Below are positions 1 to 46,319 of a DNA stretch of 46,319 nucleotides, piece by piece. The DNA is from Planctomycetota bacterium (lineage in GTDB: Bacteria; Planctomycetota; Phycisphaerae; Sedimentisphaerales; Anaerohalosphaeraceae). The notes under the pieces are model-generated. The model was not told the origin of the DNA, ran no database searches, and saw nothing but the letters and a program-made list of their open reading frames with translations. The stretch covers positions 1-46,319 of the forward strand of contig VRUI01000035.1 of NCBI GenBank assembly GCA_019456225.1, read 5' to 3'. The position numbers and the translations under genes were made by a program. Every line of letters begins with the position of its first letter. Within the stretch, counting starts at the first letter, position 1.

Positions 1-76
1 TTTGATCGAGTCGAAAATGGGCATTTTGACATTGAGTGCGTTGCTCAATACGCTCAAAATTCCCGTGAACGGTTAC
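1..76 (+). mobile_element. End of an IS66-like element (repeat copy A)
   Basis: These 76 bases are an exact reverse complement of 30505-30580. Read inwards from position 76 the repeat begins GTAACCG, and IS66-family elements usually begin with GTAA. The second copy sits next to an IS66 TnpC remnant. The copy contains a small hairpin (AAAATG, two bases, CATTTT at 15-28) and an imperfect GAG..CTC hairpin at about 34-55. The window starts inside it, so the rest of the element is not visible. A contig break at a repeat would look the same. Assignment to IS66 is an inference from the terminus and from the neighbour of copy B. Confidence 0.65.
26..54 (+). promoter_or_regulatory. Outward-facing sigma70-like promoter in the IS end
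   Basis: A perfect -35 TTGACA (26-31) is followed after 17 bases by TACGCT (49-54), a weak -10 match. Transcription would run out of the element into thrC, whose ATG is 65 bases past the -10. The identical sequence in copy B (30527-30555, minus strand) points at the sulfatase gene. The spacing is ideal but the -10 is poor, so this is a candidate only. Confidence 0.4.
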
Positions 77-118
77 ATAATTTGAAGCTCCCGTAAATAT
101 CGGACTAAGGTATTTAAC

Positions 119-1468
119 ATGTCAGAAAAATCAGTCGCGTATCAGGAATGTATCAACCCCGATTGCCGGGGGCAGTTCGACTGCGCCCAGACCCTCGTCA
201 AGTGCCCCTCCTGCGGCGATCTCCTGGATATCCGCTACGACTGGGACAAGATAGAAGTTCCCGGCAAGATATCTGATTTCGCCAAACGCTGGGCCACCCG
301 CGACAATCGGCTCGATTTTTCCGGCGTCTGGAGATTCCGCGACCTGCTTTCCTTCTGCCCCGACGAAAGCAAAGTCACAGTCGGAGAAGGACAAACCATA
401 CTCCAGCAAAACGACGCCCTCGCCAAAGCACTGGACATGAAACCCGGCAGCCTGTTTCTGCAATATGAAGGACTCAACCCTTCCGGTTCGTTTAAGGACA
501 ACGGCATGACGGCGGCGTTTAGCCACGCAAAAATGACCGGCGCAAAAGCCAGTGCATGTGCCTCGACCGGCAACACGTCGGCGTCGATGGCCCTCTACGC
601 ACACAGCATCGGCATGAAATGCACCGTCTTTATCGGCTCGGGCCGAATCGCCTACGGAAAGCTCAGCCAGTCGATGGACTACGGCGGACACACCATCCAG
701 ATTCGCGGCGACTTCGACGACTGCATGAAACAGGTGCAGGACGTTTGCGCAAAGCTCGGAATATACCTGGTAAACTCGCTAAACCCATTCCGCCTGGAAG
801 GACAGAAGACCATCATGCTGCGTATAATCGAGCAGCTCGGATGTGATACTCCGGACTGGATCGTATGTCCGGGCGGCAACCTCGGAAACTCAAGCGCGTT
901 CGGCAAGGCATTCATAGAGTTAAAACACCTCGGCCTGATCAACAAGGTCCCGCGGCTAGCCGTAATAAACGCCGCCGGTGCAGACACCCTTTCGTACCTC
1001 TACAATGAAAAAAAACTCCGCTGGAACGAAGGCAGGGTCGACCAGTCAATTATCGACGCCCATTACGCCGACCTTACAGCAAGAAACTACTCGCCGCGAA
1101 CATGCGCTTCGGCAATAGAAATTTCACGCCCGGTAAACCTGAAGAAATGTTTAAGAGCACTGGATTTCTGCAACGGCGTAGTCCTGTCGGTAACCGACGA
1201 GGAGATCAAAGACGCAAAAGCTCAGGTCGGCCTTTACGGACTAGGCTGCGAACCGGCATCTGCGGCATCGATCGCAGGTCTCAAATACCTCCTCGCAGAC
1301 GGAACTGTCACACCGGACGAAAAAGTAGCATGCGTTCTGACGGGCCACCAGCTAAAGGACCCCACCGTAACTGTCAACTATCACAAGGACGAAGAAGGTC
1401 CATTCAGCAATCCGCCGGTAGAAGTAGAAAACGACCTCGACAAAATTATTGAGTTGATGCAGTCATAA
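119..1468 (+). CDS. thrC: Threonine synthase
   Basis: This 449-residue pyridoxal-phosphate enzyme converts O-phosphohomoserine to threonine in the cytoplasm. The N-terminus carries a zinc-ribbon-like segment (CxxxxxCxx pattern with CPSCG near residue 31). The PLP lysine is K126 in the motif [21 protein letters not shown] phosphate-binding loop and a [12 protein letters not shown] loop follow, and a serine/glycine-rich C-terminal half ends in LTGHQLKDP. The length fits the long threonine synthases. The ATG is preceded by AAGG about eight bases upstream. The gene stands alone: the IS66-like end lies 42 bases upstream, and nothing co-directional follows for 325 bases. Confidence 0.93.
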
Positions 1469-1793
1469 CGGCGTTTTAGCGGCACCCTTGGTTTCATCAG
1501 GGCTTAAACACGGTTTCCAGAAAAACGCTCAGTTTTCGCATAGACAAACCCCCGAAAAATGGAACTTTGTGACACCTTTTTGACACACTTTTTAGTTTTG
1601 CGGAATTTTAAATACCTATTGTATCCTGTGAATCCACCTTCCCAAGCCATCTCTTTAATCCTGCAACCTGTCACTGTAAAATAATCATCCATACGAATCA
1701 CTTTTCACTTTTATTTAGACATGACATACTCTAAAATAAATCAAATCACAGATACCTGCAAATAGGAACAATAAAAAATAAGGAGAATGCAAA
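1469..1793. other. Intergenic region after thrC
   Basis: I see no convincing gene, RNA or hairpin terminator in these 325 bases. A 65-codon minus-strand open frame is present but has no recognisable motif. The right end provides an AAGGAGA ribosome binding site for the next gene. Confidence 0.5.
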
Positions 1794-2660
1794 ATGTTCG
1801 ACGACGACAAGTACTACAGACACTCGGGAGTAATTGGTTTAACCGGTCCGATCAATATGACCGTATTCGGCACTATCGCCGCGTTGGTTTTGGGAACCGT
1901 CTATGGTTATGCCATACGCTACATACCTTTTATTTATATCAACTTATTCATAACTCTCGGCTTCGGTGCCGGCGTTGGATATTTTGTCGGCCTGGGAGCA
2001 AAGATCGGCAAGGTTAGAAACACAAAAGCACTACTTGTTTTTGGTTTTATATTTGGATGCTTTGCCGAGTATGTCGGCTGGGTAAGCTGGATATTCGCAA
2101 CTTCAGAACAACAAAGACTCGCACTAATGCCGTCAGAAATATTCGCTGTTCTCCAGTTTCTCGCTGAAGAAGGCGCGTGGGACATATTCGGATGGACCCC
2201 GAAGGGCCTGGCCCTGTATTCTATCTGGACGATAGAGGCGATTATGATCATCGGTATGTCAGCCGGTGTGGCATGGTTCAAACTAACTTCCATCCCCTTC
2301 TGCGAAGAGTGCGAAAAATGGATCGAAGAGAAACACACGATTGGGCCGCTCGACAACATAACCAACCACGATGAGTTGAAGGAGCAATTGGAACGATCCG
2401 ATTACACAATGTTAAACTCACTAAAAAAACAGGAACCAGTAAGCGATGCATATCTCCAAATAGACCTGGTACATTGCCCCGACTGCAACCAGAACCATTA
2501 CCTCACCGTAAAATCAATCGTAACAACCACAGATTCCGACAAAAAGGAAAAGACAGATGTAGACAACATAATAGAAAACCTGATAATAACCCCAGACCAG
2601 CACAATACAATAAAAGAGCAGTATATGCATACAACTGAAACACAACCTCAAGTTAATTAG
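1794..2660 (+). CDS. Membrane protein with two cytosolic CxxC pairs, unknown function
   Basis: I do not recognise a family for this 288-residue protein. About four hydrophobic segments are visible (roughly residues 20-42, 46-70, 79-101 and 140-162). A soluble C-terminal tail follows with two CxxC pairs, C170-C173 (PFCEECEKW) and C228-C231 (HCPDCNQNHY). These could bind one zinc ion as a ribbon; that is an inference. AAGGAGA lies at ideal distance from this ATG, which favours it over the overlapping upstream ATG in another frame. The next membrane protein gene follows after nine bases with its own AGGAGA site, so the two are probably co-transcribed. Confidence 0.75.
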   Translation: MFDDDKYYRHSGVIGLTGPINMTVFGTIAALVLGTVYGYAIRYIPFIYINLFITLGFGAGVGYFVGLGAKIGKVRNTKALLVFGFIFGCFAEYVGWVSWIFATSEQQRLALMPSEIFAVLQFLAEEGAWDIFGWTPKGLALYSIWTIEAIMIIGMSAGVAWFKLTSIPFCEECEKWIEEKHTIGPLDNITNHDELKEQLERSDYTMLNSLKKQEPVSDAYLQIDLVHCPDCNQNHYLTVKSIVTTTDSDKKEKTDVDNIIENLIITPDQHNTIKEQYMHTTETQPQVN

Positions 2661-2669
2661 GAGAAAACA

Positions 2670-3269
2670 ATGAATTCATTTTTCCCGTTCATATTCGTCG
2701 CAATGTCGTTCTTTTTTTTATTCATTGGAATAAAGGTGGTACTTTCGAAAAAACCGCTTTTCATACCTTCGAGATACTTCTTCGTCTTCATGGTTTTGGC
2801 ATTTTCACCCGTACTCATCAATAGCTTTACTATGTTCTCTAAGGAAATGTCGGGCAGCATAAAGATAATGTTCTATATATCTCCGCTAATAATTATTTCT
2901 ATCCTGGTATTCCAATGGTTCCTGATGAAGGGCTACATGGCGATTGGCATTTCGGATGATTCCTTCCGCCAGGCGCTGCACTTTTCTCTAACCAAAAATA
3001 ACCTGCCGTTTGAAGAACAGCTCTCGACGATAACCCTGACATCGATCGATGCAAATCTGCAAGTTGCAATACAGTCCTGGGTAGGAACCGGCCAGATAAA
3101 GTTCAAAAAATCAGGTGACCCAAAAATATTATCGGAAATTGTGACGGGAATAAACCAATATTACTCAGAAAACGACATTAAGCCAAACAACATCACCGCA
3201 GTTTTCTATATAGTAACCGGAATTTTAATGCTGGCACTAGCAGCAGTTACATTTAACATGATAAACTAA
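2670..3269 (+). CDS. Small membrane protein, unknown function
   Basis: This 199-residue protein has three hydrophobic segments in the first 95 residues, a soluble stretch of about 80 residues rich in polar residues, and a C-terminal membrane anchor (VFYIVTGILMLALAAVTF). I recognise no family or catalytic motif. It starts nine bases after the upstream zinc-pair membrane protein and has a strong AGGAGA site, so the two very likely form an operon. Because it has a soluble insert between membrane segments, a partner or accessory role with the upstream protein is possible but not shown. Confidence 0.72.
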   Translation: MNSFFPFIFVAMSFFFLFIGIKVVLSKKPLFIPSRYFFVFMVLAFSPVLINSFTMFSKEMSGSIKIMFYISPLIIISILVFQWFLMKGYMAIGISDDSFRQALHFSLTKNNLPFEEQLSTITLTSIDANLQVAIQSWVGTGQIKFKKSGDPKILSEIVTGINQYYSENDIKPNNITAVFYIVTGILMLALAAVTFNMIN

Positions 3270-3303
3270 ACCAACCAACACTCTTCCGACAACAACCCGA
3301 TGC

Positions 3304-3726
3304 ATGTTATACAATCCAAATAAACAGAAGTTTATCATATTTATCGCATTGACTGTGGTTACTATATTGTGCGGGCTTGCTTCGCGATCTTCGTATGTTT
3401 CGTTGCCGGTTTTTGTTTCTGATTATGCCGGCGATACTTTGTGGGCTATGATGGTGTTTTGGTGTTTTTGTATTGTCGCGCCGCGGGCAAAGACGTGGAT
3501 TGTATCGCTAGCTGCCATCGCGTTTTCGTATGGGATAGAGTTCTCTCAATTCTACCACGCACCGTGGATAGAGAGCCTTAGACAAACTACTTTAGGCGGT
3601 TTGATATTTGGGTTTGGATTTAAGTTCAGCGATCTGATATGCTATACTACAGGAATACTGCTAGCGGCGATTATTCACTACATCCTGACGAAAAACCAAA
3701 GTCAACAACCAATATCGCCGAAATAA
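3304..3726 (+). CDS. DUF2809 family membrane protein
   Basis: This 140-residue protein has four predicted membrane helices. Family-typical motifs are visible: GLASRSS near residue 25, VSDYAGDTLWAMMVF, IEFSQFYHAPWIESLRQTTLGG and the final FSDLICYTTGI. These match the DUF2809 family, whose function is not known. The length is normal for the family. No strong ribosome binding site is visible before the ATG. An in-frame ATG two codons earlier (3298) would not change the assignment. It lies 34 bases after the preceding membrane gene. Confidence 0.85.
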   Translation: MLYNPNKQKFIIFIALTVVTILCGLASRSSYVSLPVFVSDYAGDTLWAMMVFWCFCIVAPRAKTWIVSLAAIAFSYGIEFSQFYHAPWIESLRQTTLGGLIFGFGFKFSDLICYTTGILLAAIIHYILTKNQSQQPISPK

Positions 3727-3759
3727 GTAGAGATTAAATATTTCGACGGAAAATCGCAG

Positions 3760-5040
3760 ATGCCTTTAATACGTTACAAAATAAGCACTTACAAATGCAG
3801 TATGGTCATATTACTGTCGCTGGCCTGCATGTCAGCAATGTGCACCGCTGCCGGGATAACTATCCCCAAGCCGATTGTTAACACTGTCAGCTATACGTTT
3901 AGCGGCGGCGATATCGTAAAGTGGTCCGAAAGAAAGATCGCAGACAGCCTTTGCCGGATCAGCCCGGCCATCGCCGGGCCGGTAAAGGCCGAGTTCAACT
4001 TCCACAGGGTCACTGCCGATTTTTCGGGCACCGGTACGATCGAAGTTAGTCTCGGGTATTCGACGTCCAACAATATCTATGAAATGATCGAAAAAAAACA
4101 CCTCCATTCGACTTTTAGAAAACTGCAACCCGACAAGGAAGTAATGATCACCAGCCCGTATAAGGGGCAGCGGTTCGCCTGGGTTATCGTCAGGATGAGC
4201 GGTAAAGTTGCGATCAGGAATATTAAATACAACTGTCGCCAGAGCAGAAATACGCTTTATGGGCATGTAGGAGCAGTTTTCCAGTTCGCCGGCGCGAAAT
4301 TACCTTACCGGTTGATGTACCCGAAAAATTACGATCCGAGGAAATCTTATCCTCTTGTTGTTTCGGTATCGGGCTCCGGTGGTGTTGGCAGCGACAACTC
4401 CAGGAGCATGGAGATGATCACGCTGGCGAGGTACCTTTATACGCAGTATTACCACGATAAGGGCCTTGAGTGCTTTAGTTTGGTGCCTCAGATACCACCG
4501 AATAAATCTATACCATCGCCGTTTTGGCCTAAGGGGAAAATGGGGGCGCCGACTGATTTTCATCCTGACTGGGCGGCGGTTAATGCCGGTGGGTGGTTTA
4601 CCGCGGCAAGTATCAAGCTGATAAAAGAGCTTGCCGTTAGTAGTGAGATAAATATAGATATCAACCGGATTTACATGACGGGATTTTCTTATGGCGGCAA
4701 AGCCTGCTGGGAGTTTTTAAAGGCCGATCCGGTTATATTTGCCGCGGCTGCCAGTGGCGGCGGATGGCCGGTTGGGAGAGCTTATTCTGAGCCCAGGGGG
4801 AAATTTCTGGAGCGGCTCAAACTGGAAATTTCGCTTTATAAGGCGGTTCCGGTGTTTATTTTTGCCGGTGGAGCAGACAAAATGCGGTTCGGCAGTGCAG
4901 CGGTGAATAAGGAAATCCTGGCCCAGGGTGGAAAAACACGCTATAGCGAATATAAGGGAGCAGGTCATGTAGCCGCAGCAGGTAAAGGATGGGGAGATAT
5001 TGAAAATATCAGGTGGCTTTTTCGGCAGAAAAGACGCTAA
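3760..5040 (+). CDS. Secreted alpha/beta-hydrolase esterase (PHB-depolymerase/CE1-like)
   Basis: A signal-peptide-like hydrophobic stretch (about residues 12-32) precedes a beta-rich region of about 130 residues and then an alpha/beta-hydrolase domain (about 175-426). The catalytic triad can be read directly: nucleophile S310 in GFSYGGK, D373 in AGGADKM and H403 in GAGHVAA. The oxyanion region is VSVSGSGGVGSD. This organisation resembles the secreted poly(3-hydroxybutyrate) depolymerase and feruloyl-esterase-like enzymes often found with polysaccharide degradation genes. The natural substrate cannot be read from the sequence. Nearby rhamnosidase genes suggest an ester on a plant or algal polysaccharide, which is an inference. 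Confidence 0.8.
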   Translation: MPLIRYKISTYKCSMVILLSLACMSAMCTAAGITIPKPIVNTVSYTFSGGDIVKWSERKIADSLCRISPAIAGPVKAEFNFHRVTADFSGTGTIEVSLGYSTSNNIYEMIEKKHLHSTFRKLQPDKEVMITSPYKGQRFAWVIVRMSGKVAIRNIKYNCRQSRNTLYGHVGAVFQFAGAKLPYRLMYPKNYDPRKSYPLVVSVSGSGGVGSDNSRSMEMITLARYLYTQYYHDKGLECFSLVPQIPPNKSIPSPFWPKGKMGAPTDFHPDWAAVNAGGWFTAASIKLIKELAVSSEINIDINRIYMTGFSYGGKACWEFLKADPVIFAAAASGGGWPVGRAYSEPRGKFLERLKLEISLYKAVPVFIFAGGADKMRFGSAAVNKEILAQGGKTRYSEYKGAGHVAAAGKGWGDIENIRWLFRQKRR

Positions 5041-5100
5041 CAACAGCATTTTTGGTCACTCAAACCGCGAAGTTGAAAGATTGCAGCAGGAAAAACCACT

Positions 5101-5317
5101 ATGAACAGACGTGAAATTAATGGCAACTTTACGCGGTGAGCCTGTGGACCGGCCGGCGGTATCGTTTTATGAACTCAACGGTCTGGACGAGGATTATAAT
5201 GACCCAGACCCGTTCAATATTTATAATGATCCGTCGTGGAAACCTCTTATCGATTTAACCAAAGACCATACTGACCGTATAGTTATGCGTTCTGTGCCCT
5301 TTATCACTGAAAAGTAA
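5101..5317 (+). pseudogene. Fragment of a uroporphyrinogen-decarboxylase-family methyltransferase gene
   Basis: The translation LMATLRGEPVDRPAVSFYE resembles the N-terminus of UROD/MtaA-family proteins, which are usually about 340 residues long. Only about 70 residues remain before a TAA stop. The start is also broken: ATG AAC AGA CGT GAA (5101-5115) reads the expected start MNRRE, but the rest is in the next frame, so one extra base after 5115 separates them. No further homologous sequence follows before the SYLF gene. A decayed remnant is the simplest reading. Confidence 0.6.
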
Positions 5318-5482
5318 AGTACTCCCCGTTGTCAAGACCAAAAAAACTTTTTTATAAGGTGGGTTTTGGGCTTATTATGAATTTGGGTATTTGGCCGCAG
5401 TGTTTTAATGTTCATTTGCCGAATATGCCGATACTTGTTATTGGAAATGCTGTTAATTATTAACTTTTTAGGAGTTTGAATT

Positions 5483-6055
5483 ATGAAAAAAATGGTTCTT
5501 GTGACTTTATTACTGGTGCCTGCTGCTTTTAGTGTTTGCGGTTGCAGTTCTGCCAAGGGAAAAACGCCTCTGGAAAAGAAACAAAGTATTGCTGAACTTC
5601 ACGAAGAGATCATCGGCAAGATGGCTGCCAAATACCCGGATATCCAGCAAAAAGTGGAAGAATCGCCTGGTTATGGCGTATTCAGCAATGTGAATGTTAA
5701 CCTGCTTATCGCCAGCGTCGGCAATGGTTTTGGTATGGTGGTAGACAACAAAACCCAAAAAAAGACATACATGAAAATGGGCCTTCTCGGAGTTGGACTT
5801 GGTTTGGGTGTTAAAGATTTTCGACAGTTGATAATCTTCAAAACTACCGATGCAATGAACACTTTTGTTGAAAAGGGCTGGGAAGTCGGAGCCCATGCCG
5901 ATGCCTCGGCTAAAGCAGGCGAAAAAGGCGGTGCGGCAAACACCGCCGGCGATATTTCCAGCGGGATGGAAATATACCAGGTGACCGAAAGCGGACTCGC
6001 CCTTCAGGCGACTATCACTGCGGCTAAATACTGGAAAGATAAGAAACTTAATTGA
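5483..6055 (+). CDS. SYLF-domain (Ysc84-like) lipoprotein
   Basis: The N-terminus has a lipoprotein-type signal with a VCGC lipobox at about residues 18-21, so the mature protein is probably anchored to a membrane. Residues about 35-185 match the SYLF domain, a lipid-binding fold: PGYGVFSNVNVNLLIASVGNGFGMVVDN, then VGLGLGVKDFRQLIIFKT, then WEVGAHADASAKAGEKGG. An AGGAG site sits ahead of the ATG. Bacterial members are small exported proteins without a firmly assigned reaction. The gene converges on the minus-strand sulfatase remnant. Confidence 0.85.
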   Translation: MKKMVLVTLLLVPAAFSVCGCSSAKGKTPLEKKQSIAELHEEIIGKMAAKYPDIQQKVEESPGYGVFSNVNVNLLIASVGNGFGMVVDNKTQKKTYMKMGLLGVGLGLGVKDFRQLIIFKTTDAMNTFVEKGWEVGAHADASAKAGEKGGAANTAGDISSGMEIYQVTESGLALQATITAAKYWKDKKLN

Positions 6056-6100
6056 GCTATTAGCGATTAGCAATAAGCACTTACTTAGCTTTAAAATCGA

Positions 6101-6547
6101 TCAAAACCGGCGGTATTTCCTGCCGATCCGTCGGCCCTCGGTTTCGGAAACCTTGCCCAGCGGGCGTGCGCCTGCGCCTCTGGTTCCCTTGTCACCAAGA
6201 TCTCGGCGCGCCTGCTCCAGCAGTTTTTCCAAACGCTGACGCACTTGCCGATGCTGTTTACTGCAATCGATCCTTTCACCGATATCCGTCTGAAGATTGT
6301 ACAGCGCCCATTTTCCGTTCCTTGCGAGATGGAGCTTCCATGGTCCTGAACGCACGCCCGTCAGGGTCGCCGAGGTATCATTGCCCTTCTGGAATTTGCC
6401 ATAGCTGCCCCTATAGTAGTAATAGGCTTGATGAGGCGTTTTCGCACCCGCCTCGGTCATCAGCGACAATATATCCTTTCCGTCGATCACGCGATCGATC
6501 GGCATATCACTTCCGATGAGCCGGGCGAAGGTCTGGAAAATATTGTT
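6101..6547 (-). pseudogene. C-terminal fragment of a secreted sulfatase
   Basis: This frame encodes only the last ~145 residues of a type I sulfatase: NIFQTFARLIGSDMPIDRVIDGKDI, then YYYYRGSYGKFQKG, then GPWKLHLARNGKWALYNLQTDIGERID. The first of these is a variant of the usual PT.AxLAGA..P.DR.IDG segment. The catalytic half with the formylglycine site is missing. A stop codon lies in frame at about 6560, immediately after the end of the neighbouring cytochrome gene. Translation from the internal ATG at 6505 would give 134 residues without an active site. It is probably a deletion remnant of a sulfatase once co-transcribed with the upstream cytochrome gene. Confidence 0.7.
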
Positions 6548-6575
6548 AAGAAAACATTCTCAGCAATTTGGTATA

Positions 6576-9398
6576 TTATTGCGAAAGGACCGGTTTTTGT
6601 ATGCTAACAGTTACGCGGGATGGTCGGGATCGTTTGTCCTTGCCGGCGACTACCAGGGCATAGTGATTACTGCCGGCCGCCGGTGTTTTGTCTATTACTT
6701 TCGATAGCTCGGTTTCGGCGATCAGGGTTGTCTCTCCGCCACGGTTAAAGTTTTTGGTTTGCGAACGATATATCTGATAAGTCAAACCTATAATACGTGC
6801 CGAACGCTTCCATTGGAGGGTTACTGCGCCGGCATCGTCTACGTAACCTTTCAGTTCAGGAGCCTGATCGGGGACGGTTGGCGGAACCATCATGCGGCTT
6901 TTTCCGGCGATAAGTTCGGCGCCGGGCATATCAACGCGCGGACTTTGCAGTGCGGCTTTGTGTCCATTGACAATGATGCTCAGCATTTCCTGCCAGAGCG
7001 GATTATCCGTCGACGCAAATGTCACTTGCTCCTTGCCGCCATCTTGCAAACGCGGTCTGGGTTTCGCTGCATATGCCGACAGTGGTCTTACAGCATGCTG
7101 GTATCCGCCCTTCAACAGGTTAATTCGGTTTCGCTTTGGATCTGTCTTATGATTTCGACAAATACCAAGACCGAGACCTTTTTTGGCTTTTGCGAGAGGC
7201 GCACGGAGGATCCTGCTAAATTCTGGTTTCTCCAGATTTATCCAGTCGCCTGCAAAGTGCTTATCGTGGCAACTGTAACACTTCGCCTTGCCCATAACAT
7301 GCGTCAACTCTTTGCGTGTTTGCGCCCATGCCTTCAGATTCGGGCCAGAGGCTGTATAATCCCATGTACCGAAATACAGGCCATTGGAGTCGATCCAGGC
7401 CATGACCATATCACGTTCGGTCTCGGTAAGATTTTTGATCCTGCCTTTGTGCCCGCTTGCGATGACTTTGGCCAGCGGAGCGATCGCCGAACCGTAACTT
7501 TTCGGAGGGAAAAGAGGCACCGAGTAATGAGCCGTCCCGTTCATGCAGTCGATACCCGCGGTGTAGTACGGAATAAGCTGCGTGTGCCGCCTATCGACGA
7601 GGTTTTCGTAGCTGTTATTGAAAAACGTTGTCCACCCGCCGGTAAGGTCAAGACGGCCGTTAAAACCTTTCTCTCCGCCGTGACATTTGACACAGTGCTT
7701 ATCCCAGATCGGCTGAACCAAGGTCGAATAATCCATATACCCCGAACCCCACGATTCCGGCTTGGGTTTAGCCGGCCCTTTTTTCAGGGCCATCGTATTC
7801 GGGATCGGTTTCAGCGATGTCGGAGCGTTTGTCTTTTTCTCATGACAGCCGATACACGAACGGGTCGTCCCCGGTGCGGCTTGTATAAACGTTCGCATGC
7901 TCTGGAGCAGGCGTTTGTCTTTGTCGAGCACCTGAAAGAAAATCGCCCGTCCCGAAGGAGCCTCAAAGTATATAGAACCGTCTTCATGGATCGGAACCAT
8001 ACCATGGTAGATTTTCGCGCTGAATGCAAGCGCCGCACTGATAGAGAATGTCTGGTTGTAGATATTGCTACCCGGAGATTTACTGACTCGTGAGGACTCT
8101 TCAATAACCCTGAGCCATTTTGCCTCACCGGGTTTAACCCCTTTCAGTCCATCGTAAACATTCTGAACATAAAACTTACCCGTAGTTTTAGTCCGGTCGA
8201 CAAACTGCGGCATCGTTCTGGCTTTGCGCGTCTTTATAAGCATGGGAGCATGCAGACTGATATCAGGATCCGACAAAAGCGTTACTCGCTCGCCCTTGCG
8301 GTTCATCATCATAATAGAGTTACGTTTGGCCCCTTTGCCGCGTCCGCTGTAAAGAACTACGTCCTTGCTTAGCGGATAAGGTTCGCAGGAATTACCCCGG
8401 TCAAAAGTGGGGTCTTTTTTGTTTTCAAAATTAAAGATCGCCGCCTTATCATTTTTCCCCACAAACGGGTCTATCATGGCAATCGTACCTCTTGGCGAGG
8501 CATTATGTTTTGTCATAGTCCCAATGATCAACCCTGTTCCCGGCACCGGACGAGGGTCCAGAATTGCCTCTGGAAAAACCATGTTGTTGCCGTACATCGC
8601 CGTTTCGTTGGAACCGTCCGGGTATACCGTCCAGAGCGACTGAACGGTCAAAGCGGTCTTGTCAATGTATTCCCAACGCCCGTAAATGATACGCCCGTCC
8701 GGCAGGATCATAGGATCAAACTCGGTCTCGGAATTCACCGAGATTGGGTGAATGTCACTGCCGTCTGCATTCATAACATGCAATACGCTAACACCTTCGT
8801 CGGCACATGGAACGAGACCAGCAGGTCGAGTCGAAAGAAAAACGATACGCCCGTCCGGCATATAGGTCGGCGACAGGTCGTGTATACCGTGCTTGCGGCC
8901 TTTGTAGGCGGCAAGGCACGGTGTCGGGTCGGTAACCTGGCGAAGATTCTTACCGTCAATATCAATCTCATAGATCATGGTACTGCCTTTGGGCGAGTCC
9001 TTATAACAGAAGATGATCTTGCTGCAGTCAAATGAAATATCCGGGTGCGTATATACTCCGTTACCAAGCGTTCCTTCGCTTTTGCCGTCTATAACGGTAC
9101 GTACTTTCCACTGATCGCGAGGCGCCGATGGATTTTTAAGGATATAAATCCCCCCGATACCGGCGCCGTTGCCCTTGTCATGGGCAGGCCACTTGTAAAA
9201 GGTGTCGTAGATGTGAATGCCTGTGTAAGAATACCGCTTGATAAAAAGCAAAGGCGCGTCCAGTTGAGAGGTAAAGCGTTGCTCAAGCTTGCCGGCTGAG
9301 TCACTTTTTTTACCATCGGCGTAAGCAACCGATAGCATCGCAAATAACAGAACAACTAAAAGAATGAGTTGACGAAGGTTTCTTTTAAACTGAAGCAT
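6576..9398 (-). CDS. Exported HzsA-like c-type cytochrome with propeller and fibronectin-like tail
   Basis: This 940-residue protein has an N-terminal signal peptide (about residues 8-27). A TolB/PD40-like beta-propeller follows, with repeated SPTYMPDGRIVFLSTR and ILPDGRIIYGRWEYID units. Three haem-attachment motifs come next: C515-IGCH, C569-VKCH and C707-YSCH. The C-terminal ~95 residues look like a fibronectin type III domain. The propeller plus CxxCH arrangement resembles the alpha subunit of anammox hydrazine synthase and its many planctomycete relatives, whose role outside anammox is not established. It would act outside the cytoplasmic membrane. AAGGGAAG precedes the ATG. It is separated from the upstream Gfo/Idh/MocA gene by a terminator, and a sulfatase fragment follows directly. 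Confidence 0.8.
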   Translation of the reverse strand: MLQFKRNLRQLILLVVLLFAMLSVAYADGKKSDSAGKLEQRFTSQLDAPLLFIKRYSYTGIHIYDTFYKWPAHDKGNGAGIGGIYILKNPSAPRDQWKVRTVIDGKSEGTLGNGVYTHPDISFDCSKIIFCYKDSPKGSTMIYEIDIDGKNLRQVTDPTPCLAAYKGRKHGIHDLSPTYMPDGRIVFLSTRPAGLVPCADEGVSVLHVMNADGSDIHPISVNSETEFDPMILPDGRIIYGRWEYIDKTALTVQSLWTVYPDGSNETAMYGNNMVFPEAILDPRPVPGTGLIIGTMTKHNASPRGTIAMIDPFVGKNDKAAIFNFENKKDPTFDRGNSCEPYPLSKDVVLYSGRGKGAKRNSIMMMNRKGERVTLLSDPDISLHAPMLIKTRKARTMPQFVDRTKTTGKFYVQNVYDGLKGVKPGEAKWLRVIEESSRVSKSPGSNIYNQTFSISAALAFSAKIYHGMVPIHEDGSIYFEAPSGRAIFFQVLDKDKRLLQSMRTFIQAAPGTTRSCIGCHEKKTNAPTSLKPIPNTMALKKGPAKPKPESWGSGYMDYSTLVQPIWDKHCVKCHGGEKGFNGRLDLTGGWTTFFNNSYENLVDRRHTQLIPYYTAGIDCMNGTAHYSVPLFPPKSYGSAIAPLAKVIASGHKGRIKNLTETERDMVMAWIDSNGLYFGTWDYTASGPNLKAWAQTRKELTHVMGKAKCYSCHDKHFAGDWINLEKPEFSRILRAPLAKAKKGLGLGICRNHKTDPKRNRINLLKGGYQHAVRPLSAYAAKPRPRLQDGGKEQVTFASTDNPLWQEMLSIIVNGHKAALQSPRVDMPGAELIAGKSRMMVPPTVPDQAPELKGYVDDAGAVTLQWKRSARIIGLTYQIYRSQTKNFNRGGETTLIAETELSKVIDKTPAAGSNHYALVVAGKDKRSRPSRVTVSIQKPVLSQ

Positions 9399-9430
9399 AT
9401 TCTTCCCTTTACCGCTTACTAATCACAAAA

Positions 9431-9462
9431 AAATCCTCCCACGCATTAACGAGGGAGGATTT
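9431..9462 (-). terminator. Rho-independent terminator after the Gfo/Idh/MocA fusion gene
   Basis: A perfect 10-bp stem (AAATCCTCCC at 9431-9440 with GGGAGGATTT at 9453-9462) encloses a 12-base loop. On the minus strand it is followed by a run of T. It lies 15 bases after the stop codon of the 9477-11918 gene and separates it from the downstream cytochrome gene. Confidence 0.85.
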
Positions 9463-9476
9463 ATTAAGTTACAAAA

Positions 9477-11918
9477 CTACTTGGTCAGTGCCAAAGCATC
9501 GAGGTTTGGACCTTTACCAAGCGAGACAACCTTAATGTAATTGCCGCCCTTGATCAGGCTAACCTTCATATCGACGGTCTTCCACTGGGATGCTTTTCTG
9601 GTCTTTGCAAAAGCGATCTTGCCAGCTGATTTACCGTTGATGAAAAGCTCGCAAGGAGCATTTTTGCCCGAAGTTGAATAACGGAACTTCAGATTATACT
9701 TACCGGTCTTTTCGCCAAGTACATTGTCAAATTCGACATAGCTGTCCTTGCCGCCCATCTGCACATACCCGGTTCCCTGGAAGCCTTTGTTCTTTTTCGA
9801 TACTTTACAGCCGGACTGTTTGACGTCTTCGGCCTCGTAGATATCGCCCTTCATCTTGGAAGCGACAGCGCCGGATTCGGCATTTTCGCGGTGCGGATAT
9901 AACACATCGCCGCCTGCGCCGAGGTCCTTGACACGAAGTTTACGGAACTGATAAGTCAATCCCTTCTCACCGTGATGCTGAATACCGATGAAACCTGCGA
10001 TATCCATTTCATCATGCACATCCGTCGTCAGGATGCCATTGACGTAGATCTTAATACGAGAACCGTTGCACTCGATACGATACTTATTCCACTGATCCTG
10101 CCGGAAACATTCACCGGCACGTTTGCGGAATGCGTCTTCAGAAGCCTTATCACCCCTGATCGGCGAAATAAACCAGCCGCGGCGACCTTCATCATACAAA
10201 CCGCCCGACCACTTGCGTGCTTTGGTATCCACTTCGGCCTGGTAACCCCATACCTTGTTCTTTTTCTTCTGGCAACGGAACATAAAGCCCGAATTGCCGA
10301 TATTTACCGGCATCTTAATTTCGGCTTCAAAGACGAAGTTGGCATATTCCTTCTTTGTCAGCAGGAACCACTTCTTTTTTGCTGCCGAAGTCAGGCTGAC
10401 AACGCCGTCTTTGCTCTTGTATTCGCCAAAGTCATACGGGTTTTCCCACTTGCTCATGCTGGAGTCAACCAGATCTGTCCATTGGGCTTGTCCGGGCAAT
10501 TTAACCAGAGAAACTTTAGACTTAACCGGCCGGAACTTATCGTAAGCATTCCAGTTATCACGAACCTCAGGGCCACGCAGCATCGCGTCAGCTTCTTTGT
10601 GGTTTGTGATCCTCATATTCTTGGCGTCATACTTGAGAGTTCCGCCATACTTCTGGCCGACACAGCCAAGAGCAAGCATCTCAGAAAGCGGAGCACCGAC
10701 CGAGAACGGCGAATTGGACTTCTCGATACCCTGACAGGCGTTGAGGAAGTTCTTATAGTGGTTGTAATTGTCGCGGCCGGGCTCAGGCAGCTTCTTGGCT
10801 TTTTCCATTTCTACGAGCTTGTCGTTCAGATGGAAGTGGTAATCCGAACCATGGCTCCTGCCGCTTACTACACCATTGTCAAGATAAAGCATCGAACCAG
10901 GGGCACCCATTCCACCTTCGTAACCGGCAGGACGCGGAGCGTTATTACCCTTGCCGTCATACCAGTTCAGTTCCAGAGCCGGCATGTCACCGCGTGCTTT
11001 GAACTTGAATGTGATCACAGAAGCCTGAGGATAGTAAAGATCGCTTGGGCCTGTAACCTTTGTGGTAATCTCGTAAGGCTGTCCGAGCTTTAGGTAACGA
11101 TGGTATGCGTCGAGTATGTGAGCACCCCAGTCGCCCATGCAGCCGCAACCGAACTCATACCAGCATCGCCAGTTACCATTGATCATCTTAGGACTGTGCG
11201 GACGGAACTGACGACGGCCAAGCCACTGATCCCAGTCATAACCGGGCTGCGGGATAGTTTCAGGATATTCAGTATTGGTCCACCCATGCCAGCGGCGGCC
11301 CTTGTTCATCCACGCGTCGATGCGCTTGACATTCTTGATAATACCGGCTTCGACCATCTGGCCGAACTGGATAGTTCCGTGACCGGAATGGCCCTGGTTA
11401 CCCAACTGAGTGACAACGCCGCAGGTCTTTTCGAGTTTTTCGATCATACGGCATTCGTAGACATTCTGAGCCATCGGTTTTTCGACATAGACGTGCTTGC
11501 CGAGAAGCATCGAATGCATGATCATCGGGAAATGTGAGTGGTCAGGCGTACAAATGATCACAGCGTCGATCTTGGAATGCATTTCCTCGAGCATCTGACG
11601 GTAGTCGCGGTAACACGGAACATCTTCAAAATCTTTTCTCTTTGAATCATGCGAGGTAAACGCAACGTCGGCAAAAGCAACAAATTCGACCTGCGTGCCT
11701 GAGAACTTATTAACCATATCCAGAACTCCAGCACCACGGTTATATACACCGATCTGTGCGACACGGACCTTACGTCCCTTTGGAACGATACGAGGCTTAT
11801 ACAAAGGTTCGATCCTATCGGCTGCGAAAAGAGTCGATCCAGCGCCAAACATGATAGCCGGCGGAGTCCACAACATTGTTTTTAATACATCTCTGCGAGA
11901 CAGGTCTAATTTTTTCAT
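9477..11918 (-). CDS. Tat-exported Gfo/Idh/MocA oxidoreductase fused to DUF1080 and a CBM
   Basis: The 813-residue protein opens with a twin-arginine signal (LSRRDVLKTM). Residues about 48-460 form a Gfo/Idh/MocA dehydrogenase, with the nucleotide loop QIGVYNRGAG and the family motif VEKPMAQNVYE. Residues about 478-664 are a DUF1080 (PF06439) domain containing GGLYDEGRRGW, closely similar to the first domain of the neighbouring gene. Residues about 690-812 resemble a CBM6/35-type jelly roll (YEAEDV, GYVQMGGKDSYVEF). In known pathways a Gfo/Idh/MocA enzyme oxidises a sugar at C3 and DUF1080 enzymes cleave the 3-keto-glycoside. This protein combines both steps with substrate binding. That reading is inferred from domain content. 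Confidence 0.85.
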   Translation of the reverse strand: MKKLDLSRRDVLKTMLWTPPAIMFGAGSTLFAADRIEPLYKPRIVPKGRKVRVAQIGVYNRGAGVLDMVNKFSGTQVEFVAFADVAFTSHDSKRKDFEDVPCYRDYRQMLEEMHSKIDAVIICTPDHSHFPMIMHSMLLGKHVYVEKPMAQNVYECRMIEKLEKTCGVVTQLGNQGHSGHGTIQFGQMVEAGIIKNVKRIDAWMNKGRRWHGWTNTEYPETIPQPGYDWDQWLGRRQFRPHSPKMINGNWRCWYEFGCGCMGDWGAHILDAYHRYLKLGQPYEITTKVTGPSDLYYPQASVITFKFKARGDMPALELNWYDGKGNNAPRPAGYEGGMGAPGSMLYLDNGVVSGRSHGSDYHFHLNDKLVEMEKAKKLPEPGRDNYNHYKNFLNACQGIEKSNSPFSVGAPLSEMLALGCVGQKYGGTLKYDAKNMRITNHKEADAMLRGPEVRDNWNAYDKFRPVKSKVSLVKLPGQAQWTDLVDSSMSKWENPYDFGEYKSKDGVVSLTSAAKKKWFLLTKKEYANFVFEAEIKMPVNIGNSGFMFRCQKKKNKVWGYQAEVDTKARKWSGGLYDEGRRGWFISPIRGDKASEDAFRKRAGECFRQDQWNKYRIECNGSRIKIYVNGILTTDVHDEMDIAGFIGIQHHGEKGLTYQFRKLRVKDLGAGGDVLYPHRENAESGAVASKMKGDIYEAEDVKQSGCKVSKKNKGFQGTGYVQMGGKDSYVEFDNVLGEKTGKYNLKFRYSTSGKNAPCELFINGKSAGKIAFAKTRKASQWKTVDMKVSLIKGGNYIKVVSLGKGPNLDALALTK

Positions 11919-11952
11919 TTTAAAATCCTCACTTCAAAAAGTTTAAGGTTAA

Positions 11953-13308
11953 TTATTTAAGTTCTTTGATCATTATATTCTTGAACGATACCGTGTTGCC
12001 GTGGTCCTGCAGCAAAATATGTCCCTGATCCCACTCGCCGAAACCTTTCCAGTTCTTATACTTGCTTTCCTGAACCAGTTTACGGAATTCAGGAGTTTTA
12101 CGCTCATACTCGAGCACTTTACGCCCATTGAGCCAATGTTCGACATGGTTGCCCTTAGAGATAATCTTCGCATGGTTCCACTGGCCGATCGGATTGGGGT
12201 GTTTGCTGCAATTGTCCGATTCGATAAGGTCATACAGACATGTCAAAGCACGACTGCCATCGTGATTACCAAGTCTGGCATCTCTATGCCGCTGATCGTC
12301 AAGAAGCTGATACTCCAGACCAATGGACGAGCCTTTGCCCGTATTCAGGTCCGGATCGACGAAATATTTAATACCGCTGTTGGCGCCGGGACTTAATTTG
12401 AAATCGAGTTCGAGTATGAAGTTGCTGTATTTCTTGATAGTAACAATGTCGCCGCCGTGAGCAGACTCTCCGCCGCCCGATTCATGTACCGTTATAATAC
12501 CGTCTTTAACCGACCAGCCGCCTTTGGGGAAATCTTTTAGTCTTGCACCACGCCAGCCTTTGGTCGTCTTGCCATCGAAGAGCAATTTAAAGCCCCCGCC
12601 GGCCTTGTTGTCGTTGCAAACAACCGGCAGCGGTGAAGGCTTGGCATAAGCGGCCGCCCCTTCGGTGATGATGCGAATGTTACGCCAGCGAACTTCGATC
12701 CCTTCCTTAGTCTTGTTTTTTCCAATACCATGAACCTGCAAGCCGATGAAACCGGTGCGGGTACGTGTGTCATAAAGATTCGCGGCAGGGACGCCATTGA
12801 CCCACGTCCTGATCATATCGCCGATAGCTTCGATGCGATATTTGTTCCACTGATTCTGTTTGAAGGCTTTTTGAGCCGGTTCATTGTCTGCCAGGTTATT
12901 GAGCCAGCCGCGTCGGCCCTCATCATAAATACCGGCGGAATAGGCACGCTTAGAAGGATCGATCTCAACCTGGTAACCGTGAACCTGCCCGTCTCTGTAT
13001 TCAGGAAAACTGTTCGAGCGGATCTGGATACCGGAATTGAGTTTTGGATCAACCTTAAATTCCAACTCGATAATAAAATCGGAATAGTACTGCTTGGTAG
13101 TAAGGAAACTGTTAGGGGTGTTAGCGACAGTTTTTCCGACGATCGCTCCATCCTTAACTCTGTATTCGGCCTTACCGCCAAGCTGTTTCCAGCCGTTAAG
13201 CGTCTTTCCATCAAAAAGCTCAACCCAGGGCTGGCCCGCAAAAGCGGCCGAAACACATACAAGAAGAACGAACAATAAACCAAACCTGCAAATACATGAT
13301 GTTTTCAC
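11953..13308 (-). CDS. Secreted protein with two DUF1080 (3-keto-glycoside hydrolase) domains
   Basis: The start is taken as the GTG at 13308, because GGGAG lies six bases upstream and a clean signal peptide follows (SCICRFGLLFVLLVCVSAAFA). A longer frame begins upstream but lacks these signals. The 451 residues hold two DUF1080 jelly-roll domains, about 27-215 (WVELFDGKTLNGW, AGIYDEGRRGW) and 239-451 (FKLLFDGKTTKGW, GLEYQLLDDQRH). Members cleave or eliminate 3-keto-glycosides made by Gfo/Idh/MocA enzymes. The stop codon lies 34 bases before the start of the fused oxidoreductase, so the two are probably one transcript and one pathway. Confidence 0.85.
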   Translation of the reverse strand: MKTSCICRFGLLFVLLVCVSAAFAGQPWVELFDGKTLNGWKQLGGKAEYRVKDGAIVGKTVANTPNSFLTTKQYYSDFIIELEFKVDPKLNSGIQIRSNSFPEYRDGQVHGYQVEIDPSKRAYSAGIYDEGRRGWLNNLADNEPAQKAFKQNQWNKYRIEAIGDMIRTWVNGVPAANLYDTRTRTGFIGLQVHGIGKNKTKEGIEVRWRNIRIITEGAAAYAKPSPLPVVCNDNKAGGGFKLLFDGKTTKGWRGARLKDFPKGGWSVKDGIITVHESGGGESAHGGDIVTIKKYSNFILELDFKLSPGANSGIKYFVDPDLNTGKGSSIGLEYQLLDDQRHRDARLGNHDGSRALTCLYDLIESDNCSKHPNPIGQWNHAKIISKGNHVEHWLNGRKVLEYERKTPEFRKLVQESKYKNWKGFGEWDQGHILLQDHGNTVSFKNIMIKELK

Positions 13309-13537
13309 TGTAACTCCCTTTCTGAAAAATAAACTAGTATGGGACACCCCACTAAACATTATTTACCCGATAGCACCTAAACCGGACATCTTAACTGATA
13401 AAATATCATAATTATCGCTAAAAGTCAACATAAACAAAAACTTATACCTAAATTGATGGTTCTTAAAGGCAATTTATTGCATAAGTCCATCTTAAAACCA
13501 AGGCGGATTCAACTCTCAAGCGTGACATAAGAGTACG

Positions 13538-13609
13538 TTACGCTGCGTTGCTAAAGTATACCACATCTGGTGGTTTGTAGTCGAGACATTTTCTTGGTCT
13601 GGTAGTCAA
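13538..13609 (-). mobile_element. Tail of an IS30-like transposase
   Basis: The minus strand reads TTRPRKCLDYKPPDVVYFSN and then two alanines before a TAA. This matches the very end of IS30-type DDE transposases (usually NNRPRKxLGxKTPxEVF). Only about 23 codons remain. It abuts the GH106 remnant at about 13607, so an insertion followed by deletion probably removed most of that gene. Confidence 0.55.
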
Positions 13610-13868
13610 TCGGACCTGCCGGGATGTCGCAACCATGGGAGCCTGCGATGTTAAAGATCTGGGCGCCGCCGATACCGACCCGTGCCATGGCCTCCAGATC
13701 GGCGGTGATCCTTTGACGGTGGATGTTACCGTTCATCCAGTGCTACCAGGTGTGAGGACGGGCCTGGGCAGGCGGATTGGAGAAGCCGGATTCGAGGTTG
13801 TCGTAGGCCCCAAGCATGGACACCGAAGAGATAAGTATAGCCGATAATATTAATATAAATGTTTTCAT
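13607..13868 (-). pseudogene. N-terminal remnant of a GH106 alpha-L-rhamnosidase gene
   Basis: From ATG 13868 the frame gives a signal peptide and then LESGFSNPPAQARPHTW. A TAG codon (13743-13745) follows, after which the frame continues HWMNGN and ITADLEAMARVGIGGAQIFN. GH106 proteins normally read ARPxxWWHWMNGN here, so the TAG replaces the second tryptophan (TGG). The frame is cut off after GPIDY by the IS30-like tail. Intact GH106 enzymes are around 1000 residues long, so over 90 percent of the gene is missing. It is certainly not a functional rhamnosidase. Confidence 0.7.
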
Positions 13869-13970
13869 TCTGTTTATCATTTCTTTCTCATTTTTACAGT
13901 CGACCGCGTGAGACGAAGCACACCTTACCGTTGGCATTTTATTGGGCACCGGCAAGGGGCGGGCCTACGG

Positions 13971-15281
13971 TTATTTTTTTAGTAGTTCTTCTTTTGCTTT
14001 GTTTACCGTGTCGATTAGGAACTGGCGGACTGGTTTGTCCAGTTTCTTTTGGATCTGCTCGTATTCGTTTAGTGACATGGAGATACTTAAACGAATATTA
14101 TGTCTTCCGGGAGCGTCTTTCCAGCCCTTGTCGAGGGTAGCTAACTTTGCGCCGGAGACACCGAATGACTTAAGCAATCCCTTTGCCATCATTATGTTGC
14201 CGTATGCATTCATGTGGACGCCGTCACTGGTGAGCTGCTTTCCTTTTGGAGCGTTCTTCGGGAACTTCTTTAGCGCTTGCTGCATATCGGTATTGAGGTC
14301 GGCGAAAAGGCAGCCTTTTTCTTTGGATAACTTTTTAAGGAAGGCGTTGTATGGCAGCAACTGCTGGTTAAGAGAACCGCTCTGGTCCTCTTTGATCATT
14401 GTTGATGTCAGGATCATTACCTTGATGCCTTGTGCCTGGGCCTTGTCGACGATCGCGGTGATGTTGGTTTTGTAATCTGGGAGCTTAACGCCGTTTTTGC
14501 CGTGCCATACGTCGTTTACACCGCAGCTTAGAGTCATCCAGTCGGGCTTTTTGTCGATTACGTGCTTATCGAGACGTGCCAGCATCTGGTTTGATTTGTG
14601 ACCTGAGATGCCTGCGAAAATAGGTTTGGCATCTATGCCCTGTTTTTTCAGACCGTCGATAACCAGTCGGCAGTAACCGCCCGGATTCTTTCCTGCCGCG
14701 GTGATAGAGTCACCGAGGAAAGCGATCTTCTGGCCGCTGACGACGGCGATCTTATTGTTTGATGTCTTAGAGTTTCCATTTCTCAAAGTCTCTTTGACTA
14801 TTTCCTGAACTATATCAGTCTTTGCGTTTGCAGCTGAAAGAGTGCCTTTCTTCCAGATCAAGTAATCCATGTCATTGCTAAAATTAAGCTTCAGGTTCAA
14901 TGTCCCATTTTTGGCCAGTATCGCCGTCATGACCCTGGGATTATTTTTGTCTGCAAAATTGATTATATATGTACCGTCCTTGGCAGACAACAACTCCAGA
15001 TCGACCTGCTCCTTTTGAGTCCCCTTGGCACTGACAACTTTGTCCTCATGGAATGTAAAGCAAATCATTGAAACCATTTTCATCATCATCGTGATTTTTT
15101 TCTCGTCCTCAGGTTTCCATTTTGGATTGGTTTTGGCATTCTTGATAGATGCCTCCGCATCCACTATCCAGGAACCTTGCAGCTCTTTTGGGATTTTAGT
15201 ATTTGCCGCTTCTTCTGCATAGATGGGTTGTGTGAATGTCAGTGCTAACAATACTGTCAGACTTAAAACAAATGTTCTCAT
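13971..15281 (-). CDS. Secreted SGNH/GDSL hydrolase with an N-terminal extra domain
   Basis: The 436-residue protein has a signal peptide (residues 1-22) and an extra domain of about 140 residues that begins with ELQGSWIVDAEASI. The latter resembles small lipocalin-like modules that measure residual stability. An SGNH hydrolase follows from about residue 183: block I GDSIT with catalytic S192, block II AGISGHKS, block III GVND and block V DGVHMN carrying Asp and His. Such enzymes often remove acetyl groups from pectin or other polysaccharides. Deacetylation of a rhamnose-rich glycan fits the adjacent GH78 gene but is an inference. The gene follows GH78 by 88 bases. Confidence 0.83.
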   Translation of the reverse strand: MRTFVLSLTVLLALTFTQPIYAEEAANTKIPKELQGSWIVDAEASIKNAKTNPKWKPEDEKKITMMMKMVSMICFTFHEDKVVSAKGTQKEQVDLELLSAKDGTYIINFADKNNPRVMTAILAKNGTLNLKLNFSNDMDYLIWKKGTLSAANAKTDIVQEIVKETLRNGNSKTSNNKIAVVSGQKIAFLGDSITAAGKNPGGYCRLVIDGLKKQGIDAKPIFAGISGHKSNQMLARLDKHVIDKKPDWMTLSCGVNDVWHGKNGVKLPDYKTNITAIVDKAQAQGIKVMILTSTMIKEDQSGSLNQQLLPYNAFLKKLSKEKGCLFADLNTDMQQALKKFPKNAPKGKQLTSDGVHMNAYGNIMMAKGLLKSFGVSGAKLATLDKGWKDAPGRHNIRLSISMSLNEYEQIQKKLDKPVRQFLIDTVNKAKEELLKK

Positions 15282-15337
15282 GATACTTTCCTTTAAAAAA
15301 ATAGATTTTCGTTACATTTTTGTTTTGCTGCGTTTTT

Positions 15338-15358
15338 GGGCAGGCACAAGGCCTGCCC
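15338..15358. repeat. GC-rich hairpin between GH78 and SGNH genes
   Basis: A perfect 8-bp stem (GGGCAGGC at 15338-15345, GCCTGCCC at 15351-15358) encloses ACAAG. The flank CTACGGTT also occurs at about 13967 beyond the SGNH gene, next to a degenerate GGGGCGGGCC. This suggests a small dispersed palindrome or an operon-internal processing hairpin. There is no T-tract for a terminator on the coding strand. Confidence 0.5.
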
Positions 15359-15369
15359 CTACGGTTAAT

Positions 15370-18084
15370 TTACTTTTTAAGTTTTGCTGTAAAATTATAA
15401 GTACCTGACGGCACTTCATATATCGCGGCACCGTTTTTAATCTTGATAAATCTTGCGCCGTCACTTCGGGATGACTTTCCGCCGTCCGGGACGTGGATCG
15501 TTGCGGTAGTATTGACAGGTATCGTTACGGTCATCTCGAAATTACCATCGGTCAGCTTCCACTGGCTTTTTATCTGTCCGCGGATGGAATTGTAGCTTAC
15601 CCTGGCATAACTGAGCTTATCGGTAGGCTTGGGTGCTATCTCGATGTGTTTGTAGCCCGGGCCGACCGAGCGTATTCCGCCAACATTCTCGAACATCCAC
15701 TGGCCGACTGCTCCGTATGTGTAATGCGAAAAGGAATTCATTCCGACACTGCCGAATCCCTTTTCCGGGGTCCAGCTGTTCCAGCGTTCCCAGATACTGG
15801 TTGCGCCATTTTTTACAGGGAAGAGCCATGACGGATAGGTATCGGTAAAGAGGAGCCGGTATGCAACGTCTGTGCGGCCGATCTTTGTTAGTACATGCAT
15901 CAGATCACGCGTTCCGACAAAACCGGTCGAAAGGTGCCAATTGCGCTGCTTGATGCGTTCGACCAGGTATTGCTCGGCTTTTTGTTTCATCTTGCCGTCG
16001 ACGAGGTCAAACCACAACGCGAGAATATAAGCAGTTTGCGTGTTGCCTTTGATAATGCCGTTCGGGCCTACATAGGCCTTGTTAAACGCGGCCTTGAAAT
16101 CTTCGTAAATCTTATTGAACTTTTTTACGTCTCCGTCTTTTCCGAGCACGGCGGCGACTTTGGCCATGATCTGCGCATCGCCTGCGGAATAGGCAGTGTA
16201 GATGACTTCCTTTGGAGTATTCGCTTTGATGTTGAGCCAGTCGCCGTAGCAGTGAAACTTCTTCGGGGCAAGGTTGTCAACGGCGGCTTTTACACGGTAA
16301 TCGACAAACTTCGCCATCGCGTCATAATGTTTTTCCAGAATAACTTTGTCGCCGTAAATCTCGTAGATCGCCCATGGACAGATAATGGCCGCATCGGCCC
16401 AGGCAGGTCCGCCCGAACCCCTGGCAAGTACCATCGGAGCAACCTTCGGAAAATCACCGTCGGCAAGTTGAGAGTCTGTAAGATCGACGAGCCACTTTCT
16501 AAAAAAGCTCTGAACATCCGTATTGAGACCGGCGGTGCGAATATAAGCCTGCGCATCGCCTGTCCAGCCCATGCGTTCGTCACGTTGCGGACAGTCGGTC
16601 GGTAAGTCGATAAAATTGGCACGCTGAGTCTGGCAGATGTTGTGATAAAGCTGGTTAAGTCGAGGGTCGGAGCATTCGAAACTGCCGGTCACCGGAGTCG
16701 CCGACGTTAGTTCAAGACCTGTGATAGCGTCCGCGGTCGGTTTGCCGGGAAAACCGGTCATGCCGACATATTGAAAACCGTGAAAAGTAAAAGTCGGCTG
16801 CCAAGTCTCAACACCGCCGCCTTTGCATATATAAGTATCGATTACCCTTGCAGCACGCAGGTTCTTCGTATAAACCGTGCCGTCGGCATTTAGGCGTTCG
16901 CCGAATATGAGTGTAATCTTCGTGCCTTTGGGGGCCTGGACTTTCAGCCTTGCGATACCGGCAAAGTTAGTGCCCATATCAAAAACGAAATTGCCCGGCT
17001 TGGGTTCTTTTACGGATATGGGTTTAAGCTCCTGGAATACCTTTACGGTATTTGAAGGGTAGGCCTCGATCTTCGCTTTGATCTTTTCGGTAACATCGGC
17101 TTTTGCCCAGCTGGTGTCGTTAAAACCAGCTTTGTTCCAGCCGTCCATCTCAAGGCGCGCGTCATAAGTTTCGCCGGGAAGGAATCCGGCTTCGAGCATT
17201 GGTCCGGTATTTGCTTGCCAGTTTTTGTCGGTTGCAACTACAGTTTTACTGCCGTCTTTATGTTCCAGGACAAGCTTCGCCGAAAGCCGCGGGTTCTTGC
17301 CGTAATGATCGCGATTCTTCTTCCAGCCGATATAACCCGAATACCAGCCGTCAGACAAAATACCGCCGATAGCGTTTGGGCCCTTGTTGACTATTTTTGT
17401 AACATCGTATGTGTTGTAGTAAACACGAGTTTTGTAGTCAGTCCAGCCGGGGGTGAAATAATCGTCTCCGATTGGCTTGCCATTAATGCTCATCTTGTAA
17501 TTGCCAAGTGCCGAAGCATACAGTGTGGCCCTGACGATGGGCTTTTTGACCTTAAACTCTTTACGCAGAAAACGCGGCGGTACAAGCAGGTATTTGAGTT
17601 TGTCTTTTTTAAATGCAGCTTCGGCATCGACGCGAGGCTTGTCGAAACCGATCCAGGCACCATTCCATTCAGTATCCATCAGCCCCATTGTCCAACTGGC
17701 CGTATTGGACCATTGGCTTTGCTTGCCGGACTTATCGAAAACCATAACCTTCCAATAGTACTGATGCCCAGCCTTGAGCTTTTTACCTGCGTATACGATG
17801 GCGGTTGTTTCATCGCTGATGACCTTGCCGCTGTCGAAGAGATCGCCCTTGGTTTGCTGCAGCAACTCTAAACTCGAAGCAACAACAACGCGGTAAGCCG
17901 ATTGCCCCTGAGCGTTAACATCAGATTTCAAAGTCCAGCTTAGCGTTGGGTTTTGATTGTCAATCCCTAAAGGATCGCCCATATAATCACAACGAAGATA
18001 GTCGACTTGAATACCTCCGGCATATACCGAAGCTGTGAGCAATACAATACATCCGAACAATAGCATGAAAGATTTTGTTTTCAT
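15370..18084 (-). CDS. Secreted alpha-L-rhamnosidase, GH78
   Basis: The 904-residue enzyme has a signal peptide (residues 1-22) and an N-terminal fibronectin-like domain (NPTLSWTLKSD, YYWKVMVFDKSGKQSQWS). The rhamnosidase N-terminal carbohydrate-binding-like domain, the beta-sandwich (GTKITLIFGERLNADGT) and the (alpha/alpha)6 catalytic barrel follow. The family signature DCPQRDERMGWTGDAQ is intact and supplies acidic catalytic residues. Later motifs SIWERWNSW and MNSFSHYTYGAV are also typical. GH78 enzymes release terminal alpha-L-rhamnose. Length and motifs indicate a functional enzyme. A minus-strand AAGGGA site precedes the ATG. It is the first gene of the run that includes the SGNH esterase. 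Confidence 0.93.
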   Translation of the reverse strand: MKTKSFMLLFGCIVLLTASVYAGGIQVDYLRCDYMGDPLGIDNQNPTLSWTLKSDVNAQGQSAYRVVVASSLELLQQTKGDLFDSGKVISDETTAIVYAGKKLKAGHQYYWKVMVFDKSGKQSQWSNTASWTMGLMDTEWNGAWIGFDKPRVDAEAAFKKDKLKYLLVPPRFLRKEFKVKKPIVRATLYASALGNYKMSINGKPIGDDYFTPGWTDYKTRVYYNTYDVTKIVNKGPNAIGGILSDGWYSGYIGWKKNRDHYGKNPRLSAKLVLEHKDGSKTVVATDKNWQANTGPMLEAGFLPGETYDARLEMDGWNKAGFNDTSWAKADVTEKIKAKIEAYPSNTVKVFQELKPISVKEPKPGNFVFDMGTNFAGIARLKVQAPKGTKITLIFGERLNADGTVYTKNLRAARVIDTYICKGGGVETWQPTFTFHGFQYVGMTGFPGKPTADAITGLELTSATPVTGSFECSDPRLNQLYHNICQTQRANFIDLPTDCPQRDERMGWTGDAQAYIRTAGLNTDVQSFFRKWLVDLTDSQLADGDFPKVAPMVLARGSGGPAWADAAIICPWAIYEIYGDKVILEKHYDAMAKFVDYRVKAAVDNLAPKKFHCYGDWLNIKANTPKEVIYTAYSAGDAQIMAKVAAVLGKDGDVKKFNKIYEDFKAAFNKAYVGPNGIIKGNTQTAYILALWFDLVDGKMKQKAEQYLVERIKQRNWHLSTGFVGTRDLMHVLTKIGRTDVAYRLLFTDTYPSWLFPVKNGATSIWERWNSWTPEKGFGSVGMNSFSHYTYGAVGQWMFENVGGIRSVGPGYKHIEIAPKPTDKLSYARVSYNSIRGQIKSQWKLTDGNFEMTVTIPVNTTATIHVPDGGKSSRSDGARFIKIKNGAAIYEVPSGTYNFTAKLKK

Positions 18085-18581
18085 CTGATCAATCCCTTAA
18101 ATTAGTTTGGGCATATTATCACGCTTTTAAAGGCAAATAGCAAGCAAAAGTTTAACCAATTAAGCGGGTTTGCGGATTGAGAAACCCGGCTATTCCGGAC
18201 ATTCCAGACATTTCCCACCTGTGGTTTTGGGCGTTTTTTTGCGTCAAAAATGCTCAAAAAAACTCAAAAAACTTCAAAAAAAGACATATTTTAAAATTTA
18301 TGAAGAAAAATAGAGCGTTTTTGAACTTTTTTTGGTGCCTAAATCAGTAGATATATAAATTCAACAAAGGTAATATACCCTGTTCACGGAGAATATAGCT
18401 GTGCCAATAACAATGCAAAATTATTTGGGAATTTCATTAATTTTATACTTTCCTGTCAACCTTCAGGCTACTATAGACGTCATTAGAGTAGTGCGGTATC
18501 TGTCTATACAGATTTCGCGAAAAAGGAGTTCTCACCATAGATATTTTATCACTGTAAACAGTTTTAATTTTGGAGCGCAAC
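18085..18581. other. Divergent intergenic region between GH78 and alpha-2-macroglobulin genes
   Basis: This 497-base region must hold promoters for both flanking genes. On the minus strand TAATAT (about 18115) could serve as a -10 for GH78, with a poorly spaced TTGCTA upstream. Position 18240-18330 is A-rich with repeated TCAAAAA units. A perfect 6-bp inverted pair ATCTGT/ACAGAT lies at 18498-18513. I see no convincing gene here. Confidence 0.45.
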
Positions 18582-21500
18582 ATGAAAAAAATAGCAATTC
18601 TGGTCATCGTATTTTCTGGTCTTGTCATGGCCTCAGCAGTAACAGCCGCGGAGGTGGCATCCCGTCAGGAGTTGTGGAAACAGGTTGATGCGGCTATGAA
18701 GAAGGGCCTGCCGAAGACAGCTATCAAACATCTTGAGCCGATCATTGAAGGAGCTCTCGCCGAAAAGAAATACGCCGAGGCGGTAAAGGCGCTTGCCAAA
18801 AGAATCGCATACGAGGGACAGGTCCAGGGACGCAAGGCCGAGGAGAATATCGTCCGCCTTGAAGCCGTGATCGGCGAATGGCCCAAGGAAGCTAATCCGG
18901 TTCTGGAAACGGTGCTGGCCCACTGGTACTGGAACTTTTTCCAGCAGAACCGCTGGCGGTTTTTGCTCCGGACCCAAACCGCAGAAGCGCCCGGTGACGA
19001 CATCCTGAGTTGGTCCCTGCCGCGCATCTTTACAGAGATCGACAAGCATTTTATCGCGGCTTTGGCTTCGGGTGATATCCTGAAAAAGACCCCCATCGCA
19101 GACTTCGACGACCTGCTGAGAAAAGGAAATGTACCGGACAGTTTTCGGCCCACCCTCTATGATTTTATTGCTCATGAGGCACTGAGGTTTTATTCATCCG
19201 GCGAGCAGGCCGCAGCGGCGGCGCAGGACGCCTTTGATTTTTCTGCGGACACACCGGCTTTGGGCAGCGTTGAGGAGTTTCTCGGATGGAAGATCGAGAC
19301 GACCGATGATGCATCAACAAAGCTGAAGGCTATCAATCTGCTCAAAGAACTAATTACTTTCCATAAGAATGATGATGACCCGAGTGCGCTGATCGACGCC
19401 GACCTGGCACGTTTGGTTTATGCCTACAATAAGGCATACGGCGAAAGCAAAGACAAACGCTACAATGCCGCTCTGGAAAAATTCATCGACCAATGGGCCG
19501 ACCACCGGATTTCGGCCAGGGCACGTGCGAAACTGGCCAGGCAGATCCAAAAAGACGGAGACCTCGTCAAAGCCCGCCAAATCGCCAAACAGGGAGAACA
19601 GGCGTTCCCCAAGACTCCCGGCGGTATTGAATGTTATCACATCGTTCGGAATATCGAATCAAAAAGCGCTTCGATCAATGTAGAACGCGTCTGGAACTCT
19701 CCGGCACCGGAAATTCAGCTGCAGTACAAAAACATCGACAAGGTCTATTTCCGCATGGTTGAGTATGACTGGATGAAGATAGTCGAGGGTAGATGGAAAA
19801 CCAGCCTCCGATCCAATAATGAAGTCAGAAAGCTGCTCGAACTTGATCCGGTCAGCGAGTGGAGTTCGGACCTGCCCAAGACTGACGATTACAAGACTCG
19901 CAGCGAAAAGTTCGCGACCCCTAAGGATCTAAAGCCAGGTTTCTATGTCATTTTTGCCAGTCATGACAAGGATTTCAAGAAGAACAAAAACAATATCACC
20001 AATTACACCACCTGCTGGGTAAGTAAACTGGCACTGGTCATACGTTACATCCACGCCAATGGGAAGATCAACGGTTTTGTGCTCAATGCGATCACCGGTG
20101 AGCCCGTCGCCGATGCGGTAGTAAAAGCCTGGACCAGAGACAAAAAAGGCAATGCCGCAGCAATCAACCCTGTGGAGACAAACAGGGACGGACTGTTTAG
20201 CTTTTCATTAAAAGGGGATCGATACCAAGGCCATATTCTGCTGGCCAGCAGCGGCGGTCACCAGATTTCCACGAATAACGCCATCAATAATTACTTTAGA
20301 GAACAAAAAGACAAGCCGTTCCTTGCGACTTATTTCTTCACCGACCGGTCCATCTATCGACCGGGACAGACGATCAATTACAAGGGGCTGGCTATCAGGG
20401 CCGACCAGAAAAACGCCGACTACACGGCCGTTGCAGGTGCAAGCGTGGAGGTTATTTTCCGCGACCGCAACGGTAAAGAGATCGAGCGGAGAAAACACAC
20501 GGCCAATGACTACGGATCATTTAACGGCAGTTTCACCGCGCCGCGCGACCGCGTTATGGGCCGGATGTCGCTTCGCGGCTATGGCAACGGTAGTGGCAAC
20601 GCTTCCGTTACTGTCGAAGAATACAAGCGTCCTAAGTTCAAGGTCGCCCTTGCCGCTCCTAAGAAAGGCGCAAAACTTGACGACACCGTTAAGCTGACCG
20701 GAACCGCCACAAGTTACACAGGTGCCGCTATCGACGGCGCAAAGGTAACCTACCGTGTCGTCAGACAAGTGCAATACCCAATGTGGTGGCATTGGTGTTA
20801 CTGGTGGATGCCCCCGAACCGTGGCTCCAGCCAGGAGATCGCTCACGGAAGCGTCAAGACTGCAACGGACGGAACGTTCGATATTTCGTTTACGGCAACT
20901 CCGGATCGCACTGTCCTTGAAAAGGATGAGCCAACATTTAGATACACTATCTATGCTGACGTCACCGATTCCAGCGGCGAAACCCGCTCTGACCAGAAGG
21001 CTGTCAACGTTGGGTATACGGCACTTAAAGCGAACATGTCAGCGGCCAACTGGCAGGAAAAGGGCAAAGCGGTAGAGCTTACGATATCGACACAAACCCT
21101 CGACGGTCTTGCTCAGTCTGCAAAGGGTAAGGTAAAGATCTACAAGCTTAAAGAACCCAAGAAAGTTCACCGTGTAAAACTGTCAGGCTACCCAAGACCT
21201 TACTACGGCAGAGGAAGAATCGGATCGGCGGGCGGCGTTAAACCAGAACCTGACCTTTCCAACCCCAATTCGTGGGAACTTGGCGATATCGCGGTTGAAA
21301 AGAAATTTACGACCAGCGACGAAGGTACCAAACTACTCAAGCTGAAACTTGGCGCAGGTCTATACCGGGCGATGCTCGAAACCAAGGACCGGTTTGGTAA
21401 GAAAGTCACCGCAAGACTGCCGATACAGGTACTCGATACCTCTACAAAACATCTGACGCTAAAGATCCCCAACCTCGTTGCCGCACCTAAGTGGTCACTC

Positions 21501-24500
21501 GAGCCTGGGGAAAGCTTCAACGCCCTTTGGGGAACCGGTTATGACAAGGGACGTGCATACATCGAGATCGTCCACCGCAACAAACCTCTGCTGGCCTACT
21601 GGACCGACCAGGGGCGGACGCAGGCTATCGTCGAGCAGTCTGTTACCGAAAGACTCCGCGGCGGATTTACTCTGCGGGTAACACAGGTGAGAGAAAACCG
21701 GGCGTATGTCACCCAGCGGAAAGTCAACGTACCGTGGTCGAATAAAAAGCTCAACATCAAGTGGGCCCACCACACCTCCAAGCTGGAACCGGGACAGAAA
21801 GAGACGTGGACAGCTAAGGTGACCGGACCCAATGCAAAAGGCGCAGTCGCCGAGATAGCCGCCACCCTCTATGATGAATCACTCGACGCATACCTGCCCC
21901 ACCGCTGGATGAGTGCATTCGGTATGTTCTACCAGGACTACTCGAATATGAATTCGACGCTGCAAAACAGAGTAAACGGATTCAGGCATTTGCATGGGAA
22001 CTGGCCAAGACATTACCAATCACACTACCTGCTGTACCGGTCTTTCCCATCGGATATCATTTCAAACCGTAATCGCATCATAAAATATAGTAGGGCTCAT
22101 CGAAGTTTAGGTGGAATAGCGAAAAATGACGGACTTGAGATGGAGAGCGCGGCGATGGACGCTACCGTACCAGCCCCAAGGGCAAGTCGCTTCTTTGCGA
22201 AGAAAACACCATCGTCATCGGAAATGACGTATCCTGCGGAAGAAACTACTACTAAACCTTCGCCGAATCTTGACCAGGTAACGGCGAGGAAGAATCTTCA
22301 GGAAACGGCATTCTTTTTCCCGAATCTTATTACCAACAAAGACGGCAGTGTTGACCTGGAGTTTACTATGCCGGAGGCGCTGACGAAGTGGAAGTTTATG
22401 GCGTTTGCCCATGACAAAGAGCTTCGGGCCGGTTTCCTGACAGATTCGGTGGTAACGCAGAAGGACATCATGGTCCAGCCCAACGCTCCGCGCTTTATGC
22501 GTGAGGGCGATGTGCTCGAATTCAGCGTTAAGGTTATCAACCTTTCGCCGACCCGTCAGAGAGGTACTGTTCGTCTTACACTGTCGAACGCAAGGACGCT
22601 CAAAAGCAATGACAAGGCTTTGGGCAATACGAAAACGGATCTGAAGTTTGATATCCCGGCGAAAGAATCGCGTTCGTATTCATGGAAGCTTAATGTCGCG
22701 GACGGTCAGGGATTTTTGATCTACAAGGCAGTTGCGGCTACGAGCAAACTTTCCGACGGCGAAGAAGGGTATCTTCCTGTTCTGCCTCGCCGTATTATGG
22801 TAACCGAATCGCTGCCATTGCCGATCCGCGGGGCGATGACAAAGAAGTTCGATTTCACCAAGCTAATTAACTCGGGTAAATCGGATTCGCTCTCTCATGA
22901 GAGCCTGACGGTCCAGATGGTGTCGAACCCATCCTGGTATGCGGTTATGGCACTGCCCTACCTGATGGAACATCCCAGCAAGTGTTCCGAGGCTATTTTT
23001 AACCGCCTCTACGCCAACACTCTCGCCAGCCACATCGCCGGGTCCGACCCGAAGATCCGCCGGATATTCGACCTGTGGAAAGGCACAGCCGCACTTGACA
23101 GCCCGATGGAAAAGAACGAAGATATCAAGGCTATCATGCTTGAGGAAACTCCGTGGCTAAGGCAAGGCGAAAAAGAAAGCCAGGCACGCAGGAATGTCGG
23201 CATCCTGTTTGACAAAAACCGTCTCGAGACCGAGCTTGCCAAAGCCCAGCGTCAACTCGCACAGCAGCAGCTTAGCGATGGCGCATGGCCATGGTATCCG
23301 GGCGGTAGAGCCAATGACTATATTACCCTGTATATCACCACCGGGTACGGTCGGCTGCGTCACCTCGGCGCTAAAGGTGTCGATATGAAACCGGCGATTA
23401 AATCATTGAATCGTCTCGACAGATGGATCGACAAACGGTATAAGGAAATCCTCAAGCACGGTAACAAAGATAAAAACCATCTGACGTCAAGAGTGGCGCT
23501 GTATCTATACTGCCGCAGCTTCTTCCTCGAAGACCGGGCTGTTGGCAAGGGTCACAAAGAGGCGGTAGATTATTTTCTCGGGCAGGCAGCGAAGTACTGG
23601 CTAAGGCTTGGTCCAAGGCAATCCAAGGCGCATATCGCCCTTGCACTGCAGCGATTCGGCGTCTATAAAAAGACTCCGATGGATATCATGAATTCGATCA
23701 AGGAACATTCCGTCAGCAACGAGGAAATGGGTATGTTCTGGCGTGACACCGAGTTTAGTTACTGGTGGTATCGGGCACCGATCGAAACGCAGGCGATGAT
23801 GATCGAGGCGTTTGACGAGGTGGCCAAGGACTCCGGCGCGGTCGAGGACTGCAAGGTCTGGCTGCTCAAGCAAAAGCAGACTCGCGACTGGAAAACCACC
23901 AAGGGCACAGCCGATGCGGTTTACGCCCTGCTTCTAAGGGGAGCCGATCTGCTCGCCAGCGATGAGCTTGTGCAGGTTACTATCGGCGATATGAAGATCG
24001 AGCCGAAAAACGTAGAAGCGGGAACCGGGTTCTACGAGCAGAAGCTGCTTCGTAAAGAGGTTGAGCCGCAGCACGGAAAAGTTACCGTAACCAAAGTCGA
24101 CGAAGGTGTCGCCTGGGGCAGTGTGCACTGGCAGTACTTCGAGACGATTGAGAAGATCACGCCTCATGAAGGGACACCTCTGACTTTGAAGAAGGCACTC
24201 TACACGAAAACTAATACGAAAAAAGGACCTGTGCTAACACGCGTCAAAGCCGGCGACAAGCTTAAGGTCGGCGATGAACTGGTGGCGCGGATCGAACTGC
24301 GAAGCGACCGCGACATGGAATATCTCCACCTGAAGGACCAGCGAGGCAGCGGAACAGAGCCGGTCAATGTGCTCTCACGCTACCGCTACCAGGACGGGCT
24401 GGGATACTACGAATCCACCCGCGACACGGCGAGCCATTTCTTCATCGATTACCTGCCCAAGGGAACCTACGTTTTCGAGTATTCGGTCAGAGTCCAGCAC

Positions 24501-24596
24501 CGCGGGGCCTATCATTCCGGCATGGCGAATATCCAGTGCCTCTACGCACCGGAGTTCAACAGCCACTCTGAGAGTTTCATATTGACGGTGAAGTAA
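18582..24596 (+). CDS. Large secreted alpha-2-macroglobulin family protein, thioester motif altered
   Basis: The ATG at 18582 is preceded by TGGAGCG and begins a signal peptide (residues 1-23). The 2004 residues show an N-terminal helical repeat-like region (about 30-350), MG domains including the hallmark TDRSIYRPGQTINYKG, and a bait-region-like low-complexity stretch near residues 1150-1220. The A2M core reads LQETAFFFPNLITNKDGSVDLEFTMPEALTKW, and a C-terminal alpha/alpha toroid follows. Where thioester proteins have CxEQ, this one reads C1468-S-E-A1471. The glutamine partner is missing, so no thioester can form. Bacterial members trap proteases in the periplasm. This one may act non-covalently or structurally, which is an inference. 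It is not visibly linked to a penicillin-binding protein gene. Confidence 0.9.
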   Translation: MKKIAILVIVFSGLVMASAVTAAEVASRQELWKQVDAAMKKGLPKTAIKHLEPIIEGALAEKKYAEAVKALAKRIAYEGQVQGRKAEENIVRLEAVIGEWPKEANPVLETVLAHWYWNFFQQNRWRFLLRTQTAEAPGDDILSWSLPRIFTEIDKHFIAALASGDILKKTPIADFDDLLRKGNVPDSFRPTLYDFIAHEALRFYSSGEQAAAAAQDAFDFSADTPALGSVEEFLGWKIETTDDASTKLKAINLLKELITFHKNDDDPSALIDADLARLVYAYNKAYGESKDKRYNAALEKFIDQWADHRISARARAKLARQIQKDGDLVKARQIAKQGEQAFPKTPGGIECYHIVRNIESKSASINVERVWNSPAPEIQLQYKNIDKVYFRMVEYDWMKIVEGRWKTSLRSNNEVRKLLELDPVSEWSSDLPKTDDYKTRSEKFATPKDLKPGFYVIFASHDKDFKKNKNNITNYTTCWVSKLALVIRYIHANGKINGFVLNAITGEPVADAVVKAWTRDKKGNAAAINPVETNRDGLFSFSLKGDRYQGHILLASSGGHQISTNNAINNYFREQKDKPFLATYFFTDRSIYRPGQTINYKGLAIRADQKNADYTAVAGASVEVIFRDRNGKEIERRKHTANDYGSFNGSFTAPRDRVMGRMSLRGYGNGSGNASVTVEEYKRPKFKVALAAPKKGAKLDDTVKLTGTATSYTGAAIDGAKVTYRVVRQVQYPMWWHWCYWWMPPNRGSSQEIAHGSVKTATDGTFDISFTATPDRTVLEKDEPTFRYTIYADVTDSSGETRSDQKAVNVGYTALKANMSAANWQEKGKAVELTISTQTLDGLAQSAKGKVKIYKLKEPKKVHRVKLSGYPRPYYGRGRIGSAGGVKPEPDLSNPNSWELGDIAVEKKFTTSDEGTKLLKLKLGAGLYRAMLETKDRFGKKVTARLPIQVLDTSTKHLTLKIPNLVAAPKWSLEPGESFNALWGTGYDKGRAYIEIVHRNKPLLAYWTDQGRTQAIVEQSVTERLRGGFTLRVTQVRENRAYVTQRKVNVPWSNKKLNIKWAHHTSKLEPGQKETWTAKVTGPNAKGAVAEIAATLYDESLDAYLPHRWMSAFGMFYQDYSNMNSTLQNRVNGFRHLHGNWPRHYQSHYLLYRSFPSDIISNRNRIIKYSRAHRSLGGIAKNDGLEMESAAMDATVPAPRASRFFAKKTPSSSEMTYPAEETTTKPSPNLDQVTARKNLQETAFFFPNLITNKDGSVDLEFTMPEALTKWKFMAFAHDKELRAGFLTDSVVTQKDIMVQPNAPRFMREGDVLEFSVKVINLSPTRQRGTVRLTLSNARTLKSNDKALGNTKTDLKFDIPAKESRSYSWKLNVADGQGFLIYKAVAATSKLSDGEEGYLPVLPRRIMVTESLPLPIRGAMTKKFDFTKLINSGKSDSLSHESLTVQMVSNPSWYAVMALPYLMEHPSKCSEAIFNRLYANTLASHIAGSDPKIRRIFDLWKGTAALDSPMEKNEDIKAIMLEETPWLRQGEKESQARRNVGILFDKNRLETELAKAQRQLAQQQLSDGAWPWYPGGRANDYITLYITTGYGRLRHLGAKGVDMKPAIKSLNRLDRWIDKRYKEILKHGNKDKNHLTSRVALYLYCRSFFLEDRAVGKGHKEAVDYFLGQAAKYWLRLGPRQSKAHIALALQRFGVYKKTPMDIMNSIKEHSVSNEEMGMFWRDTEFSYWWYRAPIETQAMMIEAFDEVAKDSGAVEDCKVWLLKQKQTRDWKTTKGTADAVYALLLRGADLLASDELVQVTIGDMKIEPKNVEAGTGFYEQKLLRKEVEPQHGKVTVTKVDEGVAWGSVHWQYFETIEKITPHEGTPLTLKKALYTKTNTKKGPVLTRVKAGDKLKVGDELVARIELRSDRDMEYLHLKDQRGSGTEPVNVLSRYRYQDGLGYYESTRDTASHFFIDYLPKGTYVFEYSVRVQHRGAYHSGMANIQCLYAPEFNSHSESFILTVK

Positions 24597-24699
24597 TGGT
24601 TTGACGGTTTTAGTTACTGACATCGAAAGGACTTGATTGTGTTTTTAAAACGTGAAAGTGGAAAATGTAAGAATAAATAACAGCTATCGAGGAATCCGC

Positions 24700-25248
24700 A
24701 TGCCTACCACTATCACTCACGCCGTAATTGGAGCCGCCTGGGCTAAACTGTTTCCAAAACAAACGGCATCATGGCGTATTTATCTGGGATCTATTATCTG
24801 CTCGGTGCTTGCCGATGCCGACGTGATCGCATTTTCGCTTGGCATCCCCTATGGGCATGTTTTAGGTCACAGAGGGCTTTCCCATTCAATTTTCTTCGCC
24901 CTGATATTGAGCTTCGTTGTTGTTTTTTGCCTTTTCAGCAAACTCAAATTATTTTCAGGGACCTGGTGGGCATTTGTATGCTTTTTTTTCATCGTCGGGG
25001 CAAGCCACGGAATACTCGACGCCTTGACCAATGGCGGTCTGGGCATCGCTTTTTTTGCACCGTTTGACAACACAAGATATTTTTTTCCATGGACACCGCT
25101 GCCAGTTTCGTCGATAGGGCTAAGCGTCATGGCGATAAGATGGAAGCTGAGGGTGCTGCTCTACGAAATAATACATATCTGGCTGCCCATATCAATGATC
25201 CTCATGACAGTCCATATTGCCGGATGCGCATTCAAGAGGAAAACTTAA
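24700..25248 (+). CDS. Membrane-bound metal-dependent hydrolase (YdjM/DUF457-like)
   Basis: The start at 24700 is favoured by GAGGA eight bases upstream, and family members typically begin directly with MPTTITHA. The 182 residues show the histidine/aspartate motifs of the family: ITHAVIGAAW, VLADADVIAF, HRGLSHS and SHGILDALTNGG. Four or five membrane helices alternate with them. These residues probably bind a metal at the membrane surface. The physiological substrate of the family is uncertain. The protein looks complete. It follows the macroglobulin gene by about 100 bases and may be transcribed with it. Confidence 0.82.
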   Translation: MPTTITHAVIGAAWAKLFPKQTASWRIYLGSIICSVLADADVIAFSLGIPYGHVLGHRGLSHSIFFALILSFVVVFCLFSKLKLFSGTWWAFVCFFFIVGASHGILDALTNGGLGIAFFAPFDNTRYFFPWTPLPVSSIGLSVMAIRWKLRVLLYEIIHIWLPISMILMTVHIAGCAFKRKT

Positions 25249-25302
25249 AGTGGCGCAACATTGGCAGGCTTTTAAACAATTTATTATAGCTGCTTAATCT
25301 TC

Positions 25303-25332
25303 TTGCCAGAATCTGCCGGGGGGTGGTATAAT
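25303..25332 (+). promoter_or_regulatory. Sigma70-like promoter for the 72-residue protein gene
   Basis: TTGCCA (25303-25308) and a consensus TATAAT (25327-25332) are separated by 18 bases. The gene at 25404 starts about 65 bases downstream of the predicted transcription start. This is the best promoter match in the window. Confidence 0.7.
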
Positions 25333-25403
25333 TATTGTTAGTTGTTAAAATTTAAGGGCTCAGTCACTTTTCGGCAAGACAGGTAATTTCAAAGGAGAAA
25401 GAA

Positions 25404-25622
25404 ATGACACATAAGGTTACTGTTTTTAAGCCATACCCATTTCAGGCAGGACAGAAAATACGTATTGACAGCGGCCCCCGCAAGGGTGACTGGCAGGTCG
25501 TCAGCGTAACCGACAAAAAGGTCACTCTTCGTTGTCCCGTTTCTGATGTAGAGGTTCAGTGGGCCAGGTTCTGCTATGTCACCGACGAAAAAGAAAATCA
25601 GCAATGGCCTCTTGAAGATTAA
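25404..25622 (+). CDS. Small conserved-looking protein, SH3-barrel/KOW-like
   Basis: The 72-residue product has a strong ribosome binding site (AAAGGAGAAAG) and its own promoter, so it is very likely expressed. The segment GQKIRIDSGPRKGDWQVVSVTDKKVTLRCP has the alternating glycine and strand pattern of a KOW or small SH3-like barrel. Such barrels often bind RNA, DNA or proteins. It has two cysteines that are not arranged as a metal site, and no signal peptide. I do not recognise a named family, and the function is unknown. Confidence 0.7.
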   Translation: MTHKVTVFKPYPFQAGQKIRIDSGPRKGDWQVVSVTDKKVTLRCPVSDVEVQWARFCYVTDEKENQQWPLED

Positions 25623-25685
25623 CCTGTCACAATACATCTCTGTAATACTTTTTCTCTTATTTCGCTCTCTGTTTGTTATAAACGA

Positions 25686-28481
25686 TTAACGTCTAAGATT
25701 TTCAAACGGTACCAATCGCGGCAGGCTGAGTAGTGGTTTTACGATTTCGCCGGCGGCCTGTTTTTCCTTGTCGTAGTAGGCTCCGTAGAAGTTGGAGTTG
25801 CAGTCGACCCAGGCTGATATTCGTCGCAACTGGTCTTTGGTCAGCTTTACGCCGTAGTGGTCGTTGGCGACCAGCATTTTATACAGACCGGATACCCGAA
25901 AACCCTCCTGACCCGGAATCGAATAGGATCGCTTGTTCTGTCGGATGGCGCCATTGCCGCCGCTTTTTCCCCAGGCGTAACGCTCAAGAGTGGCAAACGC
26001 CTGCGACCAGCCATGCTTTGCGAATTTGTCGCCGCGAAGGCTTTTGGCTTTTTCTTCTTTGTCGTGGCAGGATACGCATTTTGCATCGAGCACCGGCTGG
26101 ACAAGCCGCGGAAAAGTGAGCGGAAATGATCCGGTCGCTTCGGGTTTGATCTTCGACGGTCCGCGTTTCAGGGCAATTGGTGTGCCGGTATTTTTCGGGG
26201 TGTCCTGCTTTGATTCGTGACAACCGATACAACTTAATGTCTCGCCGGGGTGCACGTAAGTCGCCGACCGCATGTTCTGAACCATCATGCCTTTTTCATC
26301 AAGAGCCTGGAAGTATATTGGCATGCCTGTCGGACATTTGAAATGAACGCTGCCGTCTTCTTCGACAGGAACAGTTCCCAGGATGCCGCGGGCCAAAGAT
26401 TGAGCCGGCACGCCGATCCGCGGTTTGTCCATCCAGAAATTGGGTTTGGAAAAGACGTTGATAATGCGAAGCTCTTTGATCTTCGTATCCTTGGGCCAAT
26501 CGTATTCGCCTTCATAAATATTCATGATCGTGACAATACCGTAGGCCAGCTTTTCATTTGAGTCGAACCGGTCGGCCTTTGCCTGCTGGGTGCGAACGGG
26601 AATGACTGGCGGTCGCTTGCGGGAGCGCAGCGGCATTGGGTCGAGGCAGCCGATCTTTGGGTCCTGGTAGAGAAGTTCCTTATTGCCGAAGCTGTCGACC
26701 AGATAGACGCCATGATTCCTCTGGCTGGTGCTGTATACGCAGAGATAGAAATCTTCGCTTAGCGCCCAGGGCTGTCCGTAGACTTCGCCGCGCGGCCGGT
26801 GGGTGCCTTTACCGTGCATCACTCCAGGAGCGGCTTCTGATTCGGGAAAATGAGCCTCCGGCGTTATGCGTTTCAACTGGGAGGTAGAAGCGTCATCCTT
26901 TTTGCTGATGTCGATCATCACCAGTGAACCGTAGTTGAAACCATGGTGAGGAGCCGAGACTGCGACGTACCTTCGGCTGTTCGGGATGGCGCGAATTGCA
27001 AGTTCCATCCATGGGCGGGATTCGCGGACCTTCGGGTAGTTGCCGTGGTAGCTTCGCGGGTCGCGTCCGTCCGGGAAGGTGTGCCAGATATGGTGGGCAA
27101 TGTCAGAGTCGCGGTCGACATAGTCCCAGCGGCTGTAGACGATCATGCCGTTGTTGTCAACGCTCGGGTGCCATTCGTTGGTGTCGTGGTAGCTGAAGGG
27201 GATAATGTCCGAGCCATCGTTCATCATTCCGTGCAGGGTGTAGGTCGAGCACATTCGGTCTCCGCACCGCTGGTTTCCGCCGATGCGACCGGAGATAAAG
27301 GCAAGTCGGCCATTTGGAAGCACACATGGATCAAAGTCATTGTATTTGCCGAATGTGATCTGGCGCAGGTTCGAGGCGGTGCCGTCTTCTGCGAGGTCGG
27401 CTTTGTAGATATGGAAGACGCGGTCGGCGGCCCAATAGTACCATTTGAATTGGCCTTCGTATTTGTTTTTAAATCCTTCAACCGGGTCGTCGCAAACCCG
27501 GTCCTTAACCTCAACATTGGTTGTAACGGCTTCGGTGAATGCGAAGTAAACGGTTTTGGCGTCGTAGTCAAGTTCCAGGGACATAAACGAGCCGTTGTCT
27601 TCGATGGTTTTGCCCTTAAGACGGCCGCTGGCTACCTTGACGTCGGCGAGAAGACTCTTGACTTTTGCCTTGTTTGAGAAGGGATTTTCCAGGACGTAGA
27701 GTCCGCCGCCTTTGGGTTGGTTAAAACCGAGGTACTGGTCAACCATGTGACCGAATCGGCCTTGGCCATGATGTTTGATAAAGGCGATCTTGTCGAAGTC
27801 AAGCAGTGGATTCTGGAAGGCGATCTTACGGCGCAGGGCTGTGATCTTCGGAAATAGTTTGGCGGTTTGTTCATCTGATATTTCGGGGGTACACTGAGTC
27901 TTCAGGGCGTTTAGAGCCTTCTCTTCGTTATTCAATGCGGGACCATTCGGCATGGTTCGAAGGTGTTTGAGTAAGACGGCAGTTCTGCGGAGGACGATGT
28001 CTATGGGGGTTTTGTCGGTGGCGAGGATAAGGGCGTCTTTGCGCAGAGCCTCTTTTTCCAGTCGCGGCATGTTCCAGGTCTTGCTCTGGGCGATCTGCAT
28101 TTGCAGGTTGCCGAACTCTGTATTGGGATAATTCTTCTTTTGTTTTTTGGGCTGACGAGTTCTGGCAAGAGACTTGTCAACTGGTTTGAGCCCGCTGATT
28201 TTTTCGGCTATCAGGATCGATCCCCATTTGTCAGCCGATTTCAGCTGCGATGATGCTTTGTGGTCGTGCAGGGTGTATTCCATACCCTGTACCGGCTTGG
28301 GGATATTCGTGTAGGTATACTCGCGGTTGCCATGTATCAGAGAACCGCTCTTCAGTTTCCCCACATAAACATTGCGACTTGCCTTAACATTTATCTCGGC
28401 GGCGGCGATTTGGCCGGCCAATACGGAACTGACGAGGAGCGCAGCCATAAAAACCCATCTCTGTGATACGTTAAGTCTCAT
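25686..28481 (-). CDS. Exported HzsA-like dihaem cytochrome
   Basis: This 931-residue protein has a signal peptide (residues 8-27) and an N-terminal region containing NPLLDFDKIAFIKHHGQGRFGHM, also found in the 32300-36163 protein. A beta-propeller with PNGRLAFISGR repeats follows, then two haem motifs C751-IGCH and C802-VSCH. The layout (propeller, haem domain, second haem domain) matches the hydrazine synthase alpha subunit, which carries two c-type haems. No HzsBC partner is in the window, so hydrazine synthesis is not implied. The function of such planctomycete homologues is unknown. The next genes upstream are a sulfatase and an IS remnant. Confidence 0.82.
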   Translation of the reverse strand: MRLNVSQRWVFMAALLVSSVLAGQIAAAEINVKASRNVYVGKLKSGSLIHGNREYTYTNIPKPVQGMEYTLHDHKASSQLKSADKWGSILIAEKISGLKPVDKSLARTRQPKKQKKNYPNTEFGNLQMQIAQSKTWNMPRLEKEALRKDALILATDKTPIDIVLRRTAVLLKHLRTMPNGPALNNEEKALNALKTQCTPEISDEQTAKLFPKITALRRKIAFQNPLLDFDKIAFIKHHGQGRFGHMVDQYLGFNQPKGGGLYVLENPFSNKAKVKSLLADVKVASGRLKGKTIEDNGSFMSLELDYDAKTVYFAFTEAVTTNVEVKDRVCDDPVEGFKNKYEGQFKWYYWAADRVFHIYKADLAEDGTASNLRQITFGKYNDFDPCVLPNGRLAFISGRIGGNQRCGDRMCSTYTLHGMMNDGSDIIPFSYHDTNEWHPSVDNNGMIVYSRWDYVDRDSDIAHHIWHTFPDGRDPRSYHGNYPKVRESRPWMELAIRAIPNSRRYVAVSAPHHGFNYGSLVMIDISKKDDASTSQLKRITPEAHFPESEAAPGVMHGKGTHRPRGEVYGQPWALSEDFYLCVYSTSQRNHGVYLVDSFGNKELLYQDPKIGCLDPMPLRSRKRPPVIPVRTQQAKADRFDSNEKLAYGIVTIMNIYEGEYDWPKDTKIKELRIINVFSKPNFWMDKPRIGVPAQSLARGILGTVPVEEDGSVHFKCPTGMPIYFQALDEKGMMVQNMRSATYVHPGETLSCIGCHESKQDTPKNTGTPIALKRGPSKIKPEATGSFPLTFPRLVQPVLDAKCVSCHDKEEKAKSLRGDKFAKHGWSQAFATLERYAWGKSGGNGAIRQNKRSYSIPGQEGFRVSGLYKMLVANDHYGVKLTKDQLRRISAWVDCNSNFYGAYYDKEKQAAGEIVKPLLSLPRLVPFENLRR

Positions 28482-28921
28482 TAGTCTATTTTCCCTTCTT
28501 TTTTTATTTCTGCCATGAAGGTTTCATTATATCATAAAGTACGTTGGTCCGCTAGCGAATTCCGCAGGATTGAAGCAGATGAAACTACCAACCAGAACGC
28601 TTATTCGGCGCGATATATTTCACAAAAAGCAGATTCCACTGTGCAATCGGAATCACCATAAATAGGGCACATCCAGGAATGGCGGTTCCTTAAGCAATAA
28701 TCCTTATTATTTTGCAATTATTCAAGCCTTTTTCCCTGAACTGCCGAAATTGCCTATAAGTACTGTTTTGGCGTCTATTCCGGCAAGGGCGACACTCATA
28801 AAATCAAACGATCTCGCCTGCCAGCAGAATTCATGGGTAGGAACAACAAAATGCTAACATGTTGTCATGATATTTAACATATCCCCGATTTATGCAGTCT
28901 ACAAGTCGCTTTACTGCTAAA
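28482..28921. other. Intergenic region with a possible gene remnant
   Basis: These 440 bases contain no full gene. On the minus strand between about 28734 and 28854 a short frame reads HFVVPTHEFCWQARSFDF and then MSVALAGIDAKTVLIGNF, with a stop codon on each side. It has the composition of real protein and could be a remnant of a deleted gene. I cannot name the family. Confidence 0.35.
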
Positions 28922-30481
28922 TCATTTTTTTCTTTTTCTTGTACTTGGAATTGGTTGATATGGCCCCTTGAACGGTCCTTTTGCGCCGGCTGCTATCGAG
29001 TAAGGGTCGCCGGCGGCCATAAACTTTTTACGGTAATCCGTAAACGGCAGGAACTCGTCATTTATCTCTTTCATCTTATCGGTTAGAGCTTTCCGCATTC
29101 TTTTCAATATTGCTTTAGCGGGCTTGTCATCGACGAGATTGTTCTTCTGGAACGGGTCTTTCTTATTATCATAGAGATGCTCCTTACCGTCTGTAAGATA
29201 ACGCGCATACGTATAACGCTTATCCCTGACAGCCCGCCACTCTGCACCGTTTTTCCACAAATAAGTATGCCCGACTCCCTGCAGTAATGCGTAATCCGGA
29301 TCGGGCCCTTTCTGCCCCAAAGCCGCACCGCTTAGGTCGGTCCCTTCCATTTGACCGGGAACCTCCACACCCGCCATACCCAGTAAGGTCGGTGCGATGT
29401 CCGGAGTGTTTAAACACACATCAGTACTCGAATTCTTCCTGATCTTACCCGGCCAGCGAATATAGAAAGGAACATGCGCCGACTCTTCGTAAAAAGTGAG
29501 CTTATACATACGTCCCTGCGCTCCGAACATCTCTCCATGGTCGGAGGTATAAACAAAGATCGTATCGTCTTCAACGCCTGCTTTTTTCAAAGCTTCGCTA
29601 AGCCTGCCAAGCTCGTCGTCCATCATCGCGACCATCGCATAGTAACATCGCCGCCATTCTTCCAGACTGCCGACGATCTGGTCTTTCCACTTTTTTGGAT
29701 CTTTGTTGCGGTCGGCATACTGATCCGGATCCGGCGAGAAATTTTCCGGATGCGGAAAACTCTCATCCTTAAACATGTCATAGTATTTCTTCGGGACATT
29801 ACCTTTACCCCACGGATCATGCGGAGGCGAATAAGATAGAAAAAGTGCGAATGGCTCGTCCTTTTTCGCCGAGTCGTTAATAAAATCTATCGCCATATCC
29901 GTCCACTGCGGCGTCTGGCACCCTTTAAGAGCGGTTCGCTTTGACTCACCGTTTTCGTCTTCCTCCCAATAATATCCCCGGTAGTTTTGATGATTGAAAT
30001 TATATGTCCGCCAGAGATCGCAATGCTGGAAACCAAGCCGGGCAGGTCCTTTGGGAATCGCCGCCCTCTTATCGTCCATCAGGTGCCATTTACCAAGATA
30101 ACCCATCCGGTAACCGGCGTCGTCAAGAGCATACCCGATAGTCTGGTGATTCGGATTCATACATGATTCGTTGATGATCATGCCATGGCTGGTCGGGTAT
30201 TTGCCCGTAAACAAAGACGCCCGATAGGCGGAACAGACCGGCATACACGTCACAGTATTATCGTAAGAAACAGACTGGCTTGCAAGTCGGTCAAAATTCG
30301 GGGTTATTGCCTTGGCATCGCCGCGATGGCCAAAAACATCATACCTGAGTTGGTCAGCAAGGACATAAACAATATTGGGCCGTTTTCCGGCAGATCGCCC
30401 GGCAGAGACACTGCCGCCTAAACCAAGCCCAACAGCCGCCGAAGCACCAACAGCGGTTTTAAGAAAACATCTTCTATCCAT
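28922..30481 (-). CDS. Tat-exported type I sulfatase
   Basis: The start is set at ATG 30481, giving 519 residues. A TTG two codons upstream is less likely. The N-terminus has a twin-arginine signal (MDRRCFLKTAVGASAAVGL). The sulfatase domain begins RPNIVYVLADQLRYDVFG, with the metal-binding Asp. The formylglycine site reads C-S-A-Y-R (PVCSAYRASLFTG), a Cys-type C-x-A-x-R variant of the usual CxPxR. Further motifs are GYLGKWHL and YTSDHGEMFGAQG. It would hydrolyse sulfate esters on polysaccharides outside the cytoplasm and needs an activating enzyme. The start lies only 24 bases from the IS66-like end. Confidence 0.9.
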   Translation of the reverse strand: MDRRCFLKTAVGASAAVGLGLGGSVSAGRSAGKRPNIVYVLADQLRYDVFGHRGDAKAITPNFDRLASQSVSYDNTVTCMPVCSAYRASLFTGKYPTSHGMIINESCMNPNHQTIGYALDDAGYRMGYLGKWHLMDDKRAAIPKGPARLGFQHCDLWRTYNFNHQNYRGYYWEEDENGESKRTALKGCQTPQWTDMAIDFINDSAKKDEPFALFLSYSPPHDPWGKGNVPKKYYDMFKDESFPHPENFSPDPDQYADRNKDPKKWKDQIVGSLEEWRRCYYAMVAMMDDELGRLSEALKKAGVEDDTIFVYTSDHGEMFGAQGRMYKLTFYEESAHVPFYIRWPGKIRKNSSTDVCLNTPDIAPTLLGMAGVEVPGQMEGTDLSGAALGQKGPDPDYALLQGVGHTYLWKNGAEWRAVRDKRYTYARYLTDGKEHLYDNKKDPFQKNNLVDDKPAKAILKRMRKALTDKMKEINDEFLPFTDYRKKFMAAGDPYSIAAGAKGPFKGPYQPIPSTRKRKK

Positions 30482-30504
30482 TACCAAACACTCTTAAATT
30501 TTCA

Positions 30505-30580
30505 GTAACCGTTCACGGGAATTTTGAGCGTATTGAGCAACGCACTCAATGTCAAAATGCCCATTTTCGACTCGATCAAA
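30505..30580 (-). mobile_element. End of an IS66-like element (repeat copy B)
   Basis: These 76 bases are the exact reverse complement of 1-76 and start with GTAACCG at the sulfatase-proximal edge. Read towards the sulfatase gene, the copy holds the same TTGACA-17-TACGCT promoter-like sequence (30527-30555). A TnpC fragment follows 150 bases inside the element, which supports the IS66 assignment. Confidence 0.65.
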
Positions 30581-30700
30581 TACAAATCCCTATGCTTTTG
30601 ATGAATTATAGCATATTCAAGGTGGTATGTCAATATTTGTCTCAAGCAAAGCCCTAAATTTGTCCAATAATAATCGTGTTGGCAAACTTGAGGACGAAAC

Positions 30701-30730
30701 TTGACTTGAAAAACAGAACAATTCTATATT
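30701..30730 (+). promoter_or_regulatory. Sigma70-like promoter inside the IS66 remnant
   Basis: TTGACT (30701-30706) and TATATT (30725-30730) are spaced by 18 bases. This could have driven the transposase gene, although the -10 directly abuts the remaining coding frame. Confidence 0.4.
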
Positions 30731-30934
30731 CGCCGCATCGCGAAACTTGAAAAACAGGTTGCTGAACTTGTTGAAATCAATGAAACGTTTGTCAAGAAGA
30801 ATGCGGAACTGGCCGAACAGGTCGCCAAGCTCACTGACAAGGTGGCTAAACTGTCGAAGAATTCGTCCACCTCTTCCAAACCGCCATCGTCGGATATTGT
30901 CAAGCCGCCGCGAAAACGGCAGGAACTGGAGTGA
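30731..30934 (+). pseudogene. N-terminal fragment of an IS66 TnpC transposase
   Basis: The frame gives a coiled-coil stretch (RRIAKLEKQVAELVEINETF) followed by SKNSSTSSKPPSSDIVKPPRK. The SKNSSxSSKPPSSD segment is the hallmark of the IS66 transposase N-terminus. Only 67 codons remain before TGA, while full TnpC is about 500 residues. No clear start codon or ribosome binding site is visible. The fragment ends head-to-head against a truncated secreted-protein gene, so a deletion probably fused the two. Confidence 0.75.
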
Positions 30935-30949
30935 ACGCATCTGGACCGT

Positions 30950-31263
30950 AATGGCACAGCCGTGCCAGGAGGGGCGACCACCTGTACTTTCAGCAGCGCA
31001 TCCCGGTTGCCAACCAGTTTAAAGAGTGAATCGTCCGGTTCGAGTACGTGGGTCTGCGCCAGGTAAACCCCTGCGATGGCTAACTCCGAAACGGGGAATG
31101 GACCACTTGAAACAACCAGGCTTATGTTGCAGCCATTGGCAACTTCTGTATCAGCTATTGGATTTTGAGAAATGACATCAACGGCGCTAACCGGTACGGC
31201 CATAAGGGCCATCGTTACAACAGCAATAGTCAATAGTAATTTAATTCTTATTTTAGTATTCAC
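30950..31263 (-). pseudogene. Truncated gene for a secreted PASTA-like / M66-peptidase-like protein
   Basis: From GTG 31263, with AGGAG upstream, the product begins with a signal peptide and then VISQNPIADTEVANGCNISL, a PASTA-like unit. VYLAQTHVLEPDD and LFKLVGNRDALLKVQVVAPP follow and resemble the start of M66-type secreted metallopeptidases. After GTAVP (about 30950) the frame runs into reversed IS66 transposase sequence and loses any resemblance, so the remaining protein is missing. Family assignment is tentative; truncation is clear from the chimeric continuation. Confidence 0.55.
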
Positions 31264-31329
31264 GACATACTCCTGAAAAATAAAATGGGAAAATATTGCC
31301 GCCCATACAAGAGCTTCCCTGCAATATTA

Positions 31330-32277
31330 TTAAAACGCTTCTGTCGGTGCTGTCAGCGAATAATCTACAAGCCAGGCTGCGGCCATTTGTGCAAGGTCTT
31401 TGATATCTGTGACACAATCCTTGTTAAAGTCGGCTGGATCAAATACTGTCTCCGTACCAACGGCCACGGCAGCGGCGCAGGCATCGTCATAGATATCGAT
31501 TGTAAAAGAATCTTCTACAGTACCGACGCCATCGAGGGTAACTGCAAGTGTAATCGTCACTACTGTTGCATCGTCAGTGTCTCCATCTTTGGTGATGGTG
31601 ATCGTTGCATCTTCCGGATCAGTAACGCCGTCAACAACCTCGACAGTATAACCGGCAGGAGCATCGTCAGTCCATGCATACTCCAGGGTTCGCCCCAGGG
31701 TATCGTTATTAACAACGGTCGCGTTGATTGTTACAGGTTCACCCGACCAGGTGATCCAGTTATCCCCTGCTTCGACATCAGGAAGATTCGGATCGACATT
31801 AGCATCCTGCACCGTCAGCGGTTCAGAGATGACGTAGACGTTCAGCTCGGAGGTGGTGCCGCTCTGGAAGCGGTTCCAAACGCGGCCGGTGTTGTTCGCG
31901 TTGGAGCTGCCATGGCTGCCCCGGATTTGAGAATCGGGGTCAACGGAGTTGCCCAGAGGGTTAACGGCGCTTCCGAAACCTCCTGTCCAGACGTCCGCGC
32001 CATGATTAGAACCACTATCGCCGCCAGCATATTGATCGAGGAACGGCGAGTAGTAAATACCAGCCAGCCGCTGTGTGTTATTGCCGTTACCGGTAGGATA
32101 AGTGGTTTGCTCCCATTGCCTTATCCTGTAACGCGTTTTGACTTCCGGGCCAATGATAATCGGGCTGTCAGCCCACAATATACGCTTTGCGATCTTTTTG
32201 CTTTTGCCGGCGTCCTGACCAAAGCAGATACCGCAAATTACGTTCAACACTAAAATAATTACAGTCAGTTTTTTCAC
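31330..32277 (-). CDS. Secreted protein with a dockerin-like C-terminus
   Basis: The GTG start at 32277 has AAAGGG upstream and leads a signal peptide (residues 1-20). The middle part (about 150-270) reads like a cadherin or Ig-like beta-sandwich (PEDATITITKDGDTDDATVV). The last 45 residues hold a single dockerin-type calcium-binding loop and helix, DFNKDCVTDIKDLAQMAAAW. This tail is common on exported proteins of Phycisphaerae planctomycetes and may serve in cell-surface anchoring. The N-terminal part has no recognised domain. The gene begins 22 bases after the stop of the third HzsA-like gene and is probably co-transcribed with it. Confidence 0.78.
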   Translation of the reverse strand: MKKLTVIILVLNVICGICFGQDAGKSKKIAKRILWADSPIIIGPEVKTRYRIRQWEQTTYPTGNGNNTQRLAGIYYSPFLDQYAGGDSGSNHGADVWTGGFGSAVNPLGNSVDPDSQIRGSHGSSNANNTGRVWNRFQSGTTSELNVYVISEPLTVQDANVDPNLPDVEAGDNWITWSGEPVTINATVVNNDTLGRTLEYAWTDDAPAGYTVEVVDGVTDPEDATITITKDGDTDDATVVTITLAVTLDGVGTVEDSFTIDIYDDACAAAVAVGTETVFDPADFNKDCVTDIKDLAQMAAAWLVDYSLTAPTEAF

Positions 32278-32299
32278 AGGTTCACCCTTTCATAATTGG

Positions 32300-35200
32300 T
32301 TATTCCGTGTTGGATATCGAAGACCCGCCTTTGGACGCTTTGTATGTGATTGTCTTTTCATCCGTTTCGCAGACAATGCGGAAACCAACATCCCACACCG
32401 GCTGCCAGTACTGGTAACTCAAACGGTAAGTATCAATGCGATCGGCCGGCACCTTAATACCCTTGGCTCCGCGAACGACCTTGCGGCCTTTCTTGTTGCC
32501 CGTGTCGCGGCCATCTGTCGACTTGTACGGATACGGCTGATACGTGCTCCGGGTCCACTCGGCACCGCCTTTGGCAACTCCTGCGCCCCATACGTCTGAA
32601 CCGCTCTTACTGGCTGCAGCACCGGCGCGTCCGGCATATTCCCACTGGGCTTCGGTCGGCAGCGAAAATCGCTTGCCGGTCTTTTCTGAAAGCCAATCGC
32701 AAAAGGCCATCGCGCGTTCCCACGAAACACGAATCACACGCTGGTCAGGCTTATTGAGAGGGTTGCCGCGTCTGGATTGGTCCTTGCCCCGCATATCAAG
32801 ATACCCGCTGTCATGCCTGGCGTCAAACAGAGCATACTCCTTGTTCAGGACCGCACGCCTGGCGATCCAGAACGGCTTATCGATCTTCACGGCGCATACC
32901 GGTTGTTCGTCACCGGCTCCGGCAGCATCGCCCATCACAAATTCGCCGGCCGGTATACGAACCATGTCAAGCTCAAGCGTCCGGCCATCCATATCAATAG
33001 TGACCTTCCGGACGCTGCCGGTTCCCTGACGTTTCTTCGCCTCAGCATCGTCAAACGGCCAGCCGGCAGCATTGACCGCAATAGCTTTTACCGGCTTGGG
33101 GGCTTCAGGGATAATCGGCTCGATTTTCTTGTTATCCAGTACCGGTACGACCTCATAGTCGGCGTCGATGCCCGCATACAGTTTGCGAAGTTCAATGCGG
33201 CGCTCACGCTGACCGGCCGGAATTTTGCGGAATTCCCCCCAGGTCCCGTAGTATGGAACATTCAGATCGATCCATGTATAGAGGCGCTCATAAGCCTCGC
33301 GATCAGGCTTAACGCCATGATGCCCTTTTTTGAGCATCTGGATCAACGGACTCGTGTCGGCGTCATATTCCGTTGGCTGATACATGTGATAGTCGCCCTC
33401 TGGTCCCGGGCGACGCACGTGCGCCTGCAATATGTTGTAAGCCGGGCTAAAGCCGCCTCCGCCGTTATCACGCATATCAACAAGCTTGCGTCCGTTCTTA
33501 CCCGCAGTGCCGTTGTGACAACCGACGCAGTACTTATCCAACGCCGGCTGCACCTCGCGCCGAAAACTGAATCCGCGCGCCGGGCCATACCACGGTTTAA
33601 TCTTTTGCGGTCTCTTTCTTGAAGCCGTCGTTAGCATTGGTCGAGGCGCTTTTTTATTGTCCTCGTGGCAACCGACACAGGAGAGATTCTCACCGGGCAT
33701 GGCAACGAACCAGCTCCGCATAAGCTGGAGCGATTTGCCCTCGGCGTCCAGGGGCTGCAAAGCAATCGGCGTGTTGGCAGGCACATGGAACGATGCCGAC
33801 CCGTCAGGCTCGACATTAACCGTGCCCAAAATCCGGTGCACATCCCACGGCCCTTCCCTGCCGATGTATGTATGGTTGGCCAGTTTGTGATAGCCATAAT
33901 CAAACGCAAACAGACGCATCTTCTTGACCGTGCCGCGCGGGACACGTTTCAAACCGTCGCCGGTGTAGATGTCGGACATATATACGACCGCGTCCTTGCG
34001 GCTGAGGTCAATTCGCTCTGGAATAACCGGCGGCCGCTTTGTTTTGCGGAACGGAACGGGCTCCAGCATGGAAATACCAGGCTCGACGCAGATTGGCAGC
34101 ATGTTATCGAATACGTCGACGAGGTAGATTCCCCAGTTACCGCCGAGGTTGCATGAGGCCAGGAAATACTTCGAGCTAAGCGGATAGGGATGAAGAAAAC
34201 GCGGCGACGATCCGTTGACCAGCTGATCACGGATGATGGGCTCTACCTTCTTGCCGTACCCGGGAATTCGCTGAACAACACCGTCAGCCTCGAATTGACC
34301 TTTTGCCGGATCAAAGATGATCAACTCACCCTCTCTCGCCACGCCGTGATGACCGGACACAATACCCGTAAACTGGGTCGGATGATTCGGAATTGCCCGT
34401 GCGTAAAAGGTCGAGTTGGGCCAGTATGAATTACTGCCGTAGTAAGATCGCTGGTTCGTACCGTCAGGATTCATGGTCATCACTATGCGTGTAAAATAGT
34501 GAGGCGTGTCGCTGTATTCCCAGCGAGTAAAGAGCACCCGGCCGTCGTTCATGATCGACGGGTACCAGTCATGGTCCTGATCAAAGCAGAGCTGACGAAC
34601 GCCGGTTCCGTCAGGATTCATGACATAGAGATTGGCAACCTGGCTGTTACCCCCGACACAAGGGACACCCTGAAAACAAGCCGTTGAATCAAATATAATC
34701 TTCTCGCTCGGCAGGTAGCAAGCATCGTAGTTATCAACACCCTCTATCGTTTTGGTTACCTGACGCAAACCCGTACCGTCGGCATTGATCTCAAAAACTT
34801 CATACCGCCTGTTCGGCAACTGGGAGGAGAAGATCATCTTCTTCCCATCCCAATGCAGATCAACGTCGCCCACGAATGCTCCGGGTTTCGGGCGGTAGAG
34901 CGTCGTAAGTTTGCCGTCAGGACTCACAGGTGAAAGCACGGCAATCTCATTGTTGAACGGTCCGCGTTTGGAACAATTGCCCACCCAGTTCTGCGGCATA
35001 CCCGGCTTGCCGTGACGCTTGACAATCAATAGCTTATCGAAATCCAGCAACGGATTTGCCAGCAAAGCTTCCTGGCGAAACGCAACTAACTCCGTAGCCA
35101 TCGACCTTAGTTTTGCTTCGTCGGCATCGTTAAGAATCTCTTCGATTTCCTTGATGCGCTTGAGATACTTAGCGGGATACGTCTCCGGAAAACTCATGGA

Positions 35201-36163
35201 AAGATCCTCTATGGCCAGTCGCAGGGCCTGCAGGTTTAATTGCGCCAACTGCGCCAACGCCTCCTGGATAGTCTTAGCGCGATAGTACATCTCTCGAACA
35301 GCATTGAGGTCCTTTTGGGATCCGATGTTCCTGGCGAGCGTTTTTATCTTCTTGCCCGCTAAACTGCCCTTGGATGGACCGGCGTATCGCCCGGCAAGAC
35401 CGGCAAGATCACCTTTCTTCCAGTCCGCCATCCAGATATTGTCGGCCCGTTCCCATGCCATCTGTTTCCGGGCCGCAGCCTCATCGAAATCTCGCGCAAC
35501 CAGATCCCAGAGCCCTTCCTTCATCACAGTCCTGATATCTTTCTTTCCACCGGCTGTTTTCGATGTCGAGAAATACCAGCCGCTGCCTCCGCCATTATTC
35601 CATATCTTGATAAGAAGATGGTTCTCACCCTCCTTGAGCACCAACTTGGCCTTGTCCTGGTTTGCCGCGGCCCCACGACTTGCTTTGTTCGAAATGATCT
35701 TCTTATTGTTGAGCCACACCGCCAAACCGTCATCGCTGCCGTAATAGCTCATAACAGTCTGCGGGCGGCTTGCAATGATCTTGCGATAGAAATACTTCGC
35801 CGAATTACCCGGCAGTCTGAGTCCGTGAACTTTTCCGTCGACAACTTTGATCCGCTTCCATTTCCGCTTGCCGTAGCTGCTGGAAAGGTCAATCTTCTTC
35901 TCCGGGCCAAAAACTTTATTAAACGTGTCTTTATCACTGAACGGCCCCATCTCAAACCACGTTCCGAATTGCGGTTTCGCCGCCGTCTTTGGCTTGGACG
36001 GCTTGTTCAAATGCACAACCAACGCCTCACGCGAAGCCTGCATTGACTCCTGCCAGGAGCCTTTCCTGATGTAATACTCAGGATCTTTGCAAAATGCATT
36101 GCTGCTGCAAACAGATAAAACAACCGACAATAAGAGTAAAATAGTAACAGTCAATTTTCTCAC
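32300..36163 (-). CDS. Exported HzsA-like dihaem cytochrome fused to an FGE-like domain
   Basis: The 1287-residue protein starts at GTG 36163 with AAAGGA upstream and a signal peptide. It has a PA14/jelly-roll-like N-terminal region (about 60-220), the NPLLDFDKLLIVKRHG segment shared with the 931-residue protein, and a beta-propeller. Two haem motifs follow, C829-VGCH and C879-VGCH. Residues about 1060-1270 form a formylglycine-generating-enzyme-like (SUMF1) domain with MVRIPAGEFVMGD, RVSWERAMAFCDWLSEKTGKRF and LPTEAQWEYAGRAG. The RGGS-C segment that carries the FGE catalytic cysteines is replaced by VVRGAKGIKVPADR, so genuine sulfatase activation is unlikely. A binding role is more plausible. 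Confidence 0.82.
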   Translation of the reverse strand: MRKLTVTILLLLSVVLSVCSSNAFCKDPEYYIRKGSWQESMQASREALVVHLNKPSKPKTAAKPQFGTWFEMGPFSDKDTFNKVFGPEKKIDLSSSYGKRKWKRIKVVDGKVHGLRLPGNSAKYFYRKIIASRPQTVMSYYGSDDGLAVWLNNKKIISNKASRGAAANQDKAKLVLKEGENHLLIKIWNNGGGSGWYFSTSKTAGGKKDIRTVMKEGLWDLVARDFDEAAARKQMAWERADNIWMADWKKGDLAGLAGRYAGPSKGSLAGKKIKTLARNIGSQKDLNAVREMYYRAKTIQEALAQLAQLNLQALRLAIEDLSMSFPETYPAKYLKRIKEIEEILNDADEAKLRSMATELVAFRQEALLANPLLDFDKLLIVKRHGKPGMPQNWVGNCSKRGPFNNEIAVLSPVSPDGKLTTLYRPKPGAFVGDVDLHWDGKKMIFSSQLPNRRYEVFEINADGTGLRQVTKTIEGVDNYDACYLPSEKIIFDSTACFQGVPCVGGNSQVANLYVMNPDGTGVRQLCFDQDHDWYPSIMNDGRVLFTRWEYSDTPHYFTRIVMTMNPDGTNQRSYYGSNSYWPNSTFYARAIPNHPTQFTGIVSGHHGVAREGELIIFDPAKGQFEADGVVQRIPGYGKKVEPIIRDQLVNGSSPRFLHPYPLSSKYFLASCNLGGNWGIYLVDVFDNMLPICVEPGISMLEPVPFRKTKRPPVIPERIDLSRKDAVVYMSDIYTGDGLKRVPRGTVKKMRLFAFDYGYHKLANHTYIGREGPWDVHRILGTVNVEPDGSASFHVPANTPIALQPLDAEGKSLQLMRSWFVAMPGENLSCVGCHEDNKKAPRPMLTTASRKRPQKIKPWYGPARGFSFRREVQPALDKYCVGCHNGTAGKNGRKLVDMRDNGGGGFSPAYNILQAHVRRPGPEGDYHMYQPTEYDADTSPLIQMLKKGHHGVKPDREAYERLYTWIDLNVPYYGTWGEFRKIPAGQRERRIELRKLYAGIDADYEVVPVLDNKKIEPIIPEAPKPVKAIAVNAAGWPFDDAEAKKRQGTGSVRKVTIDMDGRTLELDMVRIPAGEFVMGDAAGAGDEQPVCAVKIDKPFWIARRAVLNKEYALFDARHDSGYLDMRGKDQSRRGNPLNKPDQRVIRVSWERAMAFCDWLSEKTGKRFSLPTEAQWEYAGRAGAAASKSGSDVWGAGVAKGGAEWTRSTYQPYPYKSTDGRDTGNKKGRKVVRGAKGIKVPADRIDTYRLSYQYWQPVWDVGFRIVCETDEKTITYKASKGGSSISNTE

Positions 36164-36381
36164 AGGTTTTTCCTTTCGTAATCGATTACGCTGGATTAGT
36201 CGGCTGTCTAGGAATATAGCTCAATTCCATCTCTCAAACAACCATTTTTTACTCAAACTGACCGATTGGCAAGTTTGAGCAGTAGACGGTCATACCGCTG
36301 AGTTTATTTCACTAAAAACCGATATTACTGCTAATTTTGCAGGTTACAACGAAATACCATGAAAGGAAGAAAAATGAGCGC
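36164..36381. other. Upstream region of the 1287-residue cytochrome gene
   Basis: About 220 bases without a gene. It contains one copy of the AAACTG palindrome (36252-36279) and supplies the leader of the GTG-started gene. I see no clear promoter. Confidence 0.5.
36252..36279. repeat. AAACTG palindrome, copy 1
   Basis: CTCAAACT (36252-36259) pairs with AGTTTGAG (36272-36279), and an inner CC/GG pair encloses a GATT loop. It is related to the copies at 36849-36875 and 44335-44358. Confidence 0.6.
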
Positions 36382-36413
36382 AAAAAAATAAGCCCTTGCA
36401 GAACAAGAGCTTA
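36382..36413 (-). terminator. Rho-independent terminator after tRNA-Ser
   Basis: AAGCCCTTG (36390-36398) pairs with CAAGAGCTT (36404-36412), with one G-T wobble. On the minus strand the stem is followed by seven consecutive T. It lies 21 bases past the tRNA 3' end. Confidence 0.85.
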
Positions 36414-36433
36414 TAACGCGAATAAACGCATAA

Positions 36434-36523
<90 letters not shown>

Positions 36524-36877
36524 AGGTGATCAGGCCAAAGCCGCAAAGCCTTGAAAATGAGCGATAACGCTTACCGAAAATCGCTTCCGATAAGGATTCG
36601 ACAATTTACACATTAATACCAGCTAATGCAAGACAATTAAGTAAAAAAATATTATATTCGTACCAATAAGCAGCCGGCACACCGGAAAGACACCTTTTAC
36701 AGAGTCACCAAACTAACCTGAAACAGCCCGCATACTAAGTAAATGTATGCAATTAAACGGCAGCAGTTTATTAATAAAACAGCCTCGGCCGCGTTGAGCG
36801 GAGCGAAATCCGCCGAAGGCGGAAATCCTTTAATAATCAATAATCAATCTCAAACTGGCCGACAGGTCAGTTTGACT
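36524..36877. other. Intergenic region between the operon end and tRNA-Ser
   Basis: These 354 bases contain no gene I can support. The left part must hold the tRNA promoter. The right part (36779-36875) contains the 3'-flank version of the operon repeat: AACAGCCTCGGCCGC, a TCCGCC-GAA-GGCGGA hairpin at 36809-36823, and the AAACTG palindrome at 36849-36875. Confidence 0.5.
36849..36875 (-). repeat. AAACTG palindrome, copy 2, directly after the operon's last stop
   Basis: An 11-bp stem of TCAAACTGGCC and GGTCAGTTTGA with a GACA loop lies two bases beyond the TAG stop of the GATase gene. It could act as a transcript-end hairpin, although no T-run follows. The core is identical to copy 3 (44335-44358). 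Confidence 0.6.
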
Positions 36878-39478
36878 CTACTCGGTCGGGTCTACAACTG
36901 CCGGTGCCTTGCCAACTGCGACTTTTCTGTATACGTCTTCCGGCGAGCGTCTTACCCCGTCAACCGTCAGCAGGTCCCTTTCCACCGATACCCCGAACAA
37001 TTCTTCGTTGCTCTTAAGATACGGCAGGATCAGGTGCCAGTCGGCCTCGGTCACCGAGGCGAAATGCCCGCCGTTGAGCTGCTCGGTCACCAGTTTACTA
37101 TGCGGGTCCCGCACATAGATCGCACCGCCCGAAGCCAGCGAAAAGAGATTCGAGCCCGGGTATGGCGACGCCAATGGAATAACATTGCCTTTGTCGTCAA
37201 ACTCTACGCCATTTAGAACCACGAACCCCCCGCCGTTTAGCGGGTCGCCGGCCATGAATGACTCTGCAAGAAAATCAAGGCAAGTCCCGTTGATCACCAC
37301 GCGTGGTTTTCCAACGGCGTTGATAAGCGGACGCCCCGCACCGTTACCCTGAATATAAACTTCGCCGCCCTTGGCACCGTACATAAATGCCTGTCCGACA
37401 TCGCCATAGATAACGAGTTTTCCGGCTTTCATGATCTGGCCGAGCTGGTCCTGCGCGTTATCATGGATAAAAATTTCCATCCCGTCAATACCCGAAGCGA
37501 TATAGTCGCCAGATGCACCGTAAACATCTATCCTTACGCCGGTGGTACCGGGACCAAGTCCGCAGCCGTGGAAACGCTGACCGCGAAGACCGTAAACAAT
37601 AAATTTTTTCCAGCCGGCATGAAATGCAGCGACGATTACCTTGGCATCGCATTCTTCGCCTTCAGGCGGGAACTTGGCAGCGTCGATAACCAGCGTTTCT
37701 TCCCGGCCGGCCGGCGCCCTGACATCATTGCGAGTATCCCAGTCGACCAGCCGTGCGTGTGCATCGGAGTTAGCTGTTATCGAAGGACACGAACCGAGGA
37801 TAGCATCAATTGTTTCACGCACAACCTGCAGGACGACAGAACGCTTCTTGTCGCCGCAATCAAAGCGGCGATTATTGATAAGCGAAAGTAATTCCAGTGC
37901 CCAATTAAACTGAATTCGTCCCTTTGAGGCTATTTCCTGAATCTTTGCCGCTGCGGCCTGGAGTGTTAGGAAATCCCAACTTGCAATGTCTCGGGCGATC
38001 TGTTTGAAAAGGCCTTTTGCATCACTTACAACCGCTGATGCTTCAAACTTTTCACAGACAGCGGCATCTGCTTTGGGGTTAGCGGTCAAGTCGATATTCC
38101 AGCTGCCGCCGGGGCATTCAATCGCCTTGCCGAATTTATCTGCACATGACATTTTACCGTTTTCGCTGGAGGCATTTTCGATAGTAAAGGAGAATGCTCC
38201 GCCGTCTGTACTGCTGCCGCCGCGAGCGTTCCAGTATTTATCGGCGACCGGACGGAAACGCGGATCTTCCTGGCTTAGCGAATGAAGCGTCGCGTCGATC
38301 GCCTGTTTTTCCGAACCGATAAGCCCAATGCTGACGTCGCCCTCCTGAAGCGCGAATACCTGCGGCCGAAGCATTGCTGTATCCGTAATGCCGAGCAGTT
38401 GCAGCGTATCGGTATCCGGGTTGCTTCTTGCAATAATAAAGAACCACGGGCCGTCCGGCGATGCATGCATATGCGAGGCCTGGATGGCTCGGTATATCTT
38501 TTTCTTTTTTTCCGGCAGGTTATCAAAGTCGATCTCTGCCGTCGGAGCCAGTGCCTCGATAACATATTCAACCGGATAACCCCATGTACGATGCCACAGA
38601 TCAAAGAGCAGCACCGATACTTCCGTGTCGGTCAAAAACAGCGGCATAACATTATGCTGATGGAGGTATTTCGAGATACTATAATAGTTCGCAAAGTCGC
38701 CATTATGCACAAGAGCTTCGTTCATACCGATAAACGGATGTGCCCCAGCCGGATGCCAGACGCGGCCCTTGGTGGGGTAACGCTGATGAGCGATCCACAC
38801 GTTGGCCTTAAAATCTTCAAGCTGGTAATACTGCACGACCTGCTCGGCGAAGCCAACAACCTTATAGATCATCAGGTTGCGTGCATGGCTAAGAACAAAA
38901 GCACGTTTTTCGCCAAGAGAGGCGTAGTAAGTTTTGTTAAAAGTAAAGCTGTTCTGGTAAATAAATTCATCTTCGACAACCCGTGACGGCTGGTCGGTAA
39001 GATTATTTTCTTCGGCAAACTGGTTAAGCTTGTCGCTTTTTACACGAACGAAATACCGCACGATCTCCGGCGGACAAACTTCCAGCCCGACAGAACGAAA
39101 ATCATCGACATGCCCCTGTTGTTCCTTATGGCTGACGTCGAGATTTTCGGTGACGTACTTTTCAACTTCGTCGGCAGCGGTTGAATCCAGCAGAGCGATC
39201 TGCAGGATATAGCTTTCTCGAAGGGTCTTTGCGTCAACACCAAGCTGGCCGGGAACCAGACCCGCTGCAGCAATACCGCCGCCTTTACCGTTACCGCGGT
39301 TCTGCATCTGGTACGACGCCTCAAAGATATTCCTTCCGCAGACGGGAACGCTAGCTGCAAAACCTACAACGCCGCAACCGCCCTCTTGTACCACATCTTC
39401 ATCGTACAGGTCGTCCGGGTTGATACCGGCTATGATCTTTTTTCTCGAATCAAAAATCTTCTGTGCGTAATCATTCAT
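36878..39478 (-). CDS. Glutamate-synthase-like protein: class II GATase plus GXGXG domain
   Basis: The 866-residue protein starts with a short propeptide and then C35-GVVGF, the expected N-terminal nucleophile of class II glutamine amidotransferases after cleavage at GG-C. The substrate pocket motifs MQNRGNGKGGG and ALVHNGDFANY are present. After a variable middle, residues about 635-800 form the GXGXG beta-helix of glutamate synthase (GLGPGTTGVRIDVYGASGDY, YGDVGQAFMYGAKGG). The FMN domain that normally sits between these two is encoded by the next gene upstream. It should release ammonia from glutamine for a partner flavoprotein. It is the last gene of a five-gene operon. Confidence 0.85.
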   Translation of the reverse strand: MNDYAQKIFDSRKKIIAGINPDDLYDEDVVQEGGCGVVGFAASVPVCGRNIFEASYQMQNRGNGKGGGIAAAGLVPGQLGVDAKTLRESYILQIALLDSTAADEVEKYVTENLDVSHKEQQGHVDDFRSVGLEVCPPEIVRYFVRVKSDKLNQFAEENNLTDQPSRVVEDEFIYQNSFTFNKTYYASLGEKRAFVLSHARNLMIYKVVGFAEQVVQYYQLEDFKANVWIAHQRYPTKGRVWHPAGAHPFIGMNEALVHNGDFANYYSISKYLHQHNVMPLFLTDTEVSVLLFDLWHRTWGYPVEYVIEALAPTAEIDFDNLPEKKKKIYRAIQASHMHASPDGPWFFIIARSNPDTDTLQLLGITDTAMLRPQVFALQEGDVSIGLIGSEKQAIDATLHSLSQEDPRFRPVADKYWNARGGSSTDGGAFSFTIENASSENGKMSCADKFGKAIECPGGSWNIDLTANPKADAAVCEKFEASAVVSDAKGLFKQIARDIASWDFLTLQAAAAKIQEIASKGRIQFNWALELLSLINNRRFDCGDKKRSVVLQVVRETIDAILGSCPSITANSDAHARLVDWDTRNDVRAPAGREETLVIDAAKFPPEGEECDAKVIVAAFHAGWKKFIVYGLRGQRFHGCGLGPGTTGVRIDVYGASGDYIASGIDGMEIFIHDNAQDQLGQIMKAGKLVIYGDVGQAFMYGAKGGEVYIQGNGAGRPLINAVGKPRVVINGTCLDFLAESFMAGDPLNGGGFVVLNGVEFDDKGNVIPLASPYPGSNLFSLASGGAIYVRDPHSKLVTEQLNGGHFASVTEADWHLILPYLKSNEELFGVSVERDLLTVDGVRRSPEDVYRKVAVGKAPAVVDPTE

Positions 39479-39500
39479 CGTATTATTAAACCTTTAATTA

Positions 39501-39561
39501 GCCTCGCCAAAGGCGATTCCAAAATTAGTAATTCGTAATTCGTAATTCGTAATTCGTAATT
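39501..39561. repeat. Operon intergenic repeat: GC hairpin and ATTCGTA heptamers (copy 2)
   Basis: A short hairpin TCGCC-AAA-GGCGA (39504-39516) is followed by one ATTAGTA and four ATTCGTA units (39524-39558). This lies between the FMN protein stop and the GATase start. A further perfect palindrome (ATCAGCCC-TC-GGGCTGAT, 39563-39580) covers the stop codon of the FMN gene. Confidence 0.75.
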
Positions 39562-39563
39562 GA

Positions 39564-42521
39564 TCAGCCCTCGGGCTGATTATCGTAGTCCAGGTGTTTC
39601 AGCAAATCACTTCGACCGGTCAGTTCCGTGATCGACTTCAATCCCAGACGCCAGCAGATATACTGTAGCTGTTTTGCCCACGAGTGGAAAATATTTTTCA
39701 GCCGCTGGGTCGCCCACTCACCGTCGTACATCTTCGAAAGTTCCGGATCGGTCGTCGCGATTCCTCTAGGGCAACCGCGTCCGCTTTCGCATGCACCGCA
39801 GCGGATGCACTCCAGTGCGATAACTTCAACCGTTCCGATCACAACGCCGTCTGCACCGAGTGCGATAGTCTTAGCCAGGTCCCACGCACTTCTCACACCG
39901 CCGGAAGCGATTAGCGTGATCTTATCGCGTACACCTTCGGCTGTCAGGAAGTTATGAACCTTGCCCACTGCGTACTCGATCGGCATTGCGATATTTTTCT
40001 TGGCGATATCGGGAGCAGCACCTGTCCCGCCGTAGCTGCCGTCCAGGTGGATGATATGTGCGCCGGCGTAGTAACTTCCGACCGCTACCATATCAACGTC
40101 GCTTGCCCCGGACACCTTAACCGAAACCAGTGTTTCCGGGTTGATCTCTTTGATCCAGTCAACGTGTTTCTTATGGTCCTCAATCGAGTAAACCGAGTGG
40201 AACGGGAACGGTGAAAACAGCGGGGTGCCCAGAACGGCTTCACGCATCTCCGCCACAGCCGGCGTATTCTTATCGCCAAGCAGGTGACCGCCGAGGCCGG
40301 GTTTTGCACCCTGGGCATATTTGAACTCTACGATCCGAACGCGCTGAATAGTTTCTTCGCGAACACCGAACAGGCCCGTCGCGACCTGCGTGATAACATT
40401 ATCGCCAAATTCCATGAGCTCGGCAGGGAATCCGCCTTCGCCTGAGCATGTAAACGAATTGAACGCCTTATACGCTTTTGCACGGGCAAGCATCGTATCA
40501 AGCGAGATCGATCCGTAACTCATACCGCCGCCATAGAATGGAATCCCGATCGGTACTTCCGGTCTGCCGTCGTTACTCTTGTTTAGCGTAATGCCAAGGT
40601 CGACATCTTCCGGCTTAAATGACGTATCCGGAACTTCGTCCGGGAAAACGATGTCGATCCTGTCGAAACCGCCGCCTGATTCGCCCTTCTTATACTCAAA
40701 GTCTCTCTCTGACGGCAATCCGTCTTCGGCTTGCTGCCAGGTACTTGCCAGCAATTCCTGTGTCCATCGAGGATCGCCGAAAGCCTGCCACATTGGATCC
40801 GGACCAACACGCAGTGCGTCTGCCGGACAACTGTTTACGCAGAATCTGCCCTCTTCCCTGCAAGCCTTAGAGCCGCGGCAATATTCACTTCTTGGAGCGA
40901 GTAATCTCTTGCCGGCCTTAACGTGAACGCCATACTGGCACACCTCGGCGCATTTGCCGCATGATATACAGTCTGTCGTTCTTGAAACTTTATAGATCGC
41001 CAGCGAATTTCTAAACCTGCTCGGACATTTCGTGACAAACTTTTCGTCGACCGGCGGATAATCTTTTAGGATCTGTGCTTCTTCGGCCGGGTCCTTAACT
41101 ACTGGCTGGGCCGCTGCTTCGAGCGATTCTTCCAGCGTCCTGGTTCGGGTCCCAAAGAATGGAGAGAGGTTGTCTTTTTCGAGATCGTCGAAGAACATCA
41201 CCCTTCCAAGCTCGCCGCGAAGACGGCGCACCTCGCGAAGTCCCATCGCACCCATTACTTCGATAAGCTGGTTGTGCCACGACCCGACCAGATTCTTGAT
41301 CCGGTTTGCGCCCCATTCAGACGGCGCGTTATCTATGTCAACAGGACACTCTTTCCTGTCCGAACAATCCTTACAGAGTCTACAGCCCATGGAAACGAGC
41401 AATGCCCGGTTAACGGCGACACCGTCAGCTCCGCAGGCGATGACTTTTGGCAGATGTTCGGCTGTCGCCATAGCGCCGCTGATTACCAACGACGTCCGAT
41501 CTCTCATTGAATTGTCCAGAAGTGCAAAATGAACTTCCTTGACCAGCTCAATAATAAAATCGTCTTTCTTTTCGCCAAATCCCATGCCGTCACCGGTTGC
41601 CTGAAGGATGATCATTCCAACTCCGCCGGCGGTCAGATCTACCGCTCTTTGAGCGGCGTTTTCGTCCAGCGGCAGGCGAATTGAAGGGATAACACCCGGG
41701 TTAACCGCAGCGATCTTTTCGATTGTTGCCAGAACGTCATCGGCCCACTGAAGCTCTACTATTGTTGCACTTTGAACATCGTTTACATCGTCGGTCGCCG
41801 GATCAAAACGAACTATAAGATGCTCGGCGTGGCCGGCGAGAATTCCCTTGGAGTCTATTAGTGAAGCAACGGCAAAAGTGCGTGCTTCTACAGCCGCCGA
41901 AGCGATTGCCTCTTTAACCGAATCACTGACAAACTTATTATCCGGAAGATCCAGAATGATCGGGATCGGAATCTCGGTAAACGACGGGTCGGCAGATAAC
42001 ATATTGCCGTCTTTGTCGAATTCGAGTCGCCTGTGGCGGACACCAAGCTCTATCACCGTGCTGATGTATTCCCTGCCGTGGATGCCGTCCCTTGTCGGGC
42101 GAACGATCTCCGACATATCTGTCCACATCGAGTCAAAACCGCTGCTTGCAAAAAGACCGCGATAACCGGCACCCGATACCGGGATCTTGCCGTTGTCGGA
42201 TACCTTCCAGATATTGGTGATAAGCTCCGGAGTCCAGTAATCGTTCCCGAGTTTGGCGTATTGCGGATTCGGCATGCGGAACAGGATATTCTTTTTGCAT
42301 TCCTGAACGCATCGCATGCAGTTGATGCAGTCGACATCGGCGGTGTCGACCACCTGCGGAGTGTCGAACTTTCGGTTTTTGTAGACGTCGTATACGCATG
42401 AGTCGCGCTTGATGCACTGCATGCAGCCCAGACATCCGTCGTTTTCTATCGCACTAAACTTTGGAACCGGAAAAAATCTCGCTTCTGTAGGTTTAACTTC
42501 CAAATGATATTTCGCTGGCAT
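39564..42521 (-). CDS. Tandem-duplicated FMN/ferredoxin glutamate-synthase-like protein
   Basis: The 985-residue protein consists of two related halves. Each starts with a ferredoxin-like module (CLGCMQCIKRDSCVYDVY and CINCMRCVQECKKN; later CISCGKCAEVCQYG and CRGSKACREEGRFCVNSCP). Each half ends with the glutamate-synthase cysteine motif (MGCRLCKDCSDRKECP near residue 379; CIRCGACESGRGCP near 907). The second half has the full FMN/2-oxoglutarate motifs QGAKPGLGG, SYGGTGAAP and SGGVRSAWDLAKTIALGADGV. The first half keeps the GADGV-type barrel end but lacks QGAKPG and GGTG, so it is probably catalytically degenerate. Ferredoxin- or FeS-driven glutamate formation or another flavin-based electron transfer is the likely role. 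Confidence 0.82.
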   Translation of the reverse strand: MPAKYHLEVKPTEARFFPVPKFSAIENDGCLGCMQCIKRDSCVYDVYKNRKFDTPQVVDTADVDCINCMRCVQECKKNILFRMPNPQYAKLGNDYWTPELITNIWKVSDNGKIPVSGAGYRGLFASSGFDSMWTDMSEIVRPTRDGIHGREYISTVIELGVRHRRLEFDKDGNMLSADPSFTEIPIPIILDLPDNKFVSDSVKEAIASAAVEARTFAVASLIDSKGILAGHAEHLIVRFDPATDDVNDVQSATIVELQWADDVLATIEKIAAVNPGVIPSIRLPLDENAAQRAVDLTAGGVGMIILQATGDGMGFGEKKDDFIIELVKEVHFALLDNSMRDRTSLVISGAMATAEHLPKVIACGADGVAVNRALLVSMGCRLCKDCSDRKECPVDIDNAPSEWGANRIKNLVGSWHNQLIEVMGAMGLREVRRLRGELGRVMFFDDLEKDNLSPFFGTRTRTLEESLEAAAQPVVKDPAEEAQILKDYPPVDEKFVTKCPSRFRNSLAIYKVSRTTDCISCGKCAEVCQYGVHVKAGKRLLAPRSEYCRGSKACREEGRFCVNSCPADALRVGPDPMWQAFGDPRWTQELLASTWQQAEDGLPSERDFEYKKGESGGGFDRIDIVFPDEVPDTSFKPEDVDLGITLNKSNDGRPEVPIGIPFYGGGMSYGSISLDTMLARAKAYKAFNSFTCSGEGGFPAELMEFGDNVITQVATGLFGVREETIQRVRIVEFKYAQGAKPGLGGHLLGDKNTPAVAEMREAVLGTPLFSPFPFHSVYSIEDHKKHVDWIKEINPETLVSVKVSGASDVDMVAVGSYYAGAHIIHLDGSYGGTGAAPDIAKKNIAMPIEYAVGKVHNFLTAEGVRDKITLIASGGVRSAWDLAKTIALGADGVVIGTVEVIALECIRCGACESGRGCPRGIATTDPELSKMYDGEWATQRLKNIFHSWAKQLQYICWRLGLKSITELTGRSDLLKHLDYDNQPEG

Positions 42522-42544
42522 AATATTCTCACAAATAATAATAT

Positions 42545-42596
42545 CAGCCTCGGCCGTCAGGCCGAAACCTCAATTCGTAATTCGTAATTCGTAATT
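42545..42596. repeat. Operon intergenic repeat: GC hairpin and ATTCGTA heptamers (copy 3)
   Basis: CAGCCTCGGCC with the hairpin TCGGCC-GTCA-GGCCGA (42550-42565) is followed by three ATTCGTA units (42573-42593) plus ATT. It lies between the MetF stop and the FMN protein start. Confidence 0.75.
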
Positions 42597-42610
42597 AATA
42601 ATTATCAGTT

Positions 42611-43543
42611 CTATGGACGAGGTAAAAGGCCTGCCTCATTAATGATGTCCGGCAAAAGGCCTTCCGCTTCGATGGCCTGTAGATGTACACCCTTTACGCC
42701 GCTGAGATTTTTGACGGCATCGACTAATTCCAGGGTGATCTTGATGCCTTCAACCTTAGGATGTTGTGCGTCTTTCATTCTCTGGATCATCTCGTCCGGA
42801 ACTTCAATACCGGGGACATTTGCGTTCATGTAATTGAGCATACCGGCAGACCGTGGAACGATGATACCGGGTAGAATCGCGGCCTTTTCGGTCAGTCCCA
42901 TATCTTCTGCTCTTCGCATTGCTTCGGCGAAACGCTTGATGTCATAGACAGCCTGGGTCTGGATAAAGTTTGCACCGGCATCGATCTTCTTTTTAAGACG
43001 AATCGTACGGAACTTCTCCGGAGGTCCAAATGGCGTCCATGCCGCACCGATGAAGAACGGAGCTGCAGGAGAGATGGGGTCTCCGCTTTCCTGAATACCT
43101 TTGCCAAGTCCCTTGACTATTGAGATCAGCTGGATCGAATCTATGTCGAAAACATTTTTTGCACCTGGGTGGCCGTTTAGCTTGCCGCCTGCACCGGCCG
43201 ACTGATGGTCGCCGGAAAGACACAGAACGTTTCTAAGACCAAGTGCATGTGCCCCGAGAAGATCGGATTGGATAGCAATGCGGTTGCGGTCGCGACAGAC
43301 GATCTGCATGATAGGCTCAAGACCCTGATCGTAAAGTATCTTAGAGGCGGCAATACTCGACATGCGAACAACAGCTGTCTGGTTGTCGGTTACATTATAA
43401 GCATCGGCAAAGCCCTTAAGAACAGCTGCTTTTTCTTTAACTTCCCCGGCGTCCGGGCCTTTTGGCGGGCCGACTTCGGCTGTTACTGCAAAAACACCGG
43501 ATGCAAGTGTATACTCTAAATTACTTCCTGATAGATTCTTCAT
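42611..43543 (-). CDS. metF: Methylene-tetrahydrofolate reductase, MetF subunit
   Basis: The 310-residue protein is a TIM-barrel flavoprotein of the MetF family, which reduces methylene-tetrahydrofolate to methyl-tetrahydrofolate. Visible landmarks are VTAEVGPPKGPD near the start, YNVTDNQ, VLCLSGDHQSAG, FFIGAAWTPFG, ANFIQTQAVYDIKRF and ILPGIIVPRSAGM. The length is normal. The start codon overlaps the MetV stop (TAATG), which indicates translational coupling to MetV. Together they match the two-subunit MetVF type found in acetogens and other anaerobes. The product is cytoplasmic. Confidence 0.88.
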   Translation of the reverse strand: MKNLSGSNLEYTLASGVFAVTAEVGPPKGPDAGEVKEKAAVLKGFADAYNVTDNQTAVVRMSSIAASKILYDQGLEPIMQIVCRDRNRIAIQSDLLGAHALGLRNVLCLSGDHQSAGAGGKLNGHPGAKNVFDIDSIQLISIVKGLGKGIQESGDPISPAAPFFIGAAWTPFGPPEKFRTIRLKKKIDAGANFIQTQAVYDIKRFAEAMRRAEDMGLTEKAAILPGIIVPRSAGMLNYMNANVPGIEVPDEMIQRMKDAQHPKVEGIKITLELVDAVKNLSGVKGVHLQAIEAEGLLPDIINEAGLLPRP

Positions 43544-44211
43544 TATCTAAGATCCTCCCGTATTACACGTTTCGGTCCGCCATGACGGGAATTGGACCAG
43601 TTCTTTGACTTCTTGACTTCCGCGAGCGAATCGAGTTGTCCTCGCTCGTCCCCGCGTTCGACAATAAGGTTCCAGATGCAGTCGGTATCTTCGGATACTT
43701 CGCATTTGCCGTTACCCCGTGTTCCGCCGCAAGGACCGTTGAGAAGGCTCTTTGCGCAACGGGCGATCGGACACAAACCGAAAGTTTCGCCAAGAACACA
43801 GTCACCGCATGCGGCACATCGACCGGCCCACAGACCCGCTTCTTCGCGAATAGTAAGAGCCGAAGTATTAACCCCCGGATATACCGGGATCGGATCGAAG
43901 AGATCGGCCATAGCCTGAACACCGATACCGCAAGCCAGAGACATTACCGCGTCAACGTCGTGACCCTTTTCGATAAGCTCTTCGACAAACTCAAATTCGC
44001 ACTGCTTTTCCAGCGTAGCTGTAATAATCTCAACCGAGCAGCCCTGCTTCTTTAAAGCCATGCTAAGAAGCGGTGCAAGAGTTTCTACCTCTTTTTCGCC
44101 GCCGGCGGCACATTCGGCTACGCAAGTTGCGCATCCAACCAAGAGTACCTTCTTGTGAGCTTTAAGTTTCTCAACCAGCTCATCAATAGGTTTCCATTCT
44201 GCAAAAATCAC
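43543..44211 (-). CDS. metV: MetV-like iron-sulfur/zinc subunit of methylene-THF reductase
   Basis: The start is taken as GTG 44211, because AGGAG lies seven bases upstream. This gives 222 residues. A longer frame reaches 44247 without such a site. The N-terminal half is a Rossmann-like domain (VLLVGCATCVAEC). The C-terminal part is rich in cysteine: RCAACGDCVLGETFGLCPIARC, NGPCGGTRGNGKCEVSEDTDC. This is the MTHFR C-terminal Fe-S/zinc domain that defines MetV. In acetogens MetV joins MetF and passes electrons to it. Its stop overlaps the MetF start. Confidence 0.85.
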   Translation of the reverse strand: MIFAEWKPIDELVEKLKAHKKVLLVGCATCVAECAAGGEKEVETLAPLLSMALKKQGCSVEIITATLEKQCEFEFVEELIEKGHDVDAVMSLACGIGVQAMADLFDPIPVYPGVNTSALTIREEAGLWAGRCAACGDCVLGETFGLCPIARCAKSLLNGPCGGTRGNGKCEVSEDTDCIWNLIVERGDERGQLDSLAEVKKSKNWSNSRHGGPKRVIREDLR

Positions 44212-44280
44212 TGCATGTCTCCTATTTTTAATGTAAAAAATTGGCAATTAAAATTTCGTATAGCAACTGTTTTTCATAAA

Positions 44281-44358
44281 ACAGCCTCGGCCGCAAGGCC
44301 GAATCCTAAATTCGTAATTCGTAATTCGTAATTCCAAACTGGCCGACAGGTCAGTTTG
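44281..44358. repeat. Operon intergenic repeat: GC hairpin, heptamers and AAACTG palindrome (copy 4)
   Basis: ACAGCCTCGGCC with the hairpin TCGGCC-GCAA-GGCCGA (44287-44302), three ATTCGTA units (44310-44330) and the AAACTG palindrome (44335-44358) occur in a row. The palindrome overlaps the end of the MvhD-like gene and supplies its TGA stop. Confidence 0.75.
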
Positions 44359-44752
44359 AGTTAGCTGCTTCTGCTCGAGCCTTGGCGATTGCTATAAGCT
44401 CATCCGGGGTCTGTGAAAGTTTTCGGCTTATGCCTACACGCTGGGGGTTATCGCCGATACTTTCCAGCAAGCCGCGGACATATTCGATTCGTTTTTCCGC
44501 GCGGCGTGATCCGATGAGAAAACTGCACCCCTTTTCCGGGCACGCAACTATCTCAACAGCATCTGCGCCGGATTCGAGAAATCGCAGAATATATGGAACT
44601 TCGACCTTGCTCGAGCACGGTAACATTATCGCCTGGACATTGATGCCTTCTGCGTCCTGTGCCCAGTCGGTAGATTTTGCACCTTCGGAAATGGCCTGCT
44701 GACAATACAGCACAACCACTTTCGTAACATCGGTGGACTGTTGATTACTCAT
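44351..44752 (-). CDS. MvhD-like hydrogenase iron-sulfur (delta) subunit
   Basis: The 133-residue protein matches MvhD/HdrD-associated delta subunits, small proteins that carry a [2Fe-2S] cluster and pass electrons into heterodisulfide-reductase-type or MetVF complexes. Cysteines are C17 (VVVLYCQQ), C46 (MLPCSSKVEV), C71 and C76 (ACPEKGCSF), followed by RRAEKRIEYVRGLL. The usual CNWC pair at the N-terminus is reduced to one cysteine, so four remain. GGAAGG lies just before the ATG. It is the first gene of the operon, 139 bases upstream of MetV. No HdrABC or hydrogenase genes are in the window. Confidence 0.82.
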   Translation of the reverse strand: MSNQQSTDVTKVVVLYCQQAISEGAKSTDWAQDAEGINVQAIMLPCSSKVEVPYILRFLESGADAVEIVACPEKGCSFLIGSRRAEKRIEYVRGLLESIGDNPQRVGISRKLSQTPDELIAIAKARAEAANSN

Positions 44753-45095
44753 ATAAACCTTCCAAAACTAAACCGCATGTTTTTAACAGCGGTCCTTGAT
44801 TAACCTTTTTCCTTATTCATAACGATAATATTGTCACCAGGACTATTATTGCAATATTGTAGGGGATAACATTGATTATTGCAACATATTTGTTAATAAA
44901 AATTCTATGTCAGTGACAACCAGCACTAAAATAACAGGGCAATAATATCAACAAGACCTCATATAAAGGCTTACTAAGAATAGACTTATACAATATTAGG
45001 CATGCTGTTTGCCGATATTTAAAAAATAAGCTTGCAATACCACACAATAATGTTACAATTATGTCACATTGCGAAAATATGAAGGAATCCTAAGA
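44753..45095. other. Divergent control region of the MetVF operon and the GAF-Fis regulator
   Basis: This AT-rich 343-base region separates two divergent transcription units. It contains ATTATTGCAA twice as a direct repeat (44845-44854 and 44875-44884), exactly 30 bases apart, which is three helical turns. This is a plausible operator for the neighbouring regulator. I see no clear sigma54 -24/-12 element and no gene. Confidence 0.5.
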
Positions 45096-45914
45096 ATGAC
45101 AAAAAAAAACATACAATGGCAAAATGACAAAGTCCATGCCGCCCAGTATGCACAGCAGCTTGAAATTCTTAACAAGATTAGCCGGACACTTACATGCAGG
45201 GCACACATTAAAGAAGCTTTTAGCAGTATTCTGGACTTAATGGACGGAGAACTCGGCCTCAATAGAGGAACGATCACGCTTCTTGCTCCGGACGATAACA
45301 AAATCAGCATTGAATCTGTACACGGCCTTTCAAAAGAGAAGAGCCAGCTGATAACATATCGCCTGGGAGAAGGTGTAACCGGTAAAGTAGTTGAAACCGG
45401 CAAGGCAATGATCATACCCAAAGTCTCTCAGGAACCATTGTTTTTGAATCGTTTCGAACGATGGAACATCACAAAAGAAGACTTAAGCTTCATTTGCGTA
45501 CCGATTTCTGTCGGCAGCGAAGTAATTGGAACACTTTCTGTTGACAAGCCATATCATCACGCAGCATTACTTGATGATGATGCGCGGGTTTTAAATATTA
45601 TTTCGGGCATAATAGCAATTGTTTTTAAGACTCACCGCGATGCCGCCATAGAACGGCAGCTGTTTGAAGATGAGACCCAACGGCTATATGCTCAACTGAA
45701 AGACAAAGAGCACAGTAAAAAAATAACTGGAAGCGGTTCGCTAAACGAAAGAACTCAACTCTTTGAACGAAATATAATAATTGATGTTCTTAAAAATCAT
45801 AACGGCAACATTACCGCAGTTGCCAGGGACTTGCAGACTACCGCAAGAATAATACGATACAAAGTTAAGGGTTTATCAATAGATCCTATACAATATTTCA
45901 GAAAAAGGAAGTAA
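45096..45914 (+). CDS. GAF-domain regulator with Fis-type DNA-binding tail, no AAA+ domain
   Basis: The ATG at 45096 has GGA in position; a TTG nine codons upstream is possible. The 272-residue protein has a GAF domain at about residues 20-180 (MDGELGLNRGTITLLAPDDN, LGEGVTGKVVETGKAMIIPKVSQEPLF), very like that of NifA. A short linker leads to a Fis-type helix-turn-helix (NIIIDVLKNHNGNITAVARDL, residues about 225-265). NifA-type regulators have a sigma54-activating AAA+ domain between these parts, and here it is absent. It probably binds DNA and responds to a small ligand or redox signal, but cannot itself drive sigma54 polymerase. It may control the divergent MetVF operon, which is an inference. 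Confidence 0.8.
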   Translation: MTKKNIQWQNDKVHAAQYAQQLEILNKISRTLTCRAHIKEAFSSILDLMDGELGLNRGTITLLAPDDNKISIESVHGLSKEKSQLITYRLGEGVTGKVVETGKAMIIPKVSQEPLFLNRFERWNITKEDLSFICVPISVGSEVIGTLSVDKPYHHAALLDDDARVLNIISGIIAIVFKTHRDAAIERQLFEDETQRLYAQLKDKEHSKKITGSGSLNERTQLFERNIIIDVLKNHNGNITAVARDLQTTARIIRYKVKGLSIDPIQYFRKRK

Positions 45915-45917
45915 ATC

Positions 45918-46307
45918 ATGGCAGCATGGGCGAGTACGGGACTACAGGGTCTTGATAAAATTCTTTGTGATTTAAAAAAAGGCGACAATGTTGTTTGGCA
46001 GGTTGACAGCGCAGAAGACTATAACCGTTTTGTTACCCCTTACGTTGAAAAAGCCCTGGAAGATGGACGAAACATTGTATATATAAGATTCGCCCAACAT
46101 GCCCCGCTTATCGAAAACCACCCCGATATTACAGTATATCAGCTTGATGCAAAAAGTGGTTTCGAAAGTTTTTCAACGCAGGTCCATTCCATAATCTCAA
46201 CGGAAGGAATCGGGGCCTATTATGTTTTCGATTGCCTTTCTGGGGAGTGTTCATTTAACTGTGTAAATGGCCTTAACGATTTTTGGCAGATTACACTTCT
46301 GCCTTGA
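45918..46307 (+). CDS. RecA/KaiC-like N-terminal piece, probably truncated or frameshifted at the edge
   Basis: The 129-residue frame begins MAAWASTGLQGLDKILCDLKKGDNVVWQVD, which resembles the N-terminal domain of larger PEP/pyruvate-binding proteins of related anaerobes. It then runs to AYYVFDCLSGECSFN and ends ITLLP-stop a few bases before the window edge. In those proteins the domain is followed by a PPDK/PEP-synthase-like part. The ending after DCLS does not look like the continuation of that domain, so a frameshift (real or sequencing) near 46240 is likely. It starts three bases after the regulator stop and is surely co-transcribed with it. Confidence 0.55.
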   Translation: MAAWASTGLQGLDKILCDLKKGDNVVWQVDSAEDYNRFVTPYVEKALEDGRNIVYIRFAQHAPLIENHPDITVYQLDAKSGFESFSTQVHSIISTEGIGAYYVFDCLSGECSFNCVNGLNDFWQITLLP

Positions 46308-46319
46308 TTTTTAAGCTGC

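Follow-up and report, generated by a model that had tools for sequence, protein, structure and literature searches.

A predicted two-chain glutamate synthase without GltD, encoded with MvhD, MetV and MetF: a candidate case of exchangeable electron input

We identified a five-gene operon in a planctomycete genome in which genes for an MvhD-like adaptor and the methylene-tetrahydrofolate (THF) reductase subunits MetV and MetF precede two large chains (hereafter the core) that jointly hold every domain of the glutamate synthase alpha subunit, newly split. Conserved gene order in many phyla supports a tie between MvhD-MetVF and this split glutamate synthase, as the sequence-only reading of the locus had proposed. 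To our mind it is an even question whether the core is a GltD-less two-chain glutamate synthase that uses MvhD, MetV and MetF as its electron-input module. Glutamate synthase and MetVF are each known; as far as we found, neither their pairing nor an exchangeable input has been described before. In the open-access literature, MvhD or MetVF together with glutamate synthase came up as incidental co-mentions and no description of the operon was found, in line with the earlier suggestion of an undescribed system.

Results

The operon and its genome

The window, meaning the whole stretch of DNA analysed, is the entire contig C80 (46,319 bp) of a 4.45 Mb genome that is 96% complete, and the closest named relatives at the operon locus are Planctomycetota. 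Five minus-strand open reading frames lie in the order MvhD, MetV, MetF, 985-aa chain and 866-aa chain (Table 1), separated by gaps of 103, 0 (1-bp overlap), 89 and 85 bp, in that order. All five were as first described, and Pfam assigns their families. The MetV start listed is TTG; a GTG at codon 13 yields 222 aa, which is usual in relatives. The GAF-HTH_8 gene probably encodes a local regulator, and GAF-sigma54-HTH_8 versions adjoin the core at six other loci (L054, L071, L072, L080, L083 and L086).

Table 1. Features of the operon locus, with coordinates in the window
Feature	Position	Strand	Evidence
MvhD-like adaptor, 133 aa	44351..44752	-	Pfam FlpD/MvhD 4.9e-19
MetV, FeS/Zn subunit of MetVF-type methylene-THF reductase	43543..44247	-	Pfam DUF5981 (MetV C-terminus) 4.5e-32
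MetF, flavin subunit of methylene-THF reductase, 310 aa	42611..43543	-	Pfam MTHFR 1.4e-34; tree
FeS/FMN chain, 985 aa	39564..42521	-	Pfam Glu_synthase 5.5e-102 and several Fer4
Glutaminase (Ntn-type) and GXGXG chain, 866 aa	36878..39478	-	Pfam GATase_6 2.8e-06, GXGXG 2.4e-12
GAF-HTH_8 regulator, divergent from MvhD	45069..45914	+	Pfam

Neither HdrABC nor GltD is encoded within the 46,319-bp window, as had been stated, and a search of the rest of the genome for HdrA and GltD, which that reading had left to be done, found both elsewhere. Contig C87 carries HdrA, MvhD, HdrC, HdrB, MetV and MetF in one locus, and all the Hdr subunits missing from the operon are there. Its HdrA is 1,486 aa long and contains a GltD-like insert, for which HdrL of Desulfobacterium autotrophicum (PMC2702500) and the type III HdrA (PMC12054007) are precedents. 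A canonical GltB (about 1,520 aa) is accompanied by GltD on contig C46, next to a large glutamine synthetase, PII and two Amt; beside the five-gene operon no nitrogen genes were found in this genome. The operon is thus a second system here, beside HdrABC-MvhD-MetVF and canonical GltBD, and the idea that it is the sole glutamate synthase of the genome was rejected on account of the C46 genes. The glutamate dehydrogenase family PF00208 was not detected in the window genome. An acetyl-CoA synthase on contig C90 indicates the Wood-Ljungdahl pathway.

Two chains that rebuild a glutamate synthase

The 985-aa chain begins with a ferredoxin domain holding two 4-Cys sets (residues 1-90), followed by an equivalent of the glutamate synthase central domain (91-460) with a third 4-Cys set at 380-392, a second ferredoxin domain with two further sets (510-575) and the FMN/synthase domain (600-985), where the sixth set lies at 905-917. 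The 24 cysteines of these six sets are kept in 33-36 of the 36 alignment rows that cover them. In the AF2 model (pLDDT 85, pTM 0.87), which like our other structure model is of a single chain without cofactors, residues 91-985 superpose on the central and FMN domains of GltB (448-1192; Z 31.4, 627 residues aligned, 3.4 A). The high ranks in the structure comparison, in which residues 1-90 were barely covered, all went to glutamate synthases or to other TIM-barrel enzymes. The N half is related, with marked divergence, to the same barrel as the C half, and a weak similarity links the N-terminal ferredoxin domain to its counterpart in HdrA (E 0.039, a lead only). In its C half the chain keeps E903, K972, R992, E1013 and three cluster cysteines of Synechocystis GltS (numbers counted on a printed alignment), so that the (beta/alpha)8 synthase domain has the 2-oxoglutarate/FMN signature residues save for Q978, which is His here.

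The 866-aa chain supplies a PurF-type glutaminase and the GXGXG domain. Its predicted N-terminal nucleophile, Cys35, is invariant and lies within EGGCGVVG behind a variable leader that would be the propeptide; EGGCGVVG, RYPTKG, HNGD and TDTE are all invariant in about 30 relatives. Foldseek matches the AF2 model of this chain (pLDDT 83) to GltB, PurF and GlmS. The expected chemistry of the two large chains is the formation of glutamate from glutamine and 2-oxoglutarate. We infer that the built-in ferredoxin domains would substitute for the two clusters supplied by GltD in GltBD.

MvhD, MetV and MetF

The MvhD-like protein has four cysteines, invariant in 17 aligned relatives, for a [2Fe-2S] cluster, and its nearest solved chains are the MvhD of Hdr complexes. 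In known complexes MvhD relays electrons between a dehydrogenase and HdrA. The MetF (MTHFR) and the MetV with its DUF5981 FeS/Zn region, both assigned by Pfam above cut-off, make up a MetVF-type methylene-THF reductase. A search of solved structures with MetV gave no match at E<=0.01. In a MetF tree the window sequence falls in a 23-row clade made up exclusively of core-linked rows from several phyla.

Distribution of the core and its neighbours

A scan of GTDB contigs with the N half gave more than 535 relatives, of which the best 80, from named genomes, were kept; these are the loci nearest to the window, hence a biased set. Among these best 80 of more than 535 relatives, MetV and MetF together adjoin the core at 48, one of the two at 8, MvhD only at 19 (10 of them at a contig end) and a GlcD-type dehydrogenase at 1, while 4 loci are cut. 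About ten phyla are represented, including Planctomycetota, Desulfobacterota, Chloroflexota, Verrucomicrobiota, Nitrospirota, Fibrobacterota and Actinomycetota (for some of the metagenome-assembled genomes, MAGs, the phylum name is the NCBI label). A second census, less biased than the first, drew 198 Desulfobacterota genomes at random and found the core in 55, three of which were read from L070, L071 and L102. Of the 55 carriers, 29 show both MetV and MetF next to the core, 7 one of the two, 14 MvhD only and 3 GlcD, with 2 unassignable; MetV and/or MetF are thus present in 36. All these counts come from incomplete MAGs, with neighbourhoods cut at contig ends and related genomes included. Since the arrangement recurs so often in both sets, the neighbourhood goes beyond chance, and the co-occurrence expected from the window alone is borne out. 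MetVF is not obligatory for the core, given the carriers with MvhD only and those with MetV but not MetF or MetF but not MetV.

In six further genomes a single protein of ~2,530 aa combines GlcD with the N half, the FMN half, the glutaminase and GXGXG. A 1,154-aa open reading frame in L074 was considered as a fusion of MvhD to the 985-aa chain and rejected, because MvhD lies in another frame.

Few Planctomycetota have the core, and these are scattered (7/294 sampled genomes); it was not found in other sampled members of the family, order and class of the window genome, which points to horizontal transfer.

Nitrogen genes are frequent companions elsewhere: GlnA (glutamine synthetase), PII, Amt, GlnD or GlnE occur in the stretch read at 27/58 Desulfobacterota loci. 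Fifty other carrier genomes were also searched for glutamate synthases. A canonical GltB of ~1,500 aa was present in 7 and another short FMN-type relative in about 5, and in about 38 no other glutamate synthase large subunit was found, these MAGs being incomplete; in these last the operon therefore probably encodes the glutamate synthase at work. These observations bear on the possibility that the large chains are a flavoprotein for electron transfer or bifurcation, built from glutamate synthase parts, with MetVF as the real catalytic output. The unusual load of six 4-Cys sets and the other glutamate synthase of the window genome would fit such a role. Nonetheless, the strict conservation of the glutaminase and synthase signatures, the glutamine synthetase, PII and Amt neighbours and the roughly 38 carriers just mentioned all speak for glutamate synthesis, and we regard the flavoprotein explanation as very improbable.

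How closely MetVF and the core are linked

Placement 'beside the core' takes 6 changes on the 118-row MetF tree, versus 38 in shuffles. At least three of the changes are forced by supported branches; the rows so labelled make up two large clades, with several others standing singly. MetVF lies upstream of the core at most loci and downstream in L084 and L085. In 18 genomes with two MetF copies, the linked MetF gives distances that correlate with those between FMN halves (Spearman 0.78), the second, mostly Hdr-linked copy far less so (Spearman 0.32). MetV is present in 54/55 Desulfobacterota carriers versus 101/143 non-carriers (p 4e-6, the related genomes not being independent).

A shared operon might also reflect co-regulation only, MetVF and glutamate synthase being separate enzymes that both serve biosynthesis in Wood-Ljungdahl anaerobes. 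The frequency of MetV in Desulfobacterota that lack the core and the Wood-Ljungdahl pathway of the window genome are compatible with this. However, linkage arose several times independently and in differing gene orders, the core co-varies strongly with the linked and not with the unlinked MetF, and MvhD, an electron adaptor, has no other partner in the operon. Co-regulation by itself thus seems an improbable account, if one to keep in mind.

Discussion

A proposed slot for exchangeable electron donors

The position upstream of the core can hold MvhD-MetVF, MvhD without MetVF or an FAD/FeS 2-hydroxyacid dehydrogenase (lactate/glycolate, GlcD type), and the simplest common reading of this position is a donor slot. 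The sequence-only reading had held that core genes without MetVF, together with MetVF beside HdrABC, would count against the coupling. Both were found, and the coupling survives them, because the core pairs with other donor modules and the linked MetF co-evolves with it. The same reading saw the FeS/FMN protein as a hub in place of HdrABC. Its ferredoxin domains do offer a putative docking place for MvhD, but HdrABC is not replaced in the organism, which keeps it on C87.

The genes, their domains, the conserved residues and the conserved linkage are observed, whereas we infer the physical complex, the path of the electrons and the direction of their flow; no sequence feature fixes that direction. 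In the scheme that we propose, MetF would oxidise methyl-THF to methylene-THF (E0' about -200 mV), and the electrons would pass via MetV and then the [2Fe-2S] centre of MvhD into the 985-aa chain, whose ferredoxin domains would hand them on to its FMN. The 866-aa chain would release ammonia from glutamine, which with 2-oxoglutarate would give 2-iminoglutarate, to be reduced to glutamate at the FMN. Electrons of medium potential, not strong enough to reduce NAD(P) or ferredoxin, would in this way find a use in nitrogen assimilation. The conversion of 2-oxoglutarate to glutamate lies near -0.13 V, and glutamine makes it more favourable. The CH2-THF/CH3-THF couple has been placed at -200 mV (PMC9430772, PMC8760232), and in GltS the FMN is at -240 mV and the 3Fe-4S cluster at -280 mV, or -190 mV with 2-oxoglutarate (PMC8097209). 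With these potentials, glutamate synthesis driven by methyl-THF oxidation runs downhill at standard conditions, whereas the opposite coupling does not. Of the earlier idea that one-carbon reduction shares electrons with glutamate formation, the coupling is supported by the conserved gene order, and methyl-THF oxidation that feeds glutamate formation is the more likely direction. Taken as a whole, our proposal is of a single complex in which electrons taken from methyl-THF go straight into ammonia assimilation, and which belongs to a glutamate synthase family with swappable dehydrogenase modules (MvhD-MetVF, MvhD alone, or the 2-hydroxyacid dehydrogenase fused in the ~2,530-aa chain); it is tentative, and we would put it a little short of probable.

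Alternatively, the two activities could run in parallel rather than in series, which is the shared-electron form of the sequence-only reading. MvhD would then supply the core from outside, with ferredoxin, HdrA, or a hydrogenase or formate dehydrogenase as the source, and this supply would feed glutamate synthesis as well as the reduction of methylene-THF by MetVF. The Desulfobacterota carriers with MvhD alone (14/55) would suit such an arrangement, as would the HdrA or HdrBC genes that follow the core in L220, L223, L224, L226, L234, L240 and L245. Moreover, acetogen MetVF normally reduces methylene-THF, with a donor that is debated (PMC8760232). The GlcD-type dehydrogenases in the same slot, even fused to the core, would themselves donate electrons and so argue for a donor slot, and we consider the parallel arrangement unlikely, though a serious contender.

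For Wood-Ljungdahl organisms, the electron acceptor of methyl-THF oxidation and the donor to MetVF are open questions, whichever the direction (PMC8760232, PMC6895022, PMC9430772). A widespread operon of MetVF and glutamate synthase is a concrete candidate partner for MetVF electrons. If the donor-slot reading is true, one-carbon and nitrogen metabolism would be joined by direct electron transfer, and glutamate synthase would be a platform on which other dehydrogenases can take the place of the NADPH module.

Comparison with known systems

With the NADPH-dependent GltBD of A. brasilense (PDB 1ea0/6s6x) the operon core shares the glutaminase, central, FMN and GXGXG domains and the catalytic residues. 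Unlike GltBD, it is split and permuted (central with FMN; glutaminase with GXGXG), lacks GltD in the operon, incorporates two ferredoxin domains as well as additional 4-Cys sets, and is linked to MvhD-MetVF. Glutamate synthase domains on separate genes are also found in the archaeal/bacterial split glutamate synthase and in GlxBCD/MgsABC (N-methylglutamate synthase). Those systems comprise three genes with one domain each and are not known to include MvhD/MetVF. The HdrABC-MvhD-MetVF complex (type IV MTHFR) of Moorella thermoacetica and Sporomusa ovata (PMC9430772) likewise combines MvhD, MetV and MetF in an operon with an FeS flavoprotein hub; here, in contrast, the hub is a glutamate synthase, and the operon MetF belongs to another clade of the MetF tree than the genome's own Hdr-linked MetF. 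Finally, the putative F420-dependent glutamate synthase clusters of ANME archaea also combine glutamate synthase subunits with an alternative electron-input protein, which is FrhB/F420 in ANME (PMC9012536), whereas in the operon the input would be MvhD-MetVF.

Second loci in the same genome

A canonical GltBD lies on another contig of the genome (C46, locus L279), where its neighbours are a glutamine synthetase of 705 aa, PII and a pair of Amt proteins; the genome therefore has two different glutamate synthases. On contig C87, an HdrA with an inserted GltD-like domain adjoins MvhD-HdrC-HdrB-MetV-MetF. This cluster encodes an Hdr-type methylene-THF reductase, possibly linked to NAD(P)H.

Features by position
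Feature	Length	Position
ORF at contig end	129 aa	window 45918-46307
Protein with hydrazine synthase alpha match	1,287 aa	window 32300-36163
Repeat-bearing operon gaps		window 39496-39561, 42545-42596, 44282-44333, 36768-36875
HdrA	1,486 aa	L033:4543-9003 (C87)
Single-ORF fusion	~2,530 aa	L267:1966-9552; likewise in L268-L272

Sequences in and around the window operon

The operon gaps hold tandem AATTCGT heptamers adjoining GC palindromes (CGGCCGC/GGCCGA), and the TCAAACTGGCCGACAGGTCAGTTTGA palindrome is a further repeat element there. The heptamer is also present on contig C11 (L280) of this genome and absent from the relatives' loci. The ORF at the contig end matches the N-terminal part of PPDK_N proteins (860-930 aa) encoded near the two-chain glutamate synthase in loci L051 and L103, with relatives of the latter protein near it also in L225, L253 and L262; the ORF itself additionally matches L067. 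The 1,287-aa protein matches the middle domain of hydrazine synthase alpha (7e-30) and also has an FGE-sulfatase domain.

Variants in other carriers

Four loci (L229, L231, L232, L235) have the operon GlnA-MvhD-MetV-glutamate synthase without MetF, and here MetV may be an electron carrier with no catalytic partner nearby. The single-ORF fusion unites an FAD-linked 2-hydroxyacid dehydrogenase and ferredoxins with the two barrels of glutamate synthase, the glutaminase and GXGXG. Because the glutaminase Cys is internal to this chain, the glutaminase would require cleavage, or else be inactive.
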